From: Phytophthora colocasiae
Lineage: Eukaryota > Oomycota > Peronosporomycetes > Peronosporales > Peronosporaceae
NCBI GenBank assembly: GCA_018806915.1
Contig: JAGKQI010000020.1
Span: 248,001 to 312,000, forward strand
Direction of reading: 5' to 3'
DNA length: 64,000 bases
Under the pieces are notes generated by a model. That model had not been told where the DNA came from, searched no databases, and saw only the letters and a program-made list of their open reading frames with translations. Below are positions 1-64,000 of this stretch, in pieces. Position 1 is the first letter of the stretch. Each line of letters starts with the position of its first letter. The translations under genes were made by a program, and so were the position numbers.

Positions 1-114
1 GCGAACCTAGTCATTAACTACAATCAAAGGCACTTCAACTTGGATCGAATGCTGGCCAATCGCAGTACGTCCCTCTCTAAAGCAATACAGAGTCGCCATT
101 TCAATTAAATCGGT

Positions 115-1333
115 ATGACGACCAGGCAGTCTCCTGAGCCACTCGGCGTCTTGCGCGGCCATGGCGCGCCTGTGAACAGCGTGGGCTTCCTATCAGCATC
201 CACCATTGTGTCTGGTGCAGGAAATGGGGCCGTCAAAATTTGGGACCTAAAGACGCGTCGGGAGCTAGCTACGAACCCCACAGCACACTCGAAGGCTGGC
301 GTTTTGCATGTCACTGCACTGAGAGGCACCGCTACGTCCGAGTCCAAGTTCGTTTCGCAAGGACGCGATGGCTTTGTGAAATTGTGGGACGTTCAATCAT
401 TCAGTACTGCAACCGAGCCGCTGTCCAAGTTCTACTGCGGCTCGTATTCGTTCACCAAGTTCGCGACGCTGCGGTGGCCGGGCGACATCGTCGCTTCAAG
501 CGCAAACTTGGTCGTATGTCCTAGCAGCGTGGACAACAAGGTGCGTTCTGCAAAGTCCTTGCTTTCTATCTAAGTTCAACGGCTAACCAAAGTTAAACTG
601 TTGTTTTTGAGTAGCTCCTAATCTATGATATTAGAGGCAATAGCTCCTCGCCATCATTGGCGTTCACAGTGTCGGACGCTGCTGCTAAGATAGGCATGTG
701 TGTATCATTGGCACTCTTTGATAGTAGTATTGCGCAGAGTGAAAACGGCGCTGGAGGCAACATGCAGACGTATATTGCGGCAGGCTTTGAAGGTGGACAG
801 CTTGCCATTATGGACTTGAGATCAGGAGGGAAAGTGGCTTGCGAGGCTACCGTTGCCCAGAGTGCAAACGCATGTAAGTACCTGTGCATCTTTGGCTTGA
901 GGATGAGTGCCTAGCTAATGCTGTTTTTTTATCTCTGATAGTGCTCTCTTTTGACGTTGCGCGCGATGGGCGGTCGGCAATCTGCGGGTCGTCGGGCGAA
1001 GAGCTGTATTCGGCGAACTTTGATGTGGCTTCGTACACTCTCAGATCCCGATCATTCTTCTCATGCACCACTGGTGGCTTTAGCAGCGTGTGCATTCGTG
1101 GAGATCAGCGCATTGTGGCCACTGCAGGCTGGGATCATCGAGTGCGCTTGTTCCATGTGCGGAAACTCAAGCCACTTGCGGTGCTCAAATATCACAGCGA
1201 GAGCGTGTTCGCACTGGACTTCAGCTCTGATAATGCATTGCTAACATCATGTTCCAAGGACCACAAGATAGCCCTCTGGTCGATCTATCCACCTTCGTCA
1301 ACTGCTGCTTCTAGCGCATTGAGGCCATATTAA
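115..1333 (+). CDS. GNB1L/ASA1-like WD40 repeat protein
   Basis: WD40 beta-propeller of about 358 residues. Three exons: 115-540, 615-873 and 942-1333, with introns of 74 and 68 bp that start GTGCGT and GTAAGT and end in TAG. The frames join cleanly: exon 1 ends in phase 0, exon 2 leaves one base. Visible WD-type blades include a first repeat beginning LRGHGAPVNSVGF and ending VKIWDL, a second ending FVKLWDV, one ending DHRVRLFHV, and a last ending DHKIALWSI. The opening and closing repeats resemble GNB1L, whose yeast relative Asa1 is a subunit of the ASTRA/TTT system that helps mature PIKK kinases; that role is family knowledge, not shown here. The start ATG at 115 is the first in frame. The gene converges on the lipase at 1392-4109 with only 58 bp between the stops. 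The last 166 coding bases are copied again at 4181-4346. Confidence 0.85.
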
Positions 1334-4180
1334 TGCAGGATTTTTTTTTGGTTTGTGGAAAGGAGTGGCATTAACTTAATTAATGGCTATCTTACGATGT
1401 AAACTCGACAGACTTCTTGAGGTTGGCGTTATAGTACAGGAAATGATGGTATCGGAAGTACGTGAGCAACTCAGCAAAACCCACATCGCGCTGCGCGTGG
1501 CATTCGCGACCACGGTGGCCATATTGCTGGCACACACGACATTTGTGTTCACCCGTGCAGTGGTTAGAGTTACCGCACAACAAGCAAGCCTTGTTGCGGC
1601 GGTTCGGACAGTCGGCGCCACGATGCGAGCCACGCTCAATGCAGTAACGGCACCGGTGTTGAGCGGTAACGTGAGCTTTGCTTTGGCAAAATGAACACGC
1701 AGGGTCGTTTGCCTTGTCGTGTTTGTGGGCCTTGTGGGCATGCTCGAACGCGCGATCGATAGACTTCGTAACAGGAAGCAGTGAAAAGTGCCCCGGTGTC
1801 CTTCGACCAACTCCCATCCCATGCTCACGCAAGAAGATCTTGATGCAAGCGTCCACATATCCCTCGGCAGTAGGAGGGAAAGCATGAACAGTATCCGACG
1901 GATGCATAACGATCAACAACTGCTGTGGATCGAAGAGGACTCGCAGCCGAGCGGCAAAGCCGATGTCACCTACACGAGGAGAGCCAAACCCCACGAAGTT
2001 GATCTTGCTTGCGTCCCAGCCATTCATGCGAGCATAATCGCCCAAATACAGCATGAAGAGCTGTCCCAACATGCCTCCCATACTGTAACCGGTAACGTGC
2101 ACGGGGACACCCTGCTCCACGTACTTAAGGATAGCATCGAGCAAACCTTCCTTGATCATATCTTGCATGTAGTCGTTGATTGCGCGGTGCACGCGAACGA
2201 CTCGAGCCTTACTAAGTCGAACAGGGTTAATTTCCCCGGAGCCATTGCTGTCTGTATCGCTGTCTCGACGACGGCGTCGGGTGTGCGTCTGAGCATGCAC
2301 TGGCACAGCGGTCGGCTGGTCTAACACCAGCGAGTCAAACCGCTGGATCCGAGCCTTTCGCATGAGCTTCTCAAGGATGGAGATCCCAGCAGGCTCCGTA
2401 AAACCACGATCCAGTGCTACAGCCATCATGTTTTGAATGCTCTGGCGGATACGAGTCTTCTCTCCGTCAGACCAAGCATGACCGATCTTGCTCCACATGA
2501 ACTTCAGTAGCTGTGAGGCTGGTTCATAGTCACCCGAGACTGACGAGGTCACGAGGTTAATCGCAGACGAAAGTGAAATCCCCTTCATCTCAGTCTTGAA
2601 CTCCTGCAGCTCATCCTCCGCCCAACCTGACCAGAAATCTCCCCATACATCACGAATTGTTTCTGGGTTACCTGCGGGACTGAAGGCTACAACAACATCG
2701 CGTGTAGGCTCGCTTGATGGGTGTTCCACCACACCTTCCCAAACGTGAGCTCGAGCGCAGTGGCTTTTGTTTTGGAAGATATGCTTGAGCTCGTACACGG
2801 GAGCAATTGCGTCAGGAGCTCTTCGGTCAGCACGAATCTTCACACCTAGACCAAACTGCACATTCTTGTTTCCGTTGGCATCTTCATTCACCACGTCGTT
2901 CTCTTTCAGCATCGAAAATTTGGCCGAAAGCAGTAGTAACTGTTTACCACGTTGCAAAATCTCTCGCTTGCGACGGAAACTGCGATGCATGTCGGTCATA
3001 GCTGATGCAAAGGCATCATTGATGTCCTCATCGTCCGGGCAAGTCACAATGGCTTCCTCCTGCTCTGTAATCAGCAAAATTTCACGCGAGTGGTGATACC
3101 CTGCGATCACATCGACGCCCCATTTTTCCAAGTCAGCATGGGCAGCTTCAATATCCTCACCACTTGCGAGCTGATGCTTGCACGTGACCAAGAAAGCCTT
3201 CGGACACCAGTCCTTGCGGATCTTGCGGATGATATTGGGCACTCGTACAAAGTTGACAGAGAACTCATCGCTCTTCTTCTTGGCAATCTTTTTGGCAAGC
3301 TTCTTGATGTGTTTGGTCTTGCTGTGCTTCGATGAAGAAGGGGGTGATGAGGACGACGAAGTCTCCGTACTATCCGATTCACCCACAGCTCCCATCGCTG
3401 CAGCAGACGGGTCCACTGGTACGTAAAAGTCCATGAGGGTAGCAGCCAACACAACAATGGCGAGATCTTTGGCGACATCAATGGCTTGTGCCGCTAAGCG
3501 AGTGAGCATCAGATACTGCTGGACAGAAGTGAAGCTGAGATTGAGCACACGAGTGCTACATTCCGTATAAAGCTGCGCGATCTTCTGGAATTGCAGCTGC
3601 TGCGAGATATCAACCCCAGAGAGTACCAGTCCGTTGTCCTGCAGGCGGAACATATCCATAAACGCTCCGTTCTGGATGTACTTTTGGAAATGGCGCGTGA
3701 AAGGCCGCAGTGAGTCCTCGCGATGCACGAAGATGACAGCATAGCCCAATTGCAAGAGATACTCAGCACACGCAGGTCCTTGCTGCTCCTGCACTTGCGG
3801 TGCAACATCCACGAACGTGTCGTTCTCTGGGTCGAGCGGGACGATCGTGGCTCCTGACGTGATGAGCGCGATGCCGCGGCGCCTATCAGCCAGTTGCGCG
3901 GCGACAAACTCCTCCATCTGCTTTTGGATGGCGTTCAGCTCCCAGCGTGGGTCTTCTGGAGTCTTGTTGAAGAATTCCTCCACAAATTCACTCGAGTCCG
4001 TGGGGACGGATCCGCCCATCCGGTGGCGCAATGTTCCCCAGAGCGCCATGTCCTTGCGGTGCGGTAGGAAGGAAGTTCCAGACTGGCGCTGCGTCTGGTC
4101 GTCGCTCATGGGGTCGTCGTACCTCTGACTCTTAGTCTCTTTGTTTGGAAGGGTGGGAAAATGCGCTTAGATTCGCTTTA
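1168..4180. repeat. Tandem direct duplication, unit A (3013 bp)
   Basis: Left unit of a head-to-tail duplication. It starts inside the last exon of the WD40 gene (CAAGCCACTTGCGGTGC) and ends 71 bp upstream of the lipase start codon. Unit B follows with no gap. In the parts I compared line by line the units differ only by three deletions in unit B (3 bp, 1 bp, 1 bp) and no substitutions. There is no microhomology at the junction. Confidence 0.95.
1392..4109 (-). CDS. Class-3 lipase-like alpha/beta hydrolase with C-terminal zinc knuckles (intact copy)
   Basis: Single-exon 905-residue protein. The lipase-3 core lies in the last third: a nucleophile elbow VTGYSMGG with the presumed catalytic Ser near residue 676, then [10 protein letters not shown], then a D ([12 protein letters not shown]) and an H (TPGHFSLLP) that could complete the Ser-Asp-His triad. 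This matches the fungal-type lipase/phospholipase family, so hydrolysis of acyl esters is likely but the substrate is unknown. Around residues 795-865 there are several CxxC...H...C clusters (CSFC, CRYC, CLLCG, CRVC, each followed by GH or H and C) that resemble zinc knuckles, an odd partner for a lipase. The middle has a Ser-rich stretch and a Lys-rich stretch near residues 255-285. No signal peptide or membrane segment is evident, so a cytosolic protein is inferred. A frameshifted copy lies immediately to the right. Confidence 0.8.
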
Positions 4181-4346
4181 CAAGCCACTTGCGGTGCTCA
4201 AATATCACAGCGAGAGCGTGTTCGCACTGGACTTCAGCTCTGATAATGCATTGCTAACATCATGTTCCAAGGACCACAAGATAGCCCTCTGGTCGATCTA
4301 TCCACCTTCGTCAACTGCTGCTTCTAGCGCATTGAGGCCATATTAA
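4181..4346 (+). pseudogene. Orphan 3-prime end of the WD40 gene
   Basis: The final 166 coding bases of the WD40 gene at 115-1333, including its last blade and stop, copied as the left edge of duplication unit B. It has no upstream exons. An ATG contributed by the lipase upstream region at 4161 happens to be in frame and would give a 61-residue chimera, but nothing suggests it is expressed. It is best read as a passenger of the duplication. Confidence 0.85.
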
Positions 4347-4404
4347 TGCAGGATTTTTTTTTGGTTTGTGGAAAGGAGTGGCATTAACTTAATTAATGGC
4401 TATC

Positions 4405-7117
4405 TTACGATGTAAACTCGACAGACTTCTTGAGGTTGGCGTTATAGTACAGGAAATGATGGTATCGGAAGTACGTGAGCAACTCAGCAAAACCCACATC
4501 GCGCTGCGCGTGGCATTCGCGACCACGGTGGCCATATTGCTGGCACACACGACATTTGTGTTCACCCGTGCAGTGGTTAGAGTTACCGCACAACAAGCAA
4601 GCCTTGTTGCGGTTCGGACAGTCGGCGCCACGATGCGAGCCACGCTCAATGCAGTAACGGCACCGGTGTTGAGCGGTAACGTGAGCTTTGCTTTGGCAAA
4701 ATGAACACGCAGGGTCGTTTGCCTTGTCGTGTTTGTGGGCCTTGTGGGCATGCTCGAACGCGCGATCGATAGACTTCGTAACAGGAAGCAGTGAAAAGTG
4801 CCCCGGTGTCCTTCGACCAACTCCCATCCCATGCTCACGCAAGAAGATCTTGATGCAAGCGTCCACATATCCCTCGGCAGTAGGAGGGAAAGCATGAACA
4901 GTATCCGACGGATGCATAACGATCAACAACTGCTGTGGATCGAAGAGGACTCGCAGCCGAGCGGCAAAGCCGATGTCACCTACACGAGGAGAGCCAAACC
5001 CCACGAAGTTGATCTTGCTTGCGTCCCAGCCATTCATGCGAGCATAATCGCCCAAATACAGCATGAAGAGCTGTCCCAACATGCCTCCCATACTGTAACC
5101 GGTAACGTGCACGGGGACACCCTGCTCCACGTACTTAAGGATAGCATCGAGCAAACCTTCCTTGATCATATCTTGCATGTAGTCGTTGATTGCGCGGTGC
5201 ACGCGAACGACTCGAGCCTTACTAAGTCGAACAGGGTTAATTTCCCGGAGCCATTGCTGTCTGTATCGCTGTCTCGACGACGGCGTCGGGTGTGCGTCTG
5301 AGCATGCACTGGCACAGCGGTCGGCTGGTCTAACACCAGCGAGTCAAACCGCTGGATCCGAGCCTTTCGCATGAGCTTCTCAAGGATGGAGATCCCAGCA
5401 GGCTCCGTAAAACCACGATCCAGTGCTACAGCCATCATGTTTTGAATGCTCTGGCGGATACGAGTCTTCTCTCCGTCAGACCAAGCATGACCGATCTTGC
5501 TCCACATGAACTTCAGTAGCTGTGAGGCTGGTTCATAGTCACCCGAGACTGACGAGGTCACGAGGTTAATCGCAGACGAAAGTGAAATCCCCTTCATCTC
5601 AGTCTTGAACTCCTGCAGCTCATCCTCCGCCCAACCTGACCAGAAATCTCCCCATACATCACGAATTGTTTCTGGGTTACCTGCGGGACTGAAGGCTACA
5701 ACAACATCGCGTGTAGGCTCGCTTGATGGGTGTTCCACCACACCTTCCCAAACGTGAGCTCGAGCGCAGTGGCTTTTGTTTTGGAAGATATGCTTGAGCT
5801 CGTACACGGAGCAATTGCGTCAGGAGCTCTTCGGTCAGCACGAATCTTCACACCTAGACCAAACTGCACATTCTTGTTTCCGTTGGCATCTTCATTCACC
5901 ACGTCGTTCTCTTTCAGCATCGAAAATTTGGCCGAAAGCAGTAGTAACTGTTTACCACGTTGCAAAATCTCTCGCTTGCGACGGAAACTGCGATGCATGT
6001 CGGTCATAGCTGATGCAAAGGCATCATTGATGTCCTCATCGTCCGGGCAAGTCACAATGGCTTCCTCCTGCTCTGTAATCAGCAAAATTTCACGCGAGTG
6101 GTGATACCCTGCGATCACATCGACGCCCCATTTTTCCAAGTCAGCATGGGCAGCTTCAATATCCTCACCACTTGCGAGCTGATGCTTGCACGTGACCAAG
6201 AAAGCCTTCGGACACCAGTCCTTGCGGATCTTGCGGATGATATTGGGCACTCGTACAAAGTTGACAGAGAACTCATCGCTCTTCTTCTTGGCAATCTTTT
6301 TGGCAAGCTTCTTGATGTGTTTGGTCTTGCTGTGCTTCGATGAAGAAGGGGGTGATGAGGACGACGAAGTCTCCGTACTATCCGATTCACCCACAGCTCC
6401 CATCGCTGCAGCAGACGGGTCCACTGGTACGTAAAAGTCCATGAGGGTAGCAGCCAACACAACAATGGCGAGATCTTTGGCGACATCAATGGCTTGTGCC
6501 GCTAAGCGAGTGAGCATCAGATACTGCTGGACAGAAGTGAAGCTGAGATTGAGCACACGAGTGCTACATTCCGTATAAAGCTGCGCGATCTTCTGGAATT
6601 GCAGCTGCTGCGAGATATCAACCCCAGAGAGTACCAGTCCGTTGTCCTGCAGGCGGAACATATCCATAAACGCTCCGTTCTGGATGTACTTTTGGAAATG
6701 GCGCGTGAAAGGCCGCAGTGAGTCCTCGCGATGCACGAAGATGACAGCATAGCCCAATTGCAAGAGATACTCAGCACACGCAGGTCCTTGCTGCTCCTGC
6801 ACTTGCGGTGCAACATCCACGAACGTGTCGTTCTCTGGGTCGAGCGGGACGATCGTGGCTCCTGACGTGATGAGCGCGATGCCGCGGCGCCTATCAGCCA
6901 GTTGCGCGGCGACAAACTCCTCCATCTGCTTTTGGATGGCGTTCAGCTCCCAGCGTGGGTCTTCTGGAGTCTTGTTGAAGAATTCCTCCACAAATTCACT
7001 CGAGTCCGTGGGGACGGATCCGCCCATCCGGTGGCGCAATGTTCCCCAGAGCGCCATGTCCTTGCGGTGCGGTAGGAAGGAAGTTCCAGACTGGCGCTGC
7101 GTCTGGTCGTCGCTCAT
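4405..7117 (-). pseudogene. Second lipase copy, frameshifted
   Basis: Duplicate of the lipase at 1392-4109. The reading frame is split in three: residues 1-460 or so read from 7117, a middle block reads in a second frame up to about 5245, and the lipase core plus zinc knuckles read in a third frame to 4405. The breaks are single-base losses near 5808 (GGG to GG) and near 5245 (CCCC to CCC). A 3-bp in-frame loss near 4611 removes one Arg between two knuckles. The lipase core, GYSMGG motif and knuckles are otherwise unchanged. It may be a true young pseudogene or an intact gene with consensus errors. Confidence 0.8.
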
Positions 7118-7188
7118 GGGGTCGTCGTACCTCTGACTCTTAGTCTCTTTGTTTGGAAGGGTGGGAAAATGCGCTTAGATTCGCTTTA

Positions 7189-7659
7189 AGTTCGTGCGTC
7201 ATCCAAACTGTCCGATTAAAAATGTCATGTGTGTGGTCCACCCACAAACTAACCTTGGATTTTGTATGGAAGTAGTTGAACCCACTTCAACACAACAGAT
7301 CACATAGGACGCAAGTGACATCTCAGAGCCACTGTTGTGGTGCGTCACTCGATGGAACCGATCTGGCGACAGGTGCCAACGAAGTACGTACGCATGCTTC
7401 GTCAAGGTATCACGTTGAAACTCATCACTTTATTCCAGCAATGAGCTGCTTGTTCTTGGCGTTGAATGATAATTCGTAGTATTATTATCGTGGATGCAGA
7501 GTCAAATTGACTGCTCGAGGGCGCGCGACGCTCTCATTTAACGCGGAGACAGATAACGCTGATGGCGGCGAGAACCACCGCAAAGTAGATCCTCATGTTA
7601 TTTTTTTGTAGGACTTCAGAACTAAGGATTCACCTCAGCGAGTGAATCACTGCTCTTAG
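7189..7659. other. Intergenic, nothing recognised
   Basis: 471 bp of unique sequence between the duplication and the next gene. I see no coding exon with splice sites, no RNA gene and no clear repeat. It presumably holds the lipase-B upstream region and the 3-prime flank of the gene at 7660-9037. Confidence 0.5.
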
Positions 7660-9037
7660 CTATGGGCAGTAGAAGCCTCGGTACGCCAAAGCGAACTTGG
7701 AGCTGATGCCCAAGTACACGTGCAACAAATGGCTGTCTGGTTGAGTGAGGGCCAACGCGATAGCGCGGTGGTTGCCATCCCATACAGTGAACGGCCCGTC
7801 AACGCTGGTCCCAACGACAATGAGAGTATGGGCGAAGTGATCGACGCGATGTTGGAGCTGACGTATATGCTCGTGTAAAGAGTTTTTGCCGCTCATTTCG
7901 GCAGTGTCCTGTGCTCTCAACAATGCAGCAGCGTCTCCAACAGTACAGCACGAAGGAAACTGCTCGCCCCAGCTATTTTCCTTCAGTACGCGGAACTCTT
8001 TGACACGCTTCAACTCTAATTTTCCCTTGTACCAGCGCGAATCTGTTGGCAAATGTGCCAAGAGTGGCAGCCGAGTGGATCCGAGGAAGGCCGCACGAAG
8101 AATATTTTCCAGACTAGAAGTTAGATCTGGTTCTAGCATTCCTGGAGTCAATTCAGCCTTGCAAACACAAATTGAATGAGTCAAAATCCACAACATTAAC
8201 AGTGTAAATCACACGTACATGAATTTCTGGCACGTCCAGTTCAAACCGATACCACTCGCTTTGCATCATAGCTCCTAGCACTTCCATCGCATCAGCGACG
8301 ATGAAGATGCGCCTCCACGAAAAAATGTGTACAGCTTCATCAACATGAAGATGTTTAGACGCTGAAGCAGATCGTCCCGTGGCAAGGTGTAGCGACTTGA
8401 AAAGTTCTCTCCCAGTTTCACCAAACAGAAACTTATAGTCAGAATCGGACTCTTTTACGGTCTGCGTCGTATGTACTTGATACCATTTCAAACTATTTTC
8501 ACGGAGGAGATTTTTGAGCGCAAACATGTTGGTGCTCAACACCATCTTGCGCTTGAGGTCGAAAGCGTATTTGGGGCATAAATCCTCGACAAGCACGACG
8601 TGAAAAGCTCCATCTCCCTTTACACGCACCATATCAACTCTATCAGACGTACCAAAGTAAAGTCCGTAGTAGGTACTTCCGTAGAACGCTCGGTACCAGT
8701 CTTCATCAACTCGATGACCCACGCCCAGATCAACTTGAAATGCGGCCTGCACTCGTACATGATAATTCGATTCAGGATACTTGACGATGTCAGCGAGCGC
8801 GACCATTGCTCGGAGAAGTTTTGAAAAGTCACTCTCAGGCATGGATGACCAAAATATTAGTAGATGGGCTTCAGGCTCCATCAGACACTCTGCATCTGGT
8901 GCCAGCTCTGCCTTTTCAGTCGATTCAGGAACCAGATATCCATCGAAGACAAAGAAATCGGTCCGAGAGCAAATAGAACTCAATGCGGTCACTGCTGCAA
9001 CTGTTGCAGGATATGCCAGTGTCAGTGTATCACTCAA
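7660..9037 (-). CDS. Conserved-looking protein of unknown function with DGNHR motif
   Basis: Two exons on the minus strand: 9037-8219 and 8157-7660, with a 61-bp intron (GTACGT...TGCAAG). The spliced product is 438 residues. I do not recognise the N-terminal 270 residues. The C-terminal 165 residues contain GPFTVWDGNHRAIALAL, where DGNHR recalls the DGxHR signature of ParB/sulfiredoxin-like folds; this is a motif resemblance only. No signal peptide is obvious. An ATG at 9037 opens the frame. A good donor (GTAAGT) lies just upstream near 9059, so a 5-prime UTR intron is possible. The gene is divergent from VPS54, 530 bp apart. Confidence 0.7.
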
Positions 9038-9567
9038 TTGCTTTGTGACAGATCAACTTACGGATGCGATGTCTCCCTGATGTAGTGATCGTGATCCGTT
9101 GGCCCCCTGAACAAGAATGAGTTAGTGACTCCCAATCCCCATCGTAACTTAATCAATAAGACGTCACTACCAACATGGCATATTCCTTGCGTTGTGTGTA
9201 GCAATGTAGTTAAAGTTGTCAGAATTAGCACCGACAGTCGTGAGCTCGATGTCTACTGGAAGCTGCACTGCGGTGGCATTCTGAACCCCTACAAGATGTG
9301 GCTGTGGTATAGCACAATTCAGCGCGCAGCACCGATCAATGCAAGCTATAGTCCACCACAACACCACAGCGAGCAGCCTTGATGGAGGATGCCTCTCCAA
9401 AGCCTCCATTCGTCAGGATTCTGCGGAACCTGGTGGCCTTGACACGCAATAATAGCTCGTCTCTTCAAGATCGATCTTATTTGCGAACTTGAGTCAGCGA
9501 ACTTAATCTATTTCCACCTTCGCGCAACATCGAGCGGTTGCATTCCCCAAAACCTTTTAGACCGAAA
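9038..9567. other. Divergent intergenic region
   Basis: 530 bp between the starts of the DGNHR-motif gene (minus) and VPS54 (plus). It probably contains both promoters. I found no convincing coding exon. A GTAAGT donor on the minus strand near 9059 may mark a UTR intron. Confidence 0.5.
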
Positions 9568-12500
9568 ATGGAGCACGACGGCGCCAAGAAGCCCTCGGGG
9601 GCTCTGGGAGGCCTCTCGCCCCGCGGACTGCTAAAGCGCGGCTGGAATGGAGTTACAAGTCCGCTGAATGCGCTTAAGGACTCAGTGGTTGCTGCAGCTA
9701 CGCCTCGCTCTGTGGCTGCGACCCCCACGAGCCGCATGACACTGCCCAGCCCTACTGAGTATCCAAGTCTTTTCGATGTGCGAGGTCCGAGTTCCACACG
9801 CTCGGCTGATGGAGCAATAACATCTAATTATAAACAAGAGGCAGAGGCTCGTATGCCGCAGTCTGCACGAGAGAGCAGTACTAGAACCGGGTCTTGGGGC
9901 AGTTCAGGACGGACAACGTTGGCTAATAAAGGTTGGCCAGAGGAAGGGGTCAATGACGCACAGGGGGAGGAAGAGCGAGCGTATCTCTCGGTGTGTCACC
10001 ACAATTTGCACTCGGTGCTGACCAATCCCAAGGCCAACAATTGGGGTGGCGCACTGCTTGACGCATTTTACCCGACTCTGGATGTGGAAATTGCTTTGGC
10101 ACCGTTCCCAGGACTTGCTGACGTATCGACACGCGACTTTCAGCCATATTTGCGCCAGTTTGGTGCAGACGCAGCTAAGTATGAAGAGAACCATGCAAAA
10201 CCTGTGAGTGAACAGCTCTCGTCAAGCAATGTGCCATCGATCTCCGTCGCAGATGGTAAGGCGATTTTCTTTCGAGCTGTTAGCCGATCCTGGCGCAGTT
10301 TTTCTACAGTTCAATAATTGTGTGTTGTTTATTTTGCAGAGGATGTGACCAAATGTCTTGAAGTCGTGCCTAACTTGTTTTTCCGACCAGATTTCGATTT
10401 GGCAGATCCCAATACATTTGAAGAAGTGATGAATATGCCAAATGCTACGTCACTACAAGAAGAGGTTCGCGTATTTACTTTATTTGAACATTAAAAACAA
10501 TGACTAATACGAAAAATGTTTGCAGCTGACAACATACCTTGATCGTGTAGAGTTTACGCTTCTCCGTCAAGTATCCTCCCGATCTGACCGATTTTTCGAG
10601 GCATCAGCCGACCAAGAAGTCATGAAGCAGTCAATTAAAGTTGCTTGCGACCAGGTTGCAACACTCAGGTGGGTTCTGTGGGAGACTGCTGGTTGTTAGA
10701 AATCTTCTCGGTTGGTTATCAGCTGAACTTTGACATGTATATTTCAGGAAGACAATGGACCGATTACGAAATCTTCTTGCTGACAAAACACTCGATATCG
10801 TGAGTTTGCATCGGCGTCAGAAGCGCATCAAAGAGCTTCATGATTTGGTTACGATGGTGGAGGAGGTCAAAAGTGCAGAGTCCGCCGTTGAGGCTTTAGT
10901 GCAATGCCAAGATTACACAAACGCGCTGAATTTGATCGAAAGCTCACAAAATCTCTTACGGGAGCATTTGCAAGGAGTCCATGGATTAAGCGCGCTTAGT
11001 GAGAAGTTTCGTGGGTACCGTGCGTTTATCAGCACGCAGATCTCGCAGCGTTTCATCTCGGTCATTACATCTCCAGAATGGACGTTTCAAGATGAGCAGG
11101 AATCTGCGTATTCTGACAAGAAGAAGCAAAACAGCCTTGGTGATGAGAAAGACAGTGTGCAGCAGGAAACGAGGCGACTTGTGGACGTTCTCTTCCGTTT
11201 GGATGCACTAGATGATACAGTGAAGGCGTACCTCGACCAGCTCAACGAAGAGATTCGTGTAGTTGTGAAGACGGTAGTGACCGAAACAATCGCAGTGTCA
11301 AACAGCAGCAAGAGCAACAGTGGCTCTGACTTGGGGGCTTCTTCTGGAAGTGAATCAAAAGTGTCAATTCAGCTGCGAGCATTGACATCGGATGAATTCC
11401 TCCAATGCGTGCAGATGATCTTTGAGCATTTGCTGATGATTTTGAAGCGTGCTGTGGTCGTGCAGGGAATTCTGGTTAAGTCCATGCAGAAGAAAATTGA
11501 TGAAGCGGCAGAAGAGGAGAGGAAAATGAAAGCTGCAGCTAACTGTGAAGCCCACAGTAATGGTACTCAAGATTCGAAGTCTGATAGTGGCACTATGTCT
11601 GAGGGATGGTCGCCATCTGAAAATGCTAGCGACGAGCATACAACGCTTGGTGACTGGAAGAAGAAAACGAGGTGCTCTAAAGTGATTCGAGAAATCGATG
11701 AAGTTGTCCGAAAGACCTGTGAGTTTTCCCAGCGCAGTGTATCGAACCTGTTCGCTGTAAGAAAAGAAGTCCAAGCTATCTACACTATGCCTCAACTACG
11801 CAAGTTGTACGACACAACCATGGACTTCGTTGTTAGCATTGAAAAACTGACGGGCAAGACGGATTACACTCTTCGAGGTGCACTTTTCTCTCAACTGAAG
11901 CTGTTCCTGGAGAAATACCACCAGACACAAGTGACAAAATTGGTGTCAACTTTAGACCACGAGTTGTGGAAGAATACCGAGATCTCCGAGACGCGTCACA
12001 AATCTCTTGACGATCTTTCAAGTGGGCGTGGTGTTGCGTTGCTTCTTTCTGACGACCGCGAAATCTCCGGAGAAACTGCCCCGCCGCGCAAGATGGTGTC
12101 AATTTGCGGCAAATCGTTCCGAGTAGTGTGGTCGGTCCTCCTCATGTTGGAGATCGTGATGAACTATATGTCTTGTGCTGCCAATTTTCCTGTTTTAGCA
12201 ACTGATGTGCTTCAGCGGTCTATCGAGATCTTTCGGGTTCGTATGTTGAATAGTTTCATGAGAGTTCTCACACTAATTGCTGTGTGTTCTTGCAGTTATT
12301 TAATTCGAGAACGACTCAACTTGTTCTCGGCGCTGGAGCGATGCAAATTGCCCGCCTCAAGAGTATTTCCGCTCGGCACCTAGGTACGTCGAAATCATAC
12401 AGCATCCAGCGATGTCAAGAATATTAATTGTGCAATCGCAATCGCAGCATTGGCATCGCAATCACTGGAGTTGTCCATGACGCTCATTCCCCACATCAAG

Positions 12501-13113
12501 GCTGCACTGGCGGCACATTTCACCGATCGCCAGAAGTTGCTTTTGGACGAGTTTGATCGCGTTTTGCGAGACTACGCGGAGCACAACGAGAAAATATTTA
12601 GCAAGTTCACGAGCATTGTAGAGGACCAAATCATGAAACGGTTCTTGGAAAACGTTGCAACGGAGGTGCGTCGATGTATCTGCAGTGGCCAGTGTGTCAT
12701 TAACACTAACTGCTATGTTTGAAACGCATCTAGGTTGACTACGATTCTGCTAGTCTCGCTATTCCGACCAACCCGATGCGTGGTATAGCACAGGGCACAC
12801 TTAAGCTCCATGCAGTGTTGCATCCTGTCCTCTCCCCGCCACAGATGAAAGACGTGATGTCACGTGTGTTCGACATGTTCACACAGAAACTGCCCGAGTG
12901 TTTCAAGCTGGTGCAGCCACGAACGGCAGCAGGAAAGAAACGGTATGTGAGATCTGCTCGCTTCGTTGTATACTGTTTTAGTTTAACGCTCTTCTGTGCA
13001 GTGTCGTGGAAGATATCGAAGTGTTCGTACAGAGCTTTAAAGAAGTGACCGAGCTGGCGTTTGATGGTGGCGCGCTCTTGACCCACTTCAAGAATGCCTA
13101 CAACGTGTCCTAG
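9568..13113 (+). CDS. VPS54: VPS54, GARP complex subunit
   Basis: GARP is the tethering complex that receives endosome-derived vesicles at the trans-Golgi; VPS54 is its distinguishing subunit. Eight exons: 9568-10255, 10340-10464, 10526-10668, 10748-12236, 12296-12383, 12448-12665, 12734-12942 and 13002-13113, all with GT-AG introns of 59-84 bp, giving 1023 residues. Family hallmarks appear in order: VPNLFFRPDFDLADPNTFE, then YLDRVEFTLLRQVSSRSDRFFEA, the coiled region with LNLIESSQNLLREHLQGVH, and the C-terminal Vps54 domain with FNSRTTQLVLGAGAMQIARLK followed by ALASQSLEL. The N-terminal 200 residues are Ser/Pro-rich and not conserved. Start ATG at 9568; the usual family length is about 980, which fits. 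The gene converges on SmE. Confidence 0.93.
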
Positions 13114-13247
13114 AGCAAATCCACAGCATTCCCCTCATCTCGTACGAAATTCTGCCAATAAAGTCTTTGGGCAAAAGAATGAACCAACGCTCAAATAGCA
13201 AGATCCCGTGACTGGCTGGGAACAAATATGTTGACTGCATTGACTGG

Positions 13248-13601
13248 CTAGTTGGATCCGTTGGTGGTGTTGACAGCCATCATGAGGGTAATAGTGTCAC
13301 CCTTGAGCAGAATACGACCTAGAGGAGTGCGCTTGAGGTTCTTCACGTCTAGTTCCTCCGCATCGTCCAATACCAGGTTCATGTACTCGTCGAAACCCAT
13401 GATGCGACCCTCAATTCTCGTGTTCACCTGCTCGTACAGCCATACCTGAATGCGGGATTTCTGCGCACACAGTAAAAGAAATTATATAAGTAAGTATATT
13501 CATCCAACGAAGCCATAACACACTCCACCACGTACGTTCTGCAGGAATCGGAACATCAAGTTGATGGGCTGGGTCATCAACTTCTGCACTTTGGTACTCA
13601 T
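13248..13601 (-). CDS. Small nuclear ribonucleoprotein E (SmE)
   Basis: One of the seven core Sm proteins that ring spliceosomal snRNAs in the nucleus. Two exons: 13601-13536 and 13460-13248, intron 75 bp (GTACGT...GCGCAG), product 92 residues, the usual SmE length. The short first exon encodes the N-terminal helix ending [11 protein letters not shown]. The second contains the Sm1 motif [16 protein letters not shown] with [17 protein letters not shown] and the Sm2 motif [13 protein letters not shown], all typical of SmE. The stop lies 134 bp from the convergent VPS54 stop. About 8-20 bases upstream of the ATG the minus strand reads TCACTCCATTTCT, close to the oomycete initiator/flanking-promoter consensus, suggesting a very short leader. 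Confidence 0.95.
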
Positions 13602-13927
13602 GGTGCTTAGAAATGGAGTGAGAAATAAGTTGGTCTTCAATCTACAGCACCAATTCAAGTATTCATACCAAGGTCAGTAATGCTAGCAACATACAATCCA
13701 TGCTGTCCCCCTTATAGGCTGGCGGGGAGGGCATCGTACACCTGTCTTGTGGTGTCTGCTTTCCCCCTGTAAAGCGCTGGCTGGGATCTGAATGTTTTTC
13801 AACCAATGACAGAAAAATCGGATTTTGATTGGTTGAAAATGAACGCTTCAACCACTTCAACATGTAACAGCTCAAATTGGCACAGACCCGTTTTAGCGGT
13901 TTGGATGGACACCCCACACACGACTAA
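13602..13927. promoter_or_regulatory. Divergent promoter region SmE / coiled-coil gene
   Basis: 326 bp between two divergent starts. On the minus strand an initiator-like TCACTCCATTTCT lies around 13609-13621, directly before the SmE ATG. Two near-identical segments with AACCAATGAC and TTGATTGGTTG around 13800-13840 contain CCAAT boxes in both orientations. No coding exon is seen. Confidence 0.4.
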
Positions 13928-15272
13928 ATGATGCAATCTCGCTCTTTTCAAGAGCGCCCAGCTATCGATACTAGCAATATTTTCCCTGGTCCATGGCGAG
14001 AAGAGACTGGTCCTTCAGGTACGAAAGCGCGTCTGGAATTATTTCTTCAGTTATGCTAAGTCTTTCGTTTATGCAGAAAGAGGAATACAGTATTTTGCTG
14101 CTGAGGATGACAGGTTCCTCGACGTTGTAGCTGATGCGCTAGATCAACTAGTTTCCGATTGCAAGACTGCGCTGCGATGGTCCCATGACGATACGGATGC
14201 CGACGCAGTTTTACAAGCTACAGAACAGAACTTATGCTCGATTGTGTCCATTTGCAAGAATGCTGGCCTCACAATTGATAGTACACAAGACCATTACGTC
14301 GCTGCATTGGGCCGCTTACACAGCTCAAGCGATAACTTAACGTCTTCGTACTCGTCGTTCAATCCAATCCTCAATTCCACGCCACCGTGGCCAACCAATC
14401 AAGGAAACAAGGGTAAGTACAAAGAAATTGTGCATCCTCCACCCTGTCCTGTTGAAAGAGAGCAGCTACTAGAACAATCAGGTGAAGCAATTCGAATGAG
14501 CCCAACAGAAGAAATTGTGGAAGTGGAGCTTACTGACCTTTTGACCCAGTCGCATGAAGAGATGATTAATCTCCAGCAGAGATTTGACAACCGCATGACT
14601 GAAGCCGAGCAAGCTAATAGAGAATACAAGAGCAAACATGCACAAGACATGCAGGCCTTACAGGAAGAGGTGGCTAGTTCCCGCGCAGCGATGGACCGCA
14701 TAAAGCAGGAACTTCTCGAGAGCACCTCGCGTAAGTTGGAAGACATGCATTCAGTCATTAATTCATCCCAAAGAGCAATCGAGGCAAGCATGAAAGATCA
14801 GGCATTGTACTGGAAATCAATATGCGAGGAACTGGTCGTGGAAAAGCGAGATATGGCTCATAAGGTCGCGGAGGTACGCGGCAGATACACAGCTCTCAAG
14901 GCTCATCTTACCAGCCACGACGATATGAACAGCAGGGCAGGACTTCACAGCCGAGGGAGGATACGAGAGGACGAAATTGTCAGCAAATTGGACTTGTGCG
15001 AACTGTCACCGTCTTCAGAACGCGAACTTTTGTCTGAAAATCAGACATCGATGGAAAAGTCTGTGGTGTACGTCTCCACGTGCAGTTCGCCGACAGATCC
15101 TTCCTCCGGGCTGGCCGTCGTCCCCAGTGCAGATAGTGTTAGCGGATCATGCAGTGCAGAAGCGTCTCCGACACATAGCAACAGCAGTAGCAGTAGCAAC
15201 AAGACCGGGAAAACGACGTTCCGACGGTATTACCTCGCCCAAAAGCGCGAGAACCGCGTGGTGCTCCACTAA
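13928..15272 (+). CDS. Coiled-coil protein, function unknown
   Basis: Two exons, 13928-14018 and 14077-15272, with a 58-bp intron (GTACGA...ATGCAG) whose phase joins correctly; 428 residues. The first 170 residues are mostly helical-looking, without a domain I can name. Residues about 185-320 form a clear coiled coil rich in Glu, Gln, Lys and Met (DLLTQSHEEMINLQQRF onward, to MAHKVAEVRGRYTALKAHL). The C-terminus has a Ser-rich tract with a run of Ser and Asn near residues 395-408 and ends with basic residues. This build is seen in many cytoskeletal or basal-body scaffolds, but no family can be assigned. Tandem ATGs at 13928 and 13931 leave the exact start open by one codon. Confidence 0.7.
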
Positions 15273-15656
15273 CATTGATCGACCAGCAGATGCAAATGAA
15301 TCTCCTTGCAGCAGACTGTGATTGCTTCTCAACCAAACCTTGCCTCTCTGACGATGACAACTTCTACCAGACAGCACGACGGTGTCGACGTCAGCGCGGG
15401 ACGTGGACTTCAAGTTGAGATTGTGTTTTAAACAGTTTACATTTTGGACAATGTATGAAATTTGAGAAAGAATTCAATGAAACATCGCATTGAAAATCAA
15501 GCTAAAAACACAAAACCCTTCTTATCAGATATCGCTATTGTACATGTTACGCGAGGGTATAACAGTTGCTAGTCTCAAAATTATTCGATATTGCGTAGCG
15601 ATCATTTGGCAACTTGCCCTCACATCACGCTCAAGGATCGGTAGCTGTTCAAGACC
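15273..15656. other. Intergenic, nothing recognised
   Basis: 384 bp between the coiled-coil gene and the downstream acyltransferase on the same strand. The middle (15420-15560) is AT-rich. No exon, RNA gene or repeat is supported. Confidence 0.5.
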
Positions 15657-17525
15657 ATGCGCGTTCCTTCATCGTTACGACCGTTGGTGACTAGCCACGC
15701 CCGTGCGCTGAGCTCTGCGACCGGCGCACAGCATCCAGGTTGGTTCAACCGCATGCTGCTCACCAACGAGTACAATTTGCCGCGCTTGCCGGTGCCACAG
15801 CTCGACGAGACGGTGCGGCGTTACCTGGAGAGTGTGCAGCCATTGGTAAGCTCCAAAGACTGGGAGGCACATGCCGAGCTGGCTAAGAAGTTCGCTGGTG
15901 CTGAAGGACGCCAGTTGCAGGAGATATTGCTCAAGCGCGAGCTCAAACAGGCTACCGGTCGTGCTTATCCTTTCAGCTACATCGAGGAGGACTGGGACAA
16001 GATGTACCTCGGAGGCCGCTACCAGGGACCCATCAATGTAAACCCGTCTTACGGCCTGCTAGATGAAACTGATGGCAATCTCCAGGGTATGGTGCCTCGC
16101 AGTGCTGCCTTCGTGCGCTCCATGGTCAAGTGGTGGTCAAAAGTCAAGAGCAGCGAGCTGGAACAGGACAAGAACCAGTGCATGGCTGGCTTCGCACGCC
16201 AGTACGGCACAGCTAAAATACCCAAGAAGGACATCGATGTACTGATGTCGCACCCGCGCAGCACGCACATCGTGGTGATGTCGCGCAACAAGTACTTTAA
16301 GCTGAACGTGCTGAGTCCCGACGGCAAGCAGTTGCTATCGCAAAAGCAGCTCGAAGCACAGTTTGACTCCATCCTGAACTCGTCGTCCAAGGGTGACCAC
16401 GATGACTTGGATCTGTCCACACTGACAGCCGAAGAGCGCGACACCTGGGCTGATATTCGCGATGATCTGGTGACGCACCACCCTGTCAATGCAGAGACGA
16501 TCGAAACGATCGACTCTGCTTTATTCATGCTGGTGCTGGAGGACCGGAACCCTTCCGACATGAAGCAGCGCATGGAACTGTCGCTGCATGGTCAGGGCTC
16601 TCACCGCTGGTTTGATAAGCTGCAGGTGATGGTTCAGCCGGATGGTCATTTGACTGTGAATTTCGAGCACTCGTTCTCGGATGGCACGGTCTGGAACCGC
16701 TGGCTGCACGAATGCTGGCATGACATGCGTGACTCGGACTCTGGGTTCGCACCCCTTGAGGAGATGCCAGAGTACAATGGTGCTACCAAACCGGAGAAGC
16801 TCAGTTGGAAGTTGTCGAACAACCTGGTTGAAGACGTCAAGAAGGCGGAAACCCACTTTGCCGACTTTTCAGGAAACCTCAACTCGGAATATTTGGTTTA
16901 CAAGAACTTTGCTAAGAACAACTGCAAGCAGTGGAAGCTCAGCCCGGACGGTATCGCGCAAATGGCTCTTCAACTCGCTTTCCACCGTACGCATGGGAAG
17001 ATCGCGCCGACGTACGAGTCGTGCTCAACACGTATCTTCCACCATGGACGTACAGAGACGATTCGCTCGGCAACCCCTGCTGCCGAAGCCTTTGTCAAGG
17101 CTGTGGAAAGTGGTGTCGCTGAGGACGCGCAACGTGAACTTCTAGTTGCGGCAGTTAACCGTCATGTGGAGATGGCCAAGAAGGCACAGAAGGGATTGGG
17201 TGTTGACCGTCATTTGACTGCGTTGAACTCGATCGCTAACCAGAACGGAATCTCCAGCGACTTCCTGTCCAGCCCTGTGCGCGCAGAAAGCACGAACTTC
17301 CTGATCTCCTCGAGCAACGTCACAATGCCGTTCCTGCAGTACTTCTCGTTCGGTGCTGTCGTACCGCACGGCTACGGTGTGGGTTACCTGCTCCACAACA
17401 AGAGTATTAACGTAAGTCTGACGAACTTCAAGGACAGCGGTATTTCGGATGGCAAGAAGTTCGCAAAAGCAATTGAAGGCTCGCTCGACACCATTAAGGC
17501 TCTTGCGGACAGCCCCGCACCGTAG
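15657..17525 (+). CDS. Carnitine O-acyltransferase, CPT2-like, mitochondrial
   Basis: Moves long- or medium-chain acyl groups between carnitine and CoA for mitochondrial beta-oxidation. Single exon, 622 residues, close to the CPT2 length. The N-terminus is rich in Arg, Ser and Ala without acids (MRVPSSLRPLVTSHARALSS), a typical mitochondrial presequence. The choline/carnitine acyltransferase motifs are present: ARQYGTAKIPKKDID early, the catalytic His at about residue 338 in VNFEHSFSDG (usual family motif EHSWGDG), YESCSTRIFHHGRTETIRS, and a GYGVGYLL segment near the end. The family consensus has a Trp-Gly pair after the catalytic His-Ser where this protein has Phe-Ser. Exact acyl-chain preference cannot be read from the sequence. 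Confidence 0.9.
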   Translation: MRVPSSLRPLVTSHARALSSATGAQHPGWFNRMLLTNEYNLPRLPVPQLDETVRRYLESVQPLVSSKDWEAHAELAKKFAGAEGRQLQEILLKRELKQATGRAYPFSYIEEDWDKMYLGGRYQGPINVNPSYGLLDETDGNLQGMVPRSAAFVRSMVKWWSKVKSSELEQDKNQCMAGFARQYGTAKIPKKDIDVLMSHPRSTHIVVMSRNKYFKLNVLSPDGKQLLSQKQLEAQFDSILNSSSKGDHDDLDLSTLTAEERDTWADIRDDLVTHHPVNAETIETIDSALFMLVLEDRNPSDMKQRMELSLHGQGSHRWFDKLQVMVQPDGHLTVNFEHSFSDGTVWNRWLHECWHDMRDSDSGFAPLEEMPEYNGATKPEKLSWKLSNNLVEDVKKAETHFADFSGNLNSEYLVYKNFAKNNCKQWKLSPDGIAQMALQLAFHRTHGKIAPTYESCSTRIFHHGRTETIRSATPAAEAFVKAVESGVAEDAQRELLVAAVNRHVEMAKKAQKGLGVDRHLTALNSIANQNGISSDFLSSPVRAESTNFLISSSNVTMPFLQYFSFGAVVPHGYGVGYLLHNKSINVSLTNFKDSGISDGKKFAKAIEGSLDTIKALADSPAP

Positions 17526-17699
17526 ATGCATGCAGGGAGGGTGATGGCTCGGTGAATCAAAGAGTCTAACGATGATATCAATGGAAAATAATGTCACGTT
17601 TTGAGAGTGCAACACGTTTTTCGATTCTCGTGGCAGCCGTATTAGTGATATAGTACCGGGTACGGTATCACCAATGATTGATATGTTGATGGTTCTCCC

Positions 17700-17832
17700 C
17701 TAGAGAGCAAAGCTAGCGAGCAATAATGCAACAAGACCTGAAACAAGCATCAGCAGCTTGGAAGCTTGTGTAGCTGTAGCACCGTCAGTCCCGCATGTCG
17801 AGCAGTCGAACGTGTAGTTGGACAGCATATCG
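17700..17832 (-). pseudogene. Out-of-frame GPI-anchor tail of the adjacent EGF-like gene
   Basis: Read in the frame next to that of the gene at 17750-18859, this stretch encodes DMLSNYTFDCSTC, a short linker and a hydrophobic tail ending LLLASFAL before a TAG at 17702-17700. It matches the C-terminus of the intact paralogue at 21227-22474. The bases that would link the two frames, just after CYCPSCS, appear to have been lost (net loss not a multiple of three near 17840). The tail is intact but not reachable in the main frame. Confidence 0.75.
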
Positions 17833-18859
17833 CAGAGTGACTACAAGACGGACAGTAACAAGCGGCCGAACCAATCGTCAGCACTTGGCAGTCCCCCTCA
17901 CCACAAGATGTCGTTGTGCACGCGTCTTCAACTGCACCGCACGTGTCTCCACTGTAGCCGGCAGCACACACACATTTGCCTGTGTCTATGTTGCAAGTGT
18001 TGTTGTACTGACAAGCAAGATCGTTCGTGCACAATGTGCAGCGTTGGTTTGCCTTTCCCTGCTTACCGTCATACTCCTTGCCATCGAAACCCTCTTTGCA
18101 AACGCATTCCCCATCCACACAGTCTCCACCCGTGCCACAGTCGACATCGCACGCGTTGGAAACTTCCGTCGAGCACATGTCTCCCTCGAAACCAGCGTAG
18201 CACATACATGTGCGTTTGGTAATTTTCTTCTTGCTCTTGTAGGTGCAAGTTCCCTGGTACGTACACTGTTCTTTGGAGTCGGACGATCCGCAGGCACTAG
18301 GGTAGCAGGTGCTGGGGTCAGCAGCTTTACTTTCGCAGTCCGACACGTCCAGGCAGACAAATTGACCCTTTACCTCCTCTCCATCGATCGTTGTGGTGTA
18401 CAATGCGTCAGCATCGCTGGTGCTTGAGTTGGGGGAGGACGACCCTGCGCTATCACTGGAAATCTCGGAAGTGAAAGATGTCGAAGAGCTGGAGGGTGAT
18501 GACTCGGCTGAGGCGGAGGAAGAAGCGAGACGGCGACGGCTTGAACCGGACCCACTAGACGATAGTGACAGATTTTCCTCGGAAACGAACACGCAGTGTG
18601 CGTTTAGATAGCCGATGTCCGCACTTTGGTACGACGGACACAATCCAGGTTGCGCTCCACGACAGGCTGGACGCTTCGAGGTGTTTGGGGTACACTTGGA
18701 GATGACATCGCCGTAGTTGTTCACTGAGATGCAGACCGTACCGGGGTAGTTTTTCTCGCAGTAAGCGTCCGAGGTGCAGTAATACGGGTGCTCATCGTCC
18801 GCGTACACGACCGATAGAAACACAGAGGTGAATACTGCTAGTATTCGAAAGCACTGCAT
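17750..18859 (-). CDS. Secreted EGF-like cysteine-rich protein, paralogue 1, frameshifted C-terminus
   Basis: Start chosen at the ATG at 18859 because MQCFRILAVFTSVFLSVVYA aligns with the signal peptide of the paralogue at 21227-22474; an upstream in-frame ATG at 18898 adds 13 residues without a better signal. The mature part has an N-terminal Cys module (YYCTSDAYCEKNYPGTVC, CTPNTSKRPACRG, GLCPSYQSADIGYLNAHC), a 70-residue Ser-rich spacer, and three or so EGF-like repeats (CTYQGTC, CMCYAGFEGDMC, CDVDCGTGGDCVDGECVC, CVCAAGYSGDTC). After CYCPSCS the frame departs from its paralogues and ends in 25 unrelated residues, so the hydrophobic GPI-type tail is lost. If the frame is real, the product would be soluble and secreted rather than membrane-bound. 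The role of the family is unknown. Confidence 0.75.
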   Translation of the reverse strand: MQCFRILAVFTSVFLSVVYADDEHPYYCTSDAYCEKNYPGTVCISVNNYGDVISKCTPNTSKRPACRGAQPGLCPSYQSADIGYLNAHCVFVSEENLSLSSSGSGSSRRRLASSSASAESSPSSSSTSFTSEISSDSAGSSSPNSSTSDADALYTTTIDGEEVKGQFVCLDVSDCESKAADPSTCYPSACGSSDSKEQCTYQGTCTYKSKKKITKRTCMCYAGFEGDMCSTEVSNACDVDCGTGGDCVDGECVCKEGFDGKEYDGKQGKANQRCTLCTNDLACQYNNTCNIDTGKCVCAAGYSGDTCGAVEDACTTTSCGEGDCQVLTIGSAACYCPSCSHSAICCPTTRSTARHAGLTVLQLHKLPSC

Positions 18860-19145
18860 GGAGATACGACAGCTAGCGCGGAAGTTTGTGAGTGGCAAGA
18901 CTGCATAGGCGGCGTTGTGCTGCTCGACTCAAAGATGTGCACGGAATTCCTTCCGTTCATAGCGAAAGTTCTCGTCCATACTGGTAATTACTGTCCGATA
19001 CCCCAGAACTCGCAGGCAGTTCAGGCGTGAAAGTGTCTACTTCAGCTGCCTTGCTTCTTGTTAGTGAAGACGGCAATTGTAATTGTAAGATATACGAAAC
19101 ATGTACAAGTTTCTTCATTTCCCAGTCTGAAAAAAAAAAACTGTT
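18860..19145. other. Intergenic between EGF-like paralogues 1 and 2
   Basis: 286 bp, upstream of paralogue 1 and downstream of paralogue 2 on the minus strand. It includes an A10 run near 19131-19140. Nothing else is recognised. Confidence 0.5.
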
Positions 19146-20766
19146 TCACTGAAGACTACCGATAGCCAGCACGACTGCAACGAACAGTAAGACAAGCGCT
19201 AGTTCGGAAGGCAACAGGGACTTAGCAGCGTTGGTTGGACACGAAGAGCAATCAAAGGAGGACCCACTTGTCATTTCGCAAAGGGAACATTCGGGGCTGC
19301 AGTGCGGGCAGTAGCAAGCGGACGAACCATTCGACAGCACTTGACAGTCGCCGATTCCACAGTCTGTGCGAATCGTGCACGAGTCTTCCACAGCGCCGCA
19401 CCAGTCTCCACTGTAGCCTGGAGCACAGTCACACTTGCCAGTACTGAGACTGCAGGTGTTGTTGTATTCACACGCTAGGTCGTTCGTGCATCGGTTACAG
19501 CGCTCAGTAGCGTTTCCCTTCTTGCCATCATATTCTTTGCCATCGAAACCCTCTTTTCACTATCGACGCAGTCGCCTCCTGTGCCGCAGTCGACGTCGCA
19601 AGCGCCGGATACCTCAGTCTCACATTGTTCACCTTCAAACCCGGCATAACACACGCAGCTCCGCTTGGTTACTTTGGCTTTGTTCTTGTAGGTGCAAGTA
19701 CCCTGATAGGAACATTGCTCTTGAGATTCGGACGAGCCACAAGCACTGGGGTAGCAAGTGCTGGTGTCAGCCGCCAAGTTACCACAGTCGGAGATTTGGA
19801 GACACACGAATTGGCCAACAACCTTGGAAAAATATTTTTTTCGAGCAAATGCCGGATGGTTCGCAAGCAAACAGAAATCAAAGTGGTTTTTCAAGCAAAA
19901 AAGTAAGCCAAGCAAATTTAAGTAATCAATATATAAATCTCTCGCTTCCCTGTCTTGCCTCTTAGTGCGTGAAGGTTCCACCCGTAGCATGCGTATACGA
20001 GATCATTACAAGCCTCCTTGGTGGCTAAACTACCGACTAGTTCATACCGCTTACGCCCCTGGATTGTACGTGGGTGTCCGATTCTACGTCGTACTCTGAG
20101 CTGTCTGCCATGCTTCACAGATTCAGGCTTGTGTACTTCACTTTTGGTTTAGTAGTGGGCCGCTCTTATGTGCTTGTATTCCTGGAGAAGATCGTTTTGT
20201 ATTTTGTAACTTCTTGTCAAAATCCACAAGTCCTTAAGTTCGCATAGCTGCTTGCGAACCATCCGATTTGCTTGAAAAGTCACCATGAAACGGGGTTGCT
20301 TGGTAAAAAACCTTTTTTTGCTTGAAAAAAATCCGCACCCAACAACCTTCTCCTTGTGGAGTGTCACCGTGTAGGTTGACTCACTGTCTTCAGGCGAGGA
20401 AATCGACGTGGAATTTTCAGATGAAGACCCTGCTGACAGGAGAAAACGATCCGGTGTACTGGAACTGCTCGTTACATTGGGTAGATAGTCTTCCGGCACG
20501 AAAACGCAGTGTGCATTGAGATATCCTCGGTCGGAGCTCTGGTAAGAGGGGCACAACCCGGGTTGACCTCCTCGACAGGCTGGTCGTTTCGACGTGTTGG
20601 GCGTACACTTGGATATCCCATAATTGTGGACAGGAATACAGACCGTGCCAGGGTAGTTTTTAGTGCAGTCTGAGTCCTTGTTGCAGTAATACGGGTGATC
20701 TTCGTCAGCTAGCGCTCTGGTTGCAGTGATGGCGACGAGAACAGCAAATTGGCGCGCAAACTTCAT
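19146..20766 (-). pseudogene. EGF-like cysteine-rich protein, paralogue 2, disrupted
   Basis: Homologous over its whole length to the intact paralogue at 21227-22474. It keeps a signal peptide (MKFARQFAVLVAITATRALA), the N-terminal Cys module, a shorter Ser-rich spacer, the EGF-like repeats and a hydrophobic anchor tail ending LAIGSLQ. Two lesions break it. A 513-bp transposon (19826-20338) sits between EKVVG and GQFVCLQ. An 11-bp deletion near 19557 removes the bases encoding the CVC of the motif DCVDGECVC and shifts the frame. The downstream frame (EGFDGKEYDGKKG onward) remains open to the stop at 19146, so decay is recent. Confidence 0.88.
19826..20338. mobile_element. 513-bp non-autonomous TIR transposon (Mutator-like) with 11-bp target duplication
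   Basis: Flanked by perfect 11-bp direct repeats CCAACAACCTT at 19815-19825 and 20339-20349; removing one copy plus the element restores the alignment of the host gene. The ends are imperfect inverted repeats: inward from each side come a T-rich run, C(G/A)AGCAAA, and the shared block CGGATGGTTCGCAAGCA. Several AAGCAA hexamers are repeated below both ends, as expected for transposase-binding sites. It encodes no transposase. A 9-11-bp duplication suggests the Mutator superfamily; the exact family is inferred. Confidence 0.85.
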
Positions 20767-21226
20767 TATTACTGTAGTTGTGTGAAGAAGTGCTAGTTGT
20801 CAAATGACAGACGAGTACGAATGCGCTGGCGAATACGTGTAAGTTTGACTGCTCGGACGAATTCAAAACCATTCATGTTTTTGGTTGTTGTTTATGCTTT
20901 CGCAAATCTGAAGCTCCTTTGTAAGCCATTTCCTCTGTTTCGGATTTTGCTCGTTGCTCATGCTTCTTAACAAGTTGACGCCCCCAACGGAGGAAAATTG
21001 GATTTTGCTTGGAGCCCTTGCTGTTCGTCAAAAGTCGAAAGGGTTTGCTTGGATTGACATGTTCCCGATGCCGAATTATTTGCTGTATCCAGCCCAACCT
21101 CGCCAAACCATCTTGTCATACATACTACATCAGTCTTGGGTAAATGATCATGTTACGTAATTAGCGCCAAAGAAGCCTGGCATACCCGTTGTAGGGCGGT
21201 ACTACTATTCGAGTGGGTCGGATCTC
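20767..21226. other. Intergenic with possible decayed relative of the 513-bp element
   Basis: 460 bp between paralogues 2 and 3. From about 20880 to 21060 it contains repeated TTTGCTT / TTGCTCG motifs (reverse complement AAGCAAA), for instance GGATTTTGCTTGG and GGGTTTGCTTGG, the same hexamer as in the subterminal regions of the transposon at 19826-20338. No flanking duplication could be recognised, so the relation is tentative. Confidence 0.35.
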
Positions 21227-22474
21227 CTACAGAGCCAAGTTGGCCAGCACGATCGCGACAAGCAGCGAGGCAAACACCAGCAGCTTGGAAGACTGCGTGG
21301 TCATGGCAGAGTCGGTCGGACATGTCGAGCAGTCGAAGGTGGAGTTGATGTCCATATCACACAGCGTGCACGTGGGGCTGCACATGGGGCAGTAGCAAGC
21401 CGAAGACCCGTTGGCCAGCACTTGGCACGCACCAATGCCGCAATCCGTACGAGTCGTGCACGAATCCTCAGTGGCACCGCAGGTATCACCGGTGTAGCCA
21501 GGGCCACAAATGCACTTGCCTGTCTCGGTGTTGCACGTGTTACCATTTTGGCAGGCAAGGTCATTCGTGCAGCGAGTGCAGCGCTGGTTAGGCTTGCCCT
21601 TTTTGCCGTCGTACGACTTACCGTCAAAGCCTTTCTTGCACACACACTCACCGTCCACGCAGTCACCACCAGTCCCGCAGTCAACGTCACAGGCGTTGGA
21701 TACCTCTTTCTCGCATTTGTCGCCCTCAAAACCAGCATAGCACATACAGGAACGCTTCGTGATTTTCTTCTTGTTCTTGTATGTGCAAGTTCCGTGGTAG
21801 GTGCATACCTCCTTAGAATCTGGAGCTTGGCAAGTCGTGGGCTCACATGTGCTGGGATCAGCTGCCTTGTTGGCGCAGTCCGACACGTCCAGGCAAACAA
21901 ACTGGCCGCTCACCTTCTCACCGTCAATGGTGACAGAGTACATGGAGTCCGCACCGCTTCCGCTCTCAGTGGCTGTAGACTCTTCACTACCGCTGGAAGC
22001 CTTGGACGACTCGGTAGACGACGCAGTAGACGAAGCCGTGGACGAAGCAGCAGAAGACGGAGTGGATGATGCTCCCGCACTACCGCTAGCAGCATCAGCC
22101 GACGAAGAGTTGGAGGCTGCACCCATGAGGCGGCGACGACCTGAACCGGAGCCACTGGTGGCGCTACCACTGGAAGACAGCGACAGATTCTCCTCGGACA
22201 CGAACACACAGTGTGCGTTCAGGTAGCCAATGTCAGCACTCTGGTAGGACGGACAGAGTCCAGGGGTAGCACCACGGCAAGCAGGGCGCTTGGCTGTGTT
22301 GGGTGTGCACTTGCGGACCACATCGCCGTAGTTGTTGACGGAGATGCAGACTGTGCCGGGGAAAGTTTTATCACAGTACGAGTCCGAGTCGCAGATGTAC
22401 GCCGGATCGTCATCCGCTGCCACGCCCATGGCCAGGGCGGCGGCAAACACAACCAGCGCGCGGAAGCACTTCAT
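21227..22474 (-). CDS. Secreted EGF-like cysteine-rich protein, paralogue 3, intact, likely GPI-anchored
   Basis: 415 residues from the ATG at 22474; an upstream in-frame ATG at 22573 would bury the signal peptide and is disfavoured. Order: signal peptide (MKCFRALVVFAAALAMGVAA), N-terminal Cys module ending LNAHC, a Ser/Ala/Thr-rich spacer of about 100 residues with SSTASSTASSTESS repeats that would be O-glycosylated, then EGF-like repeats (CTYHGTC, CMCYAGFEGDKC, CDVDCGTGGDCVDGECVC, CICGPGYTGDTC), a CPMCSPTCTLCDM block, and a hydrophobic tail LLVFASLLVAIVLANLAL after SSK, typical of GPI addition. The layout fits an extracellular surface protein with adhesion-like modules. It is the only clearly intact member of this three-gene tandem cluster. 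Confidence 0.85.
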   Translation of the reverse strand: MKCFRALVVFAAALAMGVAADDDPAYICDSDSYCDKTFPGTVCISVNNYGDVVRKCTPNTAKRPACRGATPGLCPSYQSADIGYLNAHCVFVSEENLSLSSSGSATSGSGSGRRRLMGAASNSSSADAASGSAGASSTPSSAASSTASSTASSTESSKASSGSEESTATESGSGADSMYSVTIDGEKVSGQFVCLDVSDCANKAADPSTCEPTTCQAPDSKEVCTYHGTCTYKNKKKITKRSCMCYAGFEGDKCEKEVSNACDVDCGTGGDCVDGECVCKKGFDGKSYDGKKGKPNQRCTRCTNDLACQNGNTCNTETGKCICGPGYTGDTCGATEDSCTTRTDCGIGACQVLANGSSACYCPMCSPTCTLCDMDINSTFDCSTCPTDSAMTTQSSKLLVFASLLVAIVLANLAL

Positions 22475-23101
22475 TGAACCGATGGGGGGAGGAAACAGGG
22501 CTTCGCAAAGCGGCGCACAGTTAGCAAAAGCGGAAATGCCCAGTTGCTCGGTTGCACGATGCTTTGGGGCCAAAACCGCCAGGCGACACCATTCCGCAAA
22601 GTAGAACCAGAAGGAAGCTAAGGTAGAGCAGAATTATCCACTGCAACGTACGTGACAGGCGTTAGTCGGTCTCCATACTCAAATCAAGTCAAAATGAAAA
22701 TTCTTTCCCCTATTCGCGCGGGCAGGCGGGACATCGACGTCGCCTCGCTGGCAAAACAGCAAAAACGGTGAATAGGGTGCGGATTTCCCCAGCCGCTGTA
22801 GCTGCCTTTGGCACGCAGTGGAGATTGCCACACACTATTAGTCCAATGTACAGCTGGATGGTGAGTTTCGGGGTGAAGCAATGTAGGGGGCTGCGTCATG
22901 CTCAATTCAGTTCTGAGCTGGGCGGATCGGATTGCACCGACTAACACGTCAGAAGCGGACAGCAAAAATCAGATGTGGACCACATAACATCTTGCCACTT
23001 TTCTACCAGTTATAAGACAATATCGAGGTAAATTCATGATTGGTTGAAATCTCAGAGAGCAATATTGCTTGTCATTCGTGCAGACGACCTGAACCGCAAC
23101 C
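22475..23101. other. Intergenic, nothing recognised
   Basis: 627 bp between the EGF-like gene (minus) and CCDC25 (plus), divergently oriented. A short inverted repeat CCCCTATTC / GAATAGGG spans 22707-22780. No exon or RNA gene is supported. It likely holds both promoters. Confidence 0.45.
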
Positions 23102-24269
23102 ATGGTGTTCTACTTCACGTCGTCTGGTGCGCAAATGCCTCAACAGTAGACGTTGCAGCACGCTGGAAGATCTCACGTTTTAATTTTGAACCAGAGGGCC
23201 ACACCATTTACATGGGCAAGGACAAGTTCGAGAACGAGGACCTCATTCGTTATGGATTCATGGAGGACATTTGGTGCGTCAGCTTTTCCATTGACGAGAT
23301 GATATTATGAGTTTGACCGCTGGTTTATCATCGAAGGTTCCATGTCGACGATTTGTCCTCTGCTCACGTGTATCTTCGCCTCCCACTGGTGAGTTTGGTC
23401 CAGCAATAGCTATGTTTTATTTTGATAACTATGCTCACAATTTGTAATTCTCACGGCGCAGGGCCAAACTACCGTGGATAGCGTCTCTGAGTTTTGCCTA
23501 GAGGAGTGCGCTCAGCTGGTCAAGGTGCGATTTAAAATATGTGGCCGACGAACCCCTCTACACCTTCACCGCTTACGATTTCTCGTGATGTTAATGTAGG
23601 AGAACTCAATCGAAGGGAGCAAGAAGAAGAGCGTTTCCGTTGTATGCTTTTGCGTTAAGCTTTTTGAATTGTTCACGACTTATCATATTTGTGACATCTA
23701 TAGTGTTACACAAGATGGCGAAATCTGAAGAAAACGCCCTCTATGGAAGTCGGCCAAGTGGGTTTCCACCACCCTGAGCGAGTACGTTGTTTTCTTCAGA
23801 GTATTTAGATACAAAAAGAGCTACTTACGATTTGACCTCGCAGGTTCGGCATTACAAGGTTGACGAAAAGAATAAGGACATTCTCAAGAGTCTCAATAAG
23901 ACAAAGCAGGAGTTCCACCCTGATCTGGAAGGTGCGATGTTCTCATTGAATTCTTCGATTTACCTGACGAAATACATTTTGCTGCACAGAGGAGCGCAGA
24001 CAACGCGAGCTTCTATACAAGGCTGAACGGAAGAAGCAACGTCTGCAACTGGAAGCCGAAAATCGTAAGGCGAAGCTGGAGTACAAGCAGCAGAAGGAGC
24101 TGCGCAGCTACTCGTACGTGTATGTGTTCTTGTCATAAAGTTTCATCCTAGTTGACCTTGTTGCACTCGCAGCTCCCTGATGTCTAGAGACAACATCGCA
24201 GCGGGTGAAAAACTAGAAGCAGCTGCAGACCTTAGTACCGTCAACGCATATGAAGAGGACTTCATGTGA
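23102..24269 (+). CDS. CCDC25: CCDC25-like protein (NFACT-R/DUF814 domain)
   Basis: Nine very small exons: 23102-23126, 23195-23273, 23337-23388, 23462-23524, 23600-23641, 23704-23781, 23844-23931, 23990-24113 and 24173-24269, with introns of 58-75 bp, giving 215 residues (human CCDC25 has 208). Family signatures: the start [45 protein letters not shown] split over exons 2-3, the [21 protein letters not shown] block, a Lys/Glu/Arg-rich coiled coil, LRSYSSLM and the terminal EDFM. The NFACT-R domain is related to ribosome-quality-control proteins; human CCDC25 is also reported as a membrane DNA sensor. Its role in oomycetes is unknown. The extreme exon fragmentation contrasts with its mostly one- to two-exon neighbours. 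Confidence 0.93.
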
Positions 24270-24805
24270 TCATGCAAAACATATCCAAGCTTTAAAGGAA
24301 TATAGCACTTGAGCTCTCTAGAGTAAAAAACGAAGTGTCATTTAGCAAGTTAGACCTCGAACAGCACTGCCCTACAAGTCCTCGCGTCCAGCGCCCTCCA
24401 TCCGATCGCCGTCGTCGTGCCATCGTCCTCGTTCGCAACTGGGATTGTGCTCAAGAGGCGCAGATGCTTGATGTAGACATGCTACCTACCTGGTAGGCCA
24501 CGCGTCGATGACGAAGATAAAAGGATAGATCACCCGAGCAGCAGTTTGGTCTGTGTCCCCCACCCATACGCGCAATAGCGCGATTAGACTATCCTGCTTC
24601 ATGCAGCGCCGCTGCATGAAGCTGCAGCAGCGGTGCAGGCTGCACTGCAGCACCACCGCGATATGGGTACGCCATCACGTATACATGTATGACGCAATCA
24701 GAGCGTTTACAATATATTGCAATATATTTCAATTTATTGTTGCTTTGTCACAGTACCGTGTGAGCCACACAACTATTGTTTTGGCCATTGTTGAGCTTCA
24801 GTGAA
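24270..24805. other. Intergenic with two strong palindromes
   Basis: 536 bp between CCDC25 and neurochondrin, same strand. It holds a hairpin at 24596-24622 with 13-bp perfect arms (GCTTCATGCAGCG and its complement) and a 1-base loop, followed by more CTGCAG-rich partial repeats to 24660. A perfect 18-bp AT palindrome sits at 24711-24728 (arm AATATATTG). No exon is supported. Confidence 0.6.
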
Positions 24806-27335
24806 ATGGCTGCAGAGACCACGAGCGCTTCGGTAGCTACCGACGCTGCGACGGCAGCGGAGGAGAAGATCGCTCAGTGCATGCGGATGCTGGAGGGACA
24901 GACAGACGAGCACAAGTTCGCTGGGCTGCTAATGGTCACGAAGCTGGACCTTCAGGGCGAGCGACTCCAGTCAGTTCGTCGCCAGGTGCTGACAACTGTT
25001 GGTGTGAGCTTCTTCCTGCGTCTCCTGCACACCAAAGGTGCGTCCTCTAGCCTTAACATAATGCATTTTCACTGGAATTATCGACCTAATAATGACTCTG
25101 ACGCTTACTGTTATGTGTTCTGGTGTTATGCAGGCCCCGATGAAGGCGAGACCATCTCGTCTTTTCAAAGCCTTGGACTGAATTTAATTGCGAGGTAAAA
25201 ATGCTTGTTTGATTGAGGAGTCAAGTGGTGTTGGACTAATTTGTTATCTGGTGCGGTACAGCTTCTGCTCGGAACCGAGTGTGGCCAAAGAGTTCGCTCA
25301 AGAAAAGCTTGTAAGATTTCTTATGGAGCAGGTGGCCTCGCTATCGACGCCGCACGAATCAGCAATGGACTGTGTGCGCATTCTTTCTGGCTTGGAGCAG
25401 ACTGAAAAGGGCTTGCAGGTGCGGCAATCAGCTCAATCGCTAGATGCTCTGCATGTGGGTGGTGCCTGAGCGATCCCTGTGCTCTTGCTTAGGTCATGAT
25501 GCAAGAGAGTGTTCTAGGACGCCTTTTCAGCGCAATGAAGAAGCTGAGTCGATCTCATTCGAGTCGAGATCTGATCGCTGAGACCAAGCCAGTACATCAA
25601 GAACAACAGACGGACACGCTGTTGGAGGATCTGTGGAGCCTTGTGGACAGGATGGCGAGAAAGCCCGAGCTATGGAGCCATATTCACAGCTATGACTTCG
25701 AGTTCATCTGCTCCAACTTTACACACGTGCGGGGTGACGTGGCCATTCAAGTGCTAGATGTTTTGAACAGCTACATGAGACTGGTTGAGATTGGTGACGC
25801 GCCAGTCGAGCTACTTAGCTCGCAATGCCTCTCTGACATCCGTACGGGTGTATTACGCTTTCTACGTGCGAAGTGGCCCCATCAGGAGCGCGATGAGTGC
25901 TTGAGACTTATTTTCCAGCTCATGCAGCACTCGGGGACTTCATGGATGCTGCCCGGTACTACGCTGCGCAGCCAAGCACCACCCGATGAAGTTTCCGGGG
26001 GAAAATTTATTCTGTTCCTGCTGAATCTTGTGTCCATCGAGGTTTGACTCTGGTTATATAGATGTTAATGGCTGTGTTCTCAAACGTTTTGTGTATGTGC
26101 AGATTAAAATCATGGTGGATGAAGTGGAGCTATCGTTGATTCAAGTTGATGAGCCCAAGGTTGAGTCCGTGGAGGAAACCGACAGACGTGAGAAGGAAAC
26201 CAAGCGTGTGCTCGCCATACTGCCAATTTGCTACGGGATCGTCGAGATGGTTATCAGCGGACTAGTCTCCAATTACGAGAGCGAGCTTGTGCTTCCGTAC
26301 GACATTCTGCTGGAGATGAAAGGCACATTCAACCAAGTTTTCGTAGTGGTTCTTGAGCTGCTGACGCTTGTTCGCGACTTTGTTCAGACCCATCGCTACC
26401 GAGAGCTACGTGAGTCTCATACAGAATCCGTCTACCACCTGGACGCTGTGATCTGTGCTAGCGTGCGCGTTGTGAGTGCCTGGATTGCTGAAGACTCGGA
26501 CACAAGTGTCGACTTGGTGATCCAGTTGGTTCCATTTATGGTTTGCTACAAGCCGCTACTGGCCTGGGTGACAGACGATGGATCCCAGCTCTTCAAGCCC
26601 GAAAGTAACCAGACACTCGATTCCGACGATGAGATTGACTCGGACGACGAGATCGACGCTGTTTCTCAGATGATGCAGAAGGCCGCGGTGATTCACAAAA
26701 GTGATAGCAGCATCGACCAGCTGCACTTCCTCTTACCAGGATTGCTGCAACTCAGCGCTTTACCAGACGGTGCCTCCATCATGTCCGAAAACGTCGATGT
26801 TCTGCGCCGATTAATGCAGTTTTGCTGCACTATTTGCGCTGATATCGCTGACGGAAACACGGAATTTGCGAGCGTGTCAACTCTGACGCTCTGTCTTGGA
26901 ATTTTGATCAACCTTATCCTAATTCGAGGCGGAAACGAAAGCACTGGGACGTCACAGACATCGGGTGTGCCGAATCCACTGGAGTGGTTTCGAGCGTTGA
27001 CGTTTCTCCTGCCTGTGGCATGTGCCAGCGGTTCCCGATTAATGGCGGATAAGGACCTTACGGTGGAAAATCGAGGTGAGGATGACCGCTACGTGATGCT
27101 TCTTCACGTCGTCTGCGTGGTGATGTTTATCGTGAGTCACTTCCAAGACAAAAAATGCCACCCGTGCCGCTTACCTGCTGCCATCGCGGGTCTGGTTGCT
27201 CCATTCAACCATATCGTTGCTTGGATCGTGGAGCACCCTCCTGACGCCAAGACCGAGTCAACCTCTGATCTTTTTGAGCTCATGCGAGTGCTCTCCATGC
27301 GATCCATCCTGACGCCGGAGCTGCTATCACGGTAA
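24806..27335 (+). CDS. Neurochondrin family protein
   Basis: Five exons: 24806-25037, 25134-25194, 25262-25418, 25493-26041 and 26103-27335, giving 743 residues (human neurochondrin 729). The N-terminus carries the family block HKFAGLLMVTKLDLQGE with the downstream GVSFFLRLL, then SFQSLGLNLIASFCSEPSVAKEF, matching the conserved armadillo-like start of neurochondrin. The remainder is a leucine-rich helical-repeat protein, with an acidic insert DSDDEIDSDDEID near residue 510. Neurochondrin is a cytoplasmic helical-repeat scaffold in animals; its function in oomycetes is not established. No signal or membrane segment is convincing. It converges on the RING gene with 229 bp between stops. Confidence 0.85.
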
Positions 27336-27564
27336 TAGTGAGTGATACGCTGCCGTTGTGGTATTTTCAATGACAAAGCGAATGTGTGGATTGCATGACG
27401 CGTTAACTCGGTTAAATAAGCTTAGCTGCGGCAGGTACGCTCTTGAGAAGCAACGTCGACTGTACGATTAGTGAACGTGTCTGCATCGGGACGTAGCTCC
27501 GTTCCACTTGACTGAATTTCTGCTAACTATCGAGATCTATCTTATTGTGGCAAAACGTGGGGGT

Positions 27565-28353
27565 TTATGCGGTTGAGACGTCCTGTTCCTCCGCAGAACT
27601 GCTCAATCTTCGCCGCTTGTTGATCGATCGGATAGTTTCCTGCTCTCGGAAACGACGTCGAGAGGCATTCCGGTGCATCACAGGTACGACAGGTTCGGAG
27701 ACGCAGGGCGGCAGTGATGCAGACATGTTTGAGCCCCGCTGCACCACGCTCGCATTCATAACCGGTGGTTCAATCTGGAGAATTGGTACATCACTCGATA
27801 GAGAGCCAAGCATAACTGCTCCGACTGCCGACGTTGACGCTGCATTTCGTCTCACCCGCGCATTGACAATGGCTCGAATAACCTGGTTGCTCGCCGACAA
27901 CTCCAGCAACTCGGCAGCCGGCATACTCGACTGAGACTGCTGCAAGACGATGGTGGTGTTGATGGCATACACGCTGTAGCTTGTGTAGGCGTCAGTAGGA
28001 AGCTGGTGCCGACACGTGGGGCAGGTGCTGTGCATCTTGAGCCAGGGTTCGATGCAGCGGTCGTGGAACTGATGGCAGCAAGTGGGCAGTTCGGCACAGG
28101 GTGAAGTCAGTGTCTCCATGCACACGACGCACACTGCAGTCTCTCCGTCCTGTTGCTGCCGGACATCGGCCGGGTTGCTCTTGAGCTTCTCCACGAGGTT
28201 TATGGCCGCTGGCGACACTCGGTTGAGCTGCGGAATAATGTACCGGATGATGGAGTGTACCCAGCGCGGGCTCTTGAACAGCATTAGCGCGTCCTTGATC
28301 TGCGAATTGGCCGGGGCGGCGTAACGCACATTCACGCGGATAGCGAGGTCCAT
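27565..28353 (-). CDS. RING-H2 E3 ubiquitin ligase, RNF126/115-like
   Basis: Single exon, 262 residues. A RING-H2 finger lies near residues 74-117: CVVCMETLTSP, then C, CHQFH, DRCIEPWL and CPTCRHQLP, with the Cys/His order of the C3H2C3 type. Such domains bind ubiquitin-loaded E2 enzymes. The 70 residues before it are helical and include a VSPAAINLVEKLKSNPADV segment, similar in position to the linker before the RING in RNF126-type ligases. The C-terminal half is low complexity with no membrane helix, so a soluble ligase is inferred. Substrate unknown. Start at the ATG at 28353. Confidence 0.82.
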   Translation of the reverse strand: MDLAIRVNVRYAAPANSQIKDALMLFKSPRWVHSIIRYIIPQLNRVSPAAINLVEKLKSNPADVRQQQDGETAVCVVCMETLTSPCAELPTCCHQFHDRCIEPWLKMHSTCPTCRHQLPTDAYTSYSVYAINTTIVLQQSQSSMPAAELLELSASNQVIRAIVNARVRRNAASTSAVGAVMLGSLSSDVPILQIEPPVMNASVVQRGSNMSASLPPCVSEPVVPVMHRNASRRRFREQETIRSINKRRRLSSSAEEQDVSTA

Positions 28354-29081
28354 GCTGGTCTTTTGGTCGTCAAATTCAAGAGTGCGGCCTGTCTCGCTGG
28401 GGCTATAGAGAGCGAACTGGGTTGGCCGATGAAGCTGAAGCCGAGCTGGCTACAGTCCACTGACAGTATCAGACACCCCTTGTGCGGACTTTCTCGGAAG
28501 GTTGGCTTGACTCGGTTGCTTGTTGTGGTTGTCGAGGTGTTGGTGACGACGCACTGTTGCAACACGCAGCTTTTTCGAGTTTGGGCTGTTGTTTTTGCGG
28601 TTGTCGCCGAGCTTCAATGCGGTGCAAATACGGGTGAGACGACCGGGGTATTTCGGTCAAAACCTGCACGCGTGGATGCAAATGTTATTTTGAGGCCCTG
28701 CCGTTAATGCTTCCGAGGCACAAGTGCACCGCGATGGTTAGTTGAGCGAATGTCTGCCTAGGGTGAGCAGTCTAACCGTGACAACGTCAACTGCTGATGA
28801 ATTCGACCGCCGAGATAGATGTGATTGGACAAAATAGAATTTGAATACGTAAGCCAGATTGAGGCCCACATCCATAGATTGCGCAAGCCCGAAGCAATTA
28901 CACATGGTGTGTATTGTTGGTACTTCGGCCCGCTTCGTGGTTCTGATCCCTACCTTCCAGTTGCACATGGTTGTTGCTGCAAACCAATGCAAACCAATTA
29001 TGGTCTGACTGTTACTAGGTTTGCTAGTGCTGCATCTATTCGGCGTGGGGGCTTGGTTTCGGAGGTGAATTGTTGCCGGTA
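28354..29081. other. Intergenic, nothing recognised
   Basis: 728 bp between the start of the RING gene and the end of CFAP57, both on the minus strand. Several plus-strand frames are open but show no splice-supported coding structure or familiar motif. It likely includes the RING promoter and the CFAP57 3-prime UTR. Confidence 0.45.
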
Positions 29082-32000
29082 TCACCCGTCCTGCATTGTT
29101 AGCACGAACGAAGATTGCAACGGTGTGGACGTCTGGGCGGTTGTCAACGGCCGCAGCGTGCCAATACGGGAGACAGCCATAGCCCCTCCTTTAGCCGAGT
29201 CCAACGGAGCCAGAGATTGCGAGGACGAGGAAGGCGACAACGGGATCATACGAGCTGTGCCGTTGTAATAGGTAACCAGCGGAGCATCGGCCGCGCCAGA
29301 TAGGAGCAACTGTACCTGCATCTGCAACCGCTGGATGTCGCGCCTCTGCTTCTCCACTACCGACGCAAGTTCGTCAGCACGCGCAACATTGTGCCGGCCT
29401 CGTTCCAGACGCCCAAATGGGAGGCCCGTCGAGTTATTGTGGCTCGAAGGACTGCTGCTAGGCGTGCGTTGGCGTCGACGCTGCTTAGACGGCGTAGACC
29501 GCCCTGTGTGCAACGGAGCAAGGCCTCCGGATCCAGTTCCAGCGGTGACATCCAGCCGGAAATCGACCTGAGGAGAGCCCAGTTGTGGACTTGAACGGCT
29601 GAGCGGTGAGGAGTCTAGCACCAACGTACGTTCAGCATCGCGGTTGTTATCTGCTTCACCAGCCACGTACAAGGCCCGCTTCAGGTCTCGGATCTGGACT
29701 TGCAACAATTTATTCTCCTTTCGCAGGCGGTTGCATTCATCAATGAGCATGCTGCCTTCAGCCACAGAGTCGCGGCGGACGCGATCCGTTTGAGTCTTCG
29801 CGTGATCCAGCGCCGTTCGCAGCGTCTGAATCGTACGACTCATGTACTCCATTTGCTTGACAGACTCGTCCACGGACTGTTTGCAGTCGTATCCCAGAGC
29901 TTCATCCGATACAACATTTACGGTGCTGGTAGGGGTGGCCGGTAGCTGCTGCTTCTGCTGAGCACTTGTAACTTTGGCCACGACAGATTTTGCAGGTGAA
30001 TAAAACCCACCCCCACCCGGGGACGATGGCACGGTAGTGGTTAATGCAGGACTACTGGAAGATACCAGTGATCGAGGAGGCTTCTTGTGCAGAGTTTCAC
30101 CCATAACGAAAACTTTGTAGGCATCCTTGACGGCACTTTCAAGGTCCTTGTAGTTCGTCAACTGGGTGAGACGTGTGAACTCCCGCGTCATTTCACCCAC
30201 CGAGTATTCCTTCTTCAGTGAACTTTGCCGCAGAGTCTTGACTTCCTGTAGCAAGGTGCGAATTTTCGCGTCTTTATTCTCCATTTCCTTTTGTGACTCA
30301 GCTTTGGCGTGATATTCCTCTGCTAATTCGCTTTGCATTTCGCTGATCTTAGACTCCAACGTGTGCACGTGTTCTTGCATCGGTGCTTGCTCCGTTTCCA
30401 GGCCGTCGATTCGATGTGAGAGAACGGAGCGGAAGTTCTCGAGTACGCGATTTTCCGACTTTAGTCCGGTGATTGCTTTCTCCTTTTCATGACTTGAACT
30501 CCGGCAAACCTCGAAGTGCCGTTCATAATTCGCCAATGTTGCTTCAAGACGAGCAAGCTTCGCTCGTTCGGTGGATAATAGCACGTCCCGAGCGTGAGAC
30601 GAAGCTTTCAACTCCTGCATCTTCTTCCTCAGAGATTCGAGCTTGGTATTTGCAGCACTCACTTGACCTTGTTTCACTGCCGTGTTCTGCCGTTCATTTT
30701 CCAGTTGATCTGCAAATTCGACCCTCATCTTCTGCATCTCTTGCTCGTAGTCGGTCTCCTCTTGATGCAGCACTTCCTCGAATTTGACGTGGTTATACTT
30801 GAGATCTTCGTGCAGACGTTTGATAATTTCATTCTGCTCTTTGGCTCGAGAGTAGGCCGCTTTACGTTCTGCATGAAGAGTTCCTCGATTCTGGCTATCC
30901 TGTGCCTCAACAAGAGCTTCACATCGCTGCCGAGTCTGCTCCAAAGTCTCCGACAGTGCATCATATCGAGCCACCTCTTGTGCGAGCTTTAACTCGTACT
31001 GGTTCTCCAGTTCTTGAGTCATTTTCACGTGATGTGCCTCAACTTGAGTCAATTCTTCTGTGTGCTTTCGTGTAGTAAGCTGGTGTCGAGCTTCGAGTTC
31101 CTCGTACCGTACTCGCTCTTGAACTACGAGATGCTCGGACTCCTCTTTTAACACATGCAGTCGATTTATCCACTCATTTTCCTTTCGATGGAGTGCGAAT
31201 TCTACGTCTGCTTTCACTTGATCGTGCCGTTGCTGCCATTCTACAACTTCAGCTCGACGTTCCTCCAGATCATCACGAGCAACCAGTACAGCGTCAGTAT
31301 AAACAGTGCCAGTACCAGCTTTCCTACGCTCGGAAGCACCAGACGACGACATCGGTCGAGCAGTGGAAATCCCCGTTCGAGATGTAGCCGTTCCACTACC
31401 AAACGCTTCCTCCTGAGCTTGATACTGCAGACCCGAGTTCAGGATTTTAAAGATACCGACACTGCCGTCTTCTGCACAAGTGATAAGTTGTTCATTGTCT
31501 TCTGTCATGCGCAGATTCAGTATACTCTCTGAATGTACGAAATATTCTGCAACACCTTTGTTGCTCAGTGGCCAAGGGTAAACCAGGACACTTCCAGCTT
31601 TCGTTCCAGCAAAAAGACGCTTGCAGTCCTTCATCAGAGCCATAGACGTTAGCACTGTACCGGTAGGTAGATCGAAACTCTTTGTTTCTTCACCAGCAGT
31701 GATTTCGCGTATTTTCCCATCGCTTCCAGATGCCACAACTAAGCTGGGGTCATTCCGGTCCACTGCAAAAGCTGCATATTGACAATGTTTTACTACGTGT
31801 TGCATCTCTTCACTTCGCATACCAGTACTCATTTCCCAACGATAGATAGCGCCATCATGAGCTGCCGAGTATAGGTAGGTATCGTCCCTACTCCAACTGA
31901 GGCATCGAACAGCTCCAATATGACCGGAAAACGTGTGAACCGCCTCAAACGAATATGTTCGGAACGTTGTGACTGTAAGACCCGAAGCACAAGCAAATAA

Positions 32001-33678
32001 ATGACCGCCATGCGCGTACCGAATGAAGCGGCAGGCCTTGATAGCAAGTTCTTTAACCTGTCGCAAACTTTCTTGTAGGAGTTGATAGATACGAACTCGT
32101 TCCTTGAAAGCTACGACAAGCTGGAAACCAGACGGATGTACTGCAATTGTGGTCGGTTCTTCAGGGCAGTGATGCAGAAGCTCATAGTGATTCAATTCGA
32201 AATTCCACACTCGAATGGTTTTATCCGTTCCACAAGTTACAACAATGGGCCTCTGGATGCAAACATCCACCTGCAGAACAGGACCGATTTGATGACCCTG
32301 GATAAAATAACATGGTTAGTATAGATATCTTGTTACCCTTAGAGAATTGCACTTACATGGCGGATAAATTCACGAAATTCGATCCGATCCTCTTGCTCTG
32401 TGTCAATGGCACTCATCGAGAAAGTGATTAATTCCCGACTTTTAGAGCAGGATACGATCGCTTCGGAGTTTGGCGAGATTGTAATACAGTCAAACGCGAT
32501 TTCACCGACTGACACGGAACGTACAAACGGAAAAGGATCTTTCGGATCATCCTGCACAACATCACAAGGTGAGAATTTGCACTCCCCTTCAGTGTTACAG
32601 TGACAATGCACACAACCTACCGAAGCCTCGTAGATACTGAAAAATCCTGCTGATCCACCGACAACAAAACCCTTCCCATGAGCTGTGACGCACTCGACTC
32701 GCACATGAGACGGCTGATGACAGCGAGAGGAATGAACGAGATCCGCACTGCACCCATCGAGTGTAATACGGAAGCACAGTAAGAGCCCTCGCTCGGACAG
32801 AGCGATCATATGGTCCTTTATCCACGTGTGGTCAACGAAATGTTCCTGATCCTTCATCTGAGGTAAGAAATTAGAGTTCTTCAGGTCGTTGTTGGTCCAC
32901 ACCCAGTACTTGAGTGTTGTCGGTCCAGATACTGAAATGAAGTTGGCATTGGCTGGGCTAATGTGGATGCGAGAGCCTCTACTTGGACATTTACATGACG
33001 CTACAAGTTTGGAATTATTCGTCTTCCAGTATGTTACTGTGTGGGCTGGGGCATCCTCGAGAACGGCGAGAAATTTATTATCTGCTGAGAAACTGCAGGA
33101 CACAACGTTCGAATTGGCAGGTAGAGGGATATTTCGTACTCGTGTCTTGGTGCTTAGTTTGTAAATCGCAAGTGCATGGGCTTCTTGATCTCGAAATTGG
33201 GAATGGAGAGCCAAGCCTGGACCTTTTCCAGGTGAATTACTGGATAACGCGATTACAGTCGAGTTACTATCAGCAGTTTGTTGGTAAACTTCAGCTACAG
33301 CCAGCAATTCACGATTGGGGGATAGCTGGAAGCTCTGGATGTATCGGGTATGGCGAACATGATGAAAGAACTCCATTGCCCGAGTTTCCAGGTTGTAAAT
33401 GACCAAATGGTGGGCTACTGGATAAATTACAGTACACTCGCTAGCGAAATCAATGAGTGTACGACCACATGCATGGAATCCGAGTGCGTATCTGGAAGTA
33501 GAGAATGCATTAGCGGGAATTAACTGAATTAATAGCTTCAGACGTACGTGGGTTTGATATGTAAACTTGCTTCCTTGTCATCCTCTGTGTTTGTGGTTAA
33601 CCTTTGTCGAGGGTTGATAGGAGCTATATCCTTTTCACCTTCACCATTATTGACGTCACTATCGATTCCTCCATCCAT
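29082..33678 (-). CDS. CFAP57: CFAP57/WDR65, cilia- and flagella-associated WD40 coiled-coil protein
   Basis: CFAP57 is an axonemal protein of motile cilia, here needed presumably by flagellate zoospores. Exons on the minus strand: 33678-33548, 33491-32357 and 32297-29082. The N-terminal half is a double WD40 region: TVIYPVAHHLVIYNLE, IQSFQLSPNRELLAVAE, VDVCIQRPIVVTCGTDKTIRVWN, then IAVHPSGFQLVVAF and GHIGAVRCLSWSRDDTYLYSA, all typical of CFAP57. The C-terminal half is a long coiled coil with a disordered Ser/Pro tail. The middle exon includes 32620-32552, a 69-bp in-frame segment with GTAGGT and TTGTGCAG borders encoding an odd Cys/His cluster; I think it is an unspliced intron. The product is 1493 residues, or 1470 if it is removed, longer than the human protein because of the tail. 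Confidence 0.9.
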
Positions 33679-33805
33679 TGCTGACTTTTTTCTGATAGAT
33701 CATGCTTTATTGGGACAGCAGATAATTAGAGGGTCGTTTCGAAACTCATTACAACATTCTTTTGACGCAACAGACAGGTTCGTGCTGAGCTCTACATCAC
33801 TCCCC
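33679..33805. promoter_or_regulatory. Bidirectional promoter CFAP57 / LRR-EF-WW gene
   Basis: Only 127 bp separate the two divergent start codons, so the core promoters must overlap or abut. Co-regulation of the two genes is a reasonable inference, since CFAP57 is sporulation/zoospore-type in function. Confidence 0.5.
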
Positions 33806-36800
33806 ATGCTTGGCGGGATTTTCCACAAGCGTAAAAAGAATCAAGAACTGCGGAATCCGTCGCTCCAAGACATTAAGAAGTTGGGTTTTAGATAGAAAAT
33901 GGAATTCAAACTTGTTCCTAACACCATTTGTGCTTTTGATGCATGATTTTAGGTTTCGAGATACGTACGCGAAATATGCTGATCTCCGCCAAGTGGAAAC
34001 CCCTCCATGTTTTGAAAAGGTAAAGTTCGCGTTGGGTATTTCTCCATTCGAGCAAATAACTCACTACATCTCACAGAGTATTTACAAGGTCATAGCTGGT
34101 CAAAAGGAACTACACACTATTGAATTTCGACAAGAAGATATTACGGACCCGCAGATGATTGCATTAGCTGAAGCTTTGTTGGAGATGCCAATGATCTCGT
34201 CTCTAGATCTGCGAGACAACCGAATCACAGATGATGTACGTACGAAACACTATAGTTTTTTTTACTAATATCTGAACTCATTCGAATCCGTATTTGAACA
34301 GGGCGCGAAAGCTCTTCTGGAGGTTCTCAGATTGCAAATTATCTCTGCAAAAACTCCACTGACAGTTGATCCTCGAACGAAACAGCCTCTTTATCCTCCG
34401 TTGCCCGAATACACAAGATACGTGACGAGTGTAAATGTTAAAGGGAATGAAGTCTCGGCCTCCGTGCTTCAAGAACTTTCGCAATATATAGATATTCTTC
34501 GACGGGAGGACAAACGACTGGAGATCCGAGTAGCTCTAAGTCGTATTGACCGCAATAGTGATGGAGGAATCGACGAGGAAGAATTCAAAGGAGTCCTTAA
34601 ACTTCTAACTGCTACCACTCCGACGAAAAAAGAGATACGAACATTCATGCAGCAGCATACTCTGTCTACAGACAGCACTCAAAATGCAGTTAATTTGGAG
34701 AATGTACTTCTTGCCAAGTGTGCCGTATCTCCATCAAGATACGCGGCGTCTCCGCCGTGGGAAGCGCTAGTTCAAGAACGACATGCGATTCTAGGAGCTC
34801 CTCGAATGATTCCGACACGAATATCTACAGTCCCAGATCCCTCTGACACTACGACACGCCATTCTCGCCACAGCGCTCCGTCTTCTGGTAGTGAATTGGA
34901 AGCTGGAAAGACCAATTCGTTCAACAGTTTTTCAGACATTTCTCCAGTGTCGTCACCTTCGTACCAAGTGGCTCCAGTTGTACCAATTGAAGCGGTTAAA
35001 CCCCCTCCTCCTCCTGTTGTTACTAACCCAGCTCCAGCAATCTTGAAAATATCGGAAGCGAAAAGCTCAACAGATCAACCAGTTGCGTTCTCGAAGCCCC
35101 CAACGATCCCTGTTCTCCCTCTCGCCTCATTAGTGCAGCACACTAGTACTGTGAATCCTAGCCCACAGTCAGCTCGATCTACAGGTGATGAGGACTGGCA
35201 TCGGAATCCATCGTTAACAGGCCCAAACTCATTTATTTCTGCGGCTTCTTCACCTCACGACTCGGATATTAGTGACAATATGAGCATTGTGTCTTCAGCA
35301 TTTGGTGGATCCATCTCCCATCGATTTATGGACGACGAGCAAACTAAACCTCACACAACGAGCACTGTTAACCCTGCCACATCAAATCTCGACTCGCCTC
35401 GTTGGCAGAGCGATAATTTCATGCAGATAGAAGCCATTAGTGCTGTCGTTGGCACCCCAAGAGAAGACACAGAACGCTTGAGCATAGGTGAAGTTGAAGA
35501 CGATGTTCGTTCATCCGTTCTCAGTCACAAATCCGCAAAACCCATTACTGGGGGTAGTGAAGTAGATGCTAAAAGTGCCTCCACTCCTTCTATCCGCGAA
35601 GCCAGTTTTCCAGGGAACGAGACCCCGAGAGAACTACTATCAAGAGGGAGTGAATATTCCAGCGCTGTTCAGGAAGAGAAGCGTTCTCTTCCGGCTAGTG
35701 TCGTGTCAACGCCGCGGTTCGACGATTTATCGTCGTTGGTTTTCCGAGGTGCTGAAGACGGGAGTCAATCGTTCAGCAATGCAGAAGTATCAGCTGATCA
35801 ACCTGAAGACGATGAAGGGGATGAAGAATGTGTGGATTCACTGGTGGTTGATGTAATGAAAGACGGAAAAGAGCGATCGATAGTGAAACTAACACACTCC
35901 AAGTTCAGAACTGGCCTGACAGTCAAGGATTTCCCAGTGGAGTTATCGTTCCGCAACGTGTTGGCGCTGCTTCTCTCAGACAACGGTCTCTCACATCTCG
36001 AACTGTTTGCCGGTGTAAGTTTTTCTTCCTTCTCCATAACATTGAGCTTGCTTTCTCCCTGTTCTAATTTTTTCCTTCTTACAGTCCCGATTTCCATTCG
36101 TGACCGTGCTTGATTTGTCAAGAAATAAGTTGATGAAGCTCCCAGAGGACGGGTTGTCTGCATTCCCGCGTCTCGAAGTGCTGAATCTAGCCAAGAACCA
36201 GTTAAAGTCCATTGGTGGGCTTTCGAAGATATTTAAACTACGAGCGCTTGGTTTGCAGCAAAACTCCATTCGAAGCGTGAAAAATGTTGAACACCTCGAT
36301 CAGCTCGAGGTTTTGGATTTGGCGCACAATCAAATTGCTACTGTCCATGCGCTTCGACTATTATCACTCAACAAAGGATTGACACATCTGCATCTTGAAG
36401 GCAATCCCGTTGTCGAGACGGACGAACGTCAAAAGCGGAAAAATATTGTTCACGTAAGGAATCTCTTGCCAGCTCTTCAATCCTTGGATTCAGTTCCGTG
36501 TGTTAATCTCAGCTCCAAGGACAAAAAGAAGGCAAACAGTGTCAGTACAGGTAAATGTTTGTTCGAGAGTGAATTAATTCCCGACTACAAGACGCTGTGG
36601 GTCGCCATTGCATGTGATAAAATCCAGGTTTTCCAGGATGCCTCGAGTCACAATTCAAGCCAAAGTCAACAGGATGATGACGAATGGGATACAAGAGAAG
36701 AAGACGGAGAGGACCGACCAAAGAAACCATTAACAAGAGAGCAACAGCGACAGAAGGACGAGCTTAGAAGTCGAGCGATTGGATTTCGATCTCGAGGGAA

Positions 36801-39564
36801 GGCCATTCCTTCACCAGCGAAAGTCAAGACGTCTGCATATAGTTTTGGTCCACCTCAACCACCTACTGTAAGGACGAAGAAGAAAAAGCCAACACCTGCA
36901 GATCCAAGTGTAGTAAGAGAGCAACAACGTCGAGCGAGTGAGCTCAGTGCTCCTAAGTACACTCCGGTCGATCAAACTATGATGAACCAAGAAAAGAAAC
37001 GGAAGTCTCGGGTTGATTTCCACCAAGCCATGACAGTTGGAGAACGTCTTCAACTCGCAAAGGATATGACTCAACGAAGACCAACTGTTACTGTTCTTAG
37101 TGCTAGATCCCGATCGATATTGGCAAAAGCGGAGAGTCGTAAACGAGCGAGTGTTGCAGAGACAGTGAAGGAAGAAGTGATTGAAGAAGAAGGTGATGAG
37201 TCTTTAACAACTGCAGATCAACCTCCCAGGTTTCCACGCTCTTCCCCTCTAAAAGATGCGATGGTATTTCGTATCGATCCAGTCGATACTCCACGATCCC
37301 CCAAGGGAATTCTTACTTTCCGCGTAGATCCGTATCCCGAAGGTTCTACAAATTGCTCCAAGGAAGGTGGCTTCTTGCACGATTTAGCAGTCTCGGATTT
37401 CCTGAACCACGCTGAGGAGGAGTTTTCCACTGCATTGACAGCTCTGAATGTCCTGTTGTCGATGTGTGAAAAGGAGCAAGGAGATCCAAAGAAACTCATG
37501 GACTACCGTGCAAGTCTTGACGCCCTGGACATTCTCAATGAGAGTGAAAGTAACGAATTGTACAAGAAAGCTCAGGATCACTCCGACAATGAGCTACAGA
37601 CCCAATGCTCGAATTGGTTCACCAAGTTAGGCGTCGTGAAAAAGTGTATGCGTCAGCTACTAGAAAAACTGGAAGGTCATGCTCCTGGATCTGGAGTCAT
37701 TCGAGCATATTGCAGATGTCTTCGGTCGAATGAACTACGTGGAATTATTACTACTACAGCTGAGGACCAAGAGGAAGCTCTAAACCAGCCAAGTGCAGGT
37801 GCTGGTAATATCAAGGAAGCTTCGCTTGAAAGTGAGCCAGATGTACCCCAAACAGCAGCAAATGATCTGCTGGAAGCAAACTTACAACAACATGAACAAA
37901 CGTCGGATAGTTCTACCTCTCTCAGCATCGAGGATTCGCCAACACAAGCTCTTGACGAAAGAAATAGCAGTGCGCGTACTCCAGATAGCGTCACGGAACC
38001 TCCTACGGAGAACCGTAACGCGGATTTCTCTATCGGAGACGACTTGGACTTCCTAGAGCCCACGGACTCCATTTTCACAGAAGATCATGGCTTAGACATG
38101 GCAGCGAGTGACTCTGTTTCTCAATGTATGGAGACTACCACTTCAAGTTTGACAGCCGACGAGCACGCTTCTGGCTTGGAGTCGGAGATGGATATCACGA
38201 TGGATATTCAGATGAATGATGTGGTGGATAGCAACCAAAGTGCTGCTGAGAATTTGTGGGAAACAAATGCTGGCGAAGATAACGGCGATGCTAAGAAGTC
38301 TTTGGTTGTGATCGAAGATGAGAGTACCATTGAAAAACTTGATGAAGCGATCGCAATCGTTGATACCATTACAGATAATGATGACCAGGTCGCAGTTGAT
38401 GAGACAACAACCCACGTAGAATGTGAAGAACCAGACGCTTCAAATGTGGACTACGACTGGCTTGCCACTTCCACCGAAGTCCAAGATGAGTCAGCAGAAA
38501 CCGACACGTTCAAGCAAGACCTGACTACTGTATCAGAAGATGAAGCCGGCGATGACATCGGTCAAGAGCAGACCGATTCAGGTCAAGACTTTGACTGGTC
38601 TAGTACACACAGTACTGAAGCGCCAAATGAAGAAGAAGTCGAGGTTTCCCAAGAGGCCTACAATGGCCAAGAAGCTGAAGTTTCCCAGGAGATCTACAAT
38701 GGTGAAGAGGAAGCTGAAGCCTATGATGTCGAAGAAGAAGCTGAAGGCCCTCAGGAGGTATACAATGGTGAAGAAGAGGTTAACATATCTCATGAAACCT
38801 ACGAGGCTGAAGTCTATGAGGCGGAGGAATCTAACGATGTTGGAGAGGCCCAAGAAAACGTCGAATACAGTGAAGAAGTCGCCACGGAGGAGATGGAAGA
38901 AACGGGAAGTCAGTTTGAACTGGGTGACGGCGTCGATGCAGACGATGAGGAAGCAGAGACGTTTGGAGACTGGGAAAAAGGCTTCGATCCCAACTCGAAC
39001 CATTACTTTTGGTTCAACCACAGCACCGGAGAGAGTTCATGGACTCCCCCTGAAGGTTGGCCGCACGAGGTGGACGAACCTTTCAGTGGTGAAGATGCTG
39101 GAACTGAGGAAGAGCAACAAGAGCAAGAATATGTATATGAGGACGGGACTGCAGAAGCTCAGGAGTACGAAGAGACCGGTACTGGAGACCAGGCATACGA
39201 GGAGGGTGCAACTGAAGGTCAATATTACGAAGAAGGAGCGTACGAACACGGCGAAGGAACTGAGGAGGGTCAGTACTACGAGGAGGGAACAAACGACACC
39301 CAATACTATGAAGAGGGTGCTGAGGAGCAGGTATATGAAGAAGCCACAGCCGAAGAGCATCAATACGAAGAGCAGCAATATGAAGAGCAGCAGTACGATG
39401 AGACCGCTACGGATGGCCAGTGGTATGACGAAACGGCAGCCGAAGAGCAGGAGTATGTAGAAGAAGATGGAGAACAGGTAGAGCAGCAGACAGGTGAGGA
39501 ATCACCTCGCCGCAGTGAAACGTCCGACTTTGAGTTTGACGATAGTGATCTGCCGGGCTTCTAA
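33806..39564 (+). CDS. Giant LRR / EF-hand / WW-domain acidic protein
   Basis: Four exons: 33806-33879, 33953-34235, 34302-36014 and 36085-39564; 1849 residues. Start uncertain: the first intron has a weak donor (GTTGGG) but a normal 73-bp length; otherwise an in-frame ATG at 33939 would start the protein. Order: LRR-like opening (ALLEMPMISSLDLRDNRITDD), an EF-hand loop near residue 195 (DRNSDGGIDEEE), a disordered Ser/Pro region of about 450 residues, SDS22-type LRRs at about 670-820 (VTVLDLSRNKLMKLPEDG, LEVLNLAKNQLKSI, LEVLDLAHNQIATV) closed by an LRR cap, a coiled/helical part, a long acidic region, one WW domain near 1650-1685 (two Trp at the ends, YFWFNHSTGESSW), and a Glu/Tyr/Gly repeat tail (EEGQYYEEGT type). 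WW domains bind Pro-rich ligands and EF-hands calcium. No family name can be given. Confidence 0.8.
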
Positions 39565-39593
39565 CTTGCAATAGTTGGTGATATCCATTTTCT

Positions 39594-40071
39594 CTACGGT
39601 TCATCAGCAGCGTAGAGCTGGGGTTTACTCAGCGTTTGTAGCTGTTTGCGTTCCGTCTCCTGTGCTGCGTCGTGCCGCTGCTTGGGCGTCACCATGCGTC
39701 TGCTGCCCGTCATGCATTTCTCCAAGTGGTTGGTATATCTCGACGCGTGCACCTGCAATATCAACAATATTTTAATTCAGCATATATAGTAATGAGTACT
39801 GTGTCGGTCTCAATTACCTGTCGATTGCAGTACAAACAGCTTACGAACACACTATCCTGCTCCACCACAGGTGTGTCAACTCTCCGTTCGATAGGCTCTA
39901 CATCGTAGAGCTCTTCAAGACTCAGACCTTCCACTGAGATCTGGCGATGCATCTGATAGATACTTTAAGCTATATTAATAGTGTTCTCCTACAAATACCA
40001 GCTTACTACACCTCGAAGCACACGTCCAGAGTCACATCGTCGAGCAAAAAGCGGTAGATCTGCTCGTCCAT
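39594..40071 (-). CDS. SGF11: SGF11/ATXN7L3-like SAGA deubiquitinase-module subunit
   Basis: Three exons: 40071-40012, 39952-39818 and 39752-39594; introns of 59 and 65 bp; 117 residues. The N-terminal helix ends LLDDVTLDVCFEMHRQIS, matching the CFEVHR helix of SGF11/ATXN7L3 that docks into the deubiquitinase module. The zinc finger follows: CLYCNRQVHASRYTNHLEKCM, the C-x2-C-x(n)-H-x3-C finger with the conserved SRY/F-x2-HLEKC core. In yeast and animals this protein activates the Ubp8/USP22 enzyme that removes ubiquitin from histone H2B. The oomycete product is short and lacks the SCA7 extension. Its stop lies 29 bp from that of the convergent LRR gene. Confidence 0.9.
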
Positions 40072-40183
40072 GTTGTCAAAATATGATTGGGAATCTGATA
40101 CCCTCTGAGAATATCTGATGTAACTTCTGATTCCAATATACTACTGTGTAGTATATATTTTCCGGTGGAAGAGAGACTCTAAG
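40072..40183. promoter_or_regulatory. Bidirectional promoter SGF11 / UBL5
   Basis: 112 bp between divergent start codons. It contains a short palindromic TATACTACTGTGTAGTATA at 40135-40153 that could be a shared binding site or hairpin. No more specific element is recognised. Confidence 0.45.
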
Positions 40184-40405
40184 ATGATTGAGGTGATTCT
40201 GAACGACCGCCTGGGCAAGAAGATCCGCGTTAAGTGCAACGAGGACGACACGGTGGGTGACTTGAAGAAGCTGGTGGCGGCGCAGGTGGGTACGCGACCC
40301 GAGAAGATCCGCATCCAGAAGTGGTACACCATTTACAAGGACCACATTACGCTCGAGGACTACGAGATTCACGACGGCATGGGCCTTGAGCTCTACTACA
40401 CATAA
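40184..40405 (+). CDS. UBL5: Ubiquitin-like protein 5 (UBL5/Hub1)
   Basis: Single exon, 73 residues, the exact length class of Hub1/UBL5. Typical start [20 protein letters not shown], then [21 protein letters not shown], and the end GLELYYT with the double Tyr of the family and no C-terminal Gly-Gly, so it is not conjugated like ubiquitin. Hub1 binds spliceosomal proteins non-covalently and adjusts splice-site use in the nucleus. It is divergent from SGF11. Confidence 0.97.
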
Positions 40406-41233
40406 GCAGCCAGTAACCTACTGCTGTTTAGTGCAATTTTTACCAAATCTAGCGTGTGCATGGTCTTCTTTAAACTGCTCGAAACGTCTTCTCCTTGCGT
40501 GCTTACCACTCCATCTACGATCTGCCTGTCGCGGCCGTGAGCTACGCGCCTGATGGCGCCACAGTTCAATCACGTAAAAGCAGCGATTTCTTTCGCGGCA
40601 CTTGGCAGTTCCAACTTTAAGCGTTTCCCCCGTTGGTGCTTCTCTGGGGACCAATGATTAACCTGCATCGGCTACAACTCAGTCCTGCTGCGACACCCTG
40701 GATAATACTTAGTACCAGGTATTTTTCAGCCCAAAGTTCACCTACAATGACCTCCAGAGGCATTCTCCATCCCGCTAATAACCCATTTGACTGCTGCACG
40801 TAACTAAGCAACACTGGCGCCATATTCAATGCCACAAAGCGCAAGAGATTTCTATAGAGAAGGAAACTGTAAGTTTTCGCTCGGGTTCAAGTCGAAAAGC
40901 GTAATGAGAAAACTCGTTGATGGCATTTTCAACCAATCGTAGTTTCATCCTGTAAATAAACCAACCAATCAGCAATCGGTTCCCTTAATGCAGGCGACTC
41001 TACGATCTGTGAGCTGTTTTTCGCACACTACCCCAACGCCAGTACAGTCGAGTGCGGAACTCAGGCAGGTAGAGCAGAGCAGGCAGCGCATGCCGCCGAC
41101 GCTCTCTCTCCAAGGCTCAGCGGGACAATCGGCACGCATTTAGGTAGGTTTCGGTAGAACGAAGACTCTACGAGGGGTGGGGGCGACCTACTTATCTGTG
41201 TGAGTTACACGCTTGCTGTGACAGATCTCGTAG
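40406..41233. other. Intergenic, nothing recognised
   Basis: 828 bp between UBL5 and the kinase gene. It contains CCAATC boxes around 40925-40975 (CAACCAATCG, AACCAACCAATCAGC). The last 150 bases may hold a 5-prime exon or UTR of the kinase: GTAGGT at about 41143 and an acceptor TCTCGTAG at 41226-41233 could bound an intron. Confidence 0.4.
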
Positions 41234-41380
41234 GCTAAGCGAAATAACCAAGGCAACGAATTAGACCCCGACGAAGAAGGGAGCTCGTATTTCAAAGAAA
41301 GAAGGACTGGAGGAGGCTGGTACAGCCCACATAAACCAAGCGCCAGGATTCTGTGCTTCGCTCACACCAAGCGCAACGGC

Positions 41381-44300
41381 ATGGAGGTGCCGCACACGTT
41401 CGTGCGCACCGTCAAGGCGCAAGATCTGCGCTTCAGCCAAGTGGACGGTGTATTGCACGACATTAAGACCAAGAATTCGCCCACGTGGGTTATTTTCTCC
41501 TTTGCAGTAGGTGCTTTTGGATCGGATCGTGTTGTTTCGCTCGCTGCTGACTTTGTAATGACTGGTATAGGACCAACGGGAGAAGAGGAATACGCTCAAA
41601 GTACTTGCATCTGGACACGGCAGCATTTCGGACCAGTCCAAGTGGCCTCCTGAACTGTTCTCGCCCAATTCATTATGTTACGGACTCACAAGCATCGATT
41701 GCTACGATGAGAACTCGGCACCGACCAATGTGTTGTCGTTCTGCTGGAAGGGACGCAACCTGCCCATCTACTTGCGGACAAAATACGCTGAGTTTAACTA
41801 CGTCATTCGGGTAAGTAATCGACTGAACGAATTGCTAGATATTGGGGACTTACTTGGAATCTTTCTGACTGTAGAAACACATGGGTGCTGTTGCGCACGT
41901 GACGCTGCACAACCCGGAAGAGCTCATGTACGAATTGTTTCCTGTGGTTAGATCGTTCTGACAAAATGGATCTTGACTCGTTGTTATGCTTTGGCAGGGA
42001 TGGGTCGGTGTTTATGCAGACTCCACGGCGGCGACCGCGAAGCTCCTCAAGACGATTTATTACGAACGACATCGAGTTTACTCCGGAAGTGATGAATACC
42101 GTACAAGATATTCGATCGGATACTTCTCCGTTCAATTGGGCTGTATGTGGGTACGATAACTCGGATATAGAGAGCTCGACCCAGAGGATGATTGTCGTGG
42201 AAAGGGGCATGGTAAGTTTGTTGTACTCACTGGAGAAGTTGCTTATAAGAAGGCTAGGCTAACTTTGTGATCGAACAGACTGGATTGTATGCGTTGAAAG
42301 GAATTGGCGGAATTACCTCGGTGCTGGAAGAAGGAAGCACAATGTACATTTACTTGCGAGTGGACGTCCCGCTCCACAGAGGAACTGAGAGAATCGTGTC
42401 AAAGTATGTACTAGTCACATGGCAAGGAGTAGAAAGTGGTTGGAGCGGCGGCACATCGGATGATGAATTGGAATTATGGTTTGGACCAGGCTCGAATGGA
42501 GAGCGGTCACCCCAACGGCGAGATTCTTTTGCATCCAGTTCCAAGCTTCAGCGAGCCGTGACTGCTCATGTTCACGGCAGTGAAATTTATCGAGTATTCC
42601 CCCACCACGTACGTTCATCACTCAAATGTTCTATTTGTACTTCTGCTTACAAGTCTCTTGTGCTGACAGGTACATTTTTTCGCAAGCACACAGTCGGAAA
42701 TATCAGAAGAAGCAATTCGCGAGCGTATTAGACGGGCAGTTGATAACGATTGCATGCTACTCCGAGTCGTACGTAATTCGACTTTCTCTTGTGGGTTTTT
42801 AGTCGTCCTTCAAATACTAACTCTATGCTGTCTAGGTTTGTGTTCAAGTATCAGGTGATACACAAGCGCCAGTCTGCTTGGAGATCCCGTTCGATGCGAC
42901 AGTAGCTGTACTTCGACAAGAGATTGCCTCGAACATTGGAATCCCGAAGGATCGTCAGCGGATTGTGTGGATTCGTCAAACGGAAGATCTTGCCAAAGGT
43001 ACATTGTCACAAAAGCCAGATAGATATCTTGAGTCGAGAGCTGATTCGTTTGTAATTTCCTTATGTCTACAGACTCGCAACTTTCCACGGCATTGATGCT
43101 GGAGGACGATAACGCGGGCATTCGAAAAGACATTGGGCTTGCTCATGGTGACAAAATTCACGTTGATGATAAGGACAACGGTGAAAATTCCGTGCTAGCG
43201 AAGCTATTTGAGCAGGTACGGCTGGAAAAGTTGAACGAATATTGATCTGTGCTAACAACGATTCGTTTGTATTGCAGATCAATTCTGGGGCTGCTGCAGT
43301 GAGTCTTTCGGCTGAACGACGGCACGAAGTGCAGCAAAGAGTGGAAGCCCGAGAGGCAGAACTAAGGAAGATCTTGTCTGTGACGCACTATTTAATTCGG
43401 CGGAAAGCTAGTCAAGACCTCAAGCCTGTCCCGCGCATGGCTGATGTGGTTGAGGAAGCTACTTCCCACAAGAAGAAGGAAACAGATTCCCCGTCTCCAA
43501 CAAGTCTTCGTAAGGTCGTCCATCGAGCAGACTCCTCTGTTTCCTTGACTGGATCAATTTCAGAGGAGCTTGCAATGGAAGATGTCTCGACACTGCAGGA
43601 ACAAGCACGCGTTCTCGAGTCTCAGAATCAGTACCTGGAAATTCCGTACGAAAGCATTCATATCCTCAGCGGCAAGGAGAATGAGTTAGGTTGCGGAAAA
43701 GCAGCTACTGTGTATCGTGGGCTCTGGATGAACCGGAATAGCGCTGCTGAGGTAGCAGTCAAGTCGTTCCGCTACGCTCGACTGACGGACAAGATCTTGG
43801 GAGATTACAGGCAAGAAGTGGCGTTGCTCAGAAAACTGAAGCACCCGAATATTGTGTTATTTATCGGAGCCTGCACGGACCCTAAGTTGATGATCCTGAC
43901 GGAGTATTGCTCTCGAAAAAGGTGCGGAAGGATTGTCTTGCTAACGAAGCGTGAAGTACTGACATTTGTCGTATTTGCCCAGTTTATTCGAAGTGATCCA
44001 CAGCAACAATTTCGAGACGATCCCTTGGAAGGTATGTGCATTTTGCCTTGTATTATATGATAACCTCTTCTAATGTGTCTGTCTTTTGTTTTGAATAGTT
44101 CAAGGTACGGATGATGCTTGATGCTGCACGAGGCATACAGTATCTCCACTCTATGCGCATTATCCATCGCGATATCAAGGTAAGTTACAACTTGTCCTAC
44201 CTTCCCACGCATTAATTTGCTGATGTGTGGTATATCATTTTACAGTCCCACAACTTTTTGGTGGACGATGACTGGCGAGTCAAAGTGGCCGATTTCGGCA

Positions 44301-44849
44301 TCAGTAAAGTGCTTGATACCGACACGGCGTTTACCCAGTGCGGTACAACAGGATGGTATGTGAATTTTTACAGAGAGCGATAGTATGTGTTCTGATGTAA
44401 GCTGCTTGCTTGTACAGGGTTGCCCCTGAGGTTCTGCTGGATGAAGACTTGGGATACACATTCAAGGCCGACAATTGGAGGTATAACTGCTTTCTAAACC
44501 TCCCATGCACTGCAACAGCATAATTGACTGTTTTGTTTGTAGTTTCGCTATTGTGATGTGGGAAATGATCGCCGGTGGCCTGCAGAATCCGTTCATCGGG
44601 ATGGCACCTATCAAGTTCTATAACAAGACGATCAACGCCGGTATCCGACCACCAATCCCCGACGACGTGGACAGCGAGTACATCAACCTCATCACTGAGT
44701 GCTGGAAATCGGATGCAGCTGACCGACCCTCCTTCGATGTCATTGTGTCTCGACTGGAACAGATGCTGCTGGGCTTAGGCGCTAGCATCGACCTCCCACC
44801 CACGTTCCAAGGCGGTTACCACCAGGCAGGACTCGCTCCGAACGCGTAA
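41381..44849 (+). CDS. TKL-type protein kinase fused to ADF-H and ubiquitin-like domains
   Basis: Exons: 41381-41488 (uncertain), 41571-41810, 41875-41946, 42020-42211, 42279-42608, 42670-42768, 42836-42998, 43073-43215, 43278-43921, 43983-44031, 44099-44179, 44246-44355, 44418-44480 and 44543-44849; about 866 residues. The frame is open upstream to 41234, so the true start may lie further left. After an unrecognised N-terminus, residues about 150-340 resemble a coactosin-type ADF-H domain (FNWAVCGYDNSD, then KYVLVTWQG, and FFASTQSEISEEAIRERIRRA), with a Ser-rich insert; this fold binds actin. Residues about 348-445 resemble a ubiquitin-like fold (LEIPFDATVAVLRQEIA, IPKDRQRIVW). The kinase starts near 580: LGCGKAATVYRG, AVKSF, IIHRDIKSHNFLVDDD, VADFGISK and WVAPEVL are all intact, so it should be active. 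The subfamily is TKL. Confidence 0.85.
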
Positions 44850-44941
44850 TTTGTTGTGAGAGTAAAGTTGCACGTACTGCTTGGTAGTTTTGAGAGACAA
44901 GACCTGTCCTCGATCGTATTATACTTAGTAGCAAGCTTCTA

Positions 44942-46210
44942 CCGTATTTGTCGGATCGAGTGAGACAACTTTTAATGGCCATTTTCAAGTCATAAAAAAA
45001 CCTCAAAGGTTTTTTGTTTGCATGCGTCGACTGCCATCCATCCCATTTCTCGTAATGCCGCGCAGGCCGAAGAACAAGAATAAAATCAAGTACAAGGTAA
45101 GCGCAAAAATACTGTAAATCCTCCGTTTATTATGCTTACTCTTAATACGCAGGGTGCTTGTGCGGTAGAGGGAGAGCGGGCCGTTGATGCAGCTGGTCGG
45201 CTGAGGGTCAGCCGCTCGACCATCTATCGCTGGCGTAAGTCAAAGGCACAGCTCTGCTCTGTGGCTGCCTCCGCCCCGAACAAGTACTTTGCTCCGTCCT
45301 CATCGCCCAGAAGGCAATACGTCCTTTTTCCTGAGCTTGAAGCCGAGTACGTGTTGACTTTATTGTTTTAATGCTGCTCAATTGTACTAATGTTATTTAC
45401 TACAGGTTACAGGGCGTGCCTGGAGGGCCAGTATATCAAGAGGTTTCGAGCCCCAGCTGGGGCCATCCTGGTGTCGTCCATACGACCCAAGCAAAGGCCT
45501 TTTGTGACCATGCTACAATGCTAAAGTGGATCGACGAGGTTTGTATTTAATCTCTTTTATTTAGTACCTTTAAAACTAAAATTGGTGTGTGTGTGACTAG
45601 GTTTGGACGCCTTCAACACAAGGCTGCCGCATGCTGCTGCTGGACAGCTTAAAGGTCCACAAGATGGACAGCGTAAAAACCTCTCTTGAGGAGTGCTGTA
45701 CTGAGGTCCAGTACATTCCTCCAGGGATTACCGGCCTCAGTCAGCCGATGGATGTGAGCGTTATGCATTCATTTAAAAGCATCGTTCAGTACGTGCTTTT
45801 TTAAAAAGCTTTTTAACTTCATCGTTGTTCTAACAATGTACACTACGCAGGGATTTTTATCGACGCTGGCACATCGACAACCCCTTTGCGTCAAATGCTA
45901 GTGAGCGTCGCCTTCTACTGTCGAAGATGATTGGGGAGGCGTGGGAGATGATCTCCGCTGAAACGATAATTGGAGGCTTTCAAAAGGCAGGACATATTCC
46001 TATTGGACCTCGAGATGCTTCTGGTAGATTCCGAACGCATGTGCTTCCCCCACCAGAGAATGCTGTTCTTCCTGATGAGGAGTAACTTCATAAACCTCAA
46101 TAAATGCATGTTTCATTTTGATAGGTTCTATGGTATAGAGAGGGGGTGTCACCCCTACATAGTGGCTTTCCCACTTGATCCGAGTGTCCCACTCGATCCG
46201 ACAAATACGG
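44942..46210 (+). mobile_element. Pogo/Tc1-like DNA transposon with perfect 21-bp TIRs
   Basis: Ends are perfect inverted repeats: CCGTATTTGTCGGATCGAGTG at 44942-44961 plus one further base, and its complement at 46190-46210. Both are flanked by TA (44940-44941 and 46211-46212), the target duplication of the Tc1/mariner/pogo superfamily. Length 1269 bp, with an intron-containing transposase-derived gene inside. It sits 92 bp downstream of the kinase stop. The intact TIRs suggest a fairly recent insertion, although the encoded protein lacks part of the catalytic domain. Confidence 0.92.
45055..46085 (+). CDS. Pogo-like transposase derivative lacking the first part of the DDE domain
   Basis: Five exons: 45055-45096, 45153-45346, 45406-45538, 45601-45788 and 45851-46085, with GT-AG introns of 56-62 bp; 263 residues (an in-frame ATG at 45022 would add 11). 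The N-terminal part has a helix-turn-helix with RLRVSRSTIYRWRKSKAQ. Then comes the DDE-superfamily segment: CRMLLLDSLKVHK (second catalytic Asp) and VQYIPPGITGLSQPMD with SVMHSFK (third catalytic Asp), followed by a C-terminal IIGGFQKAGH block typical of pogo/tigger enzymes. The stretch that should hold the first Asp between these parts is missing. The open, spliceable frame with a lost catalytic Asp could be a DNA-binding relic or simple internal deletion. Confidence 0.8.
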
Positions 46211-47181
46211 TACTTGAAATTTCCGAGGTCGATTGGTAGACCAAACCGACCAAGCCTTCTACAAGTCATTATTACATAAGAAAGGTTTTATCCTCAGTCC
46301 AAGTGCTAGAAGTGAAGTTGCCGCGGCGCTGCATTTCACGCCACCAGCTACTCTCTCATCGAGATCGACGTCTGGATGAACTACACCCAAGCACGCGTTG
46401 CTCTATACACTGTTCCAGACCGTGTGGTCGACCAAGTGAGCTCTTTTGCCGGAGACCTACTATTACAGTAGTAGGCTACTACACACGCAACGAACCAGAG
46501 TCCGCTCCGTCTTGTACTACTTGTACGTAGTAGAAGCCATGCGCTAGGTGCTCTTGTATGCGAAGAGTGGTTGGAATGAGCAAGTTGTCGTGCTGCAGCT
46601 TCACAGCCATACATGTAGCGCACTCAATACGACCACTTCAACTTGGTCCGCTTTTGTCTAGCATCATCAAGAAGATCCTTGAATCTTCTTGATGACGCTA
46701 GACGGTGATTCCAACTTGGCTCGCAGCTGCATGTAATATCGATTCAAAGCACACTTCCTACAAGCCTTGGAGCCTTAGTTCCATCCACCAATTGGCCACG
46801 AAGGAAACACCCCATTCCAGCACGGAGTTCCGCCCGCCCGACCAGATTCTCTACCTGCAGTCCGCCGAAGAAGACCCATGTGTCGATCGCATCAAGTGCC
46901 GAGCCCGGTGAACGGTTTGAAGGAGCTGCGCATGCGCGTAACGGTGTGTCTCTATGGACTGAGTCCAGGACGACTCGAAGTTACCACTGGTAGGCCGTAC
47001 ACATGAAGCTGTTCAAGCGTCGAAAATGCAAAGGAGTGGTGCTCCCCCCGCAACCGAGCCGAAGTGCAGAAGGTTTGCGTGGAGATGAGAGGGTCTCCAC
47101 CCAGGTATATAGACCTGGATATTGTCAAAGCTATTAATAGATAATTTACCTCGGAAAACTTATTCGATTAGCTGAAAATTC
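46211..47181. other. Intergenic, hairpin-rich, origin unclear
   Basis: 971 bp without a supported gene. It contains a near-perfect hairpin at 46656-46703, a smaller one at 46460-46479 (CCTACTA / TAGTAGG) and TACTAC / GTAGTA at 46508-46526, so 46380-46710 may be a fragment of a repeat. The rest is unrecognised. Confidence 0.4.
46656..46703. repeat. Inverted repeat, 21-nt arms, 6-nt loop
   Basis: Left arm 46656-46676 starts GTCTAGC; loop CCTTGA; right arm 46683-46703. The arms pair at 20 of 21 positions (one A-C mismatch at 46663/46696). A transcript would form a short, stable stem-loop. It may be a terminator-like or small-RNA hairpin, or a MITE end; nothing further supports a choice. Confidence 0.7.
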
Positions 47182-47707
47182 ATGACGGTGGTGCTTGAGC
47201 TTGTAGCAGTCTTCGGCTTCCTGTGCCTCCTCCTCAACGTCTTCCTGCCTCTATTAGCCTTCGTCCTCCGCTTCGCAAGTGTTGACGTTCCCCGCGAGTG
47301 GCGCAAGTGGCAGTTGCATCGTGCTCAGCAGCGAGAATTGCGACGTCTTCAGCGCCGCGTTGACGTTTTAACTCGCCGGAATCAGACGGTGAGCGCATTA
47401 TTGACTTTAGATCCGTAGTAGCTGCAGTTGTTTGACGTTATTCATTCAGGAGGAGCAGGAGACGCGACGTCGTTCGAGAACAACGAGTGTCCAGAAGAAG
47501 AAACAGACAGAGGAGACGTCTTTAAACGGTAGGAAAGTGGAGCTCACGCCTCGACTGCAACGTCATCGATTGAGTATCTACTCGACGGACAAAAAGTCAG
47601 CCAGAAGACGGAGAAGGTGCGTGTTACTATCACTTTTGTGTTGAGATGTTCATTAACATGTTTGTGCGGTTGATAGGGAGCAAGAGGAAGTCTTACAACC
47701 ACTTTGA
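47182..47707 (+). CDS. Small single-pass membrane protein with basic tail
   Basis: Three exons: 47182-47388, 47450-47616 and 47677-47707, introns of 61 and 60 bp, 134 residues. An N-terminal hydrophobic segment (about residues 4-32, LELVAVFGFLCLLLNVFLPLLAFVL) is followed by a Trp/Arg/Gln-rich amphipathic helix and a strongly basic, low-complexity tail (RRRSRTTSVQKKKQ, KKSARRRRR). The hydrophobic start plus Arg/Gln-rich coiled region vaguely recalls GET1/WRB-type ER proteins, but the protein is too short for a firm call. Its stop is 19 bp before the PSTK start, so the PSTK promoter must overlap this gene. Confidence 0.6.
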
Positions 47708-47726
47708 ATTGACTTTTGGCTTTATA

Positions 47727-48753
47727 ATGGCTGCAAGTTCGTGTGCTGCTGTTCTTGTACTCGTGTGTGGACTCCCTGCTGCTGGGAAAACGACATTAGT
47801 GAAGCAACTAGTGGCTACCAGAAGCGATTCAAGACTGCACGAACGGATCTCCTTCGACGATCTTTACGAGCAACAGGTGACTGCAGACGGAAAATCAGTT
47901 GAGTTCGACCCTGAAAACTGGAAGATGTGTCAGCATGAAATGCTATTGCGCGTCAGCAACCGCCTAGAGAAGCAGAACGACTCAGTTCGACGCAATGAAT
48001 CCACTCAGCTGGTACTGTTTGTTGATGACAATTTCCAGTATCGCAGCCTTCGCAAGCGCTTCTTCAATCTCGCGACCGAGCGTAAGACGACCTTCCTACT
48101 TTTGCATCTATACTGCTATTAACATGCCGCTCATTATGCGCAGTGAACTGTGGTTTTGGTGTGCTATATGCAAATGTTCCTGCAGAAACTTGTCGTGAAC
48201 GGAATGCTGGTCGAATTAAACGTGAACAAGTACCGAGTGAGGTGTTTGAGCGAATGGTGGCAGCTTTTGAGCCCCCAAACGGCCGCCAGAACGCGTGGGA
48301 GGTAAACACGCTCCAGTTTAATGGTACATGTGATGGCAATATCGATGAGGTGGTGGGTGCCTTGGTTTTGCAAGCGGAAAAGGAATCGAACTCGCTACAC
48401 GTTCTTCGATTAGAGAGACAAAAGGAGAAAGAGCAACAGGTAAAGCCCATGCATATTGTATGGTCTCTGAAGTTTCTCATTCTATTTTATTTTGCTAGCG
48501 CTGCGATCGCCTTGCAACAGAACAAAATGTTCTTCACCTTGTGGACCTGCAACTGCGCCAATGGATATCAACTCAACTTAAGAGCGTGAGAACTCTACCT
48601 CCTGGCGTAACAAAGCCGCAGCTGGCCTTTCAGCTGAACCAACGACGGAAGAGCTACCTCGCGTCGTTAAAGTGTTCACCCAGCTGCTTCCCTGCGAACG
48701 GTGGCGTCGATCAAGTGGTGGTTTCGTTGGTTCATGCATTTCAACAAGAATAG
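47727..48753 (+). CDS. PSTK: PSTK, L-seryl-tRNA(Sec) kinase
   Basis: Phosphorylates Ser on tRNA(Sec), the step before SepSecS makes selenocysteyl-tRNA, so the organism is expected to make selenoproteins. Three exons: 47727-48081, 48144-48439 and 48499-48753, 301 residues. P-loop GLPAAGKTTLV at residues 15-25, then a DD pair (ISFDDLYEQ), FVDDNFQYRSLRKRFFNLA, NVPAETCRERN and NAWEVNTLQFNG, all matching PSTK blocks (the human counterparts are GLPAAGKST, LDDNFYYQSMR, DCPLETCLQRN and KNAWEHNSL). The related KTI12 family is an alternative but the DDNFxYxSxR and NAWE motifs favour PSTK. No targeting signal. Confidence 0.9.
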
Positions 48754-48871
48754 TGTCAACAATTGGGACGTTTGGGGAAACCACTTCAGCATGATCTCAA
48801 CGGTTCTCGGAGCAATCTCATGCGGCATTCTCCTTCTTGACGCGACCGTGACAACATTCTAGTGGTTACAA

Positions 48872-51562
48872 ATGGCTCAAGTCGTGGCTTCACCACGTTT
48901 CCGGATTGATTCTGAGAGCGACGAAGAGATTGATATTGAGCTTGGAGCTTCAACCCCTGAAAACCCAGACGTGCAGAGCTCGGAGCACGACCGAGTATCG
49001 CTACTTGTTACAGAACGACGGCACAATCGTGTCAGGAGTGCAATCTTGACAGTATCTTTCCTTTTCCTTGTGGGGGTCAGCATCGGTCTGGCAGCACGAT
49101 ATGGGCGAGATCATGTTGATTCAAGTGATGTAGTCACCCGTGACGGCTTCTCAGTTTCTTTTGGGAGTTTGGAAACTATCGCAGGCGAAGAAGTGCAGAA
49201 AGCAGACGTTCTTCCCTTTCTAGACGTGCAGTTCTATCCGGATGAAAGGGCTCTGTTCGTTCTCAGCAAAGAGCACTGGAATTCTTCCTTCATTGTCTAC
49301 CCAACCGTCGTAAAACGTGCAGCACCTGTGGAGATTGGCTTAGAACGAGGTGGGATCTTACTGGAAACCAACGATTTCGCCTTCCACTTCGAGTTGGCAC
49401 CAGACGGAAGGCACTTACAGCTCGTGCAGGAATACCATTACGCAAGGCTTGAAGGAGCCAAAGCGGACGAGATTCAGCAAATATTCGACGATAGTCAGTG
49501 GCCTGGGTATATTATCGAAGTGCCTATTTACGCGGAAACAGATACTGCATACTATGTTCCGTCTGAGGTATTCCTCTCCAGTGGTTTCTTCGTGTCGTTG
49601 GCACTCTCCTCACCAGATTTTACCCCGCTTGAAGACCTATCGGAATCATTTGCACGCAGCACAATGCTCTTTGTCGAATATGGGCTTGCGTCTGGAGTGA
49701 TGGTGGTAAGTTACGCCATTGGGCTGTTACCAGATAAAGTGATGCCACAACGAGTAGCAGATGATCGAGTTGGGTATTTCTCCAAGAGTTACACACAGTA
49801 CAGTCTTACTGGTCAAGAACCAAGTGACGATAACGGTTTCCATCGCTGGGATTCTCAGAGGACAGTCATTCATCGTAGAAAACTCGAGCTTGATGACACT
49901 GAAGAAGCAACTAAAGACCCCATCACGTACTACATTGATCCGTCGGTGCCGGCGGAGTGGAGAGAAGCATTTGCGAATGGTGTGAAAGCCTGGATTCCTG
50001 CTTTTGAACGAATTGGTTTCCCAAACGCTATTCGTGCGGTGCTTCCGGGCGACAGCGATTGGCCAATTGACTACCGACTTGGAGATCTTCGGTACAACAG
50101 CATTTCAGTAATGATATCGGAGCACACGTATGCCTATGGTCCAACCGTTATTGATCCGAGATCTGGAGAGATTTTGCACAGCGATATCGTCTTTGAATAT
50201 GGCTTTTTCAACGAGGTGATGACCGATTTCGACTTGAAATCCCCTGTAGCCCCTCCTCAGTCCCGAAAAACTGCCGATTCGTCAACTGAAAGCAAGAAAA
50301 AGCCACACTTTCGCAGTGGTAGACGTCGGCCGTGTGGTTTTGCGAGTGAGGAACAACACAAGCTTGATCGGATGATGCTAAGCTCGGTAGCTGGAGACGA
50401 GAACGGTTTCGTTCCCAAGAGTCTCATCGCTCAGCACTTCGCTGACATTGTCATGCACGAAGTCGGCCACACACTTGGCTTGCGTCATAATTTTGCCGGT
50501 TCGGCAGCGTATTCTCGAGATCAATTGAAGAATTCTTCTTTCGTCGCAGAGCACGGGATTTCATCATCGATCATGGATTACTTACCAGTGAATATCTTTT
50601 CAGATATCACGGAGGATGAAGTGGAGAACCACCAGTTCTTCATGACCACAATTGGAGCGTACGACTACGCAGCAATCGCCTACGGCTACTCGGTTGTGGA
50701 AGACGAACTTCCAGGCTACAAGCACCCCGATTTAATAGAACTGGCAGCTGCTGCGCCGCTATTTCTCACTGACGAGAGTGTCAACAACATGCTGAATCCG
50801 TACGCCCAGCGCTTTGATTTATCCTCCAACCCAGTGGACTACGCTGCTGATCGCCTTGAGCTCGTTCAAAATGCAAGACGTACGAACGCAGACCTGGATA
50901 AAGTCCCTGTAGACGCGTCGTGGGCCGCTCTATGGCAACGCGAAAAGGCTCGATTGAAGATGGTTGACCAGGCTATCAAGATCTTGCGGCCAATTCTCGG
51001 TGGGGTGAACGTCACCCACGCATATCGAGGTAAGGCCGAAGACACTTATAACGCGTCGTTCTTGCCCAAAAAAACACAAGTCGACGCTCTCAAGCTGCTT
51101 CTTCGCATTGTTCAAGCTGATAACGAGCTATTCCCTCAGCCAAACGACTATGGGATGTACGTGGAAGTGGTTGGTGATGAAGACGAGGACTGTAACGAGC
51201 CGACGCTGGATCGTTCCTGTCTCGGACGCAAACTTGTGGATGTCGGCGCCTACGTTCTCCATCTTCGAAGTAAAGCTCTAATAGCGACATTATTCCCCGC
51301 GATGGAGCGTATTGTGCAGCAGGATGTGTTGAGTCCGCTGACATTAGATGAACTGCTGTCTGAGGTTGTCAAAGCCATAAAAGTTGCTCAAAGCAACGCT
51401 ACGCTGACAAATTTTCTCGACGAGCTGTTGGAAAATACACTCAGTAGTCACGATACAGACGCACGTATCAAGCGGGCTATTGAGAAGAAGTGGGGCTTGA
51501 AGGAACTCCCAGTAGTAGTTGTCGTTAAAGCTGAAGGAGAGGAAGATAATACTGGAAGCTGA
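48872..51562 (+). CDS. Type II membrane zinc metalloprotease (metzincin, DUF4953-like)
   Basis: Single exon, 896 residues. A single transmembrane helix near residues 57-78 (ILTVSFLFLVGVSIGLAARYG) follows a short acidic cytosolic N-terminus, so the large rest lies outside or in the lumen. The zinc site HEVGHTLGLRHNF is at about residue 529 (HExxHxxGxxH) and is followed by a Met-turn SSIMDYLP about 30 residues later, so it is a metzincin. The long pre-catalytic region with YYIDPSVPAEWREAFANGVKAW resembles the DUF5117/DUF4953 metalloproteases common in bacteria. All residues needed for zinc binding are present. Substrate unknown. Confidence 0.85.
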   Translation: MAQVVASPRFRIDSESDEEIDIELGASTPENPDVQSSEHDRVSLLVTERRHNRVRSAILTVSFLFLVGVSIGLAARYGRDHVDSSDVVTRDGFSVSFGSLETIAGEEVQKADVLPFLDVQFYPDERALFVLSKEHWNSSFIVYPTVVKRAAPVEIGLERGGILLETNDFAFHFELAPDGRHLQLVQEYHYARLEGAKADEIQQIFDDSQWPGYIIEVPIYAETDTAYYVPSEVFLSSGFFVSLALSSPDFTPLEDLSESFARSTMLFVEYGLASGVMVVSYAIGLLPDKVMPQRVADDRVGYFSKSYTQYSLTGQEPSDDNGFHRWDSQRTVIHRRKLELDDTEEATKDPITYYIDPSVPAEWREAFANGVKAWIPAFERIGFPNAIRAVLPGDSDWPIDYRLGDLRYNSISVMISEHTYAYGPTVIDPRSGEILHSDIVFEYGFFNEVMTDFDLKSPVAPPQSRKTADSSTESKKKPHFRSGRRRPCGFASEEQHKLDRMMLSSVAGDENGFVPKSLIAQHFADIVMHEVGHTLGLRHNFAGSAAYSRDQLKNSSFVAEHGISSSIMDYLPVNIFSDITEDEVENHQFFMTTIGAYDYAAIAYGYSVVEDELPGYKHPDLIELAAAAPLFLTDESVNNMLNPYAQRFDLSSNPVDYAADRLELVQNARRTNADLDKVPVDASWAALWQREKARLKMVDQAIKILRPILGGVNVTHAYRGKAEDTYNASFLPKKTQVDALKLLLRIVQADNELFPQPNDYGMYVEVVGDEDEDCNEPTLDRSCLGRKLVDVGAYVLHLRSKALIATLFPAMERIVQQDVLSPLTLDELLSEVVKAIKVAQSNATLTNFLDELLENTLSSHDTDARIKRAIEKKWGLKELPVVVVVKAEGEEDNTGS

Positions 51563-51861
51563 AGTGCGACTTCGTGTCGGCGTCCAGTCCAACTCGAGCC
51601 TGGCGTACACCTCCAGCTCAACCAGAGCACGTCCCGTTCAGGTGGATTCCGGGTTTCGGTGTTCCAGCCCCCTGTTCAAGATCCGTTTGTCTCATTCCAG
51701 CCTCCGGCATCAGGACACCTACGGTAGGTGACCTACCAGACTTGGACGAGCCTCTTGAAGAGGACTAGCTCAAGCTCTTAACCGCGAGGAACCTACCTGA
51801 ATTGACAGGGCATCTACGTTTCTTTGCCTCCTACATATTAATGCGTTAATACAACAACCAC
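51563..51861. other. Intergenic
   Basis: 299 bp between the metzincin stop and the left end of the Merlin-like element. Nothing recognised apart from the 8-bp target-site copy at 51854-51861. Confidence 0.5.
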
Positions 51862-53013
51862 GGCTCTCATTGGATATAGCCCCACATTATAGATATACCT
51901 ATAAACTGTTTTCAAACATTCGTGCTGCAGATTTCAATTGAACCCACAACTGATACGTGTATAAAGCCCCGCATTACACCTCCCACTTCAACCCATTTTC
52001 ATAATATATATATATATATTATACAGAAGAACTCAAGAATCAGATAAAGCCCCACAAAAAGGCGGGAAATCTAAGTGTAAAGAGCGCACTCATTACGCAA
52101 AATTCAGCGCCAGACTTAAGTCCCCGCCCACTACCACCCACCCCACTACTAATGCCGTCCAGCACCACCGCATCAGCCCAGGCACGAGCCGTTGCAGACA
52201 ACTGTCCCCGCCTCCCACGTCCTGTAGACGTCGACGCAGCTCGAGGCTTGCGGCACACCACCTTCGACGGCGTCATGGACGCCACCTCCAACGCGTGTGA
52301 CACGCTGGAGTGGTGCAGGTCTGTGCACTTGGTACCAGCGACTTTTCTATGCCCAAAATGTACAAAACCAATGTCTCTAGACGTCTCGACCTTCGGGGAT
52401 CGCACGAAGCCGACGCTGTCCGGCTTAATCAAGAAACATATCAAAGCAGGGTGAGTTTTATTATTTTTATTTTTATTACTAATATTAAGTCTAACGTCCT
52501 TGAATGATTGAAGCACGACTATAATGAGCGACCAATTTTCCTCCTATGTGTCGGTGGACGGACATCACACGCTAGCGAACAACCGATACCTTGAAGGAAT
52601 GGGCTACGAGCATATGTGGGTGAACCACAGCGAGAACTACGTTGACCCGGAGACCGGCGCCCACACGAACCGAATTGAAGGCGCCTGGGAGATCCGGGTC
52701 AAGCAGCATGTGAAGGTACGCTATGTCTATGTCACCTACGTGCTAACGACGATACTCAATCCAAGTGTATGCAGGCCATGCGTGGCATGAAGCAAGCCTT
52801 GCTTCCTACGTATCTTGACGAATACCTGTGGCGAAGTTGGTTTACCCCGCCACAGGCTACACCGACTGAGGTTCTACACGCACTTGTGACTGGTATTGTC
52901 AAGTACTACTACTGAGAGTAAACAAGTAATGAAATGACTGTTGCATTTATAGCTTCTAATCTAAACATAGGATGTGGGGCCAAATGCATGTGGGGCTATA
53001 TCCCCTGAGAGCC
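51862..53013 (+). mobile_element. Merlin-like (IS1016/ISXO2-related) DNA transposon, complete ends
   Basis: Terminal inverted repeats of 26 bp with two mismatches: GGCTCTCA, two variable bases, GGATATAGCCCCACAT at 51862-51887, and the complement at 52988-53013. An 8-bp target duplication ACAACCAC lies at 51854-51861 and 53014-53021, the size expected for Merlin. Length 1152 bp. Inside, an AT-rich flank with a TA repeat at 52003-52020 precedes a three-exon transposase gene. Confidence 0.92.
52152..52915 (+). CDS. ISXO2/Merlin-like transposase, internally shortened
   Basis: Three exons: 52152-52450, 52514-52715 and 52775-52915; introns of 63 and 59 bp; 213 residues. Contains a zinc-ribbon half (FLCPKCTKPM), then GTTIMSDQFSSY with a catalytic Asp, and the diagnostic VNHSENYVDPETGAHTNRIEG with the catalytic Glu, followed by YLDEYLWRSW. 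These are the family hallmarks of DDE_Tnp_IS1595. Between the zinc ribbon and TLSGLIKKHI the usual segment with the first catalytic Asp (IDE-type motif) is absent, so it is likely inactive by itself even though the frame and splice sites are open. Confidence 0.85.
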
Positions 53014-53106
53014 ACAACCACTTGATGATTCATACCTGTTGAAACTTTCAACTTAAAAGGCGGTCTCCGATCAGAGATCGACCAGCGGTATAATTTATAC
53101 TATAAA

Positions 53107-53141
53107 CTAGCCGAGCGGCGCCCGCAAAAGTTTTGCGGGCG
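53107..53141 (-). terminator. Helitron 3-prime end, outer
   Basis: Minus strand: hairpin with arms CGCCCGCAAAA / TTTTGCGGGCG (11 bp, 1-base loop, 53119-53141), an 8-base spacer, then CTAG followed by T of the target. This is the canonical Helitron terminus. Confidence 0.88.
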
Positions 53142-53416
53142 GTTTGTATGTGTTTGGTTGAAACCCGTGGGGCTCACTGTTCCAGTTCGCCCCACTACTC
53201 ACCATCGGCGCCACACCTTCCGAGGTACCTTCCCTTCGCTCGGTAGGATGTATTTTAGCCAATCACCGGTCTGTAAAGCCACTCGCTTTGCGAGGTCGCT
53301 GCTATTATTTCGTACTTATCGAAGCATTTTAATCGTACTTAGCTTAATTTTGTCCAATGAAAATTTTGTGGGGACCACGGACAGACAGACACTTTGCGAT
53401 TTTAAAGACTCGTGGA

Positions 53417-53447
53417 CTAGCGCTCTGGGCGCCCGCTACGCGGGCGC
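53417..53447 (-). terminator. Helitron 3-prime end, inner
   Basis: A second terminus 310 bp inside the first: arms GCGCCCGC / GCGGGCGC with a 3-base loop (53429-53447), the same 8-base spacer, then CTAG and a target-side T on the minus strand. Same geometry but different spacer sequence. Confidence 0.8.
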
Positions 53448-53581
53448 GTGGGCATGGTTGGTCCCAGTAGTTTCGTAAGGTTCAAAACGATCACTGAAGT
53501 TAAAAATATTACATGGTTCAAGGATTTTATACATGAGAACCGCAAAGAGATTTTATTCAAAAGAAATATGAAATTATGCAC

Positions 53582-56500
53582 TTAGAACTCGAAGATCTCC
53601 CGATAGACAATGTTCTTGGTGTGTACGTTCCCGTCTTCGTCGATCGCTTCCGGGTCCACGGCTATCTTGATCGCCTTCCGTGAAGTCACCCTCGACAACG
53701 CTACATACAGCTGTCCATGCGCAAACACAGGAGACTCGAGGTAGATCCCTACGTGGTGGATAGACTGCCCTCGGGCCTTGTTGATCGTCATCGCAAACGC
53801 TGGAACCACAGGAAACTGTTTTCGCCGAAGCTTGAACGGGAATTCCTTGTCGTCGTCTTCATTGTAGAAGATGATGCGCGGAATGAATACTCGCTTTCCC
53901 TTGAACGGCCCAGTCATAATCGTAGCTTCAATGCTTCGCTCACGCAGTGACACCACTCGGAGTCGTGTTCCGTTACACAACCCTGCGTCGCTGTTCAGGT
54001 TGCAAATCATAATGATCGGAGTTCCAACTTTCAATACAATTCGGTGTGGTGGAATTCCAGAGAAATTCAGAGAGTTCAAGAACTCTGGCTCAAACATGTT
54101 TGGATCCGCAACACCTTCCAGACTGTCAACAGAGAGGTACTCTTTTGTTTCTCCTGATAGACGTTCCAAGACCATGTCGTTAATTCTCCTCACACTCGCG
54201 TTCGTTGGTGCCAAAATGGCTCGTTCAACGAAGTAGTCATCCGGAAGATTGTCGTCACCAACACCAGGATACACTGCATCAATAAGCGCATTGACGTTGC
54301 GCTTCCGCCTGTTCTCATCCGGATCATCAACATCTCGATCTGCAGGTGTTTCCGTTGGCGGTAGAAGATTAAAGTTTGGAGGTGCTTCCATGTCTTCGTT
54401 CTCTTTGGTTTCTTCGTCATCCCATCGATCATCCCCTTGTGTGTCTGGTATAATGCACATGTCGAGGGGAAGCCAGATGTCGTTCTCACTGATATCGGAG
54501 TTCACTGGATATCGACCCTCCCCAATCTGAAGCAAGAAGTCGGAAAACTCTGCCAATTCAGCGGCGCTTGCTGGGTCCGGAGCCGTCTGAACACGCATAT
54601 TCTCCGTCAGACGCACTTGTCGTAGATGGCTCCACAGTGCGGAAGACTTGAAGCAAGCATCCAGCGTTTCTGCCCGAGTAGCATCCTTCAACACAGGCAG
54701 GATCTGTCGATGATCTCCACTGAAAACCATGACCTTTCCTCCGAATGGCTCCAACTCGTTCTTCATAATATCCCGGAACGACCGATCCACCGCTTCGAAG
54801 CACGCTCGATTCATCATAGGAGCTTCGTCCCAGATGATTAAACTTGCCTTGCGGATCAGTTCTGCCTTCTGGCTCTGCCAAGACAGACTACATGTCGAAA
54901 ACTCGGACAGTTTAAGCGGGATCCGAAATGTAGAATGTGCCGTGTGTCCCCCTGTCAACAACGTCGCTGCACTTGTACTCTGCCATGCGCAAGCTGACTT
55001 CCTCGTCACGGTCCATGTTGTTTTGTGCGTCTCTTCCCTGGATGGATCTGAAAAAGTCTTCTGACAAATCCTTCTTAAAGCGATCCCACAGAGCAGCGGC
55101 ATGGTCGGGTAGCGAGTAAACCAAAATGATTCCCAAAAGTTGGCGCACAGCGGATGGCATCTTATACGAAACTGCCTCCGCTAAGCATTCTTCCCACTCT
55201 TGATCATTCTCCAAGTACCCAGCAGCCAGTGCTGCGTCGTGAAAGGTATCATAAACCACTCCATTCACTGTGCGAATATCTTCGAATGATTGGGGTGATC
55301 GCCGATGGCACAGTAGAAGTCGAAGGTAAAACCGCTCTGGGTCTTGTGGCGAGACGTGCACCAATCTACCCTGCGAATCAACGTATCTTCTGTACGGTAC
55401 CCAATACTTCAAACGGTCATCCCACCTGTACTTCACCGGCACATCCTTGTACAACAAATCAGCGGTTCCTTCTGGGTCTTGCATGCACAGGTTGAAAAAC
55501 GCTGTCAATTTCGTTCGATCTCCTCGGCGGACCAAATTCTGAAGGTGTGGAGTCGTTGCATGATCTCGATACGTGACCAGACTCATTCCTTCCAGGTGGA
55601 TAGGAAGAGTCACAACGGCATGTGATGAAGCTTGTGTGGGAAATCCGAACAGTCGCATGCAAGCCTCTACCGGAGAAATATAGCGACCCAATAAGTACTG
55701 AAGAATCTCGTTCGCCTGAATTTCCTCTCCTTCAATAGTGATCGTCGTCATATCCGAACCCTTGTAGACATACTTGTAGATGTACTTCACCGCCTTGTTT
55801 GTAGCGCATACTTCCACGTTGATGTGACAGTCATATTTCTGCGATAGGAATGGGTTGTAAGGTACGACCCAATGGTTGCTCTTTACGTTATCCCACACCT
55901 TCCCCTTGTGCCTCAGAATTCCTTCAGGACGACGACGTCTCTTGTACGTAGGATACTTATCCTCAGCCATTCGTTTCTTCTGCGAACTGTTTGGGGAATT
56001 TCTTGGAGCATTTACCGTTCTTCATGCAGGGACAGTTGGGATTTTGTTGCCCACAGGGACCGTGCAACATATTTGAAATGACGGTTTCATAGAGCTCAGG
56101 GTGTGTCTCCTTGTCTGGTAGCTCGGCTGACGTCAACCGGTCGACATCCTCCGCCGTTGTGGGTTTGTCTTCCGGTCGCATAATCAGCAGGATATGGGCG
56201 TGTGGTAGACCACGTTTTTGGTATTCCACCACGTGAACCCGGGCTGCTACAATACCCAGCAGGCCTTAGTCGAGGTCCTTGTTGAGGGCCTTCAGCTTCT
56301 GCATGAACACACGCGCAACAATGTCCGGTCGATCAGATGCCTTCTCTCCAGGTCTAAGATTTTCCTTGATTTCAGGCCAGTTCGGGTTACACGTCATGGT
56401 GATGAACAGATTGGGTGCACCCGTCTCTCGGACTATAGCCATTGCATCCAGGAAACGCTGGTACATGTAGCGCGGGCCTCCCTTAAAGGTTGGAGGTATA

Positions 56501-58499
56501 ATAACCTTGCGACCGATGTTTTCTGCTTCAGGTTCTGCTGGGTCTACCCCTGTGTCCCCTGCGGCCCCAGCTGCAGCGGGGCTGCGTAGGTGTGCACGGC
56601 ACAGAGGAAGTTTAGTTGTCCCACTTCTTCATTTGCAGCCACTCTGTGTACATCGACAGATTCGTTCCGCAGGGCATCGGTGAGACCTTGCAGTGTTTCC
56701 AATCTGTACTGAAGTTGGTTCTTTTCTATGAACCGCAGGCGTTCTTGCTCGCACTTGGCCCATTGGTCCACACAATACTGTTATGTCAGGCGACCTCCTC
56801 GGAGAATGAGAGAATTGCTCGCAGTGCGGTCATGAAGAACATACGATTCGTACTCTCGGAGTGACATCGTCCGTGGATTCCCGTTTCTGTCCAGGGGGTC
56901 GCCCACATAAGGAAGATCATATGTCCACCCTGGCTCTCCGTACGGAAACAGTAAAGGGTATTGAAGTGGATCGTAGCTCTCGCTCGTTTCATAAATTCGT
57001 TTGAACCCTCCCTGACGGGTGTTCAAAATGATATCTCTGTGCTCGGCCGCAGCTCGATCAATAATGATAGCTGCCACTTCGGATGCAGTGGGTACATTGT
57101 GGGTACCCGGATTTGTGTTCCGCGCCACATGCAATCGAAGCCGAAGGTCCTCATCGTGAGGGAGAAACTCATTGAGACGCAGTGCAGGGTTATCACCAGG
57201 TCTTGCTTCACCAGCAGCTAATTCCCGTGCAAACTGCTCCACGGCTGCTTGGTACACCGGTCCAACACGACCAATCAACAGTCTGCGAGCGTTTAGAAAC
57301 TGTCGTGTGTACCCGTTGTGGGCAGTCATCACCTGATCGATTGTTCCCAGTATGGCCGGGTCCAGTCCATCTGTCATCCCCATACGGCTTGCTACGCGTG
57401 CTTCCATATCCGGATCATTAATGTATACTTGCGCAAACATCGGTCGCCGGTTCGGTGGTGGTAGCAATGCCCCCATGCGATGACAGACAGATCCCTGTAC
57501 GCGGAAGTTGTATACACCACTTCGAGTTACACTCTCATCGACGTTGAGGGAGCGGGTACGTGAGGATCCCATTGAGGTGAACGCGAAGACGTTGTTGTAT
57601 GCGCGGATCGATTGCTTGAATCTCGGGTTGCCAAACAGTGTGTTAAGTTCAGCTGGAGCTTCGCGACTGGGAGGAACATCCACCAATCCCTTACGACAAC
57701 AATTTCCTTCGCTTTTATCCGGAAATTTCCAAGCGCCGCAGTGCTGACACACTCGCTCGTGCTCCAGGGTATCGTCCGTGTACCGGGTGAAGTAATGGCG
57801 ACCGCCAGGAATGATAGCGGGATCGAACTCTTCGTAGTACGCAAGCCCTTTTTGGTACTTTCGAGACCGGCGTTGAAATCGGACTTCCTCTCTTCGACGA
57901 TCAAGATCTTCCTCCGTCATAGCCGTTCTTGTCGCTCGTCGAGCGGTGGCGTCTTCTTCTAATTCACCGGGATTCATTAGCGCTCGCCGAGCTCTCGCAC
58001 GTTCGGCATCTTGTCGCCGATCTCGATCTATTTGCGACTCCAATCGGTTCGCCCTGGTCCGACGTTTCCTTTCCGCATCTGCTGCACGAACGCGAGCTAA
58101 TTGAGACGGTGTCATATTGGCTCGGGAACGCCTGGCTGTTGGACTACGTCGTGGCTGTGGTTGATTATTTGTTGCAGGTTCCATGCCTACTGCAAATCCA
58201 GAGTCGGCAGGTCGTGGAGGTTCTGCAACTGGGATTGAAGTACTTGCCACCGTCACATTTTGTTCCGACCCGATATCAACAGCCTGCAACGCGCTGACAA
58301 CGGCCGGAATAGAGTCTGCATTCTCCTGTTCTCTCGTCTCAGACTGCTGCTTCCTAAACCGGATCAAAGCTGCACTGAGGGTCTTCATCCGTCGTCGCTT
58401 TGCAGCAGGTTCTTCGTGACCTTCTGGCGCGCGATAAGCTGCTTTGATTTCTTCTTCGCTTCCATACTTGCGCTTTCTCCCCATCGTTCCTACAAACAC
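53582..58499 (-). pseudogene. Helitron Rep/helicase, multiply broken
   Basis: Reads from 58499 leftwards. Order: basic N-terminus (MGRKRKYGSEEE), a Cys-rich segment (CQHCGAWKFPDKSEGNCCRKG), the Helitron-like N domain (QYPLLFPYGEPGW), the Rep domain with NLFITMTCNPNWPEI and the two-His motif GLPHAHILLIM, and a Pif1-type helicase with LIIWDEAPM (Walker B), GDHRQILPVL and the C-terminal INKARGQS and YVALSRV motifs. Breaks: an in-frame TAA near 56782, a frameshift near 56580, an in-frame TAA near 56265, a frameshift near 55970, and a deletion near 54940 that removes the Walker A loop and joins two frames. It cannot make a working protein. Confidence 0.88.
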
Positions 58500-59081
58500 T
58501 TAACACAAACCTACGTTAGTCTACACTCTTACTTTCTTCATTGTCTACTTCTTCGCGCTTCTTGTTGTGCTTGAAAAAACGTGCGGTAAGCGGTTCCAGA
58601 TGCCGCGGCAAAAAGATTTCCTTTTTCCCGAAGTAGAAGGTCTCAGTTCGCCGCTAAACAAAAGGTAAGCCATAAGCCCTCAAGTCACTGTCCCCAATGA
58701 CTCGGCAGGTCCGCGACCATGCCTCGTGGCTGTCCGCACGCGCCCTGTCGCGGACTCAGAAGCACGGGCCTGGTGTCACCCCCAAAACCAACGTGCCGGT
58801 CCCATACACGACCACTCTCCGAGGATAAGGCAGGCGGCCCGGCGAAGCCGGCTCTTCTCGCCACATGGATCTGCCTCAGCGCCTCGGCGGGGTATGAGAC
58901 TTCCCATGCTGCTGGCGGGCAAACATGGGCGCCTCAGGGTCGCGGCTCCGGAGAGCAAAGGTGCGACAGGACTAAACCTTAGTACGTGCAACGGGGTCCA
59001 GCTGCAACCTCCTTATCGCCCTCGTGTCCTGGAATTGTGCCTCCGGGGGTAGAAATCCCCGCCTCGGAACGACACGTTTTG
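58500..59081. other. Unassigned segment between Helitron gene and Gypsy LTR
   Basis: Left part (to about 58640) is probably the Helitron 5-prime flank. The remainder, 58680-59080, is GC-rich and looks like a fragment of another repeat, but I could not place it. It does not show the dense short hairpins that begin at 59082. Confidence 0.4.
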
Positions 59082-59542
59082 TGTAATGGTCTACCTAGAC
59101 CTATTAGGTGGCGTACACGTGCGCTTACGTGTATGAGGAAGCGTGCAATTAGAATAGACTTAATTTAAGTATACTTATTTAAATAAGTATAATTAAATCA
59201 AATATATAACTAATTTAAACTGCAAAATACCGTAAAATGAGAACTGTTATTGAATTTGGCATAAGCCAATTATGGACCTCCTAAAACTGTTTGTTATCTA
59301 TTTCTAAAGGGTCTGCCAACGTGTGGTTGGCAAAAACTCTGCTCAGTGATTGGTAGAAATCCGTTACTTTCTACCAATAATATGCACAAATGCACACGAA
59401 CCACCCAATAATGTGGTTCGCCCATGTATCCATTGGTGTGTACAGCACACCAAGGTCTGAGGCCCATTTCCAACCTCTAACAGTTATCCTAACTGTTAGA
59501 GTTACAAGTGGTACAACCACTTGTACGTGTAACCCCGTTACA
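59082..59542 (-). repeat. 3-prime LTR of the Gypsy element
   Basis: 461 bp. On the minus strand it begins TGTAACGGGG at 59542 and ends ATTACA at 59082, giving the TG...CA ends and a terminal TGTAA/TTACA inverted repeat. It follows a polypurine tract directly. It contains at least eight perfect hairpins, such as 59349-59378 (11-bp arms) and 59475-59501 (12-bp arms, 3-base loop). The second LTR is outside the window, so the length cannot be confirmed by comparison. Confidence 0.75.
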
Positions 59543-59553
59543 CCATCCCCCCC
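59543..59553 (-). other. Polypurine tract
   Basis: Minus strand GGGGGGGATGG directly before the TG of the LTR, the expected priming site for plus-strand DNA synthesis. It fixes the orientation of the element as minus. Confidence 0.75.
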
Positions 59554-59644
59554 GTTAAGATTCGACATATCGATCTCGACACGTCAATCAACAGAACTTG
59601 ACAAGACCGTCAAGTTCCCGAGAGAAATCCGAGTTCATCTCGCA

Positions 59645-60631
59645 ATGGACTCGCCAACGCCCACGTCTCCGTCCGCTTCTGCGGACGCGCAAGCCTCTCC
59701 TGCTGCTTCTGCAGCAGGAACAACAACCTCAGCAGTGCCCACTAGCACTGCTGGTTCCAGCGGTCCGACAGAGAAGCTCTCTGTCACCGACTACCATGCT
59801 CTCCACAAGGAGAAGAAAGCGAAGAAGACTTCTTCTTCGCTAGCAGGGGTCAAACACCCTACTGGCGTATCGCGAGCACGTTGCTGCAGCTCGCGATCGC
59901 TACTACACTTACACCACTCGTGGTAAGTGTGAACGCCTCCATGATCTGTCCATGGAAGCGGGGATCCCATGTGCCGTTTCCTTTGGCACACTCTGCCCGT
60001 GTTGCCAAACCTTGGCAACACGCCTCTCTGAAAGTGATCTCCTGGGGTACCCGATCACATCAAGGAGCTTCGTGGTCGTCTCGAGCCATGCGGAGCTCCG
60101 AGTGCTGTGGCTGATCGCAGCACTCCTCGTGCAGGGCTTACCCCTGCAAGTTATGGTGGGCTTCGTACGCCCTCACCATTTCCGGAACGTCCTCCATCAG
60201 GACGTTCCGTGGCTCCCATGTATCTCGATGGGGAGGAAATCCTCTCCAACGAATACGAAAACGAACCCCTTGAGAGTTCGTTCTCTTATGAGCCACAATC
60301 CGCTCCACAATCCAGCGGATCGCTCCACGCGCGTCGCGCAACGGCGGCGGAGGGGGTGGGAACACTCCCTCCGCATGGTCAACGCTATGACCATGACGAT
60401 CGTGCCCTGCACGATCGAGTTGCTGCGCTGGAGCAGACACAGAGCGCTGAGATAGCTGCTCTGAAGCAGGAGGTTCGTGTCCTCCGTGCTGAGGCCTGCG
60501 AGGCAGCTCAGACTGCCTCGAACCTCTCGTCCGGTCTTGGGACGAGAGTGAACCGGTTGATCGACCGTGTCGACGGTCTCGAGAAGGCCTTCCAGACCTC
60601 TCGCACTCCTCAGTCGGACTACCAACCCTAG
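59645..60631 (+). pseudogene. Antisense coding region with C-terminal coiled coil, frameshifted
   Basis: Plus strand, opposite to pol, starting 103 bases inside the LTR. Three frames join into about 330 residues: (1) ATG at 59645, a Ser/Thr/Ala-rich start, then a basic patch KEKKAKK; (2) a globular-looking part with REHVAAARDRYY, a CPCC motif and ESDLLGYP, reached by a frameshift near 59860; (3) HIKELRGRLEPCGAP followed by a Pro/Ser-rich linker and a coiled coil (LHDRVAALEQTQSAEIAALK, then RVNRLIDRVDGLEKAF), stop at 60629-60631, reached by a frameshift near 60050. It overlaps the chromodomain and the linker after integrase on the other strand by about 490 bp. The coherent composition argues for a real antisense gene, now decayed or with consensus errors. 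I recognise no family. Confidence 0.55.
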
Positions 60632-63600
60632 GTAGTCCGTGCTGCACGTACGGCTTCAACCGCCCGACGTAGAAGGTCGGGTGGAGCCTCATGCTGGACG
60701 GTATGTCCAGCCGGTACGCGTTATCATGCCGTTCAAGTACTTTGAACGGCCCAATGAATCTAGGAGCAAGCTTGCTTGCTCCAAAGTCAGACACTGCATG
60801 TCTAGGTAGGTTTTGTGTAGCTAACAAAACTAATGAACCCTTTTCGAATTCATTTGTGTTGCCTCTACCAACAGTATCAGCGTTCAGCTTCTGTCGATCG
60901 ACAGAAGCTGCGATAGCATCCTGGATAAACCGTATGATGGCTTGTCTTCGCTGGACAAAGTCTAGCGCACCCGAGCTGAATCCTTTCAGCTTGTCGCCCT
61001 TGTCAGCAGCAGGCCCTGCCTGCTCGCTATCATCTCTCATGTCTGTGCCCGGCACAGACATCGCGCGCTCGTTCCTGCTCGAACGAGACGTCGCACGCGT
61101 CACAGCAGCTGATAGTGTGCTGCTATCAGTTGCATTCTGCGGTTGTTCGGACGCAACCGTAGATCCTCCCCCACTTAAGGAGGAAGCTACACCGCCGAGC
61201 ATGCTCGGCAATCGTGGATGCCTCATGGTGTTCACGTAGAACGGTGTATGCCCTGTCGAGGCATGCACCGAGTTGTTGATGGCAAACTCTGCCATCGGCA
61301 AGCACTCGCTCCAATGCGGGAACGAGTGAGCGTAGCTCTTCAACGTGTCACCCAGTACACGGTTGACACGTTCGGTCTGTCCGTCCGTCTGCGGATGATC
61401 CGCAGTCGACATTGATAACTGTGAGCCAAGAAGTGTAAACTCTTCTTGCCAGAACCGCGCTGTGAAGCGTGGATCACGGTCCGACACAATGTCGAGCGGC
61501 ATGCCATGGTGTTTGAACACCATGTCAACAAACAGTCGCGCAGTCTGCGCGGCTGTAACAGTAGTTGACGGCAGCAAGATGAACCATCTTGCTGAATCGG
61601 TCCACAAAGACAACGATGCCCGTCCTCCGCTTGCTGTCAGGCGGAAGACCGAAGACAAAGTCCATGGACATGGACTGCCAACACTCCGACGGAGTCGGTA
61701 GTGATTGAAGAGGAGCCTGCGAGAACTGCGCAGGCTTCACGCGTTGACAAACCACGCAAGCACGTACGTACTTGCGCACCCACTTGTACTGGTGGTGCCA
61801 GTAGAAGTCACGCGGGAGAAGAGTGTATGTCTTCTCACGACCCGGGTGCCATGCCGTGGGGGCATCGTGATACTCGAACATGATCCTCAACCGGAGGTCA
61901 TGATCATTCGGAACGACAATGCGATCCGCATTGTCGTCTACTGCACTGTACAACAGTAGGCCTTCGTGTACACGATAGCGGTGTACACGAGCTCGAAGAT
62001 GAGGGGTTAGCTTCCGACGTGCCACGTCGGAAGGTGCTGCGAGGAACTCCAGCAGCCCCTTCGCGTCTGCATCCCTTGCATACGCGTTCTTCACGTCGTC
62101 AATCAACGTTGACGACGGCACACTTGTCCTCACGACGCCAACAGCGTTGGCGTCGACCGTCTCTGCATAGTCAGGTCGACGCGATAACGCGTCGGCCACT
62201 ACATTGAGTCTTCCGGGTTTGTACTCCACCCGGAAGTTGTACTCCGCGAAGAAGGACAACCATCTCGCCATACGTTGCGAGATGTGCGGCGACTTAATCG
62301 CCGTACGCAATGATGCGTGGTCTGTATAGACCACGAACGGTCTACTCCCAAGTAGATACACTCGGAACTCTGCGAGTGCATACTTCATGGCAAGGAGCTC
62401 CTTGTCATGTACGGGATAATTACGCTCAGCTGGCTTCAGCTGACGCGATTGATAGTAGACTACACGATCACGCCCTTCGTGATCGTGTTGCATCAATGCA
62501 CATCCGATTGCAAAGTCGGATGCATCGCACACTACGTGGAATGGACGATCTTGGTCCGCCACGGCCAAGATCGGCGCTTCAGTCAAGCCCTGCTTGACTG
62601 CACCGAATGCCTCCTCGCACTCGGTCGTCCAAATCCACTCAGCTTCTTTCTTAAGAAGCTGTGACAACGGGCGAATCTTGCCCGCATAGTTCTCCACGTA
62701 CTTGCACAAGTACGTGGCAAGCCCAAGGAACTGCCTCAGTTCCTTCACATTGGATGGCGTGGGCCATTCATTGATCACTCTGACCTTCTCTGGGTCAGGG
62801 CGCACGCCGTCTTTCCCCACGAGACACCCCAGCACGGGATCTCGCTCGCCCCGAAGATACACTTCTTCAGGTTCGCATAGAGCTTATGTTTCCTCATAAG
62901 CTCTAGCAGCTTCCGGAGATGCACCTTGTGCATCTCAATGTCCGTCTTCCCGTACACAGCCCGGCTGTGGACGAACACGTCGTCGAAGTAACTCGGTGCG
63001 AAGTCGCGCACCGAGCGCAATAGATGCGTCACGCATCTATTGAACGTTGCAGGGGCATTCTTAAGCCCCTGTGGCATTACGAGCCACTCCCAAAGCATAC
63101 CGCTTGGAGTGCTTACCGCTGTGAGAGGGATGTCCCTCTCACGCATGAGGATCTGATAGAATCCATCACGCAGATCTAGAGCACTGAAGATAGTGCTCAA
63201 GGCCATCGAATCGATGATAACATCTTTTCGCGGTATCGGCGTCTGCGCCGGTATCGTCGCATCGTTCAACTTGTTGTACGCATGAACGATGCGCCAGCCG
63301 CCCTGTGGTTTCTTAACACAGAACGTTGGGGCACTGTGCGGGGACTTTGATTCCCGCACTTGACCTGCGACGACTTTCAAAGAAGTCGTCGATCGCTTGA
63401 ACTTGTTCACGCGGCAGTGGCCACTGCCGTGTAACACAGTACTTCGTGCCCGGCACGAGATCAATCTCGTGCTGTACGCCCTTGTCCTTCGGAAGCTCCG
63501 AAGGAATCTCGTCCGGGAGTACATCCTTGTACTCCCGCAGAATCTCGTAATAGGGACTCGACTTCAACGAGTCCCAACTCTGCTCCTCGAAGCGTTGCTT

Positions 63601-63993
63601 CTTGGTCTTCGCACTGAGGGGGTCATCGCCCTCAGTGATGCCATCGACGACGAGCTGCTTCAGCTCCTCGGCTTCGCGATCCACTCTCTCGATATCCGAG
63701 AGAATGCAAATTTATTCGATGCGTCCATCGTACAAGTTCCGCGCGAAGCACTTCCAACTCATCGTTGGAAGTGCGGTCAACGCCGACGCACACGTCGGCG
63801 GATTCTCCAACCGCATCCTCTGGTACTGTAACCCAGTACCAGTACGTGTCAAGACGTTCAACGTCTCGACACTCGGTGTCTGCCCTGCAGATACACCCTC
63901 CTCAGTCACGGACTGAGACTCACACAGCTCACTGAGCTGGTGCCGCGCGCTCTGATACTGTAACGCAGTATCAGTTCGTGTCAAGACGTTCAA
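60138..63993 (-). pseudogene. Gypsy pol: RT, RNase H, integrase and chromodomain, frameshifted
   Basis: Minus strand, partial at the window edge. Reverse transcriptase shows WRIVHAYNKLNDATIP, FSALDLRDGFYQI, LVMPQGLKNAPATFNR and the catalytic YFDD box; RNase H shows FHVVCDASDFAIGCAL and HDKELLAM; integrase shows the HHCC zinc region (ending CVVCQRVKP), and the D-D-E triad in SMDFVFGLP, IVSDRDPRF and TDGQTERVNR. A chromodomain (RWIVERIVAHKR, RFRIRWRGF, TWEPRNVL) ends the protein at 60138, after a disordered linker of about 120 residues. Lesions: an in-frame TAA near 63712, and frameshifts near 63365, 62845 and 61570. All catalytic residues remain, so the element is recently dead or mis-sequenced. 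Confidence 0.9.
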
Positions 63994-64000
63994 CGCCTTG
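63824..64000. repeat. Imperfect 132-bp tandem repeat in pol
   Basis: TACTGTAACCCAGTACCAG at 63824 recurs as TACTGTAACGCAGTATCAG at 63956, each followed by TCGTGTCAAGACGTTCAACG or its variant. The period is 132 bp (44 codons), so the reading frame is kept; on the minus strand both copies encode NVLTRT(G/D)T(G/A)LQYQ. The second copy runs into the window edge. Confidence 0.7.

Follow-up and report, generated by a model that had tools for sequence, protein, structure and literature searches.

A Ty3/Gypsy retrotransposon of Phytophthora colocasiae is tiled with short perfect hairpins, some of which have been inverted in place

What writes, and what maintains, short perfect hairpins along nearly the whole of a coding retrotransposon? 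The question is raised by a stretch of 64,000 nucleotides from the oomycete Phytophthora colocasiae (assembly GCA_018806915.1, contig JAGKQI010000020.1, positions 248,001 to 312,000), here called the window. A chromovirus-like Ty3/Gypsy LTR retrotransposon of 7936 bp, located at 59081-67016, leaves the window at 64000; most of it lies inside, comprising the sense 3' half (59081-64000) with pol on the minus strand, and the remainder, up to 67016, lies outside. Self-BLAST revealed two near-identical LTRs, the sense 3' LTR at 59081-59542 and its partner beyond the window at 66554-67016, with an identity of 99.35% over 463 bp. Pfam supported the Gypsy identity proposed in the first-pass annotation, identifying on the minus strand a reverse transcriptase domain (RVT_1, PF00078, 62826-63317, E 4.2e-26), an RNase H domain (RT_RNaseH, PF17917, 62239-62556, E 3.4e-35) and the zinc-binding H2C2 domain of an integrase (Integrase_H2C2, PF17921, 61732-61905, E 5.3e-18). 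Within the frame 60138-61658 (-), these are followed by the Tf2-1-like SH3 domain of the integrase (PF24626, 60645-60836, residues 275-338, E 1.8e-15) and a chromodomain at the integrase C-terminus (PF00385, 60159-60314, residues 449-500, E 7.1e-12). The element thus shares with Tf2-like Ty3/Gypsy chromoviruses its LTRs, the order reverse transcriptase, RNase H, integrase on a single strand, the SH3 domain and the chromodomain. Pol of the window copy is broken into several frames; sibling copies display longer uninterrupted ones.

What sets the element apart from those chromoviruses is a total of 139 perfect short hairpins over its full length, a hairpin being defined as a maximal perfect inverted repeat with arms of at least 7 bp and a loop of 0-10 bases. 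Positions 59082-64000 alone carry 91, where a count by eye had suggested more than 70, and all nine examples named at that stage are present with the arm lengths given. Hairpin centres have a median spacing of 42 bp and arms cover 30% of the bases. Perfect arms span 7-13 bp in the element, none being longer, and do not exceed 12 bp in the non-coding LTR, where hairpins start at 59114, 59170, 59314, 59349, 59397, 59433, 59475, 59503 and 59527, the last ending at 59543, one base beyond the aligned LTR. Inside the window, the element's longest perfect palindrome (60885-60910) has 13-bp arms and no loop. Dinucleotide shuffles of 59082-64000 (n=20) gave a mean of 3.45 hairpins and a maximum of 7, and codon-preserving shuffles of three pol pieces (50 per piece) gave 1.26, 1.22 and 0.84 against the 25, 20 and 14 observed; a similar density in the latter would have spoken against the first-pass observation. 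When the window is cut into 4-kb bins, the last one contains 74 hairpins; counts in the remaining 15 range over 0-17, with the 17 in the bin that includes the first kilobase of the element. As had been claimed, the flanks lack the pattern: positions 1-59080 contain 47 such repeats, where the formula used in the first-pass annotation predicts about 40, and the nearest hairpins beyond the element start at 54284 and 67528. Since the element reaches 67016, the tiling extends beyond the window end.

The tiling is real and family-wide. Hairpins occur at 56-83 per 4.3 kb in all 30 sibling loci that were fetched, which rules out misassembly of a single copy as their source. Two further Gypsy families in this genome have hairpin densities of about half and near background, respectively; the window element belongs to family A, and family C, also Gypsy, is hairpin-poor. 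Only 7 of 97 hairpin centres of family A (arms of at least 6) are common to family B, where a rough estimate would expect about one, and most hairpins therefore sit elsewhere in family B than in A. Six copies chosen as divergent by protein score proved to be decayed, at about 98% identity in nucleotides, and yielded no further covariation. In copies L024, L026, L039, L040, L041 and L046, the ends had been aligned to unrelated flank (about 50% divergence), and the counts of compensated pairs given below were filtered accordingly.

Comparison of the copies showed that some hairpins of family A have flipped as whole units. The hairpin at 62133-62155 (10-bp arms, 3-base loop) is found with intact arms at 202 places genome-wide and occurs in both orientations, with the sense loops GCT and GCA and their reverse complements AGC and TGC. 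Among 100 listed of these 202 places, tallied by eye, the loop reads GCT in 50, GCA in 29, AGC in 12, TGC in 6, GTT in 2 and GTA in one, i.e., 18 exact inversions, three loops one base off a common allele and no other loop. At 62177-62194, the sense loop TTAT is replaced in sibling L020 by its exact inversion ATAA, and whole-hairpin inversions among the siblings comprise TTAT to ATAA, GCT to AGC, GCA to TGC and AA to TT. The LTR hairpin at 59475-59501 (12-bp arms, loop TCC) matched 485 places, and the 100 of these that were listed include one exact inversion: an apparently single element elsewhere carries the loop GGA in one LTR and TCC in its partner (G000:C22:860376 versus C22:867668). This single-LTR inversion is equally compatible with an event after insertion. 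Altogether, multi-base inversions were found at four hairpins of family A, while none was found among the three multi-base loop variants of family B or the single one of family C. Loop-inverted labels for L016 and L024 resembled misalignments and were left out of the counts. Complement-type transversions are in excess among the copy-shared loop variants of families A and B together (12/50 versus 15/201 outside, P 0.002), as they are in family A alone (8/31 versus 7/106, P 0.006), with 4/19 versus 8/95 in family B (P 0.11). Minute inversions, in which a loop flips between intact inverted-repeat arms, are a known class of event at isolated sites. They have been described in association with hairpins in plastid and avian DNA (PMC9653739, PMC3123225), and the events seen here resemble them in leaving the arms intact but affect four hairpins of one element family rather than isolated sites.

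The hairpins occupy all codon phases and are blind to the availability of synonymous changes. Arms of at least 9 bp fall into phases 0, 1 and 2 in 15, 10 and 16 cases, against 26.2, 2.7 and 12.1 expected from synonymous availability as drawn from 22 outgroup proteins (P 2e-6). Homologous Phytophthora proteins bear an imprint of the hairpins. Among the best 120 of 2156 matches, potential arm-11 sites are 1.83-1.86 times as frequent as in shuffled sequences in 97 homologs with at least 70% identity (z of at least 2 in 87 of 97), and the imprint is much weaker in 19 relatives at 56-61% identity (1.24-fold, z of at least 2 in 4 of 19). Co-variation of arms, which the first-pass annotation had proposed to look for, is seen across species at the protein level: 149 of 422 changed arm-codon variants remain pairable where 87 were expected, against 442 of 1526 (402 expected) at control sites without a realised hairpin. 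These cross-species tests are protein-based because scans of IMG/VR and GTDB contigs confirmed no DNA of relatives.

Stems are mostly exact reverse complements. Family A has 99 perfect arms of at least 8 bp and 33 one-mismatch stems of at least 9 columns, the mismatch being G-T in 10, A-C in 13 and other in 10, so that no preference for G-T over A-C was found in its imperfect stems; the corresponding small numbers in family B are 23 perfect and 11 one-mismatch stems (G-T 6, A-C 1, other 4). A stricter search for internal mismatches returned four in family A.

We favour, with a probability of about 0.5, the reading that the hairpins arise and flip through template switching, probably while the element itself replicates, and are then kept by selection on pairing or by protection of paired bases. 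Short switches would write and perfect a hairpin when the complementary or the nascent strand serves as template for one of its arms, alone or together with the loop. Reverse-complement copying was reported by Monttinen and Löytynoja in 2022 (PMC8794818) to be capable of producing a perfect stem in a single step and of repairing existing stems; their account concerns RNA genes and DNA replication, whereas the present case extends over almost an entire coding retrotransposon. With near-background levels elsewhere in the window, the switching is most likely placed in the element's own reverse transcription, chromosomal events being the alternative. Template switching had already been suggested as a cause in the first-pass annotation; the exact in-place inversions, the blindness to codon phase and the lack of a G-U preference in family A speak for it, and the rarity of compensated pairs speaks against it, as do the lack of multi-base loop inversions in families B and C and the 33 one-mismatch stems of family A. 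Only one clear shared compensated pair was found among the siblings of family A (C-G to T-A, with intermediates) and none among those of family B; where both sides of a pair had changed, they were complementary in two and non-complementary in 10 pair instances. Frequent copying from arm to arm predicts many complementary double changes, and template switching alone is thus insufficient to explain the conservation of the arms.

Variants common to several copies avoid the arms. In family A, they affect 17 of 1411 arm sites (1.2%), 29 of 365 loop sites (7.9%) and 106 of 2525 sites outside (4.2%), an arm depletion with an odds ratio of 0.28 (P 5e-8), and family B shows the same order, with arms below outside and outside below loops (P 0.02 for the arm depletion). 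Those shared variants that do fall into arms lie at stem ends more often than singletons, namely 11 of 18 versus 29 of 122 in family A (P 0.004) and 6 of 8 versus 17 of 68 in family B (P 0.008). Stem-breaking variants would accordingly be passed on less often and the hairpins persist; the depletion may reflect either purifying selection on pairing, acting on the genome folded as RNA or as single-stranded cDNA, or a reduced mutation rate at paired bases. Among shared arm variants, G-T exceeds A-C by 14:7 compared with 84:102 outside (P 0.07), a lean that, together with the stems of family B, hints at selection on RNA. A test for the rewriting of one arm from the other in a constant direction gave mixed results. 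In nucleotide comparisons of 104 hairpins with the other families, conservation of the sense 5' arm exceeded that of the 3' arm by 6.7 points (P 0.001); with amino acids, no difference between arms appeared against 22 outgroup proteins (P 0.76), and the sign was opposite and non-significant against 85 close homologs (P 0.14).

A serious rival, which we consider less likely, is that selection for a genome-wide folded RNA, favoured because it helps packaging or stability or evades small-RNA silencing, built the hairpins by point mutation and compensation, the loop inversions being a by-product. Besides the arm depletion and the nearness of the remaining arm variants to stem ends, it is supported by the pairability kept across species, by a predicted folding energy of -61.0 kcal/mol per 150 nt versus -44.8 in shuffles, and by the small number of compensated pairs among recent copies. 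Local hairpins throughout coding sequence, with co-varying arms and tolerated G-U pairs, are characteristic of single-stranded RNA phages and of RNA viruses with genome-scale ordered structure. The window element resembles such structure in its hairpins through coding sequence and its co-varying arms, but differs in that G-T is not favoured above A-C in the imperfect stems of family A. Selection on RNA folding is further opposed by the hairpins not being gathered in phases where synonymous changes suffice, and by loops of 0-2 bases being common (24 of 75 hairpins in the coding part). In addition, no excess of sense over antisense stability was found beyond composition, a weak test since hairpin-poor family C gives a like result; an apparent sense-strand folding excess in family B vanished under composition control. 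The first-pass suggestion of folded-RNA selection, or at least protection of paired bases, is favoured by the arm depletion without frequent compensation and by the cross-species co-variation of arm codons, and the G-U and codon-phase results count against selection on RNA folding.

Less probable still is a purely mutational ratchet, in which the element's polymerase perfects imperfect inverted repeats and paired bases mutate less, without any function. It would fit the exact inversions, the blindness to codon phase, the predominance of perfect stems, and the excess of copy-shared variants in loops with their deficit in arms, but it predicts many compensated sibling pairs where one clear shared case exists, and unchecked conversion could lengthen arms that in fact stop at 12 bp in the LTR and 13 bp in the element. 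Known Dicer substrates are longer than perfect arms of 7-13 bp. That the hairpins feed or mimic small-RNA precursors as microRNA-like substrates, as had also been suggested, is hence very improbable with no perfect arm above 13 bp, even though small RNAs homologous to transposable elements are reported from Phytophthora infestans (PMC3522703). Chance, composition or an assembly artefact deserves practically no credence, the first two being ruled out by the dinucleotide and codon-preserving shuffles and a single-copy artefact by hairpins in every fetched sibling and by matches to two of the hairpins at 202 and 485 places across the genome.

Taken with template switching as the favoured origin, the data suggest, at slightly less than even confidence, an oomycete Gypsy lineage with a second genome-wide code of about 140 short perfect hairpins. 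Template switching during the element's replication cycle would create and flip them, and selection would have preserved them while several Phytophthora species diverged, at a cost to the element's own amino-acid sequence. Its function might, speculatively, be a genome-wide folded state that aids packaging or shields the RNA from silencing. In line with the first-pass annotation, no account of an LTR retrotransposon tiled with hairpins was found in the literature searched, which excluded preprints and most subscription papers.

The origin and lasting perfection of stems is an old puzzle in RNA evolution. One element offers about 140 of them here, one of its hairpins recurs at about 200 genomic places, and further Gypsy families of the same genome have half and near-background densities. 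Given aligned DNA of sister species, sequence data alone could distinguish template switching from selection on pairing and from a protective effect of pairing on bases. If the structure is functional, it would represent a genome-scale fold in an LTR retrotransposon, with a bearing on packaging and on escape from silencing.

The hairpin-tiled element is a Ty3/Gypsy chromovirus-like LTR retrotransposon that leaves the window at 64000 and, delimited with the help of 4.6 kb of adjoining sequence, spans 59081-67016, including LTRs of 463 bp each that are 99.35% identical. On the minus strand, 59081-64000 encodes an SH3 domain and a chromodomain, both from a Tf2-like integrase, as well as an H2C2 domain, RNase H and RT, and these domains, together with the LTR pair, bear out the Gypsy identity given in the first-pass annotation. 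The frame at 65522-66568 is gag-like and includes a CCHC knuckle, recognised by eye. The best named protein relatives are Phytophthora proteins, with identities of up to 86-87%, which points to a Phytophthora-like oomycete as host. In the window copy pol is divided among several frames, and longer open frames exist in siblings. Internal direct repeats (63818-64079, 130 bp, 87%; further pairs beyond the window, others at 91-92%) are located upstream of RT in the sense direction, in the region of broken frames of the window copy.

With a hairpin defined as a maximal perfect inverted repeat whose arms have at least 7 bp and whose loop has at most 10 bases, we found 91 in 59082-64000 and 139 in the complete element. 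Dinucleotide shuffles of the window part gave a mean of 3.45 and a maximum of 7 (n=20), and codon-preserving shuffles of three pol pieces gave 1.26, 1.22 and 0.84 against 25, 20 and 14 observed (50 shuffles each), so the density beyond chance noticed earlier was reproduced by neither. Arms of 7, 8, 9, 10, 11, 12 and 13 bp numbered 40, 27, 38, 15, 14, 4 and 1. In a count of arms of at least 8 bp with loops up to 60 permitted, 109 of 114 enclosed loops of 0-16 bases, the median distance between hairpin centres was 42 bp, and arms occupied 30% of the element. The outermost hairpins start at 59114 in one LTR and 66977 in the other, while the closest repeats beyond the element begin at 54284 and 67528. 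Two isolated hairpins with 13-bp arms occur elsewhere in the window (24596-24622 and 46664-46695). A PIF1-like helicase ORF at 53582-55102 on the minus strand (PF05970, E 1.3e-54) is in line with the flanking Helitron, described before as free of the pattern, and hairpins are indeed sparse there. The hairpin-tiled element is a real and unusual finding.

Copies were compared across the genome (92.5 Mb, 105 contigs; the window being G000:C94:248001-312000). All 30 sibling loci fetched carry hairpins (56-83 per 4.3 kb), as had been left to be checked, and two single hairpins had 202 and 485 genome-wide matches. In the matched pol part, the element's own family (A) displayed 16.9-17.6 hairpins per kb in four copies counted, family B, a second Gypsy family (loci L031-L048, 18 copies) with about half the density, 7.6-10.2, and a third Gypsy family, C (12 copies), 1.8-2.7, with letter shuffles averaging 0.2-2.4 hairpins per match part of 2.0-2.3 kb. 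Protein identity among the three families is 50-57%. Eight LTR-hairpin matches about 3.91 kb apart at G000:C9:2213870-2241253 suggest a tandem array of LTR-bearing units.

Two causes had been proposed, template-switch correction of quasi-palindromes and selection for folded RNA. Among 2273 family A hairpin instances in copies with flank identity of at least 93%, exact multi-base loop inversion with intact arms was seen at three hairpins: TTAT to ATAA (sibling L020), AA to TT (L022, L030) and, at one hairpin, both GCT to AGC (L020, L029) and GCA to TGC (L022). Three of 12 distinct multi-base loop variants were labelled exact inversions, TGC being labelled "other" in this count as the inverse of the second common allele, GCA; none of three such variants in family B and of one in family C was an inversion. 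Single-base loops, which are not informative, were switched to the complement in 2/5 distinct variants in A and 1/1 in B. For hairpin 62133-62155, a genome-wide search requiring intact arms gave 202 matches, of which the first 100, tallied by eye, had GCT 50, GCA 29, AGC 12, TGC 6, GTT 2 and GTA 1; among those listed there was no intermediate between AGC and GCT, which differ at all three bases. Five AGC copies lie within 67 kb (G000:C52:6282-73139), so that the allele may have spread by duplication of the locality or because a single lineage inserted repeatedly. The LTR hairpin 59475-59501 revealed an exact inversion, GGA, in one of 100 listed matches (C22:860376); since TCC is found in what is apparently its partner LTR (C22:867668, a pol match lying between the two), this inversion would have arisen during the most recent replication cycle or else once the element had inserted. 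With A and B taken together, 12/50 of the shared variants in loops were transversions of the complement type, as inversion would leave them, vs 15/201 outside (P 0.002; B alone not significant).

Shared variants, present in at least two copies, were rare in arms (A 17/1411 sites, B 8/810), intermediate outside hairpins (106/2525, 92/4131) and frequent in loops (29/365, 18/304). In hairpin-poor family C, arms, outside and loops gave 5/230, 127/4962 and 5/59, loops being high again (P 0.02) and arms not low. Family A singletons pointed in the same direction with a smaller contrast (arms 8.2 and 9.1%, outside 11.2%, loops 15.9%; P 0.01 each vs outside), and the arm/loop contrast of family B singletons was not significant. 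Compared with singletons, shared arm variants were more frequently located at the ends of stems (P 0.004 in A, 0.008 in B); they also leaned to G-T over A-C (14:7 vs 84:102 outside, P 0.07). Clear shared compensated pairs amounted to one in A and none in B, and among pair instances with both sides changed in flank-filtered copies, two were complementary and 10 were not. Arm depletion, stem-end bias and rare compensation thus favour selection on pairing, or a reduced mutation rate where bases are paired, and argue against copying as the sole process.

As to the paired molecule, stems of at least 9 columns with one internal mismatch held G-T 10, A-C 13 and other 10 in family A, beside 99 perfect arms of at least 8 bp; in family B, where G-T leads A-C, the counts were 6, 1 and 4 beside 23 perfect arms. 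Predicted RNA folding was strong, reaching -61.0, -64.1 and -56.9 kcal/mol per 150 nt in A, B and C vs -44.8, -49.9 and -49.9, with no sense-strand excess in any family after composition control. Lacking both a G-T lead and a sense excess, family A pairing looks strand-symmetric. If the 5' arm were copied in plus-strand synthesis, sense 5' arms should be the better conserved, and compared with the other two families these led 3' arms by 6.7 points in 104 A and B hairpins (P 0.001); the amino-acid version showed no difference in 22 outgroup proteins (0.606/0.594, P 0.76) and a non-significant opposite sign in 85 close homologs (0.794/0.821, P 0.14). Of the causes proposed, we favour template switching as the putative writer, with selection on pairing or protection of paired bases as the probable keeper.

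Hairpins made by synonymous change only should sit in codon phases permitting it. Synonymously available sites per 1000 aa in the 22 outgroup proteins were 65.4, 6.7 and 30.3 for phases 0, 1 and 2, while realised family A arms of at least 9 bp fell 15, 10 and 16 vs 26.2, 2.7 and 12.1 expected (P 2e-6). Arm codons of 27 hairpins matched the outgroups slightly less (0.55, 0.52 and 0.59 in phases 0, 1 and 2) than other codons did (0.61), and potential sites for arms of at least 9 bp exceeded those in eight shuffles of each protein (A 188 vs 134.5, SD 5.6; B 195 vs 154.1, SD 14.1; C 202 vs 182, SD 11). It therefore seems that part of the protein sequence itself was rewritten to accommodate hairpins.

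An imprint was also sought in other species, as perfect arms writable by synonymous codons relative to 24 local shuffles of each same protein, in the best 120 of 2156 homolog matches. Potential sites for arms of at least 11 bp stood at 1.83 times the shuffles in homologs of at least 80% identity (z of at least 2 in 57/63), 1.86 at 70-79% (30/34), 1.43 at 62-69% (2/4) and 1.24 at 56-61% (4/19), the close homologs being interrelated and these counts hence not independent; where named, their sources were P. cactorum, fragariae, idaei, rubi, cinnamomi, palmivora, megakarya and others. For 53 family A hairpins with arms of at least 8 bp, we then took distinct homolog variants with a changed arm codon, with expectations from random substitutions. 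Below 68% identity there was no pairability excess (25/269 vs 22.7 expected), at 68-78% a small one (32/109 vs 25.0; control 105/388 vs 97.1), and at 78% or more 149/422 variants were still pairable vs 87 expected, the control of 250 unrealised potential sites giving 442/1526 vs 402; with both arms changed, 44/173 were pairable vs 20.8 (control 112/651 vs 98.1). Pairing thus seems to have been retained in the close clade as the protein diverged.
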